From Shewanella oncorhynchi (GTDB lineage Bacteria; Pseudomonadota; Gammaproteobacteria; Enterobacterales; Shewanellaceae): a DNA stretch of 64,000 nt. Each line of letters opens with the position of its first letter. The first letter of the stretch is position 1. Positions 1-64,000 of this stretch are shown here, one piece after another. The notes beneath the pieces were generated by a model. That model saw only the letters and a program-made list of their open reading frames with translations. It was not told the origin of the DNA and searched no databases. The stretch is from positions 1 to 64,000 of the forward strand of contig NZ_JABAEB010000001.1 in the NCBI RefSeq assembly GCF_012584455.1, read 5' to 3'. A program made the translations under genes and the position numbers.

Positions 1-80
1 CCGAACTCAGAAGTGAAACGCAAACGCGCCGATGGTAGTGTGGGGTCTCCCCATGTGAGAGTAGGTCATCGCCAAGCGCC
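1..80 (+). rRNA. rrf: 5S ribosomal RNA, 3' part
   Basis: The first 80 bases match the 3' two-thirds of a gammaproteobacterial 5S rRNA: the CCGAACTCAGAAGTGAAACG segment, the GATGGTAGTGTGGGG segment and the closing GAGAGTAGG...GCCAAGCGCC strand. The gene begins outside the window, so this is the end of an rRNA operon transcribed on the plus strand. The exact 3' end is uncertain by a few bases. A terminator follows directly. Confidence 0.95.
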
Positions 81-104
81 TAATTATCTCATTGAGATGT
101 AACG

Positions 105-131
105 AAGCCAGCTGAATAAGCTGGCTTTTTT
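105..131 (+). terminator. rRNA operon terminator
   Basis: An 8-bp perfect stem (AGCCAGCT at 106-113 with AGCTGGCT at 119-126), a 5-nt loop and a run of T residues. It lies about 25 bases after the 5S rRNA end and is a typical intrinsic terminator for the rRNA operon. Confidence 0.9.
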
Positions 132-250
132 GCGTCCGCAATTTGTTAAATCCAGCCTAGTGTCTATTTAATTAGTCAGTTTTCCTCCTATTTTCTCTCG
201 ATAATCCCTTTTTTACCTTCCACGATACGAATAATTTGCACCATTTGGCT

Positions 251-395
251 TTATATCAATTCTATTAATATCCGCGACAACTGTTCTATCAGATTCAGTT
301 CCGGAGAATAAGGCTGCAGTTTTATCTCAGATTATAAAATCTTCTGCCATCTTTGTTTGATGCCACCCGCACAGTCCATCATGATCGCGGTATAG
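251..395 (-). pseudogene. IS630-type transposase remnant, C-terminal part, frameshifted
   Basis: Read on the minus strand, positions 319-251 encode LQPYSPELNLIEQL and then reach a stop. This is the conserved PPYSPELNPIEQ-type motif around the third catalytic residue of IS630/Tc1 DDE transposases. Just upstream, 388-365 encodes AIMMDCAG and then, in another frame, WHQTK. In intact proteins the corresponding motif is a continuous D-x-AGWHK-type block. The reading frame is therefore broken at least twice and nothing resembling the N-terminal half or clear terminal inverted repeats is visible. The fragment sits just after an rRNA operon. Identification of the family rests on motifs only; the exact limits of the remnant are unknown and it may extend towards position 550. 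Confidence 0.6.
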
Positions 396-774
396 CGGCC
401 AAAGAACGTAGCTGTAGAAGTTAAGGCTCCTATAAGCGCAGTTTGCAAAAGGCGCTATGATGGCTTTGGATGGCGAGTAAGGGTGGTTATTTAGGATAGC
501 CCTGATGATGAAACAAGCGATAAATATTGGCTTTTTAAAATGTGATACCAAACTCAGACGGAGTGAATTTAGGACTGAGTGAACTTAGCAACGTTCTTTC
601 CCATCAACTGATCACCTTATGAAGATAAGTTTTGCTGATGTACGAAGGCGTTAAGACACAATGGACAAACGAGCGTTTCGTATAAGCAATGATGGGAATT
701 GGTATTGTGTGGTTTTCACGTATACACTTTTTTTACATTCCCCATCTAGCATCAGCTTTTAGGTTGACATTTCA

Positions 775-2229
775 ATGGAATTGCGTGGCTTATTGAGGTT
801 ATTGTCGCTATTGCTGTGTATGCCATTACTGGTGAATGCTGATCGTTTCATGGTGTCTAGTGCTAAACTTGCGGATCAAGATGTTAGCGCCAAGTCTGCT
901 GTGATAGTCCGTTATTGCGTTGATCCTGATTGGTTGCCCTATGAAGGAATACGAGAAGGTAAGCATCTGGGGATTTCATCGGACTATATTCGTCATGTTG
1001 AGTCACATTCTTCCCTTAAGTTTCAGCTAGTGCCGACATCTTCTTGGACCGAAACTTTATCTTTTTTGCAAAGTGGTCAGTGCGATTTAACCCCTATGTT
1101 GAATAAAACGCTAATACGCGAGACTTATCTGCACTTCAGTGATGTCTATTTCCGCTCACCCAATGTGCTCGTTTCACTTAAAGAACAGCCTTTTCTGCAA
1201 GGATTGGAGAATATCAATACGCGTATTTTAGCCGTGCCAAAAGGTTATCGTTTAGCGGAGTATATTCAGCATTATTATCCTCAGATAGAAATGCTTACTG
1301 TTGCCAGTGAACCTGCGGGATTGCAGTCGGTTCTGGATAAACGTGCAGATCTGTTTGTTGGGTCAATGTTTTCGGTTAACGCTTACATTCAACAAATGGG
1401 ATTTGATCATTTAAAAATTGCGGGTTGGGGCGGGCCGGAAGATGAGTTACGGATGGGGGTCGCTTATGGTCAAGAGTCATTGTTACCTGTGATAAATAAA
1501 GCCTTAAACACTGTGAGTGAGCAAGAGCGGATCACGATTTATCAGAAGTGGAATAATGTGACTGTGATAGATGAGACTAACTATTCGCTTGTGTATCAAA
1601 TTATCTGCGCGACGTGTCTGTTGCTCCTAATATTGGGGGCGAAAACTTACTTTATGAGTCAATATAATCGAAGATTAACCGATAAGAATAAACAGTTGGA
1701 AACTTTACGCGAACAGCTTGAAGCGTCAAATGCCGAACTCGAATTTTTATCTACCCACGACCCCTTAACTAAATTGTATAACCGACATTACTTTAATCGC
1801 TTTTTTATTAATAACGAGCAGCATGATAAATCTGCTGGGGCAGGCATGTGCCTTGTAATGATTGATATCGACTACTTTAAAGAGATTAATGACACGCTAG
1901 GGCATAACGTCGGTGATCGGATCCTTGAGCAAGTGTCACAGGTATTACAGCACTGTGTGCGTGATTCTGATGTGGTCGCACGTTGGGGGGGCGAAGAATT
2001 TGTGATCCTCTGCCAACAGTCATCATTGCCATTAGTTGAAAGCTTGTGTGTGCGGATTGCGCAGAGGATTAACAATTATCAATTTACTGACAATGTTCAC
2101 TTAACTTGTAGTTTTGGTGTCGCTAAGCTCGCAGAAAACGAACCTATACAATTGTGTTTTGAGCGGGCAGATCGAGCCCTTTATCGTGCTAAAGCACAAG
2201 GGCGTAATCAAATGTGCATCGACACGTAA
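775..2229 (+). CDS. Periplasmic-sensor diguanylate cyclase (SBP_bac_3 + GGDEF)
   Basis: Predicted inner-membrane enzyme that makes cyclic di-GMP from two GTP in response to a periplasmic ligand. It has an N-terminal signal peptide (about residues 1-22), a periplasmic domain of the extracellular solute-binding type 3 family (about 45-262; YCVDPDWLPYEG and the SGQCDLTPML region are typical), a transmembrane helix (about 272-294), a short coiled coil and a C-terminal GGDEF domain (about 330-484). The active-site signature is intact as GGEEF (405-409). An RxxD inhibitory I-site (RDSD) lies five residues before it, so the enzyme is likely active and product-inhibited. Other domain features include HDPLTKLYNR and DIDYFKEINDTLGH. 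The gene stands alone. The ligand is unknown; related sensor domains bind amino acids or other small molecules. Confidence 0.9.
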   Translation: MELRGLLRLLSLLLCMPLLVNADRFMVSSAKLADQDVSAKSAVIVRYCVDPDWLPYEGIREGKHLGISSDYIRHVESHSSLKFQLVPTSSWTETLSFLQSGQCDLTPMLNKTLIRETYLHFSDVYFRSPNVLVSLKEQPFLQGLENINTRILAVPKGYRLAEYIQHYYPQIEMLTVASEPAGLQSVLDKRADLFVGSMFSVNAYIQQMGFDHLKIAGWGGPEDELRMGVAYGQESLLPVINKALNTVSEQERITIYQKWNNVTVIDETNYSLVYQIICATCLLLLILGAKTYFMSQYNRRLTDKNKQLETLREQLEASNAELEFLSTHDPLTKLYNRHYFNRFFINNEQHDKSAGAGMCLVMIDIDYFKEINDTLGHNVGDRILEQVSQVLQHCVRDSDVVARWGGEEFVILCQQSSLPLVESLCVRIAQRINNYQFTDNVHLTCSFGVAKLAENEPIQLCFERADRALYRAKAQGRNQMCIDT

Positions 2230-2669
2230 GGGTTTACTCAAGACTGATTTGTGGTTATTTGGCTAAAAGACTGCGATTGAAGTGAGTCGCGGATGTGATC
2301 TCTATTTTGAAGATAGGTATAACATGATTGTTCTAGCATCCATGCTTGCAGGTTAATGTTTGATGTTTGTACTGACGATATGATAGAAATCCCTTAAAAA
2401 TCGTCTTATTCCATTAAAAGGAGGTTTATTTAACGGTTTTTATTGATTGAGTGAAAAATAAGCTAAAGTGTTTTACTTATCTGTTTTAGTTCGTGTTTAT
2501 GGCTATTTACCTAAATTATTACGCGACTTTATCGTGAAAAAGTACTCTAGCCATTTGCGCCGAGCAGGGTTCCAATTTACAATATGCGCCTAAAATAATC
2601 TGATGTGCGGTGTGTCGGTGTTTGTCGCATACTCCGTCTACTTCTTAAACTACTCATTAAAGTTGAATC
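2230..2669. other. Intergenic region upstream of the EF-G gene, nothing recognised
   Basis: About 440 bases without a convincing ORF, RNA gene or strong terminator. It is AT-rich in the middle (roughly 2380-2530) and must contain the promoter of the downstream EF-G gene. I could not single out a promoter with confidence. Confidence 0.5.
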
Positions 2670-4763
2670 ATGACCGAATTATCCAAATACAGAAACATTG
2701 GTATCTTCGCTCACGTTGACGCGGGTAAAACCACGACCACCGAGCGTATCCTTAAGCTAACCGGTAAAATCCATAAAATCGGTGAAGTTCACGATGGTGA
2801 ATCTACCACTGACTTCATGGTACAGGAAGCTGAGCGCGGTATTACTATTCAGTCCGCTGCTGTAAGTTGCTTCTGGAAAGATCACCGTTTCAACGTTATC
2901 GACACCCCAGGACACGTTGACTTCACCGTTGAAGTTTATCGTTCTCTGAAAGTGCTTGATGGCGGTATCGGTGTATTCTGTGGTTCAGGCGGTGTTGAGC
3001 CTCAATCAGAAACTAACTGGCGCTATGCGAACGAATCTGAAGTTGCGCGTATTATCTTCGTAAACAAGTTAGACCGTATGGGTGCTGACTTCTTACGCGT
3101 TGTTAAGCAAACTAAAGACGTATTAGCTGCAACTCCACTGGTTATGGTTCTGCCAATCGGTGTTGAAGACGAATTCACTGGTGTTGTTGACCTATTAACT
3201 CGTAAAGCATACGTGTGGGATGACTCTGGTATTCCAGAAAACTTCGAAGTATTAGACGTTCCTGCTGATATGGTTGACATGGTTGAAGAATACCGTGAAA
3301 TGCTGATCGAAACTGCAGTTGAACAGGACGATGCAGTGATGGAAGCGTACATGGAAGGCGAAGAGCCATCTATCGAAGACATCAAGCGTTGTATTCGTAC
3401 TGGTACTCGCAAACTGGCATTCTTCCCAACATACTGTGGTTCTGCGTTCAAGAACAAAGGTATGCAACTGGTTCTTGATGCTGTTGTTGATTATTTACCA
3501 GCACCAGACGAAGTTGATCCACAACCATTGACTGACGAAGAAGGCAACGAAACTGGCGAATTCGCTATCGTTTCTGCTGATGAGCCATTAAAAGCGTTAG
3601 CGTTCAAAATCATGGATGACCGTTTCGGTGCCCTGACTTTCGTACGTATCTATTCAGGCCGTCTGAAGAAGGGTGATACCATCCTGAACAGCGCGACTGG
3701 CAAAACTGAACGTATCGGCCGTATGTGTGAAATGTACGCTGATGACCGTATTGAAATTGAATCAGCTCAAGCTGGCGATATTATCGCTATCGTGGGTATG
3801 AAGAACGTTCAAACTGGTCACACTTTATGTGACGTGAAACACCCTGTTACCTTAGAAGCTATGGTGTTCCCAGAGCCAGTTATCTCTATCGCAGTAGCGC
3901 CAAAAGATAAAGGCGGTTCTGAGAAAATGGGTATCGCTATCGGTAAGATGATCGCTGAAGATCCATCATTCCGCGTAGAAACTGACGAAGATTCAGGTGA
4001 AACCATCCTTAAAGGTATGGGCGAACTTCACTTAGATATCAAAGTAGACATTCTGAAGCGTACTTATGGCGTTGAATTGATCGTAGGTGAGCCACAAGTT
4101 GCTTACCGTGAAACCATTACTCAAATGGTTGAAGATCAATACACTCACAAGAAACAATCAGGTGGTTCTGGTCAATTCGGTAAGATCGAATATATCATCC
4201 GCCCAGGTGAGCCAAACACTGGTTTCGTGTTCAAATCTTCAGTAGTTGGTGGTAGCGTTCCGAAGGAATTCTGGCCAGCAGTTGAGAAAGGTTTCGCGAG
4301 CATGATGAACACAGGTACTATCGCTGGCTTCCCAGTGTTAGACGTTGAGTTCGAATTAACTGACGGTGCATTCCACGCAGTTGACTCATCAGCAATCGCG
4401 TTCGAAATCGCTGCTAAAGGCGCTTTCCGTCAGTCTATCGCTAAAGCTAAACCACAACTTCTTGAGCCAATCATGAAAGTTGACGTGTTCAGCCCAGATG
4501 ACAACGTGGGTGATGTGATCGGTGACTTAAACCGTCGTCGCGGCATGATCAAAGACCAAGTTGCTGGTGTAACAGGTGTTCGCGTTAAAGCTGACGTACC
4601 GTTATCAGAAATGTTCGGTTATATCGGTACTTTACGTACAATGACTTCTGGTCGTGGTCAGTTCTCTATGGAGTTCTCACACTACAGCCAATGTCCAGCT
4701 AGCGTAGCTGAGAAAGTTGTTGCTCAAGTTAAAGAACGTAAGGCTGCTGAAGCTAAGAAGTAA
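2670..4763 (+). CDS. fusA2: Elongation factor G (second copy, outside the str operon)
   Basis: Ribosomal translocase GTPase of 697 residues, full length for EF-G. The G motifs are all present: [12 protein letters not shown] (P-loop), RGITIQSAA (switch I), DTPGHVDFT (G3) and [10 protein letters not shown] (G4), followed by the domain II-V architecture. There are no rpsL, rpsG or tuf neighbours, so this is not the str-operon copy. Shewanella genomes are known to carry two EF-G genes, and one of them lies next to the nap locus, as here. Codon use is strongly biased (CGT, GAA, GGT), as in highly expressed genes. The ribosome-binding site before ATG is weak (AAAGTTG). Whether it acts in elongation or in recycling cannot be read from the sequence. 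Confidence 0.93.
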
Positions 4764-4785
4764 TTCTTAACTTACCTTAGCTAAT

Positions 4786-4827
4786 AAAAACCGCTGTCGG
4801 CCCCTAGGCTCGCAGCGGTTTTTTTAT
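4786..4827 (+). terminator. Terminator after fusA2
   Basis: An 11-bp stem (AAAAACCGCTG at 4786-4796 with CAGCGGTTTTT at 4812-4822) followed by further T residues, 22 bases after the EF-G stop codon. Confidence 0.88.
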
Positions 4828-4915
4828 GGGAGAGATCCAACTGTAATCACCCGCTACGGCTGACGAAGTTTCGTATCTCGTTGTTTAAAATAATATTAGT
4901 TCTCGCTTTATTTTC

Positions 4916-5809
4916 TCAGCCTTCAGTTTTTTGTTTACTCAATTCGAGCAAGGCCTTGGCTGCCGGTGTTAAAGGTAAACTTTGGCGCCAAATAAGCGCC
5001 AGATCCCATGTCATTGCGGGCTGCATAGGTTTAAAGACCAGTTTACTGGTGCTTAATCGATTGCAGATAGGCTCAGGTAAAATAGCGACGCCCATATCGG
5101 CTTCGACCATGGCGGCAAGGAAATCCCACTGACCGCTGCGAAAGGCAATATTGAGTTGAACACCTGCTTTGCGACTGAGGCGATTAATCAGTTTAGCAAG
5201 GGAGAAGTCTTCGTTGTAGAGGATAAAAGGATAGGGTTGGAAGTCCTGCCATTTTAAGTGGTCTTTCTCGGCTAAGGGATGTCCTTCAGGCAGGCATGCG
5301 AGTAAAGGGTACTTAGTCAGGGGTTGGTTGACGAGTTCTGTCTCATGGGTCGTGGGTAGCGCGGTAAAGGCGATATCGAGACTGTTATTGAGCAATGCTT
5401 GTTCGCAGCCGAATCCACCGTACTCATACATGTGTAGTTCAACCCCCGGATAACGCTTACGATAGCTAGTGAGCAAACCAATAATAAGACTGCTCATCAT
5501 AGGACATACACCCAGTCGCAACCGCCCCGATTTGAGACCGCTAAGGTTACTCATGTCCTCCTGCAATCTATGCCATTGGCCGAGGATTTCCCGTGCACTG
5601 TGCTCAAAGAGCTGACCAGCTTGAGTTAACTCAACCTTTTGGTTATTCCGGATCAGCAAGGTTTCACCAAGGCTTTCTTCAAGTCTCTGGATTATTTTGC
5701 TTAGTGTCGGCTGGGTGATAAAACATTTCTGCGCGGCGCGGGTAAAGTTTTCAGTTTCCACTAAGGTCAGAAAACACTGTAAGGTCTTGATTGGGATGTT
5801 CATGCTCAA
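4916..5809 (-). CDS. LysR-family transcriptional regulator
   Basis: DNA-binding regulator of 297 residues, the usual LysR length. The N-terminal winged helix-turn-helix is clear (about residues 4-63: LQCFLTLVETENFTRAAQKCF, then ITQPTLSKIIQRLEESLG). The remainder is the periplasmic-binding-protein-like effector domain (about 90-290, starting at GRLRLGVCPMM). It is convergent with fusA2 and divergent from a 50-codon ORF at 5897, which is the classical position for a LysR target. The inducer and target genes are unknown; the divergent small ORF or the nap operon beyond it are possible but unproven. Confidence 0.92.
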   Translation of the reverse strand: MSMNIPIKTLQCFLTLVETENFTRAAQKCFITQPTLSKIIQRLEESLGETLLIRNNQKVELTQAGQLFEHSAREILGQWHRLQEDMSNLSGLKSGRLRLGVCPMMSSLIIGLLTSYRKRYPGVELHMYEYGGFGCEQALLNNSLDIAFTALPTTHETELVNQPLTKYPLLACLPEGHPLAEKDHLKWQDFQPYPFILYNEDFSLAKLINRLSRKAGVQLNIAFRSGQWDFLAAMVEADMGVAILPEPICNRLSTSKLVFKPMQPAMTWDLALIWRQSLPLTPAAKALLELSKQKTEG

Positions 5810-5896
5810 ATGGAATCCATATTATGGAATTTATTCATTTTACTAATGATAGCCTAAGTATTACTTTGACCTTGTTAACAAAACAGGGGAATACCG

Positions 5897-6049
5897 ATGA
5901 AATCAAGTTCAAGTCTGTGGGTAGGTGCTTTGTGGCAGGCGGCTATGCCTGTGGCAAAAGATGTGCAAAACGCTAAAGCGGCGCAAGTAACTAAAACGGC
6001 TCCAGCGGGTGATTTGCATAAAGCAAAACAACAAGTAAACCCAGCCTAG
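5897..6049 (+). CDS. Small 50-residue protein of unknown function, divergent from LysR
   Basis: An ATG ORF of 50 codons preceded by AGGGGA seven bases upstream, and ended by a TAG that lies in the loop of an intrinsic terminator, so the transcript is tightly bounded. The product starts MKSSSSLWVGALWQAAMPVA and continues with a polar, Lys/Ala/Gln-rich tail. The first 20 residues are mildly hydrophobic but too short in their core for a confident signal peptide. It is divergent from the LysR gene with about 85 bases between starts, which suggests LysR control. I do not recognise the family. Good translation signals and a dedicated terminator argue that it is real. Confidence 0.55.
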   Translation: MKSSSSLWVGALWQAAMPVAKDVQNAKAAQVTKTAPAGDLHKAKQQVNPA

Positions 6050-6063
6050 GCTGGGTTTTTACT
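6037..6063 (+). terminator. Terminator overlapping the small ORF stop codon
   Basis: A 9-bp perfect stem (AACCCAGCC at 6038-6046 and GGCTGGGTT at 6049-6057) with a T run after it. The TAG stop codon (6047-6049) is in the loop and the start of the right arm, so translation to the end would invade the hairpin. Confidence 0.85.
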
Positions 6064-6263
6064 TTTCTGTGTTTTAGATTCTGCTCTTATTTTCATTTCC
6101 CTCTATTCTCACTTTGCCTTTTTAACTTCTGCTCAATCCCTTCCTTGGTGAAAGTACTGTTCAGCAACGGACGCTGAACCAGCGATAGACGTTTAGTCTT
6201 ATATTTACTTGAATACTTATTACTGGCTCTAAGCTAACTCATTAGGATTGGATGCTTAAATAG

Positions 6264-6296
6264 CAAAAAAGCCACCCTAATCAATTCGAGTGGCTT
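6264..6296 (-). terminator. Terminator of the napDAB operon
   Basis: On the minus strand, AAGCCAC and GTGGCTT arms (6290-6296 and 6269-6275) enclose a 14-nt loop and are followed by a T run (6264-6270). It lies about 20 bases after the napB stop codon. Confidence 0.8.
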
Positions 6297-6317
6297 GGCT
6301 TTGCAGGGGATGGAGAT

Positions 6318-6749
6318 TTACTTGCCGGAGAACTGATTCTCGACGAGTGGTTGCTTGTTTTCGGCCTGAGCGACATGGCATTGAGTACAGGCATAGTTAT
6401 GCCCGTTCACTGTGCCTTTATCATCAATCACGTGGGACTTAGCTACTGGCGTGGCTTTCATGCGTTTTGCCTTGTCCCAACTATGGCAGCTTAAACAGCC
6501 ATTTTTATCTAAGGTGATCTTGTAATCGTCCTTATGTGGGATGAGCGGGGGTTGTTCGCTAAAACTGCGCTCAATGGCGGTGCCGCGACTAGGATAAATC
6601 GCCATGGCATCGGCTGGGCGAATGTCGGTGATCGCCATGTTTCCTGCGAGGGATTGAATATTAACTGGTGCTACGTTGGTGTCGGTTTGCTGACCTGAAC
6701 AGCCGGTAATGGCGACGAGTAACGCAGTTAAGGTGAGTATTTTTCTCAT
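6318..6749 (-). CDS. napB: Periplasmic nitrate reductase, dihaem cytochrome c subunit NapB
   Basis: Small periplasmic electron-transfer subunit that passes electrons to NapA. The 143-residue product has an N-terminal hydrophobic export segment (about 1-18) ending in TGCSG, and two haem c motifs, CLSCH (about 91-95) and CTQCH (about 120-124), exactly the NapB count. Its start overlaps the napA stop by four bases (ATGA), so it is translationally coupled as the last gene of napDAB. The TGCS sequence could also be a lipobox, which would tether the protein; this is uncertain. No napC, napG or napH lies in the operon, so electrons must come from a quinol dehydrogenase encoded elsewhere. In Shewanella the known candidate is CymA. 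Confidence 0.93.
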
Positions 6750-9241
6750 TGGTTATTCTCCGCCTTGAAGACTTTCACTGGGCATTTTTTAAAGTCAGTT
6801 TCTTTTGACAGGGGATCGGTTGCATCCAATATCAGTTTGTTGACTAACTGGCGCGCATCGAAGAAAGGCATAAATACTACGCCGCGTGGCGGTTTGTTAC
6901 GGCCTTTGGTTTCAACTCGGGTTTTCACTTCACCGCGCGGTGAGGCCACTATGACTTCGTCACCACGTTGTACGCCGCGAGCTTTCGCATCTTCTGGATG
7001 CATGAAAATTTGCGCGTCGGGGTAGGCACGGTAAAGCTCTGGTACGCGGGCTGTCATCGAGCCTGTGTGCCAATGCTCCAGCACGCGGCCAGTCGACATC
7101 CATAAATCGTATTCTTCATTCGGCTCTTCGGCGGCGGGCTCATAGGGCAGGGCGAAAATCACCGCTTTGCCATCTGGCTTGCCATAGAATTTAAAGCCTT
7201 CACCCGCTTTGACATAAGGATCGCTCCCCTCAACGAAACGACGCAGAGTTTCTTTGCCATTAACGACTGGCCAGCGTAGGCCGCGGGTTTCATGGTAACG
7301 GTCAAAGTCGGCTAAATCATGGCCATGGCCACGACCGAAAGCTGCATATTCTTCGAAAATACCTTTTTGCAGGTAGAAACCGAAGTGTTCGCTCTCATCG
7401 TTTAATTCGGCTTTGCAATCGGAAGTTGGGAACTTGTCGATCACGCCATTGGCAAATAACACTTCATATAAGGTTTTATCCGCGTATTCCGGTTGTTTGG
7501 CTATCAGTTCGGCTGGCCAGACTTCGGAGACTTTGAATCGTTTCGAAAATTCGACTAGTTGCCACAGATCTGAGGTTGCGCCTTCTGGAGCTTTTACTTG
7601 TTGATGCCACATATGAGTACGGCGCTCGGCGTTGCCGTAAGCTCCTTCTTTCTCGACCCACATTGCCGTTGGCAAAATTAAATCTGCCGCCATGGCTGTG
7701 ATGGTTGGGTAGGGATCTGAAACTACGATAAAGTTTTCTGGATTACGGAAACCTGGATAGATTTCATCGTTGATGTTGGGGCCTGCCTGCATATTATTGG
7801 TACACATTGTCCAGTAGCAGTTGAGCTTGCCATCTTTGAGCATACGGCTCTGGAGTACGGCATGGTAGCCAGGTTTGGCGGGAATGGTCCCTTCTGGCAC
7901 TTGCCATAGCTTTTCGGTAATGGCGCGGTGCTTGTCGTTAGTGACTTCCATATCGGCGGGTAAACGGTGGGCGAAAGTACCGACTTCACGTGCAGTACCG
8001 CAAGCCGAAGGTTGACCTGTTAATGAGAAAGGACTGTTACCCGGTGTGGCAATTTTGCCCGTGAGCAAATGGATGTTGTAAAGCATGTTGTTCGCCCACA
8101 CGCCGCGAACGTGTTGGTTAATGCCCATGGTCCACAGACTCATGACTTTAACGTTAGGGTCGGCATAGGCTTTGGCTAAAATCTCCAGCTTCTCTGGCTC
8201 GACGCCACTCATCTTGGCGGCATATTCCAGCGTATAAGTGCTGACAAACTTGGCATACTCGTCAAAGCTAATGGGCGTGGATTTACCATTGCCTGGATTT
8301 TTGGCTTTTTTCTCTAATGGATGTTCTGGACGCAGGCCATAGCCGATATCATCTACCCCAAGGGCAAACTTAGTGTGTTTGGTAACAAAGTCGGTATTAA
8401 CGGCTTTATTTTCAATAATGTAATTGGCGATATAGTTGAGGATCACTAAGTCCGACTGTGGGCGGAACACCATAGGGTTATCGGCCAAATCGAAGCTGCG
8501 ATTCTCAAAGGTTGACAGCACATGCACTCGGCACGTTGGACTGCTTAAACGTCTATCGGATATTCGTGCCCACAGAATTGGGTGCATCTCCGCCATGTTT
8601 GCGCCCCAGAGCACAAACTGATCGGCGGCTTCTAAATCGTCATAACAACCCATGGGTTCATCGATACCGAAGGTGCGCATAAAGCCGCCTACGGCTGAGG
8701 CCATGCAGTGGCGCGCATTAGGATCTATATTGTTGGTAAGGAAGCCTGCTTTATGAAGTTTAGAGGCGGCATAACCTTCCCAAATAGTCCATTGGCCGGA
8801 GCCAAACATACCCACTGACGTCGGACCTTTGGTGGTGAGACTGTGTTTCCATTTCGCCGCCATAGTATCGAAGGCCACATCCCAGCTGACTGGGGTGAAT
8901 TCACCTTCTTTATGATATTTGCCGTCTTTCATCCGCAGCAATGGCGTGGTTAATCTGTCCTTGCCGTACATGATTTTTGATAGGAAATAACCTTTAATAC
9001 AGTTAAGGCCACGGTTGACAGGACTTTCAGGATCCCCCTTAGTGGCGACCACTTTGCCCGCTTGGGTGCCCACTAATACGCTACACCCCACACCGCAGAA
9101 ACGGCAGGGAGCTTTATCCCACTTGATACTGTCAGCTTGTTCGGCGGCTTCGACCATCTTAATGGGAAGTGTGACGCCAACGGCCGTTGCAGCGGCAACC
9201 GCTGCGTTGGCCTTGAGAAACTCGCGGCGGCTTATGCTCAT
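6746..9241 (-). CDS. napA: Periplasmic nitrate reductase catalytic subunit NapA
   Basis: Catalytic molybdoenzyme that reduces nitrate to nitrite in the periplasm. The 831-residue protein has a Tat signal (SRREFLK at residues 4-10), a 4Fe-4S site (C46, C49, C53, C81), the Mo-bis-MGD ligand cysteine within RHCMASAV, and the C-terminal molybdopterin-dinucleotide-binding domain ([18 protein letters not shown] region). The length fits the NapA family. Its start overlaps the napD stop and its stop overlaps the napB start, each by ATGA, so the three genes are tightly coupled. Expression is probably controlled by the NarP- and FNR-type sites upstream of napD. Confidence 0.97.
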
Positions 9242-9507
9242 AATATTTCCTCACTCTCTTGTACTAAGGGTTCTACTTGGTGGTAAATCAAGCTGGCAGA
9301 TAACACGCCGGACAGGGCATTGATGGCTTCAATATTGTCAAGAATCGCTCTTTGGCTACTCCCTTCTAGGGTGACAACCAATTTTCCTTCGGGTGTAATT
9401 GCATGAATATCGGTACCCACTAATGCGAGGATATTGGCTTCAACCTGCTGTAAGGCTTTAGGCGTGGCATGCACCACAAGGCTGGTGACGTGGTATTCCT
9501 GACTCAT
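9238..9507 (-). CDS. napD: NapA maturation chaperone NapD
   Basis: Cytoplasmic chaperone of 89 residues that binds the NapA twin-arginine signal and delays export until the cofactor is inserted. The N terminus ([13 protein letters not shown]) and the VTLEGSSQ segment match the small ferredoxin-like fold of NapD, and the length is normal. It is the first gene of napDAB and its stop overlaps the napA start. A fair ribosome-binding site (AGGT) lies upstream. A long leader containing a stable hairpin separates it from the probable promoter. Confidence 0.93.
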
Positions 9508-9531
9508 ATGGGATGACCTGTAGTAGCGTAA

Positions 9532-9569
9532 ACTCGGTTACTTAAGATTAAAAAGGAGGGTAACCGAGT
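9532..9569 (-). promoter_or_regulatory. Leader hairpin of the napDAB transcript
   Basis: A perfect 10-bp inverted repeat (ACTCGGTTAC at 9532-9541, GTAACCGAGT at 9560-9569) with an 18-nt loop lies 25 bases before the napD ATG, between the likely promoter and the gene. On the transcribed strand the loop carries CCTCC, complementary to a Shine-Dalgarno core. There is no following T run, so it is not a terminator. A role in translation or RNA stability is inferred. Confidence 0.5.
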
Positions 9570-9610
9570 GCTGATACTGGCGAGTCTAGACCTGATAAAA
9601 AATGTGGGTA

Positions 9611-9626
9611 TACCTCACAAGAGGTA
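9611..9626 (-). promoter_or_regulatory. NarP/NarL-type 7-2-7 binding site upstream of napDAB
   Basis: The 16-base sequence TACCTCACAAGAGGTA consists of two inverted heptamers separated by two bases. One half matches the NarL/NarP consensus TACYYMT exactly and the other has one mismatch at the last base. The 7-2-7 spacing is the form known to be used by NarP. It lies about 110 bases before napD, a sensible place for nitrate-responsive activation. Confidence 0.7.
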
Positions 9627-9639
9627 TTGAAAGCGATAG

Positions 9640-9653
9640 TCGATCCGGATCAA
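9640..9653 (-). promoter_or_regulatory. FNR/EtrA-type binding site upstream of napDAB
   Basis: TCGATCCGGATCAA matches the FNR consensus TTGAT-N4-ATCAA with one mismatch. Its centre is 28 bases upstream of the centre of the NarP-type site, an arrangement like the FNR plus NarP control of nap promoters in enteric bacteria. In Shewanella the corresponding regulators would be EtrA or CRP. Functional use is inferred. Confidence 0.6.
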
Positions 9654-9725
9654 AGTTTTGCGAGTGATCTAACTCCCAGTTTGATATTTAAGCTTTGAGA
9701 TTATTGTAGATGAGAGGCTTTGTAC

Positions 9726-9750
9726 TTGGCCGTATATGGGATACGGCCAA
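9726..9750 (-). other. Perfect hairpin just after pilX
   Basis: TTGGCCGTAT (9726-9735) and ATACGGCCAA (9741-9750) form a 10-bp stem with a 5-nt loop, 11 bases beyond the end of pilX. There is no T run on the minus strand, so it may be a weak or Rho-assisted terminator or a 3' end-protecting structure. Confidence 0.5.
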
Positions 9751-9760
9751 TGGAGCAGGA

Positions 9761-11404
9761 TTATAAGTATTGCCAACCTTTAAGCACTATCGCAGGCGGA
9801 ATAGCATTTTCACTGCCCAAATCGGCTTCGCCTAGGGCATTGTCATAATGGATCTTGCCATTGCCCGTGGCGGTGATGGATTTACCTCTTACTGAGCCGA
9901 AGATTTCGGGACCACCGGGCAGATTGACTTTGGATTTAGGCGCATAAAGCGCGGCGTAAATCGGTACGCTTCCACTGACAGTCACATCTTTATTTGAACC
10001 CGAATAAATCGCTAACGGCGGTTTATTGCTGCTGGTTAGGGTTTGGCTTTTAATGCTATTACCGTTATTGGTGCCTGCCGTAAAGGAAATCTCACCATTC
10101 ACAAATAGCGTTAGGCTTGAGCCTGGGGCGATATTTAGTTGGTTTGCGCCACTCATTTTAAAGTCACCATTGATTATCAGTGTGACATCCCCACCGCTGA
10201 TGTTTAATACACCATCGCTACTCATGACTAAACTGTCGAGATTAAATACTGGGGTTTCAGAACCGAAGATATTCTCTGAACTTGAGGACAGGGCCGGAAA
10301 CGCATTACTGTTACCTGAACTCGCAGTCGAGCCCGTTGGGGAAATGGTTACATTCTGGGTTGATGCAATTGTTCTTACGCCATTGTTGGGCATTTTAAAC
10401 CCTCCCATTACGGCACCAATATCTAATGGATCACAGGACTTAGTGGGAACGGGAGATACATTGGGTGCTAGATTCACCGTTTGGCCAATGCTGCTATTTT
10501 GATGAAAGGTGCCATCGCCGCCATATTGAAGTGTCCCATTCACTTTGGCACCGGGAGCTGTTGATGCATTCTGATTGGCTTGCACTGAGCCTTCAACAGT
10601 CCCACTGTTCTTTAGCTCAAAATTATGACCTGCTGCGATATTTCCCCCGACAGTTCCTGTGCCTACGATGACATCTTTATTGCTTTGAATATTCCCCATT
10701 AAGGAAGATGAGCCTGTTAACGTAACATTTCCCGTCGCACTGACATCGCCGTAAATCGGTGAATTGCCCGACAGCGTCACATCAGCATTTGGTTCAACCG
10801 TTGTCACATTGCCTTTACCATGCTTATTGAGTTGGCTGCTGCCTTGAGCATTGTTGAAGCTATCGCCGTAGGCGCCTTTACGTGAGTCGTAACCATCGAT
10901 TGTGCTACTGCCGGTAAGATTGAGGCTCTCGCAGGAAACGATGGCATCGTTAAAAATATTATTTCCCTTTGCGCCCTTTAGGGCAAAGAGAGCATTGAGT
11001 TTCGCTTGACCTTCTAAGTGTTGTCCAGTGCTGTTGACGCTGAGTTCGGCGCTCAGGGTCACGGCTTTTGTTAACGCATAGGCACTGCCGTCGATGCTGC
11101 CTGAGGCACTCTTTGGCAGGCTGTCATTTAAAGAGGCTGCCGTGCTTTGGGGCACTTTAATTAAAGTCGCTTTGAGGGTGTTATAGCTTTCATACATGCC
11201 TTGTTCGGCGGTGAGTTGTGCATTGACTTGCTTATGGAAGTTCCCGCTCAGCCGCTCTTGTACTAAGTTATCTCGCAGTGATGTCACGACCAACAAACTG
11301 GCTAATAGGCTGAAGACTAAGACGATAAGTAACACTGCCCCCTTTTGCTTATTGATACTGCCGCGAAGTGGCGAAGCGTAAGCAAATGAACGTTCCGTGT
11401 GCAT
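9761..11404 (-). CDS. pilX: PilX-type pilus assembly protein with long beta-helix extension
   Basis: Type IV pilus minor component. The N terminus resembles PilX: a basic stretch, then KGAVLLIVLVFSLLASLLVV (about residues 20-41) and NLVQERLSGN. Ordinary PilX proteins are about 150-250 residues; this one has 547. From about residue 165 the protein becomes Gly/Ser/Asn/Thr-rich with recurring short GNVTLTGSSSLMGNI-like rungs, typical of a right-handed beta-helix or bactofilin-like fold (DUF7305-like). The gene starts 18 bases after pilW and is the last of the minor-pilin operon pilE-fimT-pilV-pilW-pilX. The N-terminal MHTERSFAYASPLRG leader is longer than usual, but the GAGGAAG ribosome-binding site supports this ATG. 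Confidence 0.8.
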   Translation of the reverse strand: MHTERSFAYASPLRGSINKQKGAVLLIVLVFSLLASLLVVTSLRDNLVQERLSGNFHKQVNAQLTAEQGMYESYNTLKATLIKVPQSTAASLNDSLPKSASGSIDGSAYALTKAVTLSAELSVNSTGQHLEGQAKLNALFALKGAKGNNIFNDAIVSCESLNLTGSSTIDGYDSRKGAYGDSFNNAQGSSQLNKHGKGNVTTVEPNADVTLSGNSPIYGDVSATGNVTLTGSSSLMGNIQSNKDVIVGTGTVGGNIAAGHNFELKNSGTVEGSVQANQNASTAPGAKVNGTLQYGGDGTFHQNSSIGQTVNLAPNVSPVPTKSCDPLDIGAVMGGFKMPNNGVRTIASTQNVTISPTGSTASSGNSNAFPALSSSSENIFGSETPVFNLDSLVMSSDGVLNISGGDVTLIINGDFKMSGANQLNIAPGSSLTLFVNGEISFTAGTNNGNSIKSQTLTSSNKPPLAIYSGSNKDVTVSGSVPIYAALYAPKSKVNLPGGPEIFGSVRGKSITATGNGKIHYDNALGEADLGSENAIPPAIVLKGWQYL

Positions 11405-11422
11405 GTCTGTGCTTCCTCGTGC

Positions 11423-11992
11423 CTATGGCACTTGTTGTGAATTAATGGCTTGTTGCCAAAGAGGTTTACGCAGTGCGATCTGTAAGCTAATACCCTGATC
11501 ATATTGGGTCGGTAAAGCTAAGGGTTTCAAATTAATACTGACGAGTTCACCAGTTTGAGAGAAGTGAGCCGCTTCTAGCCCAGTGAGAAGCGTTTGTGCG
11601 CCATCACCATCGTCGCAGGATAAGTTAGGTGCTAAAAAGCTAAAGGTTTCGGTGTAATCAGCGGTTTTACTTTGGCCTAAACAGCTAATACTCGGTTGGC
11701 TTGCGGAGGCATGCGTGCTTAGGACGAGTTCGTTAGCCGATACAAGGGCGACATTATCCGCCTGTTTGATGCTTTTACTGAGTGTTAGCGTGGCGTACCT
11801 TAAGGCGTCAGCGGCATTTTCTAGACGTTTACTTTCCTCAACAGTAGTCTTAAGTGGCGCAAAGAAATTGATCACAGCGATCATGATGATTAGCCCTAAT
11901 ACCATGGCAATCATCAGTTCGGATAAGCTAAACCCCGTTTGTCTTGAGGTGAGTTTAATGTGTCTCCGTTGAGTGCGATGAGCTGAAATCAC
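11423..11992 (-). CDS. pilW: Type IV pilus minor prepilin PilW
   Basis: Minor pilin of 189 residues. A class III prepilin leader ends in QTGFSLSELMIAMVLGLIIMIAV (about residues 18-41), with G-F cleavage by the prepilin peptidase PilD and the conserved Glu five residues later. The rest is a soluble domain without recognisable catalytic motifs. The gene follows pilV by two bases and precedes pilX by 18, so it is part of the operon. PilW proteins are usually longer (250 residues or more), so this one is compact. Confidence 0.82.
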   Translation of the reverse strand: MISAHRTQRRHIKLTSRQTGFSLSELMIAMVLGLIIMIAVINFFAPLKTTVEESKRLENAADALRYATLTLSKSIKQADNVALVSANELVLSTHASASQPSISCLGQSKTADYTETFSFLAPNLSCDDGDGAQTLLTGLEAAHFSQTGELVSINLKPLALPTQYDQGISLQIALRKPLWQQAINSQQVP

Positions 11993-11994
11993 AG

Positions 11995-12411
11995 TTAAAC
12001 CTTACACAGATGCGGAAAGCTGGCGTTAAGACTGACGCTATTATTGGTATCGACTCGACCATCTTGCCAAGTCACAGTAATTGCCATGTTGTCTTGATAA
12101 GTGGCGGGTAATACTAAGTCAAAGCCTGCGGGGAAATCTTGGCTTAAACTGGCTCTAAAATTGATATCTTCGAAGCGTGCGGGTTGCTTTTGCACTTCGC
12201 ATAACCTTGGCCAAATCTGTTCAATGACATTTTGCGCTTGCACTGTGGCAACTGTGTATTGAAAGCTATTGGTGGCGTGTTGTAGCGATGATAACTGTGC
12301 TTTCGCCAGTGCAAGCAATGAGGTGACTGATACCACGAGTGAGACTAAAACTTCTGTCATGGTAAAGCCAAGGTGCGTTTTACCTATGTGATTGAAGGCT
12401 TTCATGCACAA
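11995..12411 (-). CDS. pilV: Type IV pilus minor prepilin PilV
   Basis: Minor pilin of 138 residues with a prepilin leader and cleavage motif [23 protein letters not shown] (about residues 14-36). The first bases overlap the end of the fimT/gspH-type gene by 10 bp and the next gene (pilW) starts two bases downstream, indicating translational coupling. PilV proteins assemble with PilW, PilX and FimU/FimT into the complex that primes pilus growth. Confidence 0.8.
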
Positions 12412-12839
12412 TCCTCACTTTGAAGTTGACTTTGGCCGCTCGGTAAAATGCATAAATTCATGTTTTCACCTTGACTGTTCGCCAATGAAATACTGGTTTT
12501 GGCGGTATTGCCTGTGGCACTGATGCTGATGCTAGTCAGTCCTGTTACATCAATTCCATGTGTCGGAGGCGTAAATACCTTCAATTCGTTATCGTCGCTA
12601 TCTTTAATGACCCAAAGACCCGTTTCTGTTGCCGTGAGAGTAATTAAAGTACTGCGTTTTACCGCTTCACTGCGGGCAAATTTATAGCTAGAGGCCAATT
12701 CATTCGCAGCGGCTGTTAGCTGTTCACGTGCCATAACGTCGCGGTACGAAGGGAGGGCTAAGCTGCCTAAAATACCGATAATCGCGACGGTAACCATAAG
12801 CTCAACTAAGGTAAATCCTTGATTCCACGTGCTCGACAT
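12402..12839 (-). CDS. fimT: Type IV pilus minor prepilin of the FimT/FimU (GspH) type
   Basis: Minor pilin of 145 residues. The prepilin motif is [28 protein letters not shown] (about residues 7-34 in total), followed by the FimT/GspH signature [19 protein letters not shown]. The pilE stop codon is directly adjacent to its ATG, and its end overlaps pilV by 10 bases, so it is the second gene of the operon. Confidence 0.85.
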
Positions 12840-13220
12840 TTAATTTGTCCAACAATTGGCAGCGGGAGTTCGAACACCTTTCTGATTAATGCTTAAGGTG
12901 CCACAGCTATCCGATTGGCGGCTGGTTGGGACTGCCGAGAGGGAGAAACTTAACTTGTCGTCCGCCGGTGTGTAGCTAAAGGTGTAATAAGGACTGTTGG
13001 TTAAGGTTTGCGCAGTAGGATACTTACCTTGACGGGAATAATTGCGCTCTAGTGCTTGCACGCTCGTCATCAGATATTGCTGGGCATCGAAACGACGACC
13101 TTGCTTTAGGTATTCGGAAAAAGAAGGGATAGCGATAGCAGCGAGAATGCCAATAACTGCAACGACGATCATGAGTTCAATTAAGGTAAAACCTTTCTCT
13201 ATGCGGATGATAGAACTCAT
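12840..13220 (-). CDS. pilE: Type IV pilus minor prepilin PilE
   Basis: First gene of the minor-pilin operon; 126 residues. The prepilin cleavage region is [20 protein letters not shown] (about residues 8-27) with [15 protein letters not shown] after it, as in PilE proteins. The C-terminal half contains two Cys (in DSCGTL and ANCWTN) that can form the usual pilin disulfide loop. A ribosome-binding site GGAG lies close before the ATG. Its short length separates it from the major pilin PilA. Confidence 0.85.
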
Positions 13221-13537
13221 TCACAACTCCATTTGTGTCGGTTGATGCGCATTGCAGTCACTCATAAACGTGAGAGTTAAACTGTTATTTGTACGTTATG
13301 ACAGCGTTGTCATTTAAATTTATGATACTGTATTTGGGTTGACTTTAAAATGCAACAATTGGTTGATTATTAGTCTTGAACTCGATCGCAAATAGGGTGT
13401 TATTGTGGGCTTGGTCACGTATTGCGTGTTGCTATGTCTTTATACAACAGCAGCTTAAGATCATTCTCTGAATAACTATCTTGTTATGTTACTTCGCGCT
13501 GACTTAGCATTTCTGGTTATAAGAACTATGTTTGGGC
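13221..13537. promoter_or_regulatory. Upstream region of the minor-pilin operon with a 16-bp palindrome
   Basis: Non-coding interval between pilE and the AttH-like gene, which also must hold the end of the latter transcript. A perfect inverted repeat ATGACA-GCGT-TGTCAT lies at 13298-13313, about 80 bases upstream of the pilE ATG, a good position for a regulator site. No terminator was found for the AttH-like gene, which reads away from it (its end is at 13538). The regulator is unknown. Confidence 0.4.
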
Positions 13538-14731
13538 TCAATAGCCCGTTAGCTCCATATAACCCGTACCTGTATGGCTGCCAGAGAGATGCACTGGGCC
13601 TTCCCAGTAGGGCGTTGATAATGGCATAGCGCTATTGGGATTGAGCGGGGTGATAGTGAGATCGATATTTTCGCTGGGGATTTTGACTTGCCAGCTAACG
13701 GGATAGTCGCCATTGACTGTGTGTTGCCATTTAAGAGGCGTCATCTGAATGTCATTGGGATTGTCAGTGGAATTGATGTTGCGCCCAGTGCCATCGGCAA
13801 ACATTCTTCTGGCGCTATAAAATGCTGAGATAGGTGCATTCTTTGCGGACTCTGCCGGAGACTGATCCCGTAGCTGAAACAACATCAGCGTCGAGCCATC
13901 ATTTAACCTGAGCGCGAACCAATCCCAGCCCTGTTGCGTTTTAGTGAGGAATTGCGAGCTCCATTCCCTGTCGAGCCAACCTTGGCCTGTGACTTGCTCC
14001 ACTTTGCCATTGCGGTTGATTTCACCTGAAATTTCAATAAAGGGTTGGCTGTAATAGTAAGAGGCTACTTGGCCGTCGCGGCTTTTAAGGCTATAGCCGT
14101 TAACGCCTTGGTATTGCAGTGGCGCTTGGCTATTAAGCTGAAGTCGATAGCTAAAATCAGAATTCTCCACCGTTAAGGTCGCGGGAAAGAGTGCATTGGT
14201 TTCGCTCTGCCAGTGCCAGTTATCGAGGCGGATTTGATAAGGATCTAATTTCACCTCGGCAAACTCGCTATGGCGGCGCGACCACTTTTCGTGAGCCAGA
14301 TGAGTTTGACTCGAGGTTAATGCGCTGTGGGCCAAGTAAAGCTGCTGAGTCTCCCACGTGGATTCATTTTTGGGCGTTGCATCTGTTACTTGCAGAGTTG
14401 TTTCTTGCGGAGCAGGGGGTTTAAGGGCGACTCTAAACTGAGTCCACTGAGCGCCGAGTTGCTCACCTGTTTCTGTCGTTAAATTCGCGGTCAGATACCA
14501 CCATTCCTGGCGAAAGCCATTGTGCGCCAAGTGATCCCGCGGAAATTCAAATCTATAGCCGGGAACAACAGGCGTAAAAGCTAAATCATCTTGATTAGTA
14601 GAGGTTTTCCCCACCACATTGGCCATGGATTTGGACTGAGTGTTTTGCGTCGATGGCGTTTTATCACAGCCGCCGATAAGCATTAACCCAACTACTGCCC
14701 ATACAATACTGTTTAGATTGAGTGTTTTCAT
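13538..14731 (-). CDS. AttH/lipocalin-like (CrtC-like) lipoprotein
   Basis: Exported lipoprotein of about 397 residues. A signal peptide ends in the lipobox LIGGC, and the body has the EWWYLTANL and WLDREWSSQFL...WDWFALRLNDG signatures of the AttH / hydroxyneurosporene-dehydrogenase-like lipocalin family (a predicted secreted hydrolase in older annotations). I chose the ATG at 14731 because it directly gives the lipoprotein signal; a TTG 43 codons upstream would add an unlikely leader inside the permease gene. The ATG shares one base with the permease stop codon. The conserved trio ATPase-permease-AttH suggests a role with the ABC system in handling a lipophilic compound; the actual substrate is unknown. 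Confidence 0.82.
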   Translation of the reverse strand: MKTLNLNSIVWAVVGLMLIGGCDKTPSTQNTQSKSMANVVGKTSTNQDDLAFTPVVPGYRFEFPRDHLAHNGFRQEWWYLTANLTTETGEQLGAQWTQFRVALKPPAPQETTLQVTDATPKNESTWETQQLYLAHSALTSSQTHLAHEKWSRRHSEFAEVKLDPYQIRLDNWHWQSETNALFPATLTVENSDFSYRLQLNSQAPLQYQGVNGYSLKSRDGQVASYYYSQPFIEISGEINRNGKVEQVTGQGWLDREWSSQFLTKTQQGWDWFALRLNDGSTLMLFQLRDQSPAESAKNAPISAFYSARRMFADGTGRNINSTDNPNDIQMTPLKWQHTVNGDYPVSWQVKIPSENIDLTITPLNPNSAMPLSTPYWEGPVHLSGSHTGTGYMELTGY

Positions 14732-17340
14732 CACAGTGTCTCCTGTTGCAGACTGGCGACCAGTGGTTTGCGGGTTTGCCAATACAGCGGTAAGAGTACG
14801 GCTAAGGTGCAGGTGGTTAAGGCAATCAGTATTGCATGGCCGTAAGCTTGCCAATCCCAAATCATTTTTATCGTCCAGCCAAAGGCTTGCAAGGTGATCT
14901 TATTAATAAGCAGGTAACCTAATAGCGCGCCCGTTGGCATAGCGAGCAGGCAAGTGATCAGCACCACAATCAGCATCTGCATAAACACCATGCCGCGCAG
15001 AGCATTACGACTGACGCCGAGGGAATACAGCCGTGCCAGTGGCGCTTGCCTTGCCTGAGTCAACATTAAGCAGGCACTAAAGAGGCCAATCGCGGCGACA
15101 ATCAAGGTTAAACTATTCAGCACTAAGGTAATGGAAAAAGTGCGTTTAAACATAGCGATAGCTTGGGTTTTAATCTTAGTTTGGCTGTAGATTTGTGCTT
15201 GGGATAAACCTAACTCAGTCGCCAGTTGGACTTGTAGTTGATCAAGCTGCGCTTCACTTATCCTACTGCCTTGCTCTTTACCGTGAAAACTCGCCGCTAA
15301 ACTGACTGGCAGTACAGGTAACTGGGCCCGTTGCCAAAGTGGCTGGCTGATAATGACCTCGTTTCGGGTATTGCCGTGGTCATAATAAATGCCGCCAATA
15401 ATGGCTTTGCTGTTTCCTGTTTTCTCGAGCACATCCAATGACACAGTATCACCAAGCTGTAATTGGTATTTGATGGCAAGAGGTTCGCTCACCAATACAA
15501 CGGGTGCATTAAAGTAGGATTGCCACAATGTGGGCAGGCTTTCTTTAAGCGCACTGGTGTGCCGAGTCGAAAATTCATCGCGGCTGAGTAGGCTCACCGG
15601 AATCGTCTGCTCGCTCGGATTATCCGTCGAAACTGGCAGTGAAAGCAGGGCTTCAATTTGCCACTGCTGATAAAGACCGCTGACTCTAGGATCGTGCATC
15701 AATTGGGTTTGAATCGTGTCGATACGCTGGCTCGGTGGGCGGATATAGAGATCGGCATGCAAGCGAGTTTCTAGCCAAGTTCGCAGGGTTTGCTCGAAGC
15801 TTCCAACGAGGGTGTTCATTGACACATTGGCACTGAGCGCCAGTAAGATCGCCATCATAGCTAGGGAAAGCGGTGCAATAAGCTCACGGGTTTCGGCGAG
15901 TAGATATTGCCATAATCCAGGACGTGCCAAGGGCATTAACGCACTGACGCCCCAATGCAATAATTGTGGCAACAATAAGGGAATAGCAATAGCGACGATA
16001 CCGAGCAACACTAAGCTGATGTTATAGCTTTGGCTGAAGGGAAACAGCAGAGCCGCTAAGGTCAATAAGCCACAGGCTAAGGCAAATTGAATGCTATGGG
16101 TTTTGCGGTGTGCCTGCATTTGCTGATAACGATTCGCCCCTTGTGCAAGCGCTTGGCGCGTAAGATCTAAATACAAGGGCAAGCAAGCTGCAAGCGCGGC
16201 AATTAAGGTGAGGACAATTGCCTCAAAAAGCCAAGTCCATTGCCAAATACCGGGGAGCAAGTGGGCGCCATACATTTGCTCTAAGGTCATGGCGACCATA
16301 GGTTGCAGCCAGTGGCTGAGTTGCAAACCACTGATAAAGCCCAGACTTGAGCCTATGACAACTAACAAAATTAATTCGAACATCAGTGCCGTCATCAAGG
16401 CGCGGCGCTCTATTCCCTGTTGTAATAACTGTACTAACAGTTTTTGCCGTTTCATTAGGCTGTAGCGCACACCGTTGTAGGCGATAAAGAGGCCGACAAC
16501 GAAGGCTAACATGCTCATAGCATTAAGATTAAGATGAAAACTGCGGGTCAGCGCTATCAGCGCTTGACCTTGATCTTGCTGGCTAAAGCTGGCCTTTTGC
16601 GGCGTAATCCCTAAAGCGTCGAGTTGGGATTTTAGTTTAGGTAGGTTTTCTCGCTCACTGAACATGGCGATATAGCTCAATCTGCCTTGCATGTTTAGTA
16701 ATCGCTGGGCGAGGGACATATCGGCCAATATGGCGCTGCCGAGACCAAAACTGTCATCAATTGCAATGACATCTAAGGTGCTATTTTCTAAAACAAGTTT
16801 ACCTTCTGGTGCCACTTTGGCTGCTAGGCTGCGGCTCATGATTACTGTGGCTGCGCCGCTGAGGAGATCGGCAAGCGGTAAGTCATTCATCTGTGGTGAG
16901 GTGGCTGATTGTGTGTCAGTCGAGGCGTTACTTCTCGATTTTTGTAGTGTTAATGCAGCGATCAAATCGCTGCCTTCCAGTTGCCAGAACTGACCGTTTT
17001 TACCGGAGATTTTGCCACTCACGACAGCGAGACTCTGACTTAATCCGGCTCGTCTCAAGGCGAAATAGACGGATTCATCTAAAGTGTTTTGTCCAAGGGG
17101 CGGAGTGAGTAGCACATCGGCGCGTTGACTCAGTAACTCAGTCGCCTCGCTATAGCTGCGCACGGCATTGTCGTTGGTTGCCTTGACTCCAATGAGCAGA
17201 GTCACAGCTAAGGCGATACCGAGCAGAATGGCACCTGCTTGTATGGGCGCATGGCGATAATGGGCGATAAAAACCTTTAGGCTGAGCCACGTCAGCCTAA
17301 GCCCCGAGGGAGTCGCCTTAGTGAGCAGTTTATTGTTCAT
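14731..17340 (-). CDS. FtsX-like ABC transporter permease
   Basis: Inner-membrane permease of about 869 residues with the duplicated MacB/FtsX architecture: an N-terminal membrane helix (GAILLGIALAVTLLIGV), a long periplasmic domain, several mid-protein helices, a second periplasmic domain and three C-terminal helices. It pairs with the ATPase immediately upstream, whose end overlaps its start by 11 bases, and with the AttH-like lipoprotein downstream. Such transporters usually extract or move lipophilic substrates or lipoproteins rather than solutes. I prefer the ATG at 17340 to a GTG at 17355. Substrate not deducible. Confidence 0.85.
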   Translation of the reverse strand: MNNKLLTKATPSGLRLTWLSLKVFIAHYRHAPIQAGAILLGIALAVTLLIGVKATNDNAVRSYSEATELLSQRADVLLTPPLGQNTLDESVYFALRRAGLSQSLAVVSGKISGKNGQFWQLEGSDLIAALTLQKSRSNASTDTQSATSPQMNDLPLADLLSGAATVIMSRSLAAKVAPEGKLVLENSTLDVIAIDDSFGLGSAILADMSLAQRLLNMQGRLSYIAMFSERENLPKLKSQLDALGITPQKASFSQQDQGQALIALTRSFHLNLNAMSMLAFVVGLFIAYNGVRYSLMKRQKLLVQLLQQGIERRALMTALMFELILLVVIGSSLGFISGLQLSHWLQPMVAMTLEQMYGAHLLPGIWQWTWLFEAIVLTLIAALAACLPLYLDLTRQALAQGANRYQQMQAHRKTHSIQFALACGLLTLAALLFPFSQSYNISLVLLGIVAIAIPLLLPQLLHWGVSALMPLARPGLWQYLLAETRELIAPLSLAMMAILLALSANVSMNTLVGSFEQTLRTWLETRLHADLYIRPPSQRIDTIQTQLMHDPRVSGLYQQWQIEALLSLPVSTDNPSEQTIPVSLLSRDEFSTRHTSALKESLPTLWQSYFNAPVVLVSEPLAIKYQLQLGDTVSLDVLEKTGNSKAIIGGIYYDHGNTRNEVIISQPLWQRAQLPVLPVSLAASFHGKEQGSRISEAQLDQLQVQLATELGLSQAQIYSQTKIKTQAIAMFKRTFSITLVLNSLTLIVAAIGLFSACLMLTQARQAPLARLYSLGVSRNALRGMVFMQMLIVVLITCLLAMPTGALLGYLLINKITLQAFGWTIKMIWDWQAYGHAILIALTTCTLAVLLPLYWQTRKPLVASLQQETL

Positions 17341-18004
17341 AGATAGCGACTGCACCTTGGGATAAATGCCAACGTTTTTGCATGAAGGCGGCGCATTCTT
17401 CGCTGTGGGTGACCATCAAGATACTAGTTTGGCTTTCCCGTGCCAGTTCACACAGTAGTGCCATCACTTGTTTGCCTGACACATCATCTAAGTTACCCGT
17501 AGGTTCGTCGGCCAGTAGCAAGGTCGGTTTATGGGCTAAGGCGCGGGCGATGGCGACGCGTTGTTGTTGACCGCCTGACAGGGCTTCAACTTGGCGGTGA
17601 AGTAATGGCAAGAGCCCTAGTTTTTCAACCAGATAGTCACACCAAGGCGACCATGGCTGCGCGGTTAAACTTAAGGAGAAGGCGATATTGTCTTTCACGT
17701 TGAGTGGCGTGAGTAAGTTAAATTGCTGAAACACGACACCTAAGGAATTACGTCTGAAACGGCTCCAATCTTTGTCTTGCCAAGTTGAGGTGGACGCTTG
17801 TTCTAGCAAGATTTCACCCGAGTCTGGCGTTTCAAAGCCGGCAATCAGGTTGAGTAAGGTGCTTTTGCCGCTGCCGCTGGGACCTGTAAGCGCCACGGTT
17901 TCACCTCTGTGGATTTGTAGATTGACCGCTTGCAGCACTTGATGATATTGCTCACCATCGCGAAAGCCTTTGGTGACTTGGTTAAGCTTAGCGACGTCGG
18001 CCAT
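17330..18004 (-). CDS. LolD/MacB-type ABC transporter ATP-binding protein
   Basis: Cytoplasmic ATPase of 224 residues. It has Walker A GPSGSGKST (about 40-48), Q-loop VVFQQFNLL, the ABC signature LSGGQQQRVAIARAL, and Walker B LLLADEPTGNLD. The ADEPTGNLD form is typical of the LolD/FtsE/MacB subfamily. First gene of an operon with an FtsX-like permease and an AttH-like lipoprotein. Confidence 0.92.
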   Translation of the reverse strand: MADVAKLNQVTKGFRDGEQYHQVLQAVNLQIHRGETVALTGPSGSGKSTLLNLIAGFETPDSGEILLEQASTSTWQDKDWSRFRRNSLGVVFQQFNLLTPLNVKDNIAFSLSLTAQPWSPWCDYLVEKLGLLPLLHRQVEALSGGQQQRVAIARALAHKPTLLLADEPTGNLDDVSGKQVMALLCELARESQTSILMVTHSEECAAFMQKRWHLSQGAVAIYEQ

Positions 18005-18324
18005 TGAGCAACTCCTTTATATCCATTGGCGGCGGGTGTGGTAGCAGTGTTTCAAACTGCGGCTGCAACTTACTTAGTGGCCGCAATTTAGCATTGCCAT
18101 TCTATGTTCAAGGTAAAGCATTTTCTATTCAGATAGATACTGATTTTTCTTGTAATAGGATCATCCACGGAGTAACAAAACATAAATCGTCATTTGGTGT
18201 AAAAATAGTCAACTGGATTAAATCCTCCGCGAACTGTGAGCAAACGGCTTGAGCTGACGCCGCATTTGTTGCATTCTGTGCGTCCTGTTAGCTTGGGAGT
18301 AAATCTCAATCTAGCAATCCGTTC

Positions 18325-18573
18325 GGATGAAGGTAGCAGGAGAGTGGGGAATTGACCCCACACCGACGAGGCAACTTTGGTTTTACAGAAGCGAGTCTTC
18401 TTATGAAAACAAAGCACTCTTTCAGGTGCCGATAGGCGTGGACTGTTACTGGACGAGCCTCTGGAGAGACTACCAGTTGCACTCATTGTGCAATCAGGTG
18501 GCGCCGAAGGCGAAAGTGTCGTGGTGTTATTGTATAACCTGCGACGCGAAACGCTCAGGCAAAAGGACAGAGG
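18325..18573 (+). ncRNA. Tandem glycine riboswitch
   Basis: Two consecutive glycine aptamers. Aptamer I is about 18333-18448: P1 GTAGCAG pairs with CTGTTAC, followed by AGGAGAG, ACCGACGAGGCAA and TTTCAGGTGCCGAT. The linker contains TGGACGAGC. Aptamer II is about 18458-18573: P1 CCTCTG pairs with CAGAGG, with GGAGAGAC, GCGCCGAAGGCGAAAG and GCTCAGGCAAAAGGACAG. GGATGA at 18325-18330 before aptamer I fits the leader strand that forms a kink-turn with the linker in tandem glycine riboswitches. It is followed by a sodium:alanine/glycine symporter gene, a known regulon member. The match to the Vibrio cholerae tandem riboswitch is strong by eye. See the following interval for the possible expression platform. 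Confidence 0.93.
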
Positions 18574-18830
18574 AGAGGATGACTGCACAGTCCCTGTCGT
18601 TTGTCGTCGTGGGCTATTTTTACTCTTTTGCTTGAGATGGAGCACTTTTGCTCTTATTGAAAGCACTCGTGTAGAGCTCTCGCTTGCTACGCTTTTAGCG
18701 TTCAGCTTAGGCGATTCTCGGCCGAGATTAGGTCAAAATAGCTCGCTATAGCGTCCGACTGCGGCGCGTCACAGCCATTTCTTTTCCTCCTCCGTTTATT
18801 AATTTTGTTGTTTAATATTCGAGGAATATC
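18574..18830 (+). promoter_or_regulatory. Leader between glycine riboswitch and symporter, possible expression platform
   Basis: CCCTGTC at 18592-18598 is complementary to GACAGAGG at 18566-18573 (one bulged A), with a GACTG-CA-CAGTC hairpin between them. That helix would use the 3' strand of aptamer II P1, so the two pairings exclude each other. There is no T run directly after it, although a pyrimidine tract (CTATTTTTACTCTTTT) starts at about 18610. The rest of the leader has several short hairpins and ends in a GAGGAATATC ribosome-binding region before the symporter ATG. Whether glycine turns expression on or off cannot be told. Confidence 0.45.
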
Positions 18831-20189
18831 ATGAGTTTTCAAGCTTTACTTGCCAGTATTAATGGCATCGTCTGGGGCCCAATTACCCTTTGTTTGCTAG
18901 TGGGTACAGGGGTTTACCTCACTGTACGTCTCAAGCTTATCCAAGTATTTCGTCTGCCGATGGCGATGGGATTGTTGTTTAAACCTGCCAAAGGTCATGG
19001 GGATTTATCTTCCTTTGCCGCGCTTTGTACTGCGCTGTCCGCCACTATCGGTACCGGTAATATTGTCGGCGTGGCGACGGCAATAAAAATGGGCGGGCCA
19101 GGGGCGTTATTTTGGATGTGGCTGGCGGCATTTTTTGGCATGGCGACAAAATATGCTGAATGTATGTTGGCGGTAAAGTACCGTACCACCGATGCTCGTG
19201 GGCAGATTGCGGGTGGCCCTATGTATTATATCGAGCGCGGCCTTGGTCTACCTTGGATGGCGAAATTGTTCGCTCTCTTTGGGGTTGGTGTGGCCTTTTT
19301 CGGTATCGGTACTTTTGCACAGGTTAACGCCATCAGCGATGCGCTGACGATTGCCTTTGAGGTGCCGACTTGGTTGACTGCGACTGTGTTGACTGTGTTA
19401 GTTGCCGCAGTCACTTTGGGTGGCGTAAAGCGCATTTCAAATGTGGCGCAAAAACTTGTGCCTGCGATGTCGATTGGTTATGTGTTGGCCTGCGTGTGGA
19501 TCTTAGTCGGTTTCTCCGAGCAGATTTTACCCGCCTTAGCTTTAGTGATTGAATCTGCCTTTACGCCACTCTCAGCTGCGGGGGGATTTTTAGGGGCGAC
19601 AGTCGCGCAGGCGATTCAAATCGGTATTGCCCGCGGTGTGTTCTCGAACGAATCTGGATTAGGTAGTGCACCCATTGCCGCCGCTGCCGCTAAGACCAAT
19701 GAACCCGTTGAGCAAGGTCTCGTCAGCATGACGGGTACTTTCTTCGATACCATTATCATTTGCACTATGACGGGGTTAGTGCTGATCATCACTGGGGTAT
19801 GGAGTGGTGAGACGGCAGGTGCCGCGATGACGAGTGCTGCTTTTGCTCTGGGAGGTTCAGCGCTTGTGGGTCAGTATTTGGTGACGATTGCGCTAGTGTG
19901 TTTTGCGTTTACCACGATTTTGGGCTGGCATTATTATGGTGAACGCTGTTGGTATTACTTAGTCGGTGAGCGCGGGTTACGCATGTATCAAGTGGTGTTT
20001 TTGGTACTGATTGCGGGTGGTGCTTTTATCAAACTTGATGTGATTTGGTTGTTGGCCGATACGGTTAATGGTTTGATGGCTATCCCTAACTTGATCGCCA
20101 TTGTGGGCTTGAGGCATATCATTATCGCCGAAACCCAAAGCTATTTTGCTCGTATCTTACCTAATCAAACCTTAGAGACGGCTTATTAG
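18831..20189 (+). CDS. Sodium:alanine/glycine symporter (AGCS family)
   Basis: Inner-membrane secondary transporter of 452 residues that couples uptake of alanine or glycine to sodium. AGCS features: the N-terminal LLVGTGVYLTVRLKL, the conserved GTGNIVGVATAI and GPGALFWMW segments, and GVFSNESGLGSAPIAAAAA, with about ten predicted membrane helices. The tandem glycine riboswitch in its leader makes glycine the likely main substrate. It is a single-gene unit; the 130 bases after it contain no obvious terminator. Confidence 0.95.
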   Translation: MSFQALLASINGIVWGPITLCLLVGTGVYLTVRLKLIQVFRLPMAMGLLFKPAKGHGDLSSFAALCTALSATIGTGNIVGVATAIKMGGPGALFWMWLAAFFGMATKYAECMLAVKYRTTDARGQIAGGPMYYIERGLGLPWMAKLFALFGVGVAFFGIGTFAQVNAISDALTIAFEVPTWLTATVLTVLVAAVTLGGVKRISNVAQKLVPAMSIGYVLACVWILVGFSEQILPALALVIESAFTPLSAAGGFLGATVAQAIQIGIARGVFSNESGLGSAPIAAAAAKTNEPVEQGLVSMTGTFFDTIIICTMTGLVLIITGVWSGETAGAAMTSAAFALGGSALVGQYLVTIALVCFAFTTILGWHYYGERCWYYLVGERGLRMYQVVFLVLIAGGAFIKLDVIWLLADTVNGLMAIPNLIAIVGLRHIIIAETQSYFARILPNQTLETAY

Positions 20190-20319
20190 TGTTTTTAAAA
20201 CAATAAATTACTTCACATTATTTTAACTTTGACATTGTCGCCACTAAATTCTTCGTTTACTTTATAAGTGCTATTTTTAAATGCAGTGCTTATAAAATCG
20301 GGGGCTTTAGGGCGACACC

Positions 20320-23300
20320 ATGGAAAAAAGTAAACTTCGTACTTTTCGCAGTAGGATTTTATCCCACATAGCCTTGCCTCTCATTTTAATTATGGCGAGT
20401 GTCTATGGTGTAAACGCTTGGTTTAGTTATATCTCCTCAGAGAATCGGCTTTACCATAGCCTGACACAAGAGGCGAGTCATTCGGCTTCTCGTCTGCAGT
20501 TTCTGCTCGAGCATGCGGAGGCCAACACCCAAGGTCTTGCTGATTTTATTGGTTTTTTGTCAAGTAAAGAAGACATGAATGACACTGAGAGTGTTAAAAG
20601 TGTCTTGATGAATCGAGTCAAACGTAATCCTGATTTTTTTGGCTCCGCAGTCGCATTTAAACCGAACACCTTTCCTAATCGCAAGCTCTTTTCTCCCTAT
20701 GTTTACCGCGACACCAGTGGCAGCGACGATCTCCATTATCTCGATATTGGCGCTGAAGGCTACGACTATACCGATGGCACTTGGGATTGGTGGAGCAAGG
20801 CTATCAATCAAGCGAACGGTTATTGGTCAAAGGCATACTTTGATGAGGGGGCGGGGAATATTCTGATGGTGACCTATTCGGCTCCTTTTGGTGCGGTAGG
20901 TAATTATTTTGGGGTTGCGACGGTTGATTTAGCCTTAGATGGATTGCCAAAACAATTGGGGATTGCACCAAATCGTCTGGTGGTTTTAGACGACCAAGGG
21001 CGGCTTATTTATCATATAGATAAAGAAAAAGTGCTGGCAACGACTTCAGCCCAGTGGCTCGATAAGAATAAAGATAAAAATGCCGATTTTTGGACGCTAC
21101 AGGATAAAAGGCTTGATGGTCAAGCAAGGTTTGTTGATAACCAAGATGTTGTTTATCTTGCGAGTATTGCGACTGTCCCTCAATTAAAGTGGCGTGTGAT
21201 TGTATTCGCGCCAGAACAAGATTTATTCAACTCCCTACTTGATGATCTAGCATCTATTATCCTCAATTTAAGTTTATTAACCCTCTTATTATTGCTGACT
21301 TGTTATCTGGCGGCGAAACGATTAACTCGGCCGTTAGAGCTACTCGAGTCGGGTATCTTGTCCTTTGGACAGGGTAAAGCTCAGCAGCTCATTGTACCTA
21401 AAGGTGCCGTGAGTGAAATAGTGACGCTGAGTACTACCTTCAATCAAATGGCGGAATTACTCGCAGAACGTGAACAAGCCATTCTTGATTCCCGTGGCAA
21501 CCGCTTTGCGCGCCTAATTGATGGTATGAGCGATAAATCTTTCTACTGTTCCCTCGAACCCAATGGTCAACTCGCCCAGGTTAGTGAGGGGGTAACTAAG
21601 GTGTTGGGGATTACCCCTGATTTGCTCAAGCGCAAATATCAAAGGCTCTTCTCGGCTAATCCCCTCAATGAGAAGAACTGGGAATATACCGATTTAGCCT
21701 TAAAGGGCCAAAATGTGCCTTCGCACCAAGTGGAAATGCTGGATGAAAAAGGGCATTTAAGAAGACTCGATGTGTTTATGCAGCCGTTATTATCAGATAC
21801 GGGTGAATTAATGTCTGTGGAGATGTTATTTACCGATGTTACTGAGCAGTTTTCAGCGGCAGTCTGGTCAAATGCCGTACTAGAAGCCGCTCCAGAGGCC
21901 ATGCTCATCGTCGACGAATTGGGGAAAATCGTCTTTACTAACAGTCGCTGTCAGCAGCTCTTTGGATACGAAACGGGCGCTATGTTGGGTTTGCAGGTTG
22001 AGGCGTTATTGCCGCAAGAGTTAGGAAACGGGCATGTACTTGAGCGGCAAACATTCCTGCGCGAAGGCCGCGATAGAGGCATGGCAAATGCCCGTCATGT
22101 ACGGGCGTTAAAAGCCGATGGTAATGAATTTATTGCGGAAATAGCGCTGAGTATTCTTCCCCCTGCCTTTGATGGACAAAGGCAAGTGGCGGCTTCAATA
22201 CGCGATATGACACAAAAACTGGCCGTTGAGCAGAAGATCCGTGATAGCGAACAGCGTTTTCGTGGCTTAGTGACTAATATTCCCGGCGCCGTTTATCGGA
22301 CTCGCATCGGGGATGTATGGTTCATGGAATATATCAGTGACAATATTGCTGAGATTACGGGTTATGCAGCGAGTCAGTTTATTGAAAATCGCCAACGTAC
22401 CTTTGCTTCGCTGATTTTAGAGGAGGACAGGCCTACATGTCATTTGCATATTGATAGAGCGCTCGCGCAGCAAGAAACCTTTGAAGTGGAATATCGTATT
22501 CGCCACCGCGATGGCAGTATTCGCTGGGTACATGAGAAAGGTAAGGCAAGTTATACCGAAGAGGGCGTTCCACTTTGGTTCGACGGCAGTATTGATGACA
22601 TCACAGAGAGTAAGCTTGCTATAGGACAGCTAGAGGCTTCGCGTCTGCAATTGACCAATATTACAGAGTCTATTCCTTGTACCGTGTACCAATTGTTATG
22701 GCACTCGCCTACTGATCGCAGATTTACCTTTCTCTCTGGTGCGGCAATGAAAATGCTGGGGCTGCATCGCGATGATCTAATTAGTAATTTTGACACCATA
22801 GCTGAGCGGATTTTTGATGACGAAAGGCCGGATGTCGTGCAGGCACTTTCAGGTAAGAGTGAAGATAGGTTTCAATGGATCCGCGAGTTTCGTTATCGCC
22901 ATCCCAATGGCAGCATTCGTTGGATGGAGGCGGGTGCGAGCGGCCATGTAGAAGAAGATGGCGCCATTACTTGGAATGGGTATGTAATGGACATCACCCA
23001 ACGCAAGAGCATAGAACAAGAGTTAGCCCTCAGTGAAGCGCACTTTAAGGCACTGTTCGATGGTGCGACCATTGGTATCGTCAATGTGGATGTTAAAGGC
23101 GTTATCTTAGATTGTAATGACCAATTCTGTGCCGATATGGCGCGGTCACGGGAGAGTTTACGCAATACCGCAATTTTTGAGGTCCTTAGCGCGCAAGATA
23201 AGCTTATTGCCAAGGCGCAATTTAAGGAATTGGTCGGTGGCAAAATTGACCATTATCGTGGCGAGAGAAGCTTTATTCGTCCTTCTGGTGCGCCTTTATG

Positions 23301-25653
23301 GATGACGGTCAATGTGTCGGCACTGTTAGATGCCCAAGGACAATTTGAATCGGCTGTGATCAGCATGGTCGATATGACAGAGCTTAAATTGCTCTCCGAT
23401 GAACTGTTACTTGCCAAAGAGCAAGCCGATGCCGCCAGTAAAGCCAAAGGTGACTTCTTGGCGAATATGTCCCACGAAATACGCACCCCAATGAATGCCA
23501 TTATCGGCATGTCCCAGCTGTGCTTACAGACCGAATTAGATAAAAAACAGAAGAATTATGTGGAGAAGATTGAGCGGGCATCGCAGTCTTTACTGTCTAT
23601 TATCAATGACATTTTGGATTTCTCTAAGATTGAAGCGGGTAAGCTCGACATAGATTCAGTGCCATTTCAGCTCGATACTATGCTGGAAGATCTCAGCGAT
23701 ATGTTTTCTGAGAAAGCCGCCCACAAGCAGATTGAATTGTTATTTGCAGTCGCCCCTAACGTGCCGCGTTATTTATATGGTGATTCGCTACGCTTAGGCC
23801 AAGTGTTGATTAACTTGATGAATAACGCCATTAAGTTCACCGAGCGGGGTGAAGTATTACTGTCGTTAAATCTTGTTGAACAGCAAGATGATGATGTCGT
23901 GCTGCGTTTTAGCGTGCGTGACAGCGGCATAGGCTTAACTGAGCAGCAGCAAGCAAAATTATTTAAATCCTTTACCCAAGCGGATACTTCAACCACCCGT
24001 AAATACGGTGGTACAGGCTTAGGCTTGGCTATTTGTAAGCAACTCGTTGAACTCATGGGGGGCCATATTGGTGTCGAAAGTCAATTTGGTCATGGCAGCA
24101 CCTTCTATTTCACCGTGAAGTTACAAATTTCCGAGGGGCAAAAATTAGTGCTTGAGCAAGAGCTTGAGGGCATGTCTGTGCTGGTGGTAGATGATAACGC
24201 GACCGCCAGAGACATAATGCGTACAACGCTCGAAAGTATGGGTTTTAGAGTCGATACGGTTCGTTCAGGTGAAGAAGCAATAAGCCGCTGCTTACTGCAG
24301 ACCTATGAAGTGGCATTAATCGATTGGAAAATGCCCAATATGGACGGGTTAGAAACCGCCCGTCAGATCCAACTACAGGCTAAGTCTCAGCCTAAGATCT
24401 TGATGGTATCCGCCCATGCTAATCATGAATTTATCACTCAAATTGAGCAATTAGCACTGGCGGGGTACATCAGTAAACCCATCAGCGCCTCACGCATGCT
24501 CGATGGCATAATGAATGCGATTGGCCGTGAAGGCATATTGCCAGTCAGACGCCGCACTGAAGAGCTGGCTCCGCAGTTATTATTACCACTTCAAGGGAAG
24601 CGTATCTTATTAGTGGAAGATAACGAGATGAATCTTGAAGTCGCCAGCGAGTTTTTAGAGCAAGTGGGGATTATTTTATCCATAGCGACCAATGGCCAAA
24701 TCGCCTTAGATAAGCTATCCCAACAGCATTTCGATCTAGTGTTAATGGACTGCCAAATGCCGGTGATGGATGGTTATCAAGCCACTAAAGCGATAAGGAA
24801 AAGGCCTGAGTTGGCAAATTTACCTGTCGTTGCTATGACTGCGAATGCGATGGCTGGTGATAGAGATATGTGTCTTCGGGCTGGGATGAATGACCATATT
24901 GCCAAGCCCATAGAAGTGAATGTGCTTTATCAAACCCTATTGAAATACCTCGGATCTTCTTCTGGAATTTCTGCAGCGATAAGGGCAGAAGCCTCAACTC
25001 AGTTAACTTCGTCCAGCGCACAGGGTGAAGTCAGCAATGGCGCTGATCAAACGGTATTGCTCAAGTGGCCAGAACACCCTGAGTTGGATATCGATAGAGG
25101 TTTGCAACTGGTACAGCATTCGACGCGTCTTTATCAACGAATCTTTGATCGTTTCGTGAGCAGTCAACGTAATGTCGTGGAGCAGGTTCGCAAAGCCATC
25201 GCGGCGAATCAAGTCGAAGATGCCGTGCGTATCGCCCACACCCTTAAAGGCTTAGCGGGCAATTTAAGTTCGGCAAAATTGGTGGAATTAGCGCGTTTGC
25301 TTGAGTTGCATTTAACAGAGAAAGCGCCCTATGAAGATGAATTAGTTCAAATTCAACCGCTAGTGGCCTCTATCTGCGATGCGATTGAACAGGCTAAGCC
25401 TGTGATAGTGAATCAAGCCGAGCCCCAAGCGGTGGACTTGCTATCAGATGAGGACTTGAGAGCCGCATTACGGGTCTTACGTCAGAATCTAGATGAAGCC
25501 GATGCCAGTGCTGTGGCAAAAATTGATGCGTTAAAGCCGAAGGTGAGTAGTGCAATGTGGCAAACATTAAGCCCCGCTTTATCTATGATTAACCAGTATC
25601 AGTTTGATGAGGCAATCGACTTAATTGACGATGTGATTTCACAGTTAGGATAG
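20320..25653 (+). CDS. Hybrid sensor histidine kinase, Cache-HAMP-multi-PAS-HisKA-REC-REC-HPt
   Basis: Very large membrane kinase of 1777 residues carrying a whole phosphorelay. Order: transmembrane helix (about 11-35), periplasmic Cache-type sensor (36-305), second helix (about 312-333), HAMP (334-385), five PAS-like modules (about 390-505, 515-640, 640-765, 773-900, 903-1025), HisKA with phospho-acceptor His1052 in [13 protein letters not shown], HATPase_c (about 1150-1275; [10 protein letters not shown] box), receiver 1 with Asp1335, receiver 2 with Asp1477, and HPt with His1640 in [13 protein letters not shown]. All relay residues are present. The HD-GYP response regulator starts 48 bases downstream and is the probable output. 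Ligand unknown; Cache domains commonly sense small organic molecules. Confidence 0.93.
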
Positions 25654-25701
25654 AAAGCGGTAGCGCGAATTTATAATGCGTGACATTGAGTGGAGTTGTT
25701 A

Positions 25702-26718
25702 ATGGAAAAAGCAACAATATTAGTCGTCGATGACACACCTGAGAATATCGATATTTTGATCGGTATTCTAGGTGATGATTACAAAGTCAAAGTGGCGATC
25801 GATGGGCCAAGGGCATTAGCGTTAGTGACAAAATCGCGGCCTGACTTGATTCTACTCGATGTCATGATGCCAGGTATGAATGGCTATGAAGTCTGCAAGC
25901 TGCTAAAGCAAGAGCCGCTGACCAGTCATATTCCGGTGATCTTCGTGACCGCCTTATCTGAAATTGCTGATGAAGCCCAAGGTTTTGCATTGGGCGCGGT
26001 GGATTACATTACTAAACCTGTAAGTGCGCCTGTCGTTAAAGCGCGGGTTAAAACGCATCTTGCGCTCTATGATCAAAAACGTCTACTCGAACAACAAGTT
26101 AAAGTTCGTACTCACGAATTAGAAGAAACCCGCTTCGAGATTATCCGTCGTCTTGGTCGTGCCGCTGAATACAAAGACAACGAGACAGGTCTACATGTTG
26201 TGCGCATGAGCCATTACGCCCGCATATTAGCGATAAAGCTCGGCTTACCGACGACCTTTTGTGACTTGATTTTTAATGCGGCGCCTATGCACGATATTGG
26301 TAAAATCGGTACGCCCGATGCTGTGCTGAAAAAGCCAGGGAAACTTGATGCGCAGGAATGGGAAATTATGCAGCAGCACGCTGCCATAGGTGCAGAAATT
26401 ATTGGTGAACATAGCGATCCGTTATTGCAAATGGCCCGTCGTATCGCCTTAACTCACCATGAGAAGTGGGATGGTTCAGGTTACCCCAATGGCTTGGTTG
26501 GCGAAGAAATCCCCCTTGAAGGGCGTATCACCGCGATTGCGGATGTGTTCGATGCGCTGACTTCGCAACGGCCTTATAAGCAGGCTTGGACGATTGAAGC
26601 GACTATGGAGCTATTTGAAAATCAAGCGGGAAAACATTTCGATCCTAAGCTGGTGGAGGAGTTCAAGCAAATCCTGCCAGAAGCAATTGCCATTCGAGAT
26701 ACTTATTTAGAAAATTGA
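25702..26718 (+). CDS. HD-GYP response regulator (c-di-GMP phosphodiesterase)
   Basis: RpfG-like response regulator of 338 residues. The receiver domain (about 1-120) has acidic residues in VVDDTPEN, the phospho-acceptor Asp in LLDVMMPGMNG and the conserved Lys in ITKP. A short helix leads to an HD-GYP domain (about 145-338) with HDIGK, the HHEKWDGSGYP signature and ADVFDALTS. Intact metal-ligand residues predict hydrolysis of cyclic di-GMP. I chose ATG at 25702 because GGAG lies eight bases before it; a GTG four codons upstream is possible. It follows the giant hybrid kinase in the same direction and is its likely target, giving a signal-controlled c-di-GMP sink. Confidence 0.93.
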   Translation: MEKATILVVDDTPENIDILIGILGDDYKVKVAIDGPRALALVTKSRPDLILLDVMMPGMNGYEVCKLLKQEPLTSHIPVIFVTALSEIADEAQGFALGAVDYITKPVSAPVVKARVKTHLALYDQKRLLEQQVKVRTHELEETRFEIIRRLGRAAEYKDNETGLHVVRMSHYARILAIKLGLPTTFCDLIFNAAPMHDIGKIGTPDAVLKKPGKLDAQEWEIMQQHAAIGAEIIGEHSDPLLQMARRIALTHHEKWDGSGYPNGLVGEEIPLEGRITAIADVFDALTSQRPYKQAWTIEATMELFENQAGKHFDPKLVEEFKQILPEAIAIRDTYLEN

Positions 26719-26740
26719 TGCTCGAAGTGCATTGACTAAG

Positions 26741-26768
26741 ATAAAGGCGCCATTGGCGCCTTTATTCT
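26741..26768 (+). terminator. Terminator after the kinase/HD-GYP operon
   Basis: An 11-bp perfect stem (ATAAAGGCGCC and GGCGCCTTTAT) with a 3-nt loop, 23 bases after the HD-GYP stop codon. It lies between convergent genes and could serve ygfZ too. Confidence 0.85.
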
Positions 26769-26806
26769 GCTTCAATATTTTATACTAATCATATTAAATC
26801 AAAGTA

Positions 26807-27769
26807 TTACGCTTCATCTAATGAGTAGGGCAGTGCTTGGATCGTTAAATGTGATTGTTCATCGTCGGCAAAACGCAGCTGAGTATCATTAGCCGTGTCA
26901 TTAGGAAGTACGGCGGTTAACAAGACTTGATTGCCACGCTGCACAAACTCAATGATTTGGCCACCACGGCGAAAACTGTCTTCCATCGCGATTTCGAGGC
27001 CTGATGCTAGGGTGATTTGAAGACTAGTGTGACCGCGCAAAATATACAGGGCGCGTTTATTACCACCGCGATATTTCATGCGCGCTATGGTTTCTTGCCC
27101 CATGTAACAGCCCTTATTGAAGCTGATACCGTTAACCGCTTGTAGATTACACATCTGCGGTACGTACTGGCTGGCATGGCTGGCGGCAAGGTTGGGGTAA
27201 CCTGCTGCAATCTCTAACGCTTGCCATGCACTGGCGTCAAATACACTCAGTTCCGATTGCGCAACTAAAGCTGCTGCGGCATCTGGTGTTAATACTAAAA
27301 TAAAACGTTCAGCGTCTTTTAAAATCGCACCATTTTCAATGAGTGTGAGCTCTTGCTGAATGTCACCAAAATGTTTGTTCACGAATTGGCTTGCCTGTTC
27401 ACCGGCAACCCCGAGCAGAGTCCACTCAGCGGATGCATTGCTTAGGGTGGCTTTACTAAAAACGGCATATTTTTGTAACTGGGGTAAATCGACTTCGATG
27501 GCATCCTTTGGCATCAACATAAAGAGTGCATCTTGAATGGCAAAGGTTCTGAAACTGGCCAGCATTTTACCTTTAGGATCGCAATGCGCGCCCCAGCGCC
27601 ATTGATCTGTGGCCAATGAGCTGATATCTGTGGTCACTTGGCCATGGATAAAACTGCGGCCTTGTTCTCCAACGACTTTGATGAGGCCCAAATGAGATAA
27701 GTTGGCAAGCATAAGTGGAGGCAAGGTAGCGTCCAGATCCCAATGGGGCGTAGAAACTGAAATAGTCAT
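26807..27769 (-). CDS. ygfZ: Folate-binding Fe-S cluster protein YgfZ
   Basis: GcvT-like protein of 320 residues that binds tetrahydrofolate and helps maintain certain Fe-S enzymes. The diagnostic KGCYxGQE motif with a conserved Cys (KGCYMGQETIARMKYRG) is present at about 228-245, and the N-terminal FIHGQVTTDI segment is typical of the family. It is a single gene between the HD-GYP gene (convergent) and serA. Confidence 0.93.
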   Translation of the reverse strand: MTISVSTPHWDLDATLPPLMLANLSHLGLIKVVGEQGRSFIHGQVTTDISSLATDQWRWGAHCDPKGKMLASFRTFAIQDALFMLMPKDAIEVDLPQLQKYAVFSKATLSNASAEWTLLGVAGEQASQFVNKHFGDIQQELTLIENGAILKDAERFILVLTPDAAAALVAQSELSVFDASAWQALEIAAGYPNLAASHASQYVPQMCNLQAVNGISFNKGCYMGQETIARMKYRGGNKRALYILRGHTSLQITLASGLEIAMEDSFRRGGQIIEFVQRGNQVLLTAVLPNDTANDTQLRFADDEQSHLTIQALPYSLDEA

Positions 27770-27831
27770 AGCGAGATCCTGAAAATAAAGACGATGTGAG
27801 AGGCTAGATTGTAACGGAATTCCAGTTGGCT

Positions 27832-27877
27832 CAAAAGCATAAGGCGCACATATCTGTGAATGATCTGTGCGCCTTAT
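27832..27877 (-). terminator. Terminator after serA
   Basis: A 12-bp perfect stem (ATAAGGCGCACA at 27839-27850, TGTGCGCCTTAT at 27866-27877) with a 15-nt loop. On the minus strand it is followed by GCTTTTG, a short T run. It lies about 47 bases after serA. Confidence 0.75.
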
Positions 27878-27923
27878 TATGTGTGCTTTAGTCGATAGGC
27901 TTAAAGCGAGTGGAGTTTAAAGT

Positions 27924-29153
27924 TTAAAACAGCACGCGGGTACGCAATGTACCTTCAATGGCTTTGAGTTCAACTAAGGCTTCTTCCGCTTGAGTTGTGT
28001 CGACTTCCATCACGACATAACCAATTTCTGCGGTGGTCTGCAAATATTGGGCGGCGATGTTGATGCCTTTTTCCGAGAAGGCTTGGTTAATCTTGATCAA
28101 CACGCCCGGACGGTTTTGGTGAATATGCAGCAATCGCGAGGTGCCTTTATGGGTTGGTAATGACACTTCAGGGAAGTTAACTGCAGAAACGGTTGAGCCG
28201 TTGTCTGAGTATTTAGCGAGCTTACCTGCGACTTCGATACCAATGTTTTCTTGTGCTTCGGCCGTGCTACCGCCGACATGCGGCGTGAGTAGAACATTGT
28301 CTAAACCGCGTAGGGGACTGATAAATTCATCGTCATTCGATTGTGGTTCAACGGGGAACACATCGATTGCGGCACCAGCGAGGTGACGTTCTTTTAACGC
28401 AACGGTTAAAGCTTCAATATCGACTACAGTACCGCGTGATGCGTTGATAAAGATGCTGCCCTTTTTCATTGCTGCAAACTCGGCAGCGCCTATCATGTCT
28501 TTTGTTTGTGGAGTTTCAGGGACATGTAAGCTTACTACATCAGCTTGTGCTAATAGGAGTTCTAACGAATGGACTTGTTGTGCGTTACCTAGTGGCAGTT
28601 TGTCTTCGATATCGAAGAACACGACACGCATACCTAAGGTTTCCGCCAGAATGCCAAGCTGAGTACCAATATGGCCGTAACCAATCACACCTAAGGTTTT
28701 ACCACGCACTTCATAGCTGCCCGCTGCGGTTTTCATCCAGCCGCCACGGTGAGCGATAGCGTTGCGTTCAGGGATACCCCGCATCAACATAATGATTTCG
28801 CCAATCACGAGTTCTGCAACACTGCGCGTGTTTGAGAAGGGGGCGTTAAATACTGGGATACCAAGGGATTCGGCGGTGGCAAGGTCAACTTGGTTGGTTC
28901 CAATACAGAAACATCCAATCGCGATTAACTTCTCGGCACGTTTCAGCACCTCAGCAGTTAATTGGGTACGCGAACGAAGTCCCACAAAATGCGCATCTTT
29001 AATGGACTCAAGTAAGGCTTCATCGCTTAAGGAAGCTTTGTGGTATTCGATATTGGTGTATCCCGCACGTTCAAATACATCGACCGCAGATTGGTGGACG
29101 CCTTCCAACAGCAGGATCTTGATCTTATCCTTGTCCAGCGAATGTTTCGCCAT
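27924..29153 (-). CDS. serA: D-3-phosphoglycerate dehydrogenase
   Basis: First enzyme of serine biosynthesis: oxidises 3-phosphoglycerate to 3-phosphohydroxypyruvate with NAD. The 409-residue length and architecture match E. coli SerA: substrate domain, NAD domain with GVIGYGHIGTQLGILAETLG, the catalytic LTPHVGGSTAEAQ region and a C-terminal ACT domain (about 338-409, HQNRPGVLIKINQAF) that binds serine for feedback inhibition. It is divergent from the DUF2238 gene with 154 bases between. Confidence 0.97.
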   Translation of the reverse strand: MAKHSLDKDKIKILLLEGVHQSAVDVFERAGYTNIEYHKASLSDEALLESIKDAHFVGLRSRTQLTAEVLKRAEKLIAIGCFCIGTNQVDLATAESLGIPVFNAPFSNTRSVAELVIGEIIMLMRGIPERNAIAHRGGWMKTAAGSYEVRGKTLGVIGYGHIGTQLGILAETLGMRVVFFDIEDKLPLGNAQQVHSLELLLAQADVVSLHVPETPQTKDMIGAAEFAAMKKGSIFINASRGTVVDIEALTVALKERHLAGAAIDVFPVEPQSNDDEFISPLRGLDNVLLTPHVGGSTAEAQENIGIEVAGKLAKYSDNGSTVSAVNFPEVSLPTHKGTSRLLHIHQNRPGVLIKINQAFSEKGINIAAQYLQTTAEIGYVVMEVDTTQAEEALVELKAIEGTLRTRVLF

Positions 29154-29307
29154 GATATGGGTACCCTCTAATTAATAGAAATGTTTCTTATGATATGCTC
29201 ACAACCTTCACCCACCAAAGTAGCACTTTTTTTGCTCAGTGTGGAGGGCTAGATGGCTAAAGTTAATATTCTAAATTTAGAACAATATCGCATAAGAGGA
29301 AGAAACA

Positions 29308-29916
29308 TTGAATAACAAAATCGCATGGTGCGGTATTTACCTCTCAGTTTTGGTGTGGTCGGCGATAAAACCCGCAGATCCTTTCACGTGGTGGCTCGAA
29401 GCCTTGCCTGCATTGATTGCTGTACCGATTTTATTCTTTACTCGCAAACGTTTTCCACTGACACCTTTAGTGTATTTTCTCGTCTTAATACACTGCTGTG
29501 TGTTGTTTGTAGGCGCTCATTATACTTACGCTGAAGTGCCGTTATTCGACATGATTGCCGATTGGATGGGTTCAGAACGTAATAATTACGATAAAGTAGG
29601 TCATTTTGCGCAAGGTTTTATCCCAGCCATGCTCGCCCGTGAAATTATGTTGCGTAATCAAGCTGTCAAACCTGGGGCTTGGTGCGCGTTTCTTGCCACT
29701 TGTTTTGTGCTCGCTTTTTCGGCGTTTTATGAACTGATCGAATGGTGGGTTGCCGTGGCAACTGGCGAAGGGGCTGAAGCCTTTTTAGGTACTCAAGGCT
29801 ATGTATGGGATACCCAATCTGACATGTTTCTTGCCCTCATTGGTGCAATTGTCGCGTTAGCTTTACTGTCTCGTTTTCAAGATAAACAAATCGCGAGACT
29901 CAAGCAGAGGATTTAG
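29308..29916 (+). CDS. DUF2238 (YjdF-like) membrane protein
   Basis: Inner-membrane protein of 202 residues with about six predicted helices and the DUF2238 core YDKVGHFAQGFIPAMLAREI and SAFYELIEWWVAVATGEGAEAFLGTQG...WDTQSDM. The conserved acidic and His residues in these loops are typical of the family, whose function is not established. The TTG start is supported by an AGAGGAAG ribosome-binding site ten bases upstream; no ATG lies nearby in frame. Confidence 0.88.
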   Translation: MNNKIAWCGIYLSVLVWSAIKPADPFTWWLEALPALIAVPILFFTRKRFPLTPLVYFLVLIHCCVLFVGAHYTYAEVPLFDMIADWMGSERNNYDKVGHFAQGFIPAMLAREIMLRNQAVKPGAWCAFLATCFVLAFSAFYELIEWWVAVATGEGAEAFLGTQGYVWDTQSDMFLALIGAIVALALLSRFQDKQIARLKQRI

Positions 29917-30232
29917 CGGCTAAAAGTGGGTGATGCTCTCTGTTCGAGTTGTAAGACTTTCTTCTCTGAAATATATGGTGTGAGTGTGATGACATTGAGT
30001 TGTCATACTTTAGTGTTGTTATTGTGTTTTCTTTGTGTTGCAACTTTGGATTGATAACGTCATAGTTGGAAAGTATTAGGTGCTGGGCGTTGGCCAAGTA
30101 AAACGGTATTTTTGACTGTTATTCCATTTTATTGTGGTGAGTTAGTCGAACCTACTAGCATTAAACAGGGAATAGTACATTTGGGTGATGTTTTTCAATC
30201 GTTAACTAGTCAGAATTAACTAGGTTAATGGA
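29917..30232. promoter_or_regulatory. Upstream region of the csgD-like gene
   Basis: AT-rich interval without ORF or RNA gene. Immediately before the csgD-like start there are two direct copies of TTAACTAG (30202-30209 and 30216-30223), 14 bases apart start to start. They could be an operator, but the spacing is not that of a known regulator I can name. The length of the region fits a heavily regulated biofilm gene. Confidence 0.35.
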
Positions 30233-30976
30233 ATGTTGAAAAATCTAACTAAAAAGACGAGTCAAACATACCATTTTGCAATAGAGAATACTTTTCAGGG
30301 AGGAGAGTCATTGAGCACAATTAATGAATTGGTTTTTTTACACCAAATGGCCGCGCCATGTCATTTAGCGTTACTCGCTGAATCCATTGGTTTGAAAACG
30401 CGTATAGTAAAGCATGCGGCTGAACTGGATTTAGACAAGAGTCGCCGTAGTTTTTATCTGATCACCCAAAAAGGTTCAGCATTAGATAACAAAGGGATAC
30501 CTCTGTTAGCTTCGCGATTAGTGTCACATTTTCCTGTGGCGCTGTATCAAGTTGAGCGTGACTCCTTAGACCAAGAATCTGCAATGTTACTCGGCATTCG
30601 AGGTATTTTATTTGCCGATCAACGTATGGATCTGATGTTAACGGGTTTACGTAAAATGGTGGCAGAGGAACTTTGGTACGATAGAACTTTACTAAGCAAA
30701 ATGTTCCGCCGTGTTGTACAAAAGTTAGAAGGTAATAATGAAATGCCCTCTGATACTGTAGCTATGCTGCAGATGCTGACATCCCGTGAACGCACTATCA
30801 TTCAATTCGTATCGAGTGGTGCGAGAAATAAAGAAATCGCTCATAGGTTATGTATCAGCGAACATACAGTGAAGGCACATATTTCTTCTATTTTCCGCAA
30901 GACCCAGTCTCGTAATCGGGTTGAGCTTTTACGTTGGGCGCAAACCTATCAAACTCACTTTGAGCTGTGCAGTTAG
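30233..30976 (+). CDS. csgD: CsgD-like LuxR-family transcriptional regulator
   Basis: Regulator of 247 residues with an N-terminal receiver-like domain and a C-terminal LuxR-type helix-turn-helix (about 180-240: LTSRERTIIQFVSSGARNKEIA, then ISEHTVKAHISSIFRKTQSRNRVEL). The N-terminal half (LYQVERDSLDQESAMLLGIRGILFADQRMDLMLTGL region) lacks the usual receiver aspartate pattern, as in CsgD. Convergence with csgBA across two terminators makes curli control the likely role. E. coli csgD instead heads the operon csgDEFG, divergent from csgBAC. Confidence 0.85.
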   Translation: MLKNLTKKTSQTYHFAIENTFQGGESLSTINELVFLHQMAAPCHLALLAESIGLKTRIVKHAAELDLDKSRRSFYLITQKGSALDNKGIPLLASRLVSHFPVALYQVERDSLDQESAMLLGIRGILFADQRMDLMLTGLRKMVAEELWYDRTLLSKMFRRVVQKLEGNNEMPSDTVAMLQMLTSRERTIIQFVSSGARNKEIAHRLCISEHTVKAHISSIFRKTQSRNRVELLRWAQTYQTHFELCS

Positions 30977-31050
30977 TCAGTTAAAGATATTGGTCGTTAG
31001 CTTTTCGCTGTGAGTGGTTAATGTTAATGATTACTAGCATATCAACATAG

Positions 31051-31086
31051 AAAAGCGGGAATGTTTATTTAAACATTCCCGCTTTT
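31051..31086 (+). terminator. Strong bidirectional terminator between csgD and csgA
   Basis: A 16-bp perfect stem (31051-31066 and 31071-31086, core AGCGGGAATG / CATTCCCGCT) with a 4-nt loop, A run before and T run after. It can stop both csgD from one side and csgBA from the other. Confidence 0.9.
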
Positions 31087-31105
31087 TGTTTAACACCCTT
31101 TTTAT

Positions 31106-31139
31106 AAACCACCACCAAAGAGTTTAGCTGTGGTGGTTT
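31106..31139 (-). terminator. Terminator after csgA
   Basis: AAACCACCAC (31106-31115) pairs with GTGGTGGTTT (31130-31139) in a 10-bp stem with a 14-nt loop. On the minus strand a short A/T tract follows. It is the first structure after csgA. Confidence 0.75.
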
Positions 31140-31160
31140 AACAGTATTGACTAGTATTGA

Positions 31161-32666
31161 CTAGTATTGCACTACAGTGGCAACGTTCATATTGCCTGAT
31201 TGGTTCACGTTGATGCTGTTGTTAGTGCCCGCTTGAGAACCTAACACTAAGTTGTCATTACCCGTTTGAGTGATTGACAGGCTGTTATTGTCACCGCTAA
31301 CGCCAAATGAATTTGAAGCAAATGAAGTGTCGTTATCGCCGCCTACCCAGTTACCGTTACCTGATTGAGTAATTTGCGCGGTGTTTTCATCACCTTCAAT
31401 AATCAGGTCAATAACGTTAAGATCGCCACTTTGAAGTGCGCTGACATCGGCATTGTTGTTGCCAGCAACAGAAATCAATGTTTCGTTCTCAGCGCCATCT
31501 TGCTCAACATCAACTTCGTTATCGCTACCCACGGCATCTACATAAGCAAAGTTCTCATCGCCTTCTTGGCTAACTTCAATACTGTTATCTTCACCATCAG
31601 CGAAGGCAATGATTTCGTTGTTATCGCCTTTAGAGGATAAATCGAAGTCATTATCTGTACCGTATGCACCAAAGGTTGCGAAGTTCGCATCGCCTTTTTG
31701 TTTCAAGTCAACGTCGTTGCTATCGCCCCATACTTGGAACTCTGCACCGTTGACATCGCCTTTTTGAGTGATAGTAATATCGTTATCATCACCTTGGATA
31801 TCGGCCACTAAAGTATCACCGATAGTGTTGCCGCTGCCATTTTGGGTAATATCGACACTGTTGTCATCACCCGTAGTCATAGCAAGATAAGCCGTGTTGC
31901 CGGTACCTTTTTGATCCATTGAAATATCGTTTTTGCTGCCCGCCAGTGCGTAAACGAAGCCTACATGGTTATCACCCTTTTGGACCATGTCTACTTTGTT
32001 GTTGTCGCCTGCAATACCCTTAGCCGCGCCAAAGTTGTTGTTACCCGCTTGATTAACAGAAACGTCGTTGTTGTTACCCACGTTAGCGGTTAAGTCGAGA
32101 GCGATTAAACCCGCTTGGTTGTTGTCACCGATTTGTGTGATTTTACCGTCGTTGTTGCTGCCTTCAACGCGAAAAACTGCAAAGTTAGCATCGCCTTCTT
32201 GCTCAACAAACACGCTGTTTTCAGCGCCAGTGATTTCAACTTGGCTTTCGTTGACTTCGCCTAATTGGTTAACGAATACAGTGTTATCGTTGCCAGTAAC
32301 ATCGCTACTGCTTTGGTTAAAGAAACCATCTTGCGACACATTTACATTGTTGTTGTCACCTACAACATTTGCACTTGCCACATGCCAGTCAACTTGTTGC
32401 GTTATTTGGACCTTGTTATCATCACCCGTTGAATTAATAGCCGCTTCATGCCACACACCGTCTTGGATGACGGTTGCGGTTTGATCTGTACCTGTTTGCA
32501 CAACCGCAGCAGCGTTAAGGCCACCCGTTTGTGAGACTAAAGTGTCTTGGGCTTGGCCTGACTGTACTACGCTAATTTCGCTCACTGTACTGGCAGCAAA
32601 AGCTTGACCGCTTAAACCTGTTGCAATGGCCAAAGCAATAAGTGATTTTTTAGCTTGTGATTTCAT
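31161..32666 (-). CDS. csgA: Very long curlin subunit (CsgA-like, about 18 repeats)
   Basis: Secreted amyloid fibre subunit of 501 residues. A signal peptide (about 1-24, ending SGQAFA) is followed by an array of curlin repeats, mostly 22-23 residues long, of the form G-x-x-N-x-(x)-x-(x)-x-Q-x-G-x-x-N. I count about 18 clear units from residue 70 to the end, plus degenerate ones before. Three units are longer (26-33 residues). E. coli CsgA has five repeats in 151 residues. The array is strongly acidic (many D and E). It follows csgB with 14 bases between, in a csgBA operon. A stop-proximal sequence TATTGACTAG is duplicated just after the gene. Confidence 0.85.
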   Translation of the reverse strand: MKSQAKKSLIALAIATGLSGQAFAASTVSEISVVQSGQAQDTLVSQTGGLNAAAVVQTGTDQTATVIQDGVWHEAAINSTGDDNKVQITQQVDWHVASANVVGDNNNVNVSQDGFFNQSSSDVTGNDNTVFVNQLGEVNESQVEITGAENSVFVEQEGDANFAVFRVEGSNNDGKITQIGDNNQAGLIALDLTANVGNNNDVSVNQAGNNNFGAAKGIAGDNNKVDMVQKGDNHVGFVYALAGSKNDISMDQKGTGNTAYLAMTTGDDNSVDITQNGSGNTIGDTLVADIQGDDNDITITQKGDVNGAEFQVWGDSNDVDLKQKGDANFATFGAYGTDNDFDLSSKGDNNEIIAFADGEDNSIEVSQEGDENFAYVDAVGSDNEVDVEQDGAENETLISVAGNNNADVSALQSGDLNVIDLIIEGDENTAQITQSGNGNWVGGDNDTSFASNSFGVSGDNNSLSITQTGNDNLVLGSQAGTNNSINVNQSGNMNVATVVQY

Positions 32667-32680
32667 GTGACGCTCCCTGT

Positions 32681-33100
32681 TTAATATTGAGTTATTGAGA
32701 TTGCAGCACCGTCCGCAATCTGTTGAATCGAAAAGTTGCCGCTTCCTAGTTGGTTCAGTTGCACGAGATTGTCATTGCCAATTTGTGTCACTGAAGCCGT
32801 ATTTTGACTGCCGACTTGCAGTAGTTGGACTTCATTGTTTGAACCAATCTGTGTGATTAGCGCATCGTTATCATTGCCCACTTGTGTTACATCGGCCTTG
32901 TTATCGCTGCCTGACTGGAACAGTAATCCTTGGTTGGCAGTGCCTTGTTGAACCAGCTCGATAAGGTTATCGCGACCGGAACGTTCCAGTAATGCCTGAA
33001 GGGTTACGGGTAACTCGTTGACATTCAGCTCTTGTGCTGAAGTCATACAACTACAGAGCAAGATCAGCGGCACCAAAAAGCGTATAGAGGTATTTGGCAC
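32681..33100 (-). CDS. csgB: Curli nucleator CsgB
   Basis: Minor curlin subunit of 139 residues that nucleates fibre assembly on the outer membrane. An N-terminal signal peptide (about 1-22) precedes about four to five curlin repeats of the form (N)xADVTQVGNDNDALITQIGSNN. Length and repeat number fit CsgB. The start codon is GTG, with AAGGAG seven bases upstream. csgA begins 14 bases after its end. csgE, csgF and csgG, needed for secretion, are not in the window. Confidence 0.85.
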   Translation of the reverse strand: MPNTSIRFLVPLILLCSCMTSAQELNVNELPVTLQALLERSGRDNLIELVQQGTANQGLLFQSGSDNKADVTQVGNDNDALITQIGSNNEVQLLQVGSQNTASVTQIGNDNLVQLNQLGSGNFSIQQIADGAAISITQY

Positions 33101-33653
33101 GGGTGACTCCTTGCATCAAATATCTTGGGCTGCTTAAAGCAACTTGCATCCCAAATTCAGACCTGAAGATACGAGTCCCGTTAATATGTCGCAATTGGCC
33201 AAACGGGTATTTATTCTAGAAAGGATTAACGGAAGGTAAATGATGGCTGTATTAATATCGTATTGATTAAATAGATTTTATATGTTTATTGACGTGTTTT
33301 TATTTAAGGGGTCTAGTCTAGTTGTCCTAGTAGTTAAGTCGTATTTGTTGTGAAGAGAGTATTTAATTTTTAAACAATGCAATAACAAGTGAAGGGAAAT
33401 ACATCGACTATCGCGTTCGCATTTTCTTGATAAAAAAGCACGCGTTTGTGCCAGCGAGAAACTGCTGAGGAGTTTAATTAACTGTAGCAACCTATGTCAT
33501 TTACCCTGTTTGTAACAACAGGCTTCTTGTCCTTGCAGTAATGAATCCTAGGTTAAACAAAGGGACATTGCTGTGAGCGGAAGATTAACCATTATTATGA
33601 TTAAATTCCTTAATGAGGTCGAGAGAAGATTAATACTACTGTTTTATGCGAGA
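33101..33653. promoter_or_regulatory. Upstream region of csgBA, no gene seen
   Basis: About 550 AT-rich bases between csgB and the DUF4124 gene, both transcribed leftward. It must hold the csgBA promoter and the end of the DUF4124 transcript. I could not identify a convincing CsgD box, terminator or ORF. A long regulatory region is usual for curli operons. Confidence 0.4.
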
Positions 33654-34181
33654 TCAGTGCTTTTCTGGTTTTTTTAACTCTTCATGGAATGCTTCGGTAC
33701 TGATTTGGCTTTTACGGTCTTCCAGTTGTTGCATCGCACTGTTATTACTCACAGTTAACGCATTGAAGCGAGTATTGATATCGTCCATTTCGTTAATGTA
33801 TTCAGGATCGGTTTTCTCTTTATTTTGCCAATAACGCTTACGTTCTAATTTCTGCAATTCACTGGCGCGCAGAATTTCAAAATAGCTATTTTCCTGCTTA
33901 AGACGATATATCTCGCCGTCGAGTAACTGCAACAATTTTTCTTTAGAAATGGTTCGGCTATTCAGTAGAGTGTGTAAAGGATCGACAGGAATGTCCCTTT
34001 TATCAGAGTCTACTTCAGTCGTTATCCCTAACTGGTATTCGATTTTATGTTGGCTAAATTCCTGCGGACAAGCGGTTTGGCTAAAGACAATTTTGTCATC
34101 TTTACGGCATTTATAAATAGTATTTGCCTGTATTGCAGTGGGCAAAATAACACAAATTAGGGTGAGTATCAGTCTTGCCAT
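33654..34181 (-). CDS. DUF4124-domain exported protein
   Basis: Exported protein of 175 residues. After a signal peptide (about 1-19, IQA-N) comes the short DUF4124 domain (IYKCRKDDKIVFSQTACP, with two Cys in the typical spacing), then a charged, helical C-terminal region (about 90-165) with coiled-coil character. DUF4124 proteins are common periplasmic proteins of unknown function. It lies upstream of csgBA on the same strand but 550 bases away, so an operon is unlikely. Confidence 0.75.
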   Translation of the reverse strand: MARLILTLICVILPTAIQANTIYKCRKDDKIVFSQTACPQEFSQHKIEYQLGITTEVDSDKRDIPVDPLHTLLNSRTISKEKLLQLLDGEIYRLKQENSYFEILRASELQKLERKRYWQNKEKTDPEYINEMDDINTRFNALTVSNNSAMQQLEDRKSQISTEAFHEELKKPEKH

Positions 34182-34519
34182 GAGGCCACAAATCCTTTGT
34201 ACACTTGCATAGCTATTATGATTTAATTGTTTGATTAAGCATGATAAATAATGATTATGACGTTTACATTATTATGCCTTTATAACCGTTTTTATTAGGC
34301 TTAACCGGCTGTTAAGCCCAATAAATTAAAGGATTAGCCATGCATCATTAGAAGGTCAAATTCACTCGTCAATGTCTGCCGCTAATCATTTACCTTAAAT
34401 TAACATCTGCATCATACTATGGCGTAAATTTAGGGATAAAACCAGTTTTTTGACGCTTCAAATTTTTGGCGCTGAGATTGATTCTAAAGAAGAAAATCGC
34501 TTCTGGTCGATCATTAGGT
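34182..34519. other. Intergenic region, nothing recognised
   Basis: AT-rich interval of about 340 bases between the DUF4124 gene and the end of panC. It presumably contains the promoter of the DUF4124 gene. I see no ORF or RNA gene. Confidence 0.4.
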
Positions 34520-34552
34520 AAATAAAAAGGAGCGACTGCTCCTTTTTATTTA
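34520..34552 (-). terminator. Terminator of the panC end of the operon
   Basis: A 14-bp perfect stem (core AAAAAGGAGC / GCTCCTTTTT) with a GACT loop, flanked by T residues on the minus strand, 19 bases after the panC stop codon. Confidence 0.88.
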
Positions 34553-34570
34553 TTGATAACGCTTAAGAGA

Positions 34571-35416
34571 TTAGCGATCGAACCTTAAGTTATCGATAAG
34601 TCGCGCTTTACCTATATAGGCGGCGGCCAAAATGACTAAGGTTTGGTCTTGGCTCTGCGCTTTTTCAAGCGTGTGAGCATGACGAATTTCCAGATAATCC
34701 GGCGTAAAGCCCGCCGCCATTAAACTGATTTTCGCTTGCTCGGTGACAGCATCAACACTCTGACCTTGTTTGATCCCTGCAGCCATAGCATCTATTGCCT
34801 GTTTTAACGCTGGTGCCGCGGCTTTTTCTGCGGCAGTGAGATAACCATTGCGCGAACTCATGGCTAAACCTGAGTCCTCACGTATGGTATCAACACCGAT
34901 AATCTCAATCGGTAATGACAAGTCTTCAACCATAGTTTCAATGACTAATAGCTGTTGATAGTCTTTATTGCCAAAGAGTGCCACATCGGGCTGTACTATG
35001 TTGAATAGTTTACAGACGATTGTCGCAACGCCACGAAAATGCCCCGGACGGCTAGCGCCGCAGAGCAGATCTGAAATACCTGGCACTTCAACATAGGTTT
35101 GTTGCGCTAAGCCCTTGGGATACATCACGGCTGGCGTTGGGGTAAACAGCAACTCAGCGCCAGCGGCGGTGAGGGCTTCGCTGTCGGCGGCGAGTGTGCG
35201 TGGGTAGGCATCGAGATCTTCGTTCTGACCAAATTGCATTGGATTGACGAAAATCGATACCACCACATGATCACAACGTTTAGCCGCTTCTTTCACTAAG
35301 GTGATGTGTCCCCGATGGAGATTGCCCATGGTCGGCACGAAGGCGACAGTTTCGCCCTTGGCACGCCATGCACGCACTTGAGTGCGAATATCATCAATAT
35401 GGGCGCTAGTGATCAT
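34571..35416 (-). CDS. panC: Pantothenate synthetase
   Basis: Condenses pantoate with beta-alanine using ATP, the last step of pantothenate synthesis. The 281-residue protein has the nucleotide-binding signature [14 protein letters not shown], the [22 protein letters not shown] segment, GKDYQQ-like [12 protein letters not shown] and the KMSKS-like SSRNGYL. It follows panB by 24 bases, the classical panBC pair. Confidence 0.97.
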
Positions 35417-35440
35417 TGAGCCTTACCTTGCATAAATCTG

Positions 35441-36238
35441 TTATTTGTTAAAAGTGTGTTCTTCGCCAGGAAAGGTTCCTTGGGCAACTTCGTCGATATA
35501 AGCACGTACCGCAGAACGAATTTCACCGGTTTGTTTTAGGTAGTTTTTCGAGAAACGTGGAATGTAACCACTTGAAATACCTAACACATCATGCATCACC
35601 AATATTTGGCCGTCGGTCGATGCGCCTGCGCCAATCCCAATGACAGGAATCGTTAAGGCTTGAGTGATCGCCGCTGCGAGTGGTGCCGGAATGCATTCCA
35701 CTACGAGTAGTTGAGCCCCTGCGGCTTCTAAAGCCTTAGCTTCGTCGAGGATGCGCTGGGCATTTTCGGCATCGCGGCCTTGCACTTTAAAACCACCAAA
35801 CACATGAACCGACTGAGGCGTTAAGCCTAAGTGGGCACATACAGGAATACCGCGTTCGGTGAGCTTAGTGACGGTTTCGAGTAACCAGTGGCCGCCTTCG
35901 ACTTTGACCATGTTCGCGCCAGCTTGCATTAACTCAGTGGCGTTGACCATGGCTTGTTCTGGCGTGGCGTAACTCATAAAGGGCATATCGGCGATCAGCA
36001 GCGCACGTTCGATACCGCGACGAACACAGCGAGTATGGTAAGCGATTTCTGCTGTAGTGACGGGCAGGGTATCGTCATGGCCTTGGAGAACCATTCCCAA
36101 AGAATCGCCGACCAGCAGCACATCGACACCTTCGCTATCGAACGCGCTGGCAAAACTGGCATCATAGGCTGTCAGTGCCGTGAATTTTCTACCTTCCTGT
36201 TTGTATTTCAACAGGGTTGAGCTAGTAATTTTAGACAT
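35441..36238 (-). CDS. panB: 3-methyl-2-oxobutanoate hydroxymethyltransferase
   Basis: Transfers a hydroxymethyl group from methylene-tetrahydrofolate to alpha-ketoisovalerate to make ketopantoate. The 265-residue protein has the [11 protein letters not shown] start, [34 protein letters not shown] and [18 protein letters not shown] signatures. I start at the ATG 36238; a TTG five codons upstream would add only KIIH. It is followed by panC and preceded by folK with 57 bases between. Confidence 0.96.
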
Positions 36239-36294
36239 ATGGATGATCTTCAAACCAAATAGAAGTGGTGTTATAAGCTAACTGAGGACGGACT

Positions 36295-36783
36295 TCAATG
36301 ATCAATGCCCAGTTGTTGTAACTCGGCCAACATTTTTGTATCGATAAGACTGTCGATGGCAGTGTTGCAAGGCAGAATCAGATCCGGTGCAATTGCGGCT
36401 AAAGGCACGAGCACAAAGCTGCGCGTTTTCATGCCGTAGTGGGGCACTTTGAGTCTAGGAATGTCAATGTTCTCATTACCATACAAGAGTAAATCGAGAT
36501 CTAAGGTTCTCGGCCCCCAACGCTCTAGGCGGACTCGTCCTTGCGTGTTTTCAATATGCTGCAGTGCATCGAGTAAGGCTAATGGCATGAGATCAGTATC
36601 GAAACTCGCCACCGCGTTAATATAATCGGGTTGCACGACATCGCCCATGGGCGTCGAATGGTAATAGGGAGAAACGACGAGACTATTGCCTAAGGCTAAG
36701 GCGGACAATGCCATCACGGCATTGTCCAATTGCGCCTTGGGATCTTCAAGATTTGCGCCTAATGCGACGTAGACGCGGGGCAT
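36295..36783 (-). CDS. folK: 2-amino-4-hydroxy-6-hydroxymethyldihydropteridine pyrophosphokinase
   Basis: HPPK of folate biosynthesis, 162 residues. Signatures: YVALGANLEDP, and RWGPRTLDLDLLLYGNENI with the acidic metal ligands DLDLD, followed by LKVPHYGMKTRSFVLVPLAAI. Its ATG shares one base with the stop codon of pcnB, so the pair is translationally coupled, as in E. coli. Confidence 0.96.
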   Translation of the reverse strand: MPRVYVALGANLEDPKAQLDNAVMALSALALGNSLVVSPYYHSTPMGDVVQPDYINAVASFDTDLMPLALLDALQHIENTQGRVRLERWGPRTLDLDLLLYGNENIDIPRLKVPHYGMKTRSFVLVPLAAIAPDLILPCNTAIDSLIDTKMLAELQQLGIDH

Positions 36784-38264
36784 TATTCAGCCGTTTTAAC
36801 TTTAGGTGTGCCACTCGCTTTAGGTGCGCTCGTCGGCGCTGAACCATCGGCATTCGGTGCACGAGGACGGCGACGACGTTGGGTGGCATTACGGTTGCGG
36901 TTTGGCGATTTACTGCCGCTACGTGCTATAGCTAAACGTTCTGTTTCATCGGCTTCGACAAATTGTTGCCACCAAGCGGCACTTTTAGCGACATTACCCG
37001 CTTCGACTTCGCCCCTGAGTAAGAGTAAATCGTATGCGGCTCTAAACTTAGGATGCTCCATCAGTTTAAAGGCGCGGGTGCCTTGGCTACGATCAAAGCG
37101 TAACTGCAACTGCCAAATGTCTTTTGCCGGCGTACTAAAACGGCGCGGAATACTAATGGTTTGGCATTGCTGCTCCATCACATCGCCCATGGCGGCAAAG
37201 AAGGCATCGTATAACGTCAGGCCACTTTCAACCGCGATATCTTCGGCGCGTTGACGCAGTGGATACCAGAGAAGCGCAGCATAGAAGAATGAAGGTGTGA
37301 CCGGCTTATCTTCGTTAACTCTTTGATCTGTGCTCTTCATGATGGCTTGCACCATTTTCATGGTCGTACCTTTAGGATCATCTTTCAGCAGTGCTGCCAC
37401 TTGCGGAAACAGCGGTACGAATAGCTTGTATTCTTGCATCAGTTCGAAGTTGGCTAAGGCTTTACCTGCAAAGAAGAGTTTTAACACTTCTTCGTACATA
37501 CGCGCTGCCGGAATATCTTTGAGCAGCGGCGCTAATTGTTTAATCGGCGCGGCTGTCACGGTTTCGATACCCATGTTGAGTTTAGTGGCGAAACGCACTG
37601 CCCTTAACATACGCACCGGATCTTCACGGTAACGGGTTTCTGGATCGCCAATGAGTCTCAGTGTGCCCGCTTTGAGATCGGCCATACCGCCGCCATAGCT
37701 GCGAATCGAGTAATCGCTGATATCGTAATAGAGGGCATTGACGGTAAAGTCGCGGCGCTCGGCATCTTCATCGATTTCGCCATAGACGTTATCGCGCAGC
37801 AAACGCCCTTCGGCATTGGCTTTAGAGACTTTCTCATTACTCTCGCCGTGGTGACCACGGAAGGTTGCGACTTCAATCACATCGCGGCCGAAAACAATGT
37901 GCGCTAAGCGGAAACGGCGACCGACAACACGGCAATTACGGAATAATTTTTTGATTTCTTCCGGTGTTGCATTGGTCACTATGTCGAAATCTTTCGGTTC
38001 AATCCCTAAGAGTAAATCGCGTACACCGCCGCCGACTAAATAGGCTTTAAAGCCAGATTTATTCAGTCTGTATAATACCTTAAGGGCATTCTCGCTGATT
38101 TGTTTGCGCGAGATGGTATGGGCATCTCTTGGTACTAACTCTAAACTCAAAGCACCGGAACTTTGTTCAGGTGTTGTTGGTTCAATCTGAGCTGGAGTCG
38201 GAGCGGTCGTTTTAGGCGCGTCTTCAAATAGCTGTTTGCAGAATTGGCTGATACGGCGAAAAAT
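36783..38264 (-). CDS. pcnB: Poly(A) polymerase I, probable AUU start
   Basis: Adds 3' poly(A) tails to RNA, promoting decay. The nucleotidyltransferase domain has LVGGGVRDLLLG and the catalytic PKDFDIVTNA; then RNCRVVGRRFRLAHI, the RRDFTVNALYYD and REDPVRMLRAVRFA motifs, and a basic C-terminal tail. In E. coli pcnB starts at AUU. Here the residue matching E. coli Met1 is encoded by ATT (38262-38264), which begins IFRRISQFCK against E. coli MFTRVANFCR, and is preceded by GAGGTG five bases upstream. No ATG lies near it in frame; the next start upstream is 20 codons away with no good ribosome-binding site. I therefore start at ATT. A start at 38324 is the alternative. Confidence 0.85.
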   Translation of the reverse strand: MFRRISQFCKQLFEDAPKTTAPTPAQIEPTTPEQSSGALSLELVPRDAHTISRKQISENALKVLYRLNKSGFKAYLVGGGVRDLLLGIEPKDFDIVTNATPEEIKKLFRNCRVVGRRFRLAHIVFGRDVIEVATFRGHHGESNEKVSKANAEGRLLRDNVYGEIDEDAERRDFTVNALYYDISDYSIRSYGGGMADLKAGTLRLIGDPETRYREDPVRMLRAVRFATKLNMGIETVTAAPIKQLAPLLKDIPAARMYEEVLKLFFAGKALANFELMQEYKLFVPLFPQVAALLKDDPKGTTMKMVQAIMKSTDQRVNEDKPVTPSFFYAALLWYPLRQRAEDIAVESGLTLYDAFFAAMGDVMEQQCQTISIPRRFSTPAKDIWQLQLRFDRSQGTRAFKLMEHPKFRAAYDLLLLRGEVEAGNVAKSAAWWQQFVEADETERLAIARSGSKSPNRNRNATQRRRRPRAPNADGSAPTSAPKASGTPKVKTAE

Positions 38265-38343
38265 GGGACACCTCGAAATATGATCTGTTATTTGATTAAA
38301 AATCTGGCGGCTATCATATACCAAATGCGGCCTAATGAGTATA

Positions 38344-39258
38344 TCAGGGCTCGATCAGTATCTCAGATTGTTGCGGTATAGTGGATAATTGAAACTGATC
38401 CACGGCTTGAGCGAGCATTTGCGCCACAGAGCCGCGGGTTTCGACGGGGGGTTGGCCTAAAAATGTCAGTGCCGCATTGAGGCTCGCCTGTGGATTAAGT
38501 GTATCAATTGCCTGTGCATGATTCTGTTTTGAGAGCTTAAAGCCTTTACTTATGCAGGCGAGTGGCAAGTGCAGCCATTGCGGTGTGGCTAAACCAAAGC
38601 TTTGATACAAACTCAGTTGGCGACAACTGGCCTCGATTAAGTCGCAGCCTCGCACCACTTCGGTGATCCCTTGATAAGCATCGTCGAGTACCACGGCCAA
38701 TTGATAGGCGTACAGACCATCACTGCGTTTGATGATGAAATCCTCTGCGGCAAAATGGCTATCAACGCAAATATGGCCCATTAGATTATCATCAAATTCT
38801 TGCACTTGCGCCGTGTTGACGATTCGCACCGCACCCGACCTAACAAGATTTGCAGACTGGGTTTGTGGCAATCGGTGGCAGCGGCCATCGTAGACGCCGC
38901 CCATGGCTTGAATTTGCTTGCGACTACATTGGCAGAAATAGGCTTTATCTTGGGCGAGTAGCGAGTCAATTTGCGCTTGATAAGCCGCTGTGCGCTGGCT
39001 TTGATACAGAGGCACATCATCCCACTCCAATCCATAGGCTTCTAAGGTGCGTAAGATATCATCGGCGGCACCTTTGACTTCCCGCGGTGGGTCTATATCT
39101 TCGATGCGGATCAGCCATTTACCCTGTTGCGAGCGGGCGCGCAGATAGCTGCCAAGGGCGGCGATAAGCGAGCCAAAGTGCAAGGCACCCGAAGGCGAAG
39201 GCGCAAAGCGGCCGACATAGGGCTGGCTGGATAAATCGGAATGTAATGGCTTTGACAT
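38344..39258 (-). CDS. gluQ: Glutamyl-Q tRNA(Asp) synthetase
   Basis: Paralogue of the GluRS catalytic core that attaches glutamate to queuosine of tRNA-Asp. The 304-residue protein lacks the anticodon-binding domain. It has the HIGH-like APSPSGALHFGSL, the zinc ligands CQC...Y...C (YFCQCSRKQIQ...VYDGRC) and the KMSKS-like FKLSKQN. It lies between dksA and pcnB as in E. coli. Confidence 0.94.
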   Translation of the reverse strand: MSKPLHSDLSSQPYVGRFAPSPSGALHFGSLIAALGSYLRARSQQGKWLIRIEDIDPPREVKGAADDILRTLEAYGLEWDDVPLYQSQRTAAYQAQIDSLLAQDKAYFCQCSRKQIQAMGGVYDGRCHRLPQTQSANLVRSGAVRIVNTAQVQEFDDNLMGHICVDSHFAAEDFIIKRSDGLYAYQLAVVLDDAYQGITEVVRGCDLIEASCRQLSLYQSFGLATPQWLHLPLACISKGFKLSKQNHAQAIDTLNPQASLNAALTFLGQPPVETRGSVAQMLAQAVDQFQLSTIPQQSEILIEP

Positions 39259-39389
39259 AACAACTAGATGGCGTTTTAAAGTCGCGACGATAAAAGTGGA
39301 TGTATTTTAGAGGGATGCCAAGAGAAAAGCGAATCGGGGTAAATTGGAGTTAGCTTGGCTTAAGCTCGTCGAGTTTACGAGTTGCTAGA

Positions 39390-39418
39390 AACAAATAGGC
39401 GGGGAAATCCCCGCCCAG
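39390..39418 (-). terminator. Terminator after dksA
   Basis: A GGCGGGG / CCCCGCC stem (39398-39415) with a 4-nt AAAT loop, about 12 bases after dksA. On the minus strand it is followed by TATTTGTTT. The short T tract makes strength uncertain; some read-through to gluQ is possible. Confidence 0.7.
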
Positions 39419-39427
39419 TATGCTTGA

Positions 39428-39871
39428 TTAACCAGCCATTTGTTTCTCTTTGATCTCTGCAAGCGTTTTACAGTCGATGCATTGATCGGCTGTTGGACGC
39501 GCTTCGAGACGGCGGATGCCGATTTCGATACCGCAAGAATCACAGAAGCCGAAATCGTCTTCTTCAATTTTTTGCAGTGTTTTTTCGATTTTTTTGATCA
39601 GCTTACGTTCTCTATCGCGAGCACGAAGTTCGAGGCTGAACTCTTCTTCTTGTGCTGCACGGTCAACAGGATCGGGAAAGTTTGCGGCTTCGTCCTGCAT
39701 GTGGCTAAGAGTACGGTCGACCTCTTCACGCAACTGATTGCGCCAAGCTTCAAGAATTGTCTTGAAGTGACCCAGTTGCTTAGCGTTCATATACTCCTCA
39801 CCCGGCTTTTCCTGGTAAGGATTTACACCTGCGATAGCGAGTACGCCAAGTTTTTTGGTGCCTTCAGGCAT
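39428..39871 (-). CDS. dksA: RNA polymerase-binding transcription factor DksA
   Basis: Binds the RNA polymerase secondary channel and acts with ppGpp in the stringent response. The 147-residue protein has the coiled-coil tip with the [11 protein letters not shown] segment and a four-cysteine zinc finger ([26 protein letters not shown] region). The start ATG has an AGGAG ribosome-binding site 7 bases upstream. Flanked by sfsA and gluQ in the conserved order. Confidence 0.97.
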
Positions 39872-40034
39872 AACGCATCTCCTGTAATCATTTGCGTTTG
39901 TAGGGCGTCCTTAAGAACGGCCGCTATCTATAGCAGAATCTTCACATCGAGGCAAACTTTTCATTCTGCTTTGATTGAATTTTTTGACTATGTTCGCTAA
40001 TTCAAATGAAATCAAATTTAACTCAGCCTTAACA

Positions 40035-40739
40035 TCATACTCGTACATCGCAGGCTTGGGCTAGGTGAATCTCTGTAGGGGAGATTTTACAGCGATAGGC
40101 TAGCACTTCAACGCCGGCTAACACAGCCATTTTCAGTAACTTAGCATATTCAGGGTCGATATGTGCTGCGGGGGCAACACTGAATATTTCACTATGCTGC
40201 ACCACAAATAGCAATACGGCTCTATGGCCTTGGCTCACCATGTGCATCAATTCACGTAAATGTTTTTGACCGCGTAGGCTTACAGCATCGGGAAAATAAC
40301 CTTGGCCATCTTCGAGCAAAGTACAACTTTTGACTTCTATATAACAGGCGGGTTTTTGAGCACCCTGTAGCAGGATATCGATGCGACTATTTTCATCACC
40401 GTATTTAACTTCACGGCTGAGGCTATCATAACCCTTGAGTTCCTTGATGATACCTTTATTGATGGCTTCTTCGGCTAAGGTGTTCGCCTGACCCGAGTGG
40501 ATACCGATTAAGCCTGCATCTGGCGTGGTCATCAGTTCCCATGTATGGGCGTACTTACGTTTAGGGTTATCAGAGGTAGAAAACCATACTGTTTCACCGG
40601 GATACAGGCAATTACGCATAGAACCCGTATTGGGGCAATGTAGGGTGATCTCACTGCCGTCGCTTAACTGCACATCGGCCAGAAAACGTTTATAGCGGCG
40701 CAGTAAAATGCCCTGTTGTAGTGGCGGTGTAAATTCCAT
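40035..40739 (-). CDS. sfsA: SfsA, sugar fermentation stimulation protein
   Basis: DNA-binding protein of uncertain role, 234 residues from the chosen start. The N terminus [20 protein letters not shown] aligns with E. coli [20 protein letters not shown], so I start at 40739 instead of 11 codons upstream. [16 protein letters not shown] and [13 protein letters not shown]...[16 protein letters not shown] are further family signatures. The gene is upstream of dksA as in E. coli. Confidence 0.92.
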
Positions 40740-40940
40740 AGGTAGACCTATCTCGGCTGTTCTAGGTCGCAAAGCCTAGCAAATTTCGCAAATGTTTACA
40801 GATTTTACCTGAGTAACTTCAGCCAATCGCTTTGCGTCATCGCCTGCTAGCAGTAAACTGCCGCCATAAAGTTTGTTCTGATTGCTGATTGATTGTTCTG
40901 ATTAATTATTCTAAAACGAATCGAAAAATAAGGATCCCTA

Positions 40941-42233
40941 ATGAGTGAACTAAAAGTAACTGAATTGATGAAAGTGCAATTAACCAAAGAAGCACCCGCC
41001 GCGCACTGGGGCAAGGCTGATGTGACTTATACTGCCGACGGTGCGCAAATTCATTTAGCGGGTGGCGATGAGCTGCGTCAAATTCAAATGGCGGCCCGTA
41101 AACTGCGCAATCAAGGTATTAGCTGTGTGGAATTAGCTGGGCAGTTTTGGGACCTCAATAGCCAGTGGGTGTTTGCCCAAGGTTTCGCGACGGCAAAACC
41201 AGGCTATCAAATCCATTGGTGTGGTGATGAGTCTGTGCAAGCAGAATTGCAACGTCGACTCGATGTGGCAACCTTTGCCCGTCAACTCATCAACGATACG
41301 CCTGAAAACCTGTCGCCAGTGAAGCTTGCCCAACAAGCGGCAAAATGGTTGGCTGACGTTGGTGGCGACAAGGTGAGTTATCGGATTATCGAAGGCGAAG
41401 CGCTGCTTGAAGAACAGTGGATTGGTATCCATGCCGTTGGTCGCGGCAGTGAGCGTCCACCGGCAATGTTAGAGTTAGACTTCAACCCATTAGCCGCCGA
41501 TGCACCCGTGTCTGTGGCGCTTGTGGGTAAAGGGATTACCTTTGATTCTGGCGGCTACAGCATCAAAGCTTCTGAAGGCATGTTAGGCATGAAATGCGAT
41601 ATGGGCGGCGCGGCGACTGTGACTGCTGCACTTGGTTTAGCGATCAAGTCTGGCCTCAACAAACGCGTTAAACTCTTCTTATGCTGCGCTGAAAACTTGA
41701 TCAGCGGCCGCGCCTATAAGTTAGGTGATATTTTGACCTACAAAAATGGTGTAACAGTTGAAGTGGTGAACACGGATGCGGAAGGACGTCTAGTGTTGGC
41801 CGATGGCCTACAAGCTGCTTCTGCTACAGGCGCACCTTTTATTATCGATGCAGCGACCCTTACAGGCGCCGCTGTGATGGCGGTGGGTTCTAACTACAAC
41901 GCGATTTTCTCGCCACAGACGGATGTGTTGCAACTGGCCCAGCAAAAAGCCACGAGTGTTGCCGAGCGTGTATGGCCGCTGCCGCTGGATCCTTGGCACA
42001 AAGAAATGTGTCCATCTGCCTATGCTGACACAGCCAACAGCCGCGCAATGAAAGGCGGCGGTGCCGGTGGGGCTTCTAATGCGGCTGGTTTCCTATGGCG
42101 CTTTGTTTCACCTGAAGCTAAATGGTTACACGTTGATTTAGCGGGCGCTTTTGAAGATTCTGCTTCTGCTATGTGGGGCGCGGGTGCAACGACCCACGGC
42201 GTATTGACCATTAGTGAATTGATCAAAGGCTAA
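40941..42233 (+). CDS. pepB: Aminopeptidase B (M17 family)
   Basis: Cytosolic metallo-aminopeptidase of 430 residues. The M17 catalytic signatures are present: GKGITFDSGGYSIK (metal-binding Lys and Asp) and VVNTDAEGRLVLADGL (NTDAEGRL motif). Length and sequence fit PepB rather than the longer PepA. It lies divergent from sfsA with about 200 bases between. Confidence 0.95.
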   Translation: MSELKVTELMKVQLTKEAPAAHWGKADVTYTADGAQIHLAGGDELRQIQMAARKLRNQGISCVELAGQFWDLNSQWVFAQGFATAKPGYQIHWCGDESVQAELQRRLDVATFARQLINDTPENLSPVKLAQQAAKWLADVGGDKVSYRIIEGEALLEEQWIGIHAVGRGSERPPAMLELDFNPLAADAPVSVALVGKGITFDSGGYSIKASEGMLGMKCDMGGAATVTAALGLAIKSGLNKRVKLFLCCAENLISGRAYKLGDILTYKNGVTVEVVNTDAEGRLVLADGLQAASATGAPFIIDAATLTGAAVMAVGSNYNAIFSPQTDVLQLAQQKATSVAERVWPLPLDPWHKEMCPSAYADTANSRAMKGGGAGGASNAAGFLWRFVSPEAKWLHVDLAGAFEDSASAMWGAGATTHGVLTISELIKG

Positions 42234-42297
42234 ACCTAGCGCTAAGACTAAGTCAGATATGTTAGCTAAGATCCATTAAGGTTCTGTAGCTTTGATT

Positions 42298-42322
42298 AAA
42301 CCGCCTACGGGCGGTTTTTTAT
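42298..42322 (+). terminator. Terminator after pepB
   Basis: AAACCGCC and GGCGGTTT form an 8-bp stem with a TACG tetraloop, followed by a T run. Placed about 65 bases after pepB. Confidence 0.9.
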
Positions 42323-42408
42323 TGGTTGAAAGATTAGAACACTCGGTTTACTTGGCGTTTTAGCGGCTTCATGGCATGTTATGGCTGAGCAATTTTTAAT
42401 TGGAAAAC

Positions 42409-42921
42409 ATGATGATAACTATACGAAAAGCGACGAAACCGGATGCTCAGGCCTGCTGGGATATCCGCAATGCAGCCATCAATAAAGGCTGCGCCGGATT
42501 TTATGATGTGGGCGATCTGATTATTTGGACCGAAGGCGAACTGACCGAGCAATTTAGTCGTATCGTCGATGCACATTTTTATGTGGCAGAGTTGTCCTCT
42601 GACGAGTTGGCGCTTAAGACTGTGGTTGGCACTGCTATGTTGGATGAACCCTATGCCCAGTTAGAAGCCTTGTTTGTTTCCCCCGATGCTATGGGGTTAG
42701 GAGTTGGTAAAGTGCTGCTGCAATTTATTGAAACTATGGCTTTTAATCAGGGGATTGCCCAGCTCAGATTAGAATCAACTTTAAATGCGGTGGATTTCTA
42801 TCGCCACTGTGGTTTTGGTGGTGAGGGTTTAGAGGAGGAATCTATCTACTGTTCGCCCAGAGGAATAGCCTTAGAGTGTATGGTGATGTATAAAAATCTA
42901 GGGCGGTCTTTGGCCTGCTAG
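42409..42921 (+). CDS. GNAT-family N-acetyltransferase
   Basis: Predicted acetyl-CoA-dependent acyltransferase of about 170 residues. The C-terminal half has the acetyl-CoA signature LEALFVSPDAMGLGVGKVLLQF with the R/Q-x-x-G-x-G/A-like loop, then LRLESTLNAVDFYRHCGF. I take ATG 42409 (ATG 42412 is equally possible; a TTG start at 42400 less so). The substrate is unknown. Single gene after the pepB terminator. Confidence 0.82.
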   Translation: MMITIRKATKPDAQACWDIRNAAINKGCAGFYDVGDLIIWTEGELTEQFSRIVDAHFYVAELSSDELALKTVVGTAMLDEPYAQLEALFVSPDAMGLGVGKVLLQFIETMAFNQGIAQLRLESTLNAVDFYRHCGFGGEGLEEESIYCSPRGIALECMVMYKNLGRSLAC

Positions 42922-43140
42922 GGCGCAGTAAAAAACGCTGCTGCTAGAATCTAGGGCGTTGCTTTGCAACTGCTAGAACGCCGCGTTGCGGCTACGGATA
43001 ACGGCACGCAGCAAACTGCTACAGAACGTCACTTTTTGACTTACGATTTATGCAACGGACTTTGCTCTTACGGTGAGCGCAGCGTTCTGTGAGTGAGTTT
43101 ACGAATGTTCTATTTTCCTAGAATCTAAAGCCTAGAACCT
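42922..43140. repeat. Non-coding mosaic of short palindromes after the GNAT gene
   Basis: The interval has several small inverted motifs, such as CTAGAATCTAG and GTTGCTTTGCAAC, and repeated variants of GCTAGAACGC/CGCAGC-like words, with no ORF. It looks like an assembly of degenerate extragenic repeats. Chromosome-wide copies cannot be checked from one window. Confidence 0.4.
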
Positions 43141-43152
43141 ATTTTCTGAGAT

Positions 43153-43580
43153 GTTGTTGACATACTCAAGGAAATCGACAGATCAAGTATGGATGTGGAA
43201 TTAACTTTGAAGATTTAGAGTTTAAGATAAGGTTGCTGACATATTCGAGGGAATCAACAGATCAAGCATAGATGTGGAATTCATTCTTCATAAAAGGTTG
43301 CTGACATACTCAAGGAAATCAACAGATCAAGTATGGATGTGGAATTAACTCTGAAGACTTAAAGTTACGTTAAAAGGTTGCTGACATACTCAAGGGAATC
43401 AAGAGATCAAGCATAGATGTGGAATTCATTCTTCATATAAGGTTGCTGACATACTCAAGGAAATCGACAAATCAAGTATGGATGTGGAATTAACTTATAG
43501 TTTCGTTAAAAAGGTTGCTGACATACTCAAGGAAATCAACAGATCAAGATGGGGGAATTAACTCCCAAGAGTATGCCAAC
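43153..43580. repeat. Array of six 50-bp repeats in two alternating types, ending in an inverted half copy
   Basis: Copies start at 43153, 43232, 43297, 43377, 43442 and 43513 and are 50 bp each (the last 47). Core: GTTGCTGACATACTCAAGG, then AAATC.ACAGATCAAGTATGG, then ATGTGGAATT. Odd copies (1, 3, 5) carry AAGGAAATC and AAGTATGG and continue with AACT; even copies (2, 4) carry GGGAATC and AAGCATAG and continue with CATTCTTCAT. Start-to-start distances alternate 79/65/80/65/71, giving a higher-order unit of 144-145 bp. Odd copies can fold through CATACT and AGTATG. After the last copy, GAGTATG and CCAAC (43569-43580) form an inverted half copy. No ORF runs through it. The unequal spacers are similar to each other, so it is not CRISPR. 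Confidence 0.85.
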
Positions 43581-43713
43581 TATCGTTCTTTCGCCTGAAA
43601 TCCCGATGCCGACAAGATTAGCGCTAGTGGCTTAAATAAAACTTAATCCATTGCAAAAAAAAGACTTTATTTCCTTAGCCTTTAGTCAAACTTACCCGTA
43701 AATCCTCAAGGTT

Positions 43714-44601
43714 TCAGTTCGCCTCTGGGGTATTAAGTTGCTGACGTTTTTCCATCAAATCTTTAATCAAAGGCGTTAGGATCAGCTCCATCGCCAGCGA
43801 CATTTTGCCGCCGGGGACGACGAGTGTGTTGACCCGTGACATAAATGAACCTTGGATCATATTGAGGTAATAGGGGAAGTCGACATTATTGATACCGCGG
43901 AAGCGGATCACCACAAAGCTCTCATCTAAGCTCGGAATATCTTTGGCACTAAATGGGTTAGAAGTATCGACCGTCGGTACTCGCTGAAAGTTAATGTGAG
44001 TGCGGGAGAACTGCGGCGTCATGTGCTTAATATAATCATCCATACTGCGCACAATCGAGCCCATGACTTTTTCACGGCTGTGACCACGTTCCGAAGTATC
44101 GCGGATAATTTTTTGGATCCACTCTAAGTTGACTATGGGGACCATGCCGATCAGCAAGTCCACATGCTGGGCGACATTGGCATCACCAGTAACTACGCCG
44201 CCATGTAAGCCTTCGTAGTAGAGCATATCGGTATTTTCAGGTAGTGGTCGCCATTGAGTAAAAGTGCCGGGCATCTGGTTAAAAGGCACTGCCTCATCGA
44301 AGGTGTGTAAATAGCTGCGGGTTTCACCTTGGCCTGTGGTGCTGTAATCGCGAAAGCATTGTTCTAAACGAGCAAAGTTATTAGCCTCTGGGCCAAAATA
44401 GCTAAGATTGCGGTTTTCAGCTTGGGATTTGCGGATCATGACTTCCATTTCGGCGCGGGTAAAATGATGAAAACTGTCGCCTTCGACAAAGGCGGCGTTG
44501 ATCCCGAGTTGGCGAAAAATATGGCTAAAGGCGGTGGTCGTCGTGGTGGTTCCCGCGCCTGATGAGCCTGTAACTGCAATAATGGGATGTTTTGCTGACA
44601 T
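43714..44601 (-). CDS. prkB: Phosphoribulokinase/uridine kinase-family protein PrkB
   Basis: P-loop kinase-like protein of 295 residues. Walker A is GSSGAGTTTTT near the N terminus, with FVEGDSFHHFTRAEM and YYEGLHGG motifs of the phosphoribulokinase family. The genome segment shows no Calvin-cycle genes, and E. coli yhfW/prkB has no established phosphoribulokinase role, so the true substrate is uncertain. Last gene of yheT-yheU-prkB, 90 bases after yheU. Confidence 0.88.
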   Translation of the reverse strand: MSAKHPIIAVTGSSGAGTTTTTTAFSHIFRQLGINAAFVEGDSFHHFTRAEMEVMIRKSQAENRNLSYFGPEANNFARLEQCFRDYSTTGQGETRSYLHTFDEAVPFNQMPGTFTQWRPLPENTDMLYYEGLHGGVVTGDANVAQHVDLLIGMVPIVNLEWIQKIIRDTSERGHSREKVMGSIVRSMDDYIKHMTPQFSRTHINFQRVPTVDTSNPFSAKDIPSLDESFVVIRFRGINNVDFPYYLNMIQGSFMSRVNTLVVPGGKMSLAMELILTPLIKDLMEKRQQLNTPEAN

Positions 44602-44691
44602 TTTTTCTACCTAGCTAGGAACCAAAAGAGCCGCTTATGGGGAAGCGATAAAAACGCGAGTACTATTTATACGGTACAGAGATAGGACTGG

Positions 44692-44937
44692 TCAATCTTG
44701 CTGCTGTGCTATTTGATCCGCCGAGCGTATCGCGAAGGACTCATCGTCCTCACTGTACTCTAATTTCAGCTTACCTTGTTTAAGTGCTTGTTGACATTGG
44801 ACTATCGTCTGCATCAGTTCCTGTTCATCGAGACTGGCAAAGCTGCCATCCTCCACTTGACCTAAGAGATATTCGCGGATCACATTGGCGAGCGTTTCCT
44901 TGGGGAGTTGTAACAGGGTTTCATAGGGAATGAGCAT
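44692..44937 (-). CDS. yheU: UPF0270 protein YheU
   Basis: Small conserved protein of 81 residues. The start MLIPYETLLQLPKETLANVIREYLLGQVEDGS matches YheU; AAGGAAAC precedes this ATG, so a start 20 codons upstream inside yheT is rejected. It overlaps the end of yheT by 17 bases. Function unknown; the family is thought to be involved in a single conserved cluster with yheT and prkB. Confidence 0.9.
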   Translation of the reverse strand: MLIPYETLLQLPKETLANVIREYLLGQVEDGSFASLDEQELMQTIVQCQQALKQGKLKLEYSEDDESFAIRSADQIAQQQD

Positions 44938-45964
44938 CGGTGTTTCCTTGGGTAATATTGTCGCCGTTGATTGGGTCTGCAGTAAGCGAGTGAACACTTT
45001 GATCGCCTAGTAAAAAATGTAAAATCCGTCGCTCAAGGTAGAAGCGCGGTTTCCAAGGTGTACCGCCTTCAATAAAGCCGACATGGCCGCCATAGGGATG
45101 CAGTTCGTATTCCACATAGCCCGACAATTGACTTGATTGGGGGATCACTTCATCGGTCATAAAGGGATCGTCCTTGGCATGGATGATAAGCGTCGGTTTA
45201 GTAATGCGGCTGACAAAGGGTAAGCCACTAGCACGCGTATAGTAATCGTCGACGCCGTCAAAGCCGTGTAATGGCGCTGTGACTTTATCGTCAAAATCAT
45301 AGAAGGTATTTAAACGGTCGACCTGCAACTGGCTTAGCGGCATAGAGATGGCTAAGTCGGGATCATTCAGTTTATGGCTTATCTTCTGTTGCAACTGTTT
45401 GATTAAATAACTTTGATACACCTTTGAAAAGCCATTTTCCAAGCGTTTAGCACAGGCTGACAATTGCAGCGGCGCAGAGACAACCACAGCGCGGGCTAAT
45501 AAACTATCATCCTGATATTCGCCTTGATACTTAGTCAGCACATTGCCGCCTAAACTGTAACCTACGGCTAATAAGGGCGATTGCGGATACGCGCTTTTCA
45601 GTGTCGATAGACTAAACTGTAAATCGTCCGTATCGCCACTGTGATAACTGCGGGCGAGGCGATTGGCCTCACCCGAACAACTTCTGTGATGGTGCACGAC
45701 GGCAGCGAGTTGCTGTTCTTTACAGGCTTGCAGTATCCGCCGCGCATAATGGGACTGAGCACTTCCTTCTAAGCCGTGGATGATCACCACGATCGGTTTG
45801 CCAGACTGTGGAACATCCTGCCAATCTAAATCGATAAAATCGCCATCGGGTAACTCTAAGCGCTGCCGCTGTAATGCTGGTTTGGCCACTTTAGTTAATA
45901 CGGGTAAAATCGTTTGTATATGGGGACTCTTGGCCCACCAAGGTGGCATAAAGGAATTTGGCAT
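44921..45964 (-). CDS. yheT: YheT-family alpha/beta hydrolase
   Basis: Predicted hydrolase of 347 residues of the AB-hydrolase/EMB8 type. The N terminus has PPWWAKSPHIQTILPVL, followed by VVIIHGLEGSAQSHYARRIL (oxyanion-hole region), the nucleophile motif AVGYSLGGNVL (Ser in GYSLGG), then FMTDEVIP and HPYGGHVGFIEGG with the catalytic His. Heads the yheT-yheU-prkB group. Confidence 0.9.
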   Translation of the reverse strand: MPNSFMPPWWAKSPHIQTILPVLTKVAKPALQRQRLELPDGDFIDLDWQDVPQSGKPIVVIIHGLEGSAQSHYARRILQACKEQQLAAVVHHHRSCSGEANRLARSYHSGDTDDLQFSLSTLKSAYPQSPLLAVGYSLGGNVLTKYQGEYQDDSLLARAVVVSAPLQLSACAKRLENGFSKVYQSYLIKQLQQKISHKLNDPDLAISMPLSQLQVDRLNTFYDFDDKVTAPLHGFDGVDDYYTRASGLPFVSRITKPTLIIHAKDDPFMTDEVIPQSSQLSGYVEYELHPYGGHVGFIEGGTPWKPRFYLERRILHFLLGDQSVHSLTADPINGDNITQGNTDAHSL

Positions 45965-46015
45965 AGATGTTTATCTTGGTATCGGCTATTGCTGAAAATT
46001 AAAACGTGTGTTTAA

Positions 46016-46075
46016 TTTATACCCAAACCAACTCAAAATGCTGAAATTCGTATTTTGAGGTCGCTTGGGTATAAA
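46016..46075. repeat. Palindromic extragenic element between yheT and the next gene
   Basis: Nested inverted repeat: TTTATACCCAA (46016-46026) pairs with TTGGGTATAAA (46065-46075), and inside it CTCAAAAT (46032-46039) pairs with ATTTTGAG (46052-46059), separated by 5-nt internal loops and a 12-nt apical loop. It resembles the short interspersed palindromes found between genes in marine gammaproteobacteria. It lies between divergent genes, so it is not a terminator in the ordinary sense. Copy number in the genome is unknown. Confidence 0.7.
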
Positions 46076-46152
46076 CTCGCGGCCATTGTAGCACAATTGT
46101 TTTTTATGCTGATATTTAGGCCGACATTTAGGTTGATAATTAGGAGATAGAG

Positions 46153-46659
46153 ATGAAGCGACGAACCTTTATAATGGGTGCGTTTGCCGGTACGGCTGCG
46201 TTAGCCTTAGGGGTTAATCTCTATTCTCCTGAGTTTAGTTTGCCCGAGGATAGCGAAGGTAAAGATTATCGTTTGTTGTTTAGCGTGCTTTTGCCTGTGA
46301 TGCTCGACGGCGCCTTGCCTGATGTGGCCATCCATAAGTTAGCGGCGCAAAACCGCACTTTAGATGCCATCAAACAGTCGATTGCTGTGTTACCCGATGA
46401 GCAGCAGACCGAATTGTTTGAGCTGCTCGATATGCTCGAAAATCGTCTTGGTTTACTGGTACTCACCTCGAGCATGACGCCGCTATTGATGCGCTCTCCC
46501 GCCGAGTTAACTGATATGTTAGAAACCTGGCGCCACAGTTATTTTGCTTTGTTACAAACGGCTTATCTCGGATTGCGGGAATTAGTGATGGCAAGTTACT
46601 ACGCTTGTCCTGAGCACTGGAGCCGCCTGCATTATGCCAAGCCTGAGCTGTTCAAATAG
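46153..46659 (+). CDS. Small partner subunit of a GMC oxidoreductase (gluconate 2-dehydrogenase subunit 3-like)
   Basis: Exported protein of 168 residues with an RR-containing N-terminal leader (MKRRTFIMGAFAGTAALALG, about 1-25), which suggests Tat export. The rest is helical and has the DYRLLFSVLLPVMLDGALP start seen in gluconate 2-dehydrogenase gamma/subunit 3-like proteins. It precedes a GMC-family FAD oxidoreductase by 69 bases. In the known three-subunit dehydrogenases this subunit escorts the large subunit through export. No cytochrome c subunit follows. Confidence 0.72.
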   Translation: MKRRTFIMGAFAGTAALALGVNLYSPEFSLPEDSEGKDYRLLFSVLLPVMLDGALPDVAIHKLAAQNRTLDAIKQSIAVLPDEQQTELFELLDMLENRLGLLVLTSSMTPLLMRSPAELTDMLETWRHSYFALLQTAYLGLRELVMASYYACPEHWSRLHYAKPELFK

Positions 46660-46728
46660 CGAGTCCATTTTTAACCTAATTAAACGCCGAATAATAAGCA
46701 TTTTACCCGCGACAGTGGAGCACTCAAG

Positions 46729-48324
46729 TTGGCAATCATAGATCCTATAGTGAATGGTTTAAACTCTGGTTGGTTGCACACTGATGCGAGCCAATTGCAA
46801 GAAAACCAGCAGTTTGAAGCTGATGTGATTATTGTCGGCACAGGTGCTGGCGGCGGTGTGGCGGCTGAAATCCTCACCCAAGCAGGGCTGAGCGTGATCA
46901 TGATTGAGGCGGGACCGCTAAAATCCTCCAGCGATTTTAATATGGAAGAGCGGGTCGCTTACCCCAACTTGTATCAACAAGCTGCGGCGATGAAAACCGC
47001 CGACAAGGCGATTGGGATTTTTCAAGGTCGCGCAGTCGGTGGTTCAACCACAGTTAACTGGACCACTTCTATTCGCACGCCGACCGAGGCGTTAGCCTTT
47101 TGGGCGCAACATAAATCGGTTGTTGGGCTTAATCGCGAGAGTTTAGATCCTTGGTTTGAGCAAATGGAACAACGGCTCAACATTCATGAATGGAATTATG
47201 AGCCTAATCGCAATAATGCCGCCCTGAAGCAAGGTTGTATCAATCTTGGCTGGGAATACACAGTCATTAAACGCAATGTGGCGGGTTGCTGGAATACCGG
47301 CTATTGCGGCATGGGTTGTCCGGTCAATGCGAAGCAATCTATGTTAGTGACCACGATTCCCTCGGCACTTGAGAAAGGCGCGCAGCTGATCAGTCGCGCT
47401 AAAGTGACTAAGATTGAGCACCATAATGGCCAAGTGTTTGCGTTAAAGGCGCAGGCGTTGGATGTGAATTTACGACCCACTGACGTTGAGCTGTTATTTA
47501 AGGCTAAACATTATATTTTGAGTGCGGGCGCTATCCATACGCCGACGATTTTGATGCGCTCGCAAGTGCCCGATCCCCACCAACTTTTGGGTAAACGCAC
47601 CTTTTTACATCCTACTTTGTTATCCGGCGGCGTATTTGCCGATTCGATCAATGGCCATAGCGGTGCGCCGCAATCTATCTATTCCGATGAATTTGTGTGG
47701 AACAATGGCGCCGATGGTGAGCTGGGTTATAAACTCGAAGTGCCGCCGGTGCATCCGATTTTAATTGCCTCTAAAACCTTAGGATATGGTACAAGTCATG
47801 CTGAGTTAATGTCACAATTCAATCAGTTGCAAGTGACTATCGCTTTGATCCGCGATGGCTATCATCCCGACAGTCAAGGCGGTGAAGTACACTTAACGGA
47901 TAAGGGTTTTGCTTTAGATTATCCGCTGACCGATGCCTTTTGGCGGGCCGCGAGACGCGCTTTTGCCAGCATGGCGGAGTTACAATTCTCGGCGGGCGCC
48001 TTAAAAGTGTTGCCGATCAGCGATGGTATGCCTTACTTGTCCTCGTGGAAAGACGCCAAAGAGAGCATTGCGCAGATGTCACTCGCGCCACTGCGCACTA
48101 TCGTCGCATCGGCGCACGTAATGGGTGGTTGTCCCTTCGGCGAAGATGAAAAGCTTTCTATGGTCAACAGTTATGGTCAGTCGCACTATTTAGAGAATTT
48201 ATCTGTAATGGATGGGTCTATCTTCCCGACCAGCCTTGGCGCTAACCCGCAGTTATCGATTTATGGCATCACGGCACGTAATGCCACCGCACTCGCACAG
48301 AAGCTTACTGACGGTAAAGCCTGA
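46729..48324 (+). CDS. GMC-family FAD-dependent oxidoreductase
   Basis: FAD enzyme of 531 residues that oxidises an alcohol or sugar substrate. The Rossmann FAD motif is ADVIIVGTGAGGGVAAEILTQ (about 30-50), followed by EAGP, the GMC signature GRAVGGSTTVNW and the C-terminal MDGSIFPTSLGANPQLSIYGITARNA region with the conserved catalytic His. TTG start, with GTGGAG nine bases upstream. Paired with the small upstream subunit. The N-terminal signal is lacking, consistent with export by the partner. Substrate unknown. Confidence 0.87.
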   Translation: MAIIDPIVNGLNSGWLHTDASQLQENQQFEADVIIVGTGAGGGVAAEILTQAGLSVIMIEAGPLKSSSDFNMEERVAYPNLYQQAAAMKTADKAIGIFQGRAVGGSTTVNWTTSIRTPTEALAFWAQHKSVVGLNRESLDPWFEQMEQRLNIHEWNYEPNRNNAALKQGCINLGWEYTVIKRNVAGCWNTGYCGMGCPVNAKQSMLVTTIPSALEKGAQLISRAKVTKIEHHNGQVFALKAQALDVNLRPTDVELLFKAKHYILSAGAIHTPTILMRSQVPDPHQLLGKRTFLHPTLLSGGVFADSINGHSGAPQSIYSDEFVWNNGADGELGYKLEVPPVHPILIASKTLGYGTSHAELMSQFNQLQVTIALIRDGYHPDSQGGEVHLTDKGFALDYPLTDAFWRAARRAFASMAELQFSAGALKVLPISDGMPYLSSWKDAKESIAQMSLAPLRTIVASAHVMGGCPFGEDEKLSMVNSYGQSHYLENLSVMDGSIFPTSLGANPQLSIYGITARNATALAQKLTDGKA

Positions 48325-48375
48325 TGTTATCTTATCAAAATGCAGCTTAGCTTGATAAAGCTTGATGGGGTGTGA

Positions 48376-48786
48376 ATGTCTGAAAACATATTACGGGAAG
48401 GTGGTTGCTTATGCGGGGCGATTCGTTATCAGGTTGAAGGTGAACCCTTTGATGCGGATTATTGCCACTGCCGTTCATGCCAAAAAAGCACGGGATCTGC
48501 ATTTGGGGCTTGGATGGATTTTAAACTCAGCCAAGTGATTTGGCTTAAAGGTCAGGTGACTGAGTTCGCATCGTCCGAGTTTATTCGCCGTGGATTTTGT
48601 GATAAATGCGGTACATCGTTAACTTACCGACATACTCAATATCCCGATTATTCGACCTTGAGCATAGCGAGTCTGGACGATGCTAACCAAGTTCAGCCTA
48701 AGTACCATATTTATACTGAGAGCCAGTTGAACTGGTTGGTGATCAAGGATGACTGTGAACGCTATCCGCAAGGCCGCAGCTGTTAG
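48376..48786 (+). CDS. GFA (CENP-V/GFA) family protein
   Basis: Small zinc protein of 136 residues. The Cys pattern GGCLCGAIRY, CHCRSCQKSTGS and CDKCGTSL is the signature of the glutathione-dependent formaldehyde-activating enzyme family. Most members have no proven formaldehyde-activating activity. It follows the GMC oxidoreductase by about 50 bases and may be cotranscribed with it. Confidence 0.92.
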   Translation: MSENILREGGCLCGAIRYQVEGEPFDADYCHCRSCQKSTGSAFGAWMDFKLSQVIWLKGQVTEFASSEFIRRGFCDKCGTSLTYRHTQYPDYSTLSIASLDDANQVQPKYHIYTESQLNWLVIKDDCERYPQGRSC

Positions 48787-48854
48787 CGGCTCACGTCAAT
48801 TTGATTGAGTTTGAGCTAACATGGTTGAGCTTGTTCTAACTTGATTAACTTAGG

Positions 48855-49316
48855 TCAGGGCGCAATGAGGCCGATTTCGTTGGCGTCAATGTCACTGAGT
48901 CCAAACAGGCTTAAGTAGCTCACTAGATTCGTTGATTGGCCACTTGGGCTGAGTTCATTGAGTTTATTCAAGATGGTTCGTTGCGCTTTACGTTCCATCA
49001 TCAGCTCAACGGCGAGCATCTGCTGATACTCTTGCTCATTCAGGCTGGACTTAGCGAGTTTACGTAATTTGCGATAGGGCATGAGAAACCTTTCATCCCA
49101 TTCACCCACAGCATTCATCAGTGCTTGCCATTGGTCTGGGCTGTATTGCTGCGGCCCAGACACATCCATAGTGATATCTAAATATTGTGCCAGTAGCAGT
49201 AGATTGACGTTCACTTGACAGCTATTTTGCAATTCGAGACAGAGCGCTTTGTTTTGCGCATAGCTCATATCACACCATTGCCAGAGTTGACTGTCGAACT
49301 GGGTTAAAACCGCCAT
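48855..49316 (-). CDS. TIGR02444 family protein
   Basis: Small protein of 153 residues. The N-terminal pattern FDSQLWQWCDMSYAQNKALCLELQNSCQVNVNLLLLAQYLD is that of the TIGR02444/DUF2390 family found beside YheS in gammaproteobacteria. It starts 54 bases after yheS, on the same strand. Function is unknown. Confidence 0.82.
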   Translation of the reverse strand: MAVLTQFDSQLWQWCDMSYAQNKALCLELQNSCQVNVNLLLLAQYLDITMDVSGPQQYSPDQWQALMNAVGEWDERFLMPYRKLRKLAKSSLNEQEYQQMLAVELMMERKAQRTILNKLNELSPSGQSTNLVSYLSLFGLSDIDANEIGLIAP

Positions 49317-49370
49317 ACTATTTCCTTGTATTGCCGCTGCTACTGACTTTTATGTAAAAGAACGCTGGAG

Positions 49371-51284
49371 TTATTGTTGCTCCATGACCTCTTGCTCCAT
49401 TGCATCTATCTCTTCTTGCAACTCGAGCCATTGCATTTCACTGTCTTCTAAGGTTTGCGTCAAGCTCGTTCGCTCGGTTAATACCGAGGTTAGCTTGGCT
49501 TTGTTATCTTGATCATACAATTCGCTATCGGCCAGCAAGTGTTCTAGCTCGGCGAGGCGTTCGCTCAGCTTTTGTTGCTCGGTTTCTAACTTAGTTTGTT
49601 TGCGCTTGAGCGGCGATACCTTTTGGCGGATCTCGGCCTCGAGGCGTTTTTGCTGTTTTTTATCGGCGGCAGGTTTGATCTCGTCGCTGGTGCTGTTTTG
49701 ATTCGAGTTGGCTTTCGCCGCATCGAGCAACCATTGGTGATAATCGTCTAAGTCACCGTCGAAGGCACGTACTTCACCTTGATCCACCAGATAATAATCA
49801 CTACAGGTTAAACGCAGTAAATGCCTATCATGCGAGACGACAACCATAGCGCCTTCAAAGGTTTGCAATGCCATTGTCAGGGCGTGGCGCATCTCTAAGT
49901 CTAAATGGTTGGTGGGTTCATCGAGCAGCAATAGGTTAGGGCGTTGCCAAACTAATAGCGCTAACACTAAACGGGCTTTCTCGCCGCCAGAAAAGGGGCG
50001 CACAGGTGAAAGCGCCATATCGCCGTTAAAACCAAAACCGCCTAAGAAGTTGCGTAGCTCTTGCTCTCTGGCATTGGGTGCCAGACGTACTAAATGCTGC
50101 ATCGGCGTATCGTCGAGGCGCAAAAATTCGATTTGATGCTGGGCAAAGTAACCGATATTGACGCCAGGGTTAGGTTCATACAAACCTGTCAGTGGTGACA
50201 ATTGGCCCGATAACAGTTTGATGAGCGTCGACTTACCCGCGCCGTTACGGCCGAGTAAACCAATGCGCGCACCTGGTACTAAGTTTAAATGCACCTTGCT
50301 AAGGATTGGCTTATCGCTATAACCGATCGCGACTTGCTCCATCTTAATCAGCGGATTGGGTAGGGCTTCTGGAGCACGAAACTCCATATAAAAGGGGCTA
50401 TCGGCTTGAGACGGCAACAACTCAGTCATGCGCTCTAGTGCCTTTAAGCGGCTCTGCGCTTGTTTGGCTTTACTTGCCTTGTAACGGAAACGGTCAACGA
50501 AGGACTGCATGTGTGCACGTTCTTTTTGTTGGCGTTCAAAGGCAACCTGTTGTTGCGACATACGTTCGGCACGAATGCGCTCAAAGGCACTGTAATTGCC
50601 TTTGTAGAAATTGAGTTTTTGATTTTCAACGTGGACGATTTCATCAACGATTTCATCGATAAAGTCCCTATCATGGCTGATTAAAATCAGCGTGCCTTGA
50701 TAGGACTTAATCCAACCTTCGAGCCAGTACATGGTATCTAAGTCTAAGTGGTTGGTCGGTTCGTCGAGGAGCAATAAGTCAGAGCGGCACAGCAGCGCTT
50801 GGGCTAAGTTGAGGCGCATACGCCAACCACCCGAAAAGCTTTTTACTGGATTGCTTTGCTCGGCTTCACTAAAACCCAAACCCGCTAACAATGAACCCGC
50901 GCGCGAATGAATCGCATAACCACCGATAGCGTCGATTTTGCCGTGTAAGAGTGCGATGGCATTGCCGTCGTTATCTTCTTGGGCCTTGTGTAATAAGGCT
51001 TCTAATTGACGATATTCGCTATCGCCATCGATCACATATTCCAGTGCCGAGACGTCGAGCGCAGGGGTTTCTTGGGCCACAGTGGCAATTTGCCAGCCAG
51101 AAGGCAGACTAAATTCACCTTTATCTAGGCTTAAGTGACCTAAAATTAATGCGAGCAGTGAGGATTTGCCTGTGCCGTTAGCACCGACTAAACCGACCTT
51201 ATGGCCGGGATAAATCGTGAGAGAGGTCTCATCTAGCAGGGTTTTGCTGCCACGGATTAATTGCGCTTGGTTGATGCTGATCAT
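49371..51284 (-). CDS. yheS: ABC-F family ATPase YheS
   Basis: Soluble ABC-F protein of 637 residues with two ATPase domains and no membrane segment. Walker A motifs are GANGTGKSSL and GRNGAGKSTL; signatures are FSGGWRMRLNLAQAL and FSGGEKARLVLALLVW; Walker B ends in NHLDLDT and NHLDLEM. A charged linker (about 270-300) and a coiled-coil C-terminal tail (about 540-637) are typical of ribosome-associated Uup/YheS proteins. Role: likely translation-associated. Confidence 0.93.
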   Translation of the reverse strand: MISINQAQLIRGSKTLLDETSLTIYPGHKVGLVGANGTGKSSLLALILGHLSLDKGEFSLPSGWQIATVAQETPALDVSALEYVIDGDSEYRQLEALLHKAQEDNDGNAIALLHGKIDAIGGYAIHSRAGSLLAGLGFSEAEQSNPVKSFSGGWRMRLNLAQALLCRSDLLLLDEPTNHLDLDTMYWLEGWIKSYQGTLILISHDRDFIDEIVDEIVHVENQKLNFYKGNYSAFERIRAERMSQQQVAFERQQKERAHMQSFVDRFRYKASKAKQAQSRLKALERMTELLPSQADSPFYMEFRAPEALPNPLIKMEQVAIGYSDKPILSKVHLNLVPGARIGLLGRNGAGKSTLIKLLSGQLSPLTGLYEPNPGVNIGYFAQHQIEFLRLDDTPMQHLVRLAPNAREQELRNFLGGFGFNGDMALSPVRPFSGGEKARLVLALLVWQRPNLLLLDEPTNHLDLEMRHALTMALQTFEGAMVVVSHDRHLLRLTCSDYYLVDQGEVRAFDGDLDDYHQWLLDAAKANSNQNSTSDEIKPAADKKQQKRLEAEIRQKVSPLKRKQTKLETEQQKLSERLAELEHLLADSELYDQDNKAKLTSVLTERTSLTQTLEDSEMQWLELQEEIDAMEQEVMEQQ

Positions 51285-51537
51285 TGACTACAACTTGGTT
51301 AGAACGTGAATTCGTCAGGGCACAGATAATAGCGTACAACCCAGTTTCAAACCACAGCCTGACCCGATAACTCGGACAATTATTCGACTTTTCAGGATGA
51401 TCTTTAGCGAATCGCATCACATCGGCTTAAGGCCTCATACTTTCAGGTAACACTGGCATTCAATCATCAGTGTGGCAAAATAGCGCCAATTTCTTCGGCC
51501 GAGTCCCTTGGCCCTGCTATCTGGTCCTTTATCTATT

Positions 51538-51741
51538 ATGACAAACACTAAAATCAAAAAGCGTTTCGTAGCCGGTGCTAAGTGCCCCAAATGCAGCGCC
51601 AAAGACAGCATTTTACTCTACAAAGAAAACGGCATCGAAACCGTTGAATGCACAGAGTGTGATTACCGTGAACAGCAAACCGATGAAAAGGTGACAGAAA
51701 AAGCCACCGGCGCAGTGATCGGCGTGTTTAAACCGGATTAG
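51538..51741 (+). CDS. yheV: Zinc-ribbon protein YheV
   Basis: Small protein of 67 residues with a CPKC...CTEC zinc ribbon (about 14-45). MTNTKIKKRFVAGAKCPKC matches YheV (TIGR02443/DUF2387). I start at ATG 51538 instead of 10 codons upstream. It is divergent from yheS. Function is unknown; in E. coli it sits beside kefB-associated genes. Confidence 0.85.
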   Translation: MTNTKIKKRFVAGAKCPKCSAKDSILLYKENGIETVECTECDYREQQTDEKVTEKATGAVIGVFKPD

Positions 51742-51858
51742 GTTGAAGATTCAATTCAATTGGATTGCTTCGGCTGAGGACGCCTGTCCTATACCTTATT
51801 TTTCCGTTTGTAGCTTTGCGAGTAAAAGGTGCGCAAATCATTAACCACTCGCATTCCA

Positions 51859-51921
51859 GTGACACGCCGTGAATATATCCCTATAGGCTCGACGGCGGCA
51901 TCCATGCCGCCAACGGTCACT
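51859..51921. repeat. Hairpin-bearing extragenic element
   Basis: Outer inverted ends AGTGAC and GTCACT enclose an inner perfect 7-bp hairpin (GGCGGCA at 51894-51900, TGCCGCC at 51905-51911). It lies in the non-coding 400 bases between yheV and the AT-rich gene pair. The rest of that interval (51742-52145) shows no ORF or RNA gene. It looks like an interspersed repeat of Shewanella type; copy number unchecked. Confidence 0.5.
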
Positions 51922-52145
51922 TCCATGCTAGTGCTTAATTCGATTTATCTCTGAGTACACCTGTTTCGAACTGTAATCACGGTCTTTTGATAATAATCAG
52001 TCGGTAACGTCATCGCTAATTAACATCATAAATACGTTTGGCAATGGCGTGATAAGTGTTGTAGGTTATATGAACATAGGTAGCTTGAATTCTTTGTTGT
52101 CCCAGCTTACGGCGCTAGGTTTCTCTAAATAGATGGCGAATCTAA

Positions 52146-52664
52146 ATGAATGTTTATGAATGTGAAGAACAGCTAGTTTCTCAAAGAAGAGGAAAATGGT
52201 CTGAATCCGGCGTACCTCATAAAGGATGGACTTGTGTTCACATTGAAGACTTAGAAGAACCTGATATTACTTGTGAAATGTGTGAATCTCAGAATGTTAG
52301 GTATGTTCATCATATGCAGCATCTGAACTATCCGATTATTCTTAAAGTTGGTTGTGTATGTGCCGGTCATTTGGAAGGTAATTTGAGTGCAGCCTCGAAC
52401 AGGGAAAGAGTGGCGAGAAACTGGGCAAGTCGCAAAAAACGCTGGTTAACAAGAAAATGGAAGTTATCATATAAAGGTAATCCGCGTTTAAATATAGAAG
52501 GTTTTTGGGTAACTGTGTATAACAAAGAGGATAAATGGGGAGCTACGGTAAGTTCGAAAAATAGTAGTTTTTCAAAATATTTATATCGTAAATTTGACAC
52601 TGAAAATGAGGCTAAATTAGCTGCATTTGATTTATTTACTTTAGCTTTAGCTACAAGATCTTAA
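52146..52664 (+). CDS. Unrecognised AT-rich Cys-containing protein
   Basis: 172 residues, not recognised. It has paired cysteines (CEMC at about 38-41 and CVC with an adjacent His, GCVCAGHLEG) and HHMQH, consistent with a metal-binding N-terminal half, and a basic Arg/Lys/Trp-rich middle (NWASRKKRWLTRKWKL). The C terminus resembles a small beta/alpha domain. Base composition is clearly more AT-rich than neighbours, implying lateral acquisition. It is the first of two such genes. Confidence 0.6.
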   Translation: MNVYECEEQLVSQRRGKWSESGVPHKGWTCVHIEDLEEPDITCEMCESQNVRYVHHMQHLNYPIILKVGCVCAGHLEGNLSAASNRERVARNWASRKKRWLTRKWKLSYKGNPRLNIEGFWVTVYNKEDKWGATVSSKNSSFSKYLYRKFDTENEAKLAAFDLFTLALATRS

Positions 52665-52779
52665 CTTGCTGTATGCGGACGAGATGCAGTTGTCGCTGGT
52701 GAGTAACCCGTAGGTTTATTAATGTTGTAAGAAACAATGTAAGAAACAGAGACTCCCAACCTTAATATTATATTGTTGA

Positions 52780-52852
52780 TCTAAAATGGATAGCCAGATT
52801 TTTAATTTATGCGCTGCAAACAGCGCAGCGCATAAATACTAAGACGTTAGAT
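52780..52852. other. attC-like palindromic site between two AT-rich genes
   Basis: A 13-bp perfect stem (ATTTATGCGCTGC at 52805-52817, GCAGCGCATAAAT at 52825-52837) with a 7-nt loop is flanked by ATCTAAA (52780-52786) and GTTAGAT (52846-52852), which fit the R'' and R' core boxes of integron attC sites (RYYYAAC / GTTRRRY), with one mismatch in the left box. The total is 73 bp, within the attC size range. It sits after one gene and before another, as cassettes would. No integrase is in the window and the site could equally be a chance palindrome or a transcription element. Confidence 0.45.
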
Positions 52853-52878
52853 AGCCATCGTAAGTATTGGAGTTGTAA

Positions 52879-53664
52879 ATGGATAACAATGAAAGTCTTA
52901 ACTATTTTATGAGGCTATTAACGGAAAGGCATAATAATTTAAAGAAAACCAATGATGCTCTTTTTGATGCTTTAATTGGTGAAAATAAAGACACGAAAGA
53001 GAAAACTTGCCAAGCTAATCTAGATGCTGCAAATAATTTATCTATGTCTCTTGCTACAGCAGATCGTCCAGACTGGCTGAAAATAACTTTACAGTGGTGC
53101 AAGTGGTACATCGATAATCTGAAAAGAGATGACGCAAACAAATATCTTTTTAGTAATATATCGCCAGTTAGAAATGATCTATTGCAACATAAATGGTCTT
53201 TATCTAAGGAGAAAGATGATGCTGACTTTCATTTTGATGAAATGTACGAAAGATTTAAAAAAGAAAGTAAGCTTCCTGAGTTTTTTGATGCCTTAATAAG
53301 TACTTTAGAGAAAATGATTGCTAGCGGTGAAATTGATAGCATTAAAACAATCAATAGTATTAAGCAACTATTATCACTTTTAAGGCAGAATAAGTCTGGT
53401 TCCTATTTTTCTGTAATGGCAAGTTGGGAATTTATGGGCGGCTTTATAAAGAATACTCTATGGGAATCTCTAGATTCACTCCCAGTGGTAAAGCAGCTCA
53501 AAAAAGGTTTTGAAAAGACTGTGAGTGAAATGGATATAGAGCTTGAAGAATTACACAACTCTATTGCTCAGGAAATGAAGAACAAATACAACACTACCGT
53601 TAATTCGTTAACTTACAAGAAGCAAGCTGAAAACATTCTTGAGCATAAAAAGGATATAGCCTAG
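52879..53664 (+). CDS. Unrecognised AT-rich protein
   Basis: 261 residues, not recognised. It is mostly charged and helical with heptad-like stretches (about 1-60 and 185-250), without signal peptide or membrane helix. Start ATG is preceded by TTGGAGTTG, a good ribosome-binding site. Codon use is AT-rich like the preceding gene and unlike the flanking conserved genes. The combination suggests an accessory cassette or small island. Confidence 0.6.
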   Translation: MDNNESLNYFMRLLTERHNNLKKTNDALFDALIGENKDTKEKTCQANLDAANNLSMSLATADRPDWLKITLQWCKWYIDNLKRDDANKYLFSNISPVRNDLLQHKWSLSKEKDDADFHFDEMYERFKKESKLPEFFDALISTLEKMIASGEIDSIKTINSIKQLLSLLRQNKSGSYFSVMASWEFMGGFIKNTLWESLDSLPVVKQLKKGFEKTVSEMDIELEELHNSIAQEMKNKYNTTVNSLTYKKQAENILEHKKDIA

Positions 53665-54081
53665 TCGAGTAATTGGCTCTCCATCAAGCGCCTAAACTAA
53701 AGGAAGCACAACAGCAGGCTTGCACTCCTAAGTCGCTAATTTTAGACTGCTATTTTGCGTCGGTTAGGCAAGCGTTACCCATAGAAATCTTAATCCGAAA
53801 CTCACTAATTCGAGCTAACGATCTAACTCGAAAATGTCCAAAAGCGTGCTGCGTAAGGCTTTTTAATCGACAGGTTACGCTAATGCTATGACAAACCTGT
53901 GTGAGTGGATATCAACAGCCTACCGTTCTATTTTTTCGAATGTTTAGGCCGTGATTTCGCGTTATTCTTTTGTAAACTTCCTTGTTATTCTGCCTTCATC
54001 AGCAAAGCGTTTGCGTCTTGTGTTAGCCGTACGGTCTTGGCGTTTCACGTATCGCTTTGCTCAACCGATAGGAGAGCAGCA
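53665..54081. promoter_or_regulatory. Interval after the AT-rich genes and upstream of pirin
   Basis: About 415 bases. GTTAGGC at 53763-53769 has the form of an attC right core box (GTTRRRY), with a much weaker palindrome than the one at 52780. The rest is probably the promoter region of the pirin gene. No credible ORF seen. Confidence 0.35.
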
Positions 54082-54969
54082 ATGAAAGTATTAAGTCAGT
54101 TTTCCGCCAAAGCCGCGATGGATGGCGATGGGGTCAATATTCGCCGTGTCGCCGATTTTGTGACGACTAAATTTGATCCTTTCTTGATGATCGACGAAAT
54201 AAAATCCGATGATGAACAAGATTTTATTGGTGGCTTCCCCGCACATCCTCATCGCGGGATGGAGACCTTCACTTACATTCGTAAGGGCGGTTTTGAGCAC
54301 CGTGACCAAATGGGTAATGTGAAGGCGATTCGTGCCGGCGATGTGCAGTGGATGAGTACCGGGTTCGGTGTAGTGCATTCTGAAATGCCACTTGCCGATG
54401 CTGTCGATGGTCTGCATGGATTCCAAATTTGGGTCAATATGCCCGCCAAAGACAAGTTGCGTCCAGCGAAGTATCAAGATACCGCGGGTAGCGCGAGCGT
54501 TGAAGTGACCAATAACACTGGCGCTAGCTTAAAAGCCTTAGCGGGTGATTGGGGCTTTAAAGAGCAACCGCTTATTAGTGCGACCATCCAAGGATTAGCG
54601 GGCGAAGCAGCCATTGCCGATCTGAGCCTAGCACCAAATGCTGAGGCCACGCTTGATTTGTCTCAACACGAGTTTGTCGCCTTGTACTTGTACCAAGGTG
54701 ACTTATATAAAAGCGATTCGAGTAAAGGTGAAGATTCACAGTGGTCATCTGCTTCAAATCAACATCATCAGGGCGAGTTTTTAGTGATCGATAGCCAAAG
54801 TGTGCTTAAGCTTAAAGCCGATGAGCGCGGCGCTGGGATGCTACTGTTTGCGGGTAAACCTATCCGTGAAAAAATCGTCCAGATGGGTCCCTTTGTGATG
54901 AACACCCAAGCGGAGATTCAGCAGGCGATTCGCGATTACCAAGCAGGGCGTTTCGGCCAGATCGCGTAA
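54082..54969 (+). CDS. Pirin family protein
   Basis: Cupin-superfamily protein of 295 residues. The metal-binding motif is present: GGFPAHPHRGMETFTYIRKGGFEHRDQMGN with His residues, followed by QWMSTGFGVVHSEMP. Pirins may act as quercetin 2,3-dioxygenases or metabolic regulators; the role here is not determined. I start at ATG 54082, which has GGAGAG ten bases upstream, rejecting a start 59 codons earlier. Confidence 0.9.
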   Translation: MKVLSQFSAKAAMDGDGVNIRRVADFVTTKFDPFLMIDEIKSDDEQDFIGGFPAHPHRGMETFTYIRKGGFEHRDQMGNVKAIRAGDVQWMSTGFGVVHSEMPLADAVDGLHGFQIWVNMPAKDKLRPAKYQDTAGSASVEVTNNTGASLKALAGDWGFKEQPLISATIQGLAGEAAIADLSLAPNAEATLDLSQHEFVALYLYQGDLYKSDSSKGEDSQWSSASNQHHQGEFLVIDSQSVLKLKADERGAGMLLFAGKPIREKIVQMGPFVMNTQAEIQQAIRDYQAGRFGQIA

Positions 54970-55012
54970 TTTGTTAAATCTGCCGCACTGAGCTAATTCT
55001 AAATCCAAGCCT

Positions 55013-55040
55013 AAGCCCTGTATTCCTGCAGGGCTTTTTT
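55013..55040 (+). terminator. Terminator after pirin
   Basis: AGCCCTG and CAGGGCT (55014-55020 and 55029-55035) form a 7-bp stem with an 8-nt loop and a following T run. Confidence 0.88.
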
Positions 55041-55263
55041 GTTGCTGTTTACGCCTGCTATGTCTATTGCTTAAGGACTTGAGGCAAAAGCTGCGCTTTG
55101 TTGCTACAATAGCCGTGCTTTTGGGTTGAGCGAGCCTAGCGCTTAAATCTAAACTCAAGCTAGCCCAAAGTTAACCTGAATCTTGATAGACCAGTTAAAT
55201 CGATAAGTAACGCAATTTCAGTAACCTAGCAGCCGCTTCGTTACCCACCACAGGATATTCACC

Positions 55264-56673
55264 TTGAGCAACTCTGATACTAAGCCTAATCCATCAATGG
55301 CTTTTTCGACTCTTAAGCTAAAACCCGAACTGCTTGAGAACCTTTCTTCTATGGGCTACAACGAGATGACGCCAATTCAGGCGCAAAGTTTGCCACCCAT
55401 TTTAGCGGGGCAGGATGTGATAGGTCAGGGTAAAACTGGCTCGGGTAAAACGGCCGCCTTCGGCTTAGGATTACTGAACAAGTTAGACGTTAAACGCTTT
55501 CGCATTCAAACCTTAGTGTTATGCCCAACCCGCGAGTTGGCCGACCAAGTGGCGCAGGAAATCCGTACCCTTGCCCGTGGTATTCATAACGTTAAAGTAC
55601 TGACACTTTGCGGCGGTGTGCCTATGGGGCCACAGGTTGGTTCGCTGGAACACGGTGCACACATTATTGTGGGTACGCCGGGTCGTATCGTCGATCACTT
55701 AGATCGCAATCGCTTAGATTTAAGCAATCTCAACATGTTAGTGCTCGATGAAGCCGATCGCATGTTAGAAATGGGCTTCCAACCCGCTCTAGATGCGATT
55801 ATCGAACAAGCGCCACGTGAGCGTCAGACGCTGCTATTCAGCGCGACGTTCCCTGAGCAAATTCAATCAATTGCCAAGCAAATCATGTATGACCCAAGCA
55901 TGGTTAAAGTTGAAGGTAATCACGATAGCTTAAGCATAGCCCAACATTTTTATCACTTAGATGATGACAAGGCGCGTATGCAAGCGCTGCAATTATTGTT
56001 GTTAGAACATAAGCCTGAAAGCGCTGTGGTGTTTTGTAACACAAAACGCGAAACCCAAAAAGTGGCCGATGAGCTTGAAGGTTTAGGCTTTAGCGTATTG
56101 GCTTTGCACGGCGATTTAGAGCAAAGAGATAGGGACGAAACCCTGCTGCAATTTGCTAATAAGAGTGCCTGTGTATTAGTGGCGACCGACGTTGCCGCCC
56201 GTGGTTTAGATATCGATGCGCTGGATGCCGTGTTCAACTATCACGTCGCCTATGACACCGAAGTGCATATTCACCGTATCGGTCGTACTGGCCGCGCGGG
56301 CTGTAAAGGCGCCGCTTATACCTTCTATAACGACCAAGACGGTTATAAAATTGCCTTGTTAGAAGAGTATTTAGAGCGCGAAATCACCAGCGAATCACTG
56401 CCATCTGAAAGCCTGCTCGGCAACACGCCTGCAGCGCCAACCATGATCACTCTGCAGATCGATGGTGGTAAGAAGGAAAAACTGCGTCCAGGGGATATCT
56501 TAGGCGCGCTGACGGGCGAAAACGGTATCGAAGGCTCACAGGTGGGTAAAATCCAAGTGACAGATTACCGCGCCTATGTGGCCGTTAATCGTAAGGTTGC
56601 CAAGAAAGCACTGAACAAAATTACTGGCGGCCGGATCAAAGGAAAATCTTACCGCGCTTGGCCAATGAAGTAA
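55264..56673 (+). CDS. dbpA: ATP-dependent RNA helicase DbpA
   Basis: DEAD-box helicase specific for 23S rRNA hairpin 92, 469 residues. Motifs: GQGKTGSGKTAAFGLGLL (I), LDEADRML (II), SATF (III), [10 protein letters not shown] (VI). The C-terminal DbpA RNA-binding domain (MITLQIDGGKKEKLRPGDILGALTG...) distinguishes it from other DEAD-box proteins. Start is TTG with AGGA upstream; an ATG 11 codons downstream (MAFSTLKLKP) matches the N terminus of E. coli DbpA and could be the true start. Confidence 0.94.
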   Translation: MSNSDTKPNPSMAFSTLKLKPELLENLSSMGYNEMTPIQAQSLPPILAGQDVIGQGKTGSGKTAAFGLGLLNKLDVKRFRIQTLVLCPTRELADQVAQEIRTLARGIHNVKVLTLCGGVPMGPQVGSLEHGAHIIVGTPGRIVDHLDRNRLDLSNLNMLVLDEADRMLEMGFQPALDAIIEQAPRERQTLLFSATFPEQIQSIAKQIMYDPSMVKVEGNHDSLSIAQHFYHLDDDKARMQALQLLLLEHKPESAVVFCNTKRETQKVADELEGLGFSVLALHGDLEQRDRDETLLQFANKSACVLVATDVAARGLDIDALDAVFNYHVAYDTEVHIHRIGRTGRAGCKGAAYTFYNDQDGYKIALLEEYLEREITSESLPSESLLGNTPAAPTMITLQIDGGKKEKLRPGDILGALTGENGIEGSQVGKIQVTDYRAYVAVNRKVAKKALNKITGGRIKGKSYRAWPMK

Positions 56674-56725
56674 GTTTGGCCTAGCTTGAGTTGAATCGTA
56701 CCTCGATTTAATTCGCTCTATTTTT

Positions 56726-56760
56726 AAAGGGAATAAACTCAGGTTTATTCCCTTTTTTGT
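56726..56760 (+). terminator. Terminator after dbpA
   Basis: A 13-bp perfect stem (AAAGGGAATAAAC and GTTTATTCCCTTT) with a 4-nt loop and a strong T run, 53 bases after dbpA. Confidence 0.92.
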
Positions 56761-56961
56761 TGGGTTTTATCACCGCCGTTACTGTGCCTTTTGTCCACGT
56801 CACCGCTAATCTTATTGGGCGATTAAGTAACACTTTGTATTTGTCTGCTTAATTGATATGTCCCTCAGCTTGCCTGTGTTAGAAGTGATTCTGAGTAAAA
56901 AATAAATGAGCAGATAAACGGCTTTGTCAGGTGATAAGGCGTGCATCGGTTTGGAGTATTT

Positions 56962-58035
56962 ATGTTTCGATGGACTATTTTACTAAGCATCTTTTTGAGC
57001 GCAGCGAGCGCTGCATCAATTCTGCCAGAGCCGCAACCGGAGTCTAAGTCAGAGTCGCAACCGTTACAGCACTTCATCTACATTAACCATCGTGAGGCCA
57101 ACGGAGAAAACATTCGTGCCGACAAGGCGCTGCGCGATCCCCGTTTTGGCGGTGCGCAGATTGTTTATACTTGGCGCAGTTTAGAGCCTAAGCAGGACGA
57201 ATATGATTTCAGCGCGATTAGGGCCGATATTGCATATCTCGATTCGATAGGCAAAAAATTGTGGATCCAGCTGCAAGAGAAATCCTTTACGCCCAGAGTC
57301 AATGTGCCGCGTTATTTGCTCGATGATCCTATTTATCAAGGCGGTGTGTTGAAGCAAAGCATGTTGAGTGCACCAGAGCGTGATCCCAATAAACCGGTGA
57401 CGGATGACGAATACGGCTGGTCTGCCAAAATGTGGGAGCCTTCAGTGCGTGCGCGTTATCAGCAATTGGTGCGTCAGCTAGGCCAAGAGTTTGATGGGAA
57501 AATTGCGGGCATTAACTTTAGTGAAAGCTCAATTGATGTGGGGACTGAAAACGCCGATGGAACGACTACCTTCCCCAGTGATTTTAATCCTAAAGCCTAT
57601 ATCGATGCGATTGGCGAGAATATGCAGGTATTAGCTGAGTCATTTCAGCATTCAACCGCTATGGTGTATTTGAACTTTTTGCCAGACGAATGGCTGCCAT
57701 GGAATGACAAAGGTTATATGCGAGGCTTATTTGCGCAAGCCAAATCGCTCAACATGGGTGTGGGTGGCCCAGATCTGATGCCTTACCGTAAAAGTCATAT
57801 GGCACAAAGTTATGCCTTTATTAAAGAGTACCCAGCGACACTGGTGAAAGGTATGGCGGTGCAAGACGGTAATTTGCGGCAGATTAATCCTAAAACGGGT
57901 AAAAAGAATACTGTGCCTGAGCTGTTGAATTTTGCACAAAACTACCTAGGCTTAGACTACATTTTTTGGGTTGAAGATGAACCTTATTTTACGGATGAAG
58001 TCCTGCAGCAGTTGCCAGATACAAAGGCGAATTAA
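56962..58035 (+). CDS. Secreted glycosidase-like TIM-barrel protein
   Basis: Exported protein of 357 residues, start chosen at ATG 56962 (GGAG eight bases upstream). A signal peptide (about 1-17) is followed by a proline/serine linker and a domain with the look of a clan-A glycoside hydrolase TIM barrel: YTWRSLEPKQDEYDFSAI, KLWIQLQEK, GINFSESS and the C-terminal FWVEDEPYFTD. The Glu in FSES and in VEDEP are candidate catalytic residues, but neither is in a fully standard NEP-type context. Substrate and activity unknown. Isolated gene between two terminators. Confidence 0.55.
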   Translation: MFRWTILLSIFLSAASAASILPEPQPESKSESQPLQHFIYINHREANGENIRADKALRDPRFGGAQIVYTWRSLEPKQDEYDFSAIRADIAYLDSIGKKLWIQLQEKSFTPRVNVPRYLLDDPIYQGGVLKQSMLSAPERDPNKPVTDDEYGWSAKMWEPSVRARYQQLVRQLGQEFDGKIAGINFSESSIDVGTENADGTTTFPSDFNPKAYIDAIGENMQVLAESFQHSTAMVYLNFLPDEWLPWNDKGYMRGLFAQAKSLNMGVGGPDLMPYRKSHMAQSYAFIKEYPATLVKGMAVQDGNLRQINPKTGKKNTVPELLNFAQNYLGLDYIFWVEDEPYFTDEVLQQLPDTKAN

Positions 58036-58145
58036 TTTAGGTTGCCGTTTTAGGCTGTTTTTAAGGCAGTGATTGTTCAAGCCGATTATTGTTCAAAGCG
58101 TAGATAACGAGCTAAGCATCGATAAAGACAAACTAAGACAAACAA

Positions 58146-58178
58146 AAACGCCCAATTCCATGCGGAGTTGGGCGTTTC
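58146..58178 (+). terminator. Bidirectional terminator between the glycosidase-like gene and rhlE
   Basis: AAACGCCCAA (58146-58155) and TTGGGCGTTT (58168-58177) form a 10-bp stem. It lies between convergent genes, 110 bases after the first and 54 before the second end, and has A/T flanks on both sides. Confidence 0.85.
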
Positions 58179-58231
58179 TGTTTAGGGCTTAATACGGCTA
58201 AATCGCTAAGCAAGTTCGCTTAGCTTTTGCA

Positions 58232-59776
58232 TTAATCCTGTGAATGTCTTGGACGACTCGCACCATTATTTGGGCGACGGGTGTTTTTCTTTGGGCCATT
58301 GGCGTAAGGATTCTCACCCGCTTGGCCACGATTCTCGCCAGCACCTGAACGGCTTTCAGTTGGACGACTAGCGCCTGCGCTATTGGCTCGGCCATCGTTT
58401 GAACGTGGTGGACGAGGTTTGGCATCACTGCGGGGGGCGCTACTGGCTTCACCGCTGTGTCTTGGATTCTTGTCGTTTGGCTTGTGACCGCGCGCGACGT
58501 CACCGCTGCGTTGACCGTCTTTATGCTCGGCGCTTCTTGGAGCTCCATCGCGTGAGCTAGGTTGGTTTGAGCTGCGGGTATTTCTACGACTTGGTACTGA
58601 TTTACCGCTACTTTTCCCACCGCCACCTAAACGTGATTCTGGCAATTCATGGTTAAAGCCTTCAACCATTTCTCGGTCTAATACGCGATTGATTAAACGC
58701 TCGATATCGTTCAGCAGTTTGATTTCTTCGTTACTTACCAGTGACACGGCTTGACCCGATGCGCCAGCGCGGCCAGTACGGCCGATACGATGCACATAAT
58801 CTTCTGGCACGTTCGGTAAGTCGAAGTTAACCACTTGTGGTAATTGGTCTATGTCTAAACCGCGGGCGGCGATATCGGTCGCAACCAGTACGCGAGCTTG
58901 ACCATTTTTAAAGTCGGCCAAGGCTTTAGTACGGGCGGTTTGGCTCTTGTTACCGTGGATAGCGGCGGCTTTGATACCTGCCTCTTCAAGGCTTTTCGCC
59001 AGACGGTTAGCACCATGTTTAGTGCGCGAGAATACCAACACTTGTTGCCAATCGTTTTGCTTGATGAGTTGGATCAAGAGTGCCGATTTTTGGCTCTTAT
59101 CAACTGGGCAAACCCATTGTTTTACAGTGGTCGCCGCCGCGTTACGTGGCGTGACCGAAATTTCGACTGGATCATTGACTAGGCCTTTTGCCAGCTCACG
59201 AATTTCATCGGAGAAGGTGGCTGAGAACATCAGGTTTTGACGTTGCTTAGGTAAAATGGCCAAAATCTTACGGATATCGCGGATAAAGCCCATGTCGAGC
59301 ATGCGGTCGGCTTCATCTAACACTAAGATCTCAAGCTGGCTGAATTTCACCGCTTTTTGATTATATAGATCCATCAATCGACCAGGCGTCGCGACTAATA
59401 CGTCGACACCGTGGCGCAATTTCGCGATTTGTGGATTGATAGGCACGCCACCAAATATCACCGCTGAGCGCAGTGGTAAATTCTTACCATAGGTTTCAAC
59501 ACTTTCTGCAACCTGAGCTGCCAATTCGCGTGTCGGAGTTAACACTAATGCGCGCACTTGGCCTGCTTGGGCACGGTTACCTTTACTCAGGAGTTCGAGC
59601 ATAGGTAGGGTGAAACCTGCTGTTTTACCTGTTCCTGTTTGGGCGGCCGCCATCACATCTTTGCCTTGAAGCACAGCGGGAATTGCTTGAGCTTGGATTG
59701 GCGAAGGTGTGTCGTAGCCTTGTTCGGCAACGGCTTTAAGTATCGGGGCCGATAAGCCCAGGGAGGTAAAACTCAT
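58232..59776 (-). CDS. rhlE: ATP-dependent RNA helicase RhlE
   Basis: DEAD-box helicase of about 514 residues. Motifs: [17 protein letters not shown] (I), LDEADRML (II), SATF (III), [13 protein letters not shown] (VI). N-terminal [21 protein letters not shown] matches RhlE, so I start at 59776 and not 11 codons upstream. From about residue 385 the tail is Arg/Ser/Gly/Asn/Pro-rich and low-complexity, suggesting an unstructured RNA-binding region. Shares the convergent terminator with the glycosidase-like gene. Confidence 0.93.
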
Positions 59777-60409
59777 AGATTGGTCTCTTGTGGCAACACT
59801 GTGCTGCATTTATGGTCAATAGCCAGGTCTGCTGGCGGGCGTGCAGCTTACAGGATCAGGGCTTTAAGTGCCATCTAATAAAGGTTTTTGGGCTGGGTTT
59901 CATTCATATTGGCACATAAATCGCTTGTCGGCGGCTTTCACTCGGCCTCGCTTATCTTTTAGGCGCAAGTTTAGATGGCAGAGTTTGAGGTTATGGAAGT
60001 TAATTGATTTCAAGGTACAAGATGACTATTAGGCTTATTTCATAATATCAATTGAAGTCATAGGCATTTTTTATCTAGAGTTAGAATGAGTTAGCGGTAG
60101 ATCACGCTACAATAATGAGAGTGGTATAAACTAAAGTCGATTGGAGTAGAATTAATTAATGACGCAATTGGTTTCGCTATCTGTTCAGTTCGTGATTGAT
60201 GTTATTCGCTGAATTTTTAACAATGAACCGAGCGAAAGAATTATTGAGTGTTTTCACGATCACGTTTAACTGAGTCATTCATGTTTAACTTAGTCATTTA
60301 GATGGAGTGGCTTAAGAGCAGTTCTCTGCATGCTTGCGATTTATCTCACGTTTATTTTAGGATGAGGCATTGTGGGAACGGTTAAACGCCTCTCATTTAT
60401 AGGTGGATT
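59777..60409. promoter_or_regulatory. Long intergenic region between rhlE and DUF3626 gene
   Basis: About 630 bases, AT-rich in the centre, between divergent genes. It has no credible ORF, RNA gene or strong hairpin that I could see. It must hold the promoters of both genes, and possibly a long rhlE leader, but none was recognised with confidence. Confidence 0.4.
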
Positions 60410-61456
60410 ATGACAGCGATACAGCATATTGAACGCCTTGCACGAGGACGCAGTGAACAAGCCGTCGCTGTGATTAAAAATGTGCAGCAGATGTCAAATA
60501 TCCCCATGCATGAGATGCAACTCGCGCTTAAACAATTGCTCAACTGTGGCCGAATTGCGCTGCATTTTCACCCCGATAGAATCGATAGCCGTGGTATGAC
60601 TGTTGCCGAAGGTTTACTGCGCGATGGTCAATACCGCAGCCAGTTTGAGACCCATATTTCCAATGGTCAGTTGTCACCTGAGTTAGGTGGCCCACGTGAT
60701 CATTGGGAAAATCAGCTTTTTGGTGATGTATACAAGGGCACTAAATCTCGGCCTAAATACGGTGCACTCGATCTGGGCATGTGGCAGGACGGTCCCGCTC
60801 CACGTTTTGGTAGCTGTTATTTTCTGACTCATACGAGTGCGATGGCGCGCTCAACCTTTAGTTATCTCGACTCGTACCGAAATCCGAAAGAGAAGGGCAC
60901 GCTGTCATGTTTCGATGATATTTTAGCGGCGCTGCTGACTGAGAGTTTTGAGCGTCACTATGCCTTAGGCAAAGCCGATTTTAAGCCGCTGAATGTGATC
61001 CATTACTTGGGGCATCAGCTCAATGCTTCCTTGCTGTCACGTTTCGAGCGGCCGCTATCGAATAATCTTGACCATTATATTGAGGCGCAGATCCACGGTG
61101 ATGTTTCCCTCGATGAAGATATCGCCATGCTGGTGGCGGACCCCAGTTTTAAGGGTACTGATATTGGCGCAAGCTTAAGTAAAATTTGCGATAAATATGA
61201 TATCGAGCTGCAATATCATGGTGGCTTTAGCCTGCATACGGCGCAGATCCCCAGTGATTTCCGTGGGCCAACTATGCCATCGCTGGCTAATCGGATTGCC
61301 ATAGAAGACAGAGTCGATGCCTATGCCATAGGCGTGGCGGCGCGGGATTTATACCATTCGCCCCAGCATTGGCGTGACCGCGGTAATCGTGCGCAAGTCG
61401 CCCATGAACTTAAGTTGCTCTGGCATGTGCTAGTGAAATACGGTGGAGTGCAATAA
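60410..61456 (+). CDS. DUF3626-domain protein
   Basis: Cytoplasmic protein of 348 residues. The ALHFHPDR motif (about 50-57) and the GDVYKGTKSRPKYGALDLG and RFGSCYFLTH segments match DUF3626, a family of unknown function that occurs sporadically in bacteria. The His/Asp-rich motif suggests a metal or nucleotide site. No signal peptide or membrane segment. It is a single gene with a bidirectional terminator after it. Confidence 0.75.
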   Translation: MTAIQHIERLARGRSEQAVAVIKNVQQMSNIPMHEMQLALKQLLNCGRIALHFHPDRIDSRGMTVAEGLLRDGQYRSQFETHISNGQLSPELGGPRDHWENQLFGDVYKGTKSRPKYGALDLGMWQDGPAPRFGSCYFLTHTSAMARSTFSYLDSYRNPKEKGTLSCFDDILAALLTESFERHYALGKADFKPLNVIHYLGHQLNASLLSRFERPLSNNLDHYIEAQIHGDVSLDEDIAMLVADPSFKGTDIGASLSKICDKYDIELQYHGGFSLHTAQIPSDFRGPTMPSLANRIAIEDRVDAYAIGVAARDLYHSPQHWRDRGNRAQVAHELKLLWHVLVKYGGVQ

Positions 61457-61525
61457 GCGCGAACTCTTTAAAAATGCTTAATTGTAAACGTAAGCATTAA
61501 CAACAAAATGAGTTTAGAGCGCAAA

Positions 61526-61564
61526 TAAAACAGCGAGACAACCTCAGGTTAACTCGCTGTTTTA
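61526..61564 (+). terminator. Bidirectional terminator between DUF3626 and the prepilin gene
   Basis: A 12-bp perfect stem (TAAAACAGCGAG and CTCGCTGTTTTA) with a 15-nt loop and A/T flanks on both sides, between convergent genes. Confidence 0.87.
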
Positions 61565-61590
61565 TATGGATATTTTATCGTCAAGGTCGC

Positions 61591-62109
61591 CTAGCAACCA
61601 GTGTCGACTTTTTTATAAGTGGGAACGCCCGTTGTCTCCCATTTATAGTCGATATAGCAATTTGTCGCTTCGACTTGCGCTTCTGTGGGCGTGGCAAGGT
61701 TCAGTTTTTGCTTTGGCGTGGCGATAACTTCATAGGTACCGTTGGTGGTGTAAATTCGATAGGACCACTCATTCACATTTAGCCCTGCCGCTTTAAAAAT
61801 TTCTGGCGGAGTCGTGTAAGCCGTACTTGGCGTTATACCGCTGGTACTGGCAGCCCAAGGCTGATAGTTTTCACCACGGATTTCGTCGTAAACGACTCTA
61901 TTCGTGGTGCCGCTATTAGCAATTTCCGACTTTGATTTGAATAGGGTCACGGCGGATTTCATCGAAGCCAGTGCACCTGAGAGCTGACTCTTATAGGCAT
62001 CTGATTGTAAATTAATGAATTTAGGCGCAGCTACTACGGCTAATACGCCAAGAATAATAATAACTACAACGAGTTCAATCAGGGTGAAACCAGCATTTTT
62101 ATTTGGCAT
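61591..62109 (-). CDS. Orphan MSHA-type prepilin
   Basis: Prepilin of 172 residues. Short leader with cleavage motif NAGFTLIELVVVIIILGVLAVVAAPKFINLQSDA (about 5-38), typical of MSHA pilin MshA and related pilins. The mature domain has two Cys near the end (ATNCYIDYKW and VDTGC) for the usual disulfide loop. It stands alone, away from the mshA-mshQ locus and from the pilE cluster, so it may be a paralogue or a pseudopilin. Confidence 0.78.
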   Translation of the reverse strand: MPNKNAGFTLIELVVVIIILGVLAVVAAPKFINLQSDAYKSQLSGALASMKSAVTLFKSKSEIANSGTTNRVVYDEIRGENYQPWAASTSGITPSTAYTTPPEIFKAAGLNVNEWSYRIYTTNGTYEVIATPKQKLNLATPTEAQVEATNCYIDYKWETTGVPTYKKVDTGC

Positions 62110-62388
62110 AGATAGAGGACATTTAATACAAAGAGCTTCATGCTACCTAAGTTTTTAAAATCAGGCTAGTACTCGGTAAAGTTCCGTTAACTCCTAGATT
62201 TATTTATCTTTAGCTCGTTTTTGTGAGTCCGCTAGCAAAAGTCTGTGATAGGGTTTCATCTGTTGTAGATGCCTGCGATACTGCGTCCCTATCGGAACTT
62301 TTTAGCTGTTGCAAGCCCCTTAAACTGAGTTGTTATCGATAGTCGATCCCCGCTACGAGTCGCTTAATTGTTTTCTTGTTGGAGCACC

Positions 62389-64000
62389 ATGGATAAGTCG
62401 TTAGAAAAATCCCTTCTTGTTTGGCTTAAAGCCCAGAAAAAAGCCTGTGGCCTGTTCCTTAAATTGTCGTTATGGCTTGGGATGATAAGCGCCGTCGCTA
62501 TGGTGGCGCAGGCTTATATTATCGCGACGATTCTGGATGGCGTGATCATAGGGCAAGTTATACCGCTAACTGACAATGCCCAAACGGTCAGTTCCAGCGT
62601 GAGTATTGATACCTATACACCTCATTTTATTGCGCTAATTGCCTTGATGTTACTGCGTGCCTTGCTGGCTTATGGGCGTGAACGCGCCAGTTTTGAGGCG
62701 GGTAAGCGTCTACGTGGCCATATTCGCGCGGCAGTGATGGACAAGTTGACTAAGCTAGGTCCGGCATTTATTAAAGGTAAACCCGCAGGGAGTTGGGCAA
62801 GCATAGTCTTAGAGCAAGTCGAAGATTTACAAGATTTTTATGCCAGATACCTTCCGCAAATTAGCCTTGCTGGTTTTATTCCCTTACTCATTTTAGCAGC
62901 GGTATTCCCGATTAACTGGGCGGCAGGCTTAATCCTGTTACTCACAGCGCCATTAATCCCTATGTTTATGATCTTAGTTGGCATGGGCGCTGCTGATGCT
63001 AATCGCAAGAACTTCAGTGCGCTTGCAAGATTGAGCGGCCATTTTATGGATAGATTAAAAGGCTTAAGCACGTTGAAACTCTTCCACCGTGGTGATGCCG
63101 AGCTTAAGGTGATCGCTACTGCTTCGGAGGAGTTTCGTAGCCGCACTATGTCGGTGCTACGCATGGCATTTTTAAGCTCGGCAGTCTTAGAGTTTTTTGC
63201 CGCGGTATCGATTGCAGTATTGGCGGTTTACTTTGGTTTCAGTTACTTAGGTCACTTAGATTTTGGCTATTATGGCGCCCATGCCAATATTAGTTCAAGT
63301 ACAGATCCTGACATGGGCGGTATTCCTTTCAGCTTATTTACTGGGCTATTTATTCTGATTTTAGCTCCTGAGTTTTATCAACCGCTGCGCGACATGGGGA
63401 CTCATTACCATGCTAAGGCGCAGGCTATAGGCGCGGCAGAAGCTTTGATTACCTTGCTCGAACTTCCTGAACCTGAATTTGCCGGCCACGTCCGTATCAA
63501 TAGCATAGAGACGCTGAGTGCCGACAATCTTGAGGTGTTCAGTGTTGATGGTACGCGTTTACTTGGCCCGCTGAGTTTTGAGTTAAAAGAGGGTGAACGC
63601 TTAGCTTTAGTTGGTCCGAGCGGAGCGGGTAAAACCAGTTTACTCAACGCCTTATTGGGATTTTTACCCTACAAGGGCCATTTGTTGATTAATGGCCATG
63701 AGTTATCCGCATTAGACTTAGCCCATTGGCGACAGCACTTAGCTTGGCTTGGACAGGAACCGCAGTTATTTCACGGCACAGTGCGGGATAACGTTGCCTT
63801 AGCCGACCCAACTCTGCCCGACAGTCAAATTTGGCACTTGCTGGCAGAGGCCAATATTAGCGAGTTCGTTAAGGCGCAGCCATTGGGTTTAGATGCCCCA
63901 GTCGGTGAACAATCCTCCGGTTTATCCGTTGGCCAAGCTCAACGTATTGCTTTAGCAAGGGCGCTTGGGCAGCAGGCGAGTTTGTTTGTCCTTGATGAAC
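62389..64000 (+). CDS. cydD: Thiol reductant ABC exporter subunit CydD, 5' part
   Basis: Half of the CydDC exporter of cysteine/glutathione, needed for cytochrome bd assembly. The gene starts at ATG 62389 (GGAG eight bases upstream) and runs off the window with 537 codons present. Type IV ABC exporter membrane domain (about 20-330: SFEAGKRLRGHIRAAVMDKL, AGSWASIVLEQVEDLQDFYARYLPQ), then Walker A GPSGAGKTSL and the start of the signature region (SSGLSVGQAQRIALARAL). The C-terminal end and the partner cydC are outside the window. Confidence 0.92.
   Translation, partial: MDKSLEKSLLVWLKAQKKACGLFLKLSLWLGMISAVAMVAQAYIIATILDGVIIGQVIPLTDNAQTVSSSVSIDTYTPHFIALIALMLLRALLAYGRERASFEAGKRLRGHIRAAVMDKLTKLGPAFIKGKPAGSWASIVLEQVEDLQDFYARYLPQISLAGFIPLLILAAVFPINWAAGLILLLTAPLIPMFMILVGMGAADANRKNFSALARLSGHFMDRLKGLSTLKLFHRGDAELKVIATASEEFRSRTMSVLRMAFLSSAVLEFFAAVSIAVLAVYFGFSYLGHLDFGYYGAHANISSSTDPDMGGIPFSLFTGLFILILAPEFYQPLRDMGTHYHAKAQAIGAAEALITLLELPEPEFAGHVRINSIETLSADNLEVFSVDGTRLLGPLSFELKEGERLALVGPSGAGKTSLLNALLGFLPYKGHLLINGHELSALDLAHWRQHLAWLGQEPQLFHGTVRDNVALADPTLPDSQIWHLLAEANISEFVKAQPLGLDAPVGEQSSGLSVGQAQRIALARALGQQASLFVLDE

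Follow-up and report, generated by a model that had tools for sequence, protein, structure and literature searches.

What kind of element is the array of imperfect repeats that lies next to a prkB-like gene in Shewanella oncorhynchi? The array was found in the window, i.e. the whole stretch of 64,000 nucleotides that was analysed, in an interval (42922-43713) whose neighbours are a GNAT-like ORF (plus strand) and a prkB-like ORF (minus strand), and no ORF of at least 80 aa was found between 42921 and 43714. A preliminary description of the array had offered three guesses: a structured RNA array, a protein-binding array or a product of duplication. The first of these gained support from the comparisons below, with the RNA placed on the minus strand, which that description had not read.

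The repeat array beside prkB in S. oncorhynchi

A repeat search of the window located copies at 43153, 43232, 43297, 43377 and 43442, and a sixth copy, in register, starts at 43514, with copy-to-copy spacings of 79, 65, 80, 65 and 72. The six copies with their odd/even differences and an inverted half copy (GAGTATGCCAAC, at about 43574-43585) were seen in the window sequence as first described, and five of the starts agreed, while the sixth falls one base later than the 43513 originally given. CATACT and AGTATG in the odd copies, as well as AGCATA in the even copies, are likewise visible. A 122-nt dimer is present twice, 145 bp apart, with 95% identity, and Tandem Repeats Finder returned 587 for a 145-bp period and 233 for a 65-bp period at a threshold of 50. 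In its own genome the array occupies a single locus (DNA search, E up to 0.001), and the 253 bp beyond it belong to no repeat family of that genome, with one other 38-bp match.

The two-level alternation stressed in the preliminary description is not conserved in the two nearest relatives on a prkB tree, L003 and L005, where unit spacings are 80/79/69/78 and 79/79, respectively; by eye, it was seen in none of the other listed Shewanella arrays. As read from the sequence, the odd/even alternation comes from a two-unit block duplicated in the S. oncorhynchi genome, and this duplication may be neutral. The array had been called unlike CRISPR from the outset. Its repeats are imperfect and spacers are shared between copies; CRISPR was rejected on these grounds, and the five neighbouring ORFs scanned with Pfam included no cas genes.

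The conserved block turned out to be wider than the array. Many genomes matched solely or best at the query's end (window 43522-43590), which comprises the last copy and the inverted half copy. The gene upstream on the same strand (43714..44601, minus; Pfam PF00485, E 3.6e-65) is prkB-like and belongs to the phosphoribulokinase/uridine kinase family. Read on the prkB strand, the 95 loci with a recognised core present the same order of elements, namely a TTAAG-N6-TTAAG box, what by eye resembles a -10 element, UCGGGAUUUCAGGCGAAA and finally a long hairpin.

Structure, strand, box and distribution of the conserved core

In the window, all parts of the predicted RNA lie on the minus strand. The conserved box TTAAGTTTTATTTAAG (43631..43646), with two TTAAG half-sites 11 bp apart, is the proposed activator site; a possible -10 element, TAATCT (43615..43620), was picked by eye and not counted, and the RNA start is guessed to be near 43608. 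Hairpin A (AUCGGGAUUUCAGGCGAAAGAACGAU, 43582..43607) was defined from the alignment, the pair counts and the fold of the window core. Hairpin B (43517..43580) consists of a 12-bp outer stem, a 10-bp inner stem and a 16-nt loop, UCCCCCAUCUUGAUCU (43541..43556), which is almost invariant in the alignment columns and takes its limits from the window-core fold. Hairpin B is the sixth copy together with the inverted half copy; the inverted piece said to cap a truncated last copy is thus present, and it is in fact the 5' arm of this conserved hairpin. Each of the five non-core copies reproduces hairpin B in its inner part, its loop and its 3' arm.

The structure was derived from an alignment, A1, of 85 distinct core sequences out of 95 pattern-recognised loci, ten identical ones having been dropped. 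The cores of L079, L097 and L103 were not recognised by the pattern, and the covariance model R1 later found cores in G055 and G111. RNAalifold gave two hairpins for the 85 cores, with -31.1 kcal/mol in the sense direction (minus strand of the window) against -4.5 in the antisense direction (plus strand), a gap that narrows to -56.8 against -41.9 under RIBOSUM scoring. Cells of the sense structure comprise 1815 Watson-Crick, 519 G-U, 3 A-C and 36 other combinations, although a large share of the G-U cells belongs to pairs in which most or all rows have U.G. Since an A-C would be a G-U on the other strand, this asymmetry favours the minus strand.

In the named structure, 98.0% of 2458 cells are paired and 13 of the 29 pairs show two-sided changes. 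The two-sided cells number 193, against a shuffled mean of 51.8, and none of 500 shuffles reached that figure. Sliding the partner by 1-3 columns left pairing at only 38.5-46.5%, a control that leans towards the structure, which was derived from A1 itself. The covariation is located in hairpin B (helices 3 and 4). The helices of hairpin A are 99.7% and 97.1% paired and show little covariation because they are nearly invariant, and hairpin A appears to be supported mainly by conservation. A conserved structure with covariation, the mark of an sRNA that was sought, was therefore found, with the structure taken from the same alignment. Compensatory changes in other Shewanella, which had been proposed as a sign of function, do occur in orthologous elements across the genus.

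Taken alone, the 105-nt core of the window folds into essentially the consensus structure (z -3.0, with 1 of 200 shuffles as good), and R1 matches the window at 43509-43613 with 116.2 bits (E 9.0e-23). When the 470-nt window RNA is folded as a single sequence, hairpin B persists, while hairpin A and the inner stems of the units do not form. Instead, a CAUACU/AGUAUG hairpin appears in units 1 and 5. The pairing once suggested for these motifs is thus seen in the single-sequence fold for two of the three odd units, yet it is absent from any consensus of 176 units from 48 loci. By eye, the internal loop of hairpin A reads GGA/GAA beside an invariant AGGC loop, which suggests tandem G.A pairs and a possible protein-binding motif.

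The box was found at a fixed distance. The best match to TTAAGNTTNNTTTAAG had no mismatch in 90 of 116 loci, one in 16, two in 8 and three in 2, while random windows of the same loci mostly needed 5-7 mismatches; in 111 of 116 loci the distance from the start of the box to the UCGGG block is 39 or 40 nt. The window half-sites are ATTAAG and TTTAAG, and their first base varies between loci. In a passage of PMC3973317 the Salmonella PmrA box is given as half-sites CTTAAG and XTTAAT five base pairs apart, so that the Shewanella box is close to the Salmonella one, as presented there, in layout and half-site spacing but differs in the half-sites themselves. A generic sigma-70 scan returned no promoter in 42900-43750. 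The candidate RNA is inferred to be transcribed from its own activator-dependent promoter, and the candidate regulator is probably a response regulator of the PmrA/QseB type.

Within its own genome, the window box is the only match to TTAAGNTTNNTTTAAG with no mismatch, and one-mismatch copies elsewhere occur at control frequency (11+9 versus 8+10), so that the regulator is not established by them; a box regulon was rejected on the same count. Two of these copies were noted as leads only, such matches being at control frequency: one (G000:C2:6300-6315) precedes an ORF pair resembling cytochrome b561 and a diheme cytochrome, and the other (G000:C11:34570-34585) is flanked by a crp-like ORF on one side and, on the other, by a small ORF with a QseB-like response regulator, all named by eye. 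Intrinsic terminators were predicted in 15 of 112 loci on the RNA strand, in 24 of 112 on the reverse complement and in 0 of 560 shuffles, with none in the window. No general terminator was found, and the array may not always be part of the RNA.

Of 129 Shewanella genomes, a DNA search recovered the element from 97 and the covariance model the RNA from 118, with one main locus each; three weak second matches (G080, G108 and G116) lie in or beside arrays. Absence from relatives and random divergence, which had been named as signs of a neutral local duplication, were not what was seen, the element being found across the genus. In a draw of 394 genomes from the order, 28 matched the model, all of them among the 30 Shewanella members drawn, and none of the 364 genomes outside the genus did so, in a scan with stricter filters and the 10 best candidates scored per genome, by which a diverged relative could be missed. 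Among the 11 Shewanella genomes without a model match, G025 has a copy that is diverged, and in G058 a box with one mismatch is present but no RNA could be recognised. In the other nine, about 406 nt downstream of prkB were free of a box with up to one mismatch and of any sequence resembling hairpin A; G118, which is among these nine, has a two-mismatch box at a distance of 232 nt. In three sister-genus genomes, neither box nor hairpin A follows prkB.

Of 116 loci, 115 have the 3' end of prkB upstream, at a distance of 35-226 nt; in the remaining one, L102, a contig end cuts the locus off 165 nt before the core. In G025 (G025:C1:2705415-2706271) the prkB match falls into two pieces, residues 1-139 and 140-286, and the RNA beside it is diverged but still recognisable. 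An exact search with the 21-base loop returned 49 stretches in named genomes, 48 of them from Shewanella, and the ANA-3 record contains such a match. The remaining one, in what by eye is a coding stretch of a Bacteroidetes bin, is probably due to chance.

Copy number and conservation of the array units

Five units follow the core on the minus strand of the window, as delimited by an nhmmer profile: unit 1 at 43445..43495, unit 2 at 43380..43428, unit 3 at 43300..43350, unit 4 at 43235..43283 and unit 5 at 43157..43206. Across 116 loci the unit profile counted 1 to 16 copies per locus with the core included, 61 loci being single-copy and 55 having two or more. Seventeen of the single-copy loci had no unit-profile match and were set to one because R1 finds a core there, two overlapping partial matches in L009 were counted as two copies, and numbers are possibly too low where contig ends cut arrays or units have diverged. 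On the prkB tree, built on 240 nt of this one gene, rooted at the midpoint and read without support values, some clades have arrays throughout and others have none. Exceptions are L024 and L061, which have one copy although their neighbours bear arrays, and L017, which has five copies among single-copy neighbours.

The units themselves were analysed in 185 of 205 non-core matches, of which 176 were distinct, from 48 loci. In the RNA sense a unit reads AGUNAAUUCCACAUCCAUGCUUGAUCUGUU... and then continues with the 3' arm of hairpin B. AAUUCC ... UCUGUU is common to core and units, while the units (UUCCACAUCC) lack the core's C-run. Divergence within loci is 0.114 for the inner stem plus loop, 0.18 for the 3' arm and 0.302 for the left spacer; between loci, the corresponding values are 0.212, 0.412 and 0.637. 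RNAalifold found no structure in the unit set (0.0 kcal/mol), with the antisense no worse. In the inner stem of the units, sliding lowers the share of paired cells from 84% in register to 32-45%, and the pair that varies most (columns 14-41) is of a standard type in 83% of cases versus 46% when shuffled (one unit per locus, 48 loci). This stem is rich in A-U and G-U, with 111 A-C beside 398 G-U cells, 151 of these at one closing pair. In the units, then, the conserved stretch may be presented either by weak hairpins or by linear sites.

Pairing of the unit 3' arms with the core 5' arm was compared for 149 units from 42 loci. Standard pairs made up 91% with their own core, 83% with the core of another species and 98% in the core's own stem. 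Such pairing was set aside, as common descent explains these figures equally well. Coding was also considered. Unit spacings that are not multiples of three occur in L023 (64), L065 (62) and the window (67/78/67/77), while L025 (78) and L026 (81, 111 and 117) have multiples of three; in L021 an extra base interrupts a short reading frame that was seen by eye in the core.

Putative function of the RNA and competing explanations

Comparison across the genus showed a favoured strand, a two-hairpin core, a near-invariant loop, a box at a fixed distance and a 3' array of varying copy number. On balance, the feature is probably a noncoding RNA of genus-wide occurrence, whose gene lies directly downstream of prkB on the minus strand and whose loops are putative partner-binding sites. 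It would have a regulatory role and be made when a regulator of the PmrA/QseB type is active, and the exposed loops of core and units (AAUUCC ... UCUGUU) would bind a trans-acting partner, either a protein or another RNA. By multiplying these sites, the array would allow one transcript to titrate or contact several partner molecules in the manner of CsrB. As the C-run is absent from the units, the feature recognised in common would be the two-part stretch rather than an anti-Shine-Dalgarno run.

A reading that overlaps with this one, although a doubtful one, takes the RNA as a base-pairing sRNA: the core loop, rich in C, and the unit loops with their UCC would pair with the purine-rich Shine-Dalgarno regions of a number of mRNAs, and the array, perhaps cut into pieces, would supply extra seed copies. 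It draws on UUCCCCC in the core loop of nearly all A1 rows and on several UCC elements per unit, the opposite strand of 43153-43580 holding 15 GGA against one on the favoured RNA strand. Sites of the form GGGGGAAT-N2-9-ATG numbered 38 versus 16 for the reversed pattern in four genomes, a control that is unfair in that a Shine-Dalgarno sequence naturally precedes ATG. However, 28 of these 38 sites were read (of the other ten, eight were not fetched, one is the RNA's own site and one an overlapping duplicate), and eight of them open ORFs of at least 60 aa, no two of which are alike at E 1e-4, so that a shared anti-Shine-Dalgarno target was rejected. The full loop complement, with up to three mismatches, matched its own locus and, apart from that, a single site within an ORF that is uridine kinase-like by eye; a 10-base complement of the core gave 4 other matches versus 2 in the control, and the unit complement gave 8 outside the array versus 8. 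Antisense targets were discarded, as nothing stood clearly above control outside the RNA's own locus. The complementarity searches thus identified no partner or target, which weakens base pairing, and the loss of the core C-run from the units counts against it as well.

It is unlikely that only the hairpin RNA of the core is functional and that the array is a neutral by-product of slippage, copying part of the hairpin into tolerated repeats. The genome-specific duplication of two units, the nearest unit lying in the same locus for 104 of 168 units, the single-copy loci that manage without an array and the units' want of a consensus fold would all fit such an origin. Yet arrays persist through clades, the loop segment of the units is more conserved than arm and spacer both within and between loci, compensatory pairing is seen at the unit inner stem, and 48 loci from several clades have the altered unit loop (UUCCACAUCCAUG) as their consensus. 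Very little credence is due to a plus-strand RNA that would bind CsrA through GGA motifs as a third Csr sRNA: the array has its 15 GGA and 9 ANGGA on that strand, but the plus-strand fold energy and the G-U/A-C asymmetry are contrary, the conserved box reads on the minus strand and CsrB-like loci lie elsewhere in the genome, and this reading was rejected on the strand tests. Equally improbable is an element acting as DNA, be it an array of protein-binding sites or a mobile element with terminal inverted repeats, as the direct copy and the inverted half copy bounding the array might suggest. Against it stand the one conserved place beside prkB, the pair changes that tolerate G-U on one strand only, and searches in which 43140-43590 had no blastn match at E 1e-5 in plasmid and phage records and the exact 21-base loop none in viral contigs. 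A transposon or MITE was rejected on the single locus in its own genome, the one main locus in genus genomes and the nearly constant position after prkB.

Among known systems, RNAs of the CsrB/CsrC/RsmZ type carry many short loop-motif repeats on one transcript under a two-component system, and the predicted RNA resembles them in its many repeats of a short loop motif on a single transcript. It differs in the shared motif on the predicted RNA strand, AAUUCC...UCUGUU instead of GGA, in the TTAAG box instead of the UvrY box TGTAAGN6CTTACA, and in that no CsrB model match was found at the array locus. Matches of the Rfam CsrB model (E up to 10) in this genome occur only on contigs C12 and C26, and membership of the CsrB/RsmZ family was rejected, neither the GGA motif nor a match to the Rfam model being found at the locus. 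Two CsrB-like loci on C12 (G000:C12:113463-113819 and 114392-114775) reach 55.6 and 58.8 bits, less than the gathering score of 71 of the Rfam CsrB model, and would therefore be missed by a scan at that cut-off. According to a passage of PMC3171408, CsrB1 and CsrB2 of S. oneidensis, which are RNAs of this type, lie at another locus. A scan of 42900-43750 against Rfam 15 returned no match up to E 1. The RNA is not CsrB by motif, promoter or model, nor is it in Rfam 15.

Small RNAs with CU-rich loops are known, with LhrC of Listeria and CcsR of Rhodobacter among those present in multiple copies. Their repeated hairpins with UCC-rich loops recall the Shewanella array, whose repeats differ in being partial copies of one hairpin in one predicted RNA, in a number that varies between species, with no target found. 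Literature searches, made by words and not by sequence, found no description of this RNA. The main text of a study on cis-regulatory RNAs of Shewanella (PMC2659441) mentions neither phosphoribulokinase nor prkB, and that of a study on S. piezotolerans WP3 (PMC5471319) does not mention phosphoribulokinase; the computational set of 209 sRNA candidates in the latter, listed in its supplements, may contain this RNA.

For the preferred reading of a minus-strand RNA with partner-binding loops, it is proposed by analogy that the CsrB principle of a repeated binding loop on one RNA is used here with a different partner. More tentatively, and short of being probable, the RNA could represent a new class, a multivalent RNA under two-component control with an evolvable copy-number dial of 1-16 loop modules, which titrates an RNA-binding protein or sRNA in a way like CsrB-CsrA yet unrelated to it. 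A strongly supported RNA family is added that is absent from Rfam 15 and present in most of the searched Shewanella genomes. Should the loops titrate a partner, the 1-16 copy series over about a hundred species would constitute a natural experiment on how the valency of sponge RNAs evolves, and the loop could be used as bait to find the partner.

The surroundings on the far side of the RNA vary. In the window the neighbour is a GNAT acetyltransferase (42400-42921), while in several single-copy loci, e.g. L055 and L094, a convergent tetratricopeptide-like ORF was noticed by eye and not counted. Tandem heptamer (AGAACCT)n tracts lie just beyond the array, on the 3' side of the RNA, in L008, L020 and L024.
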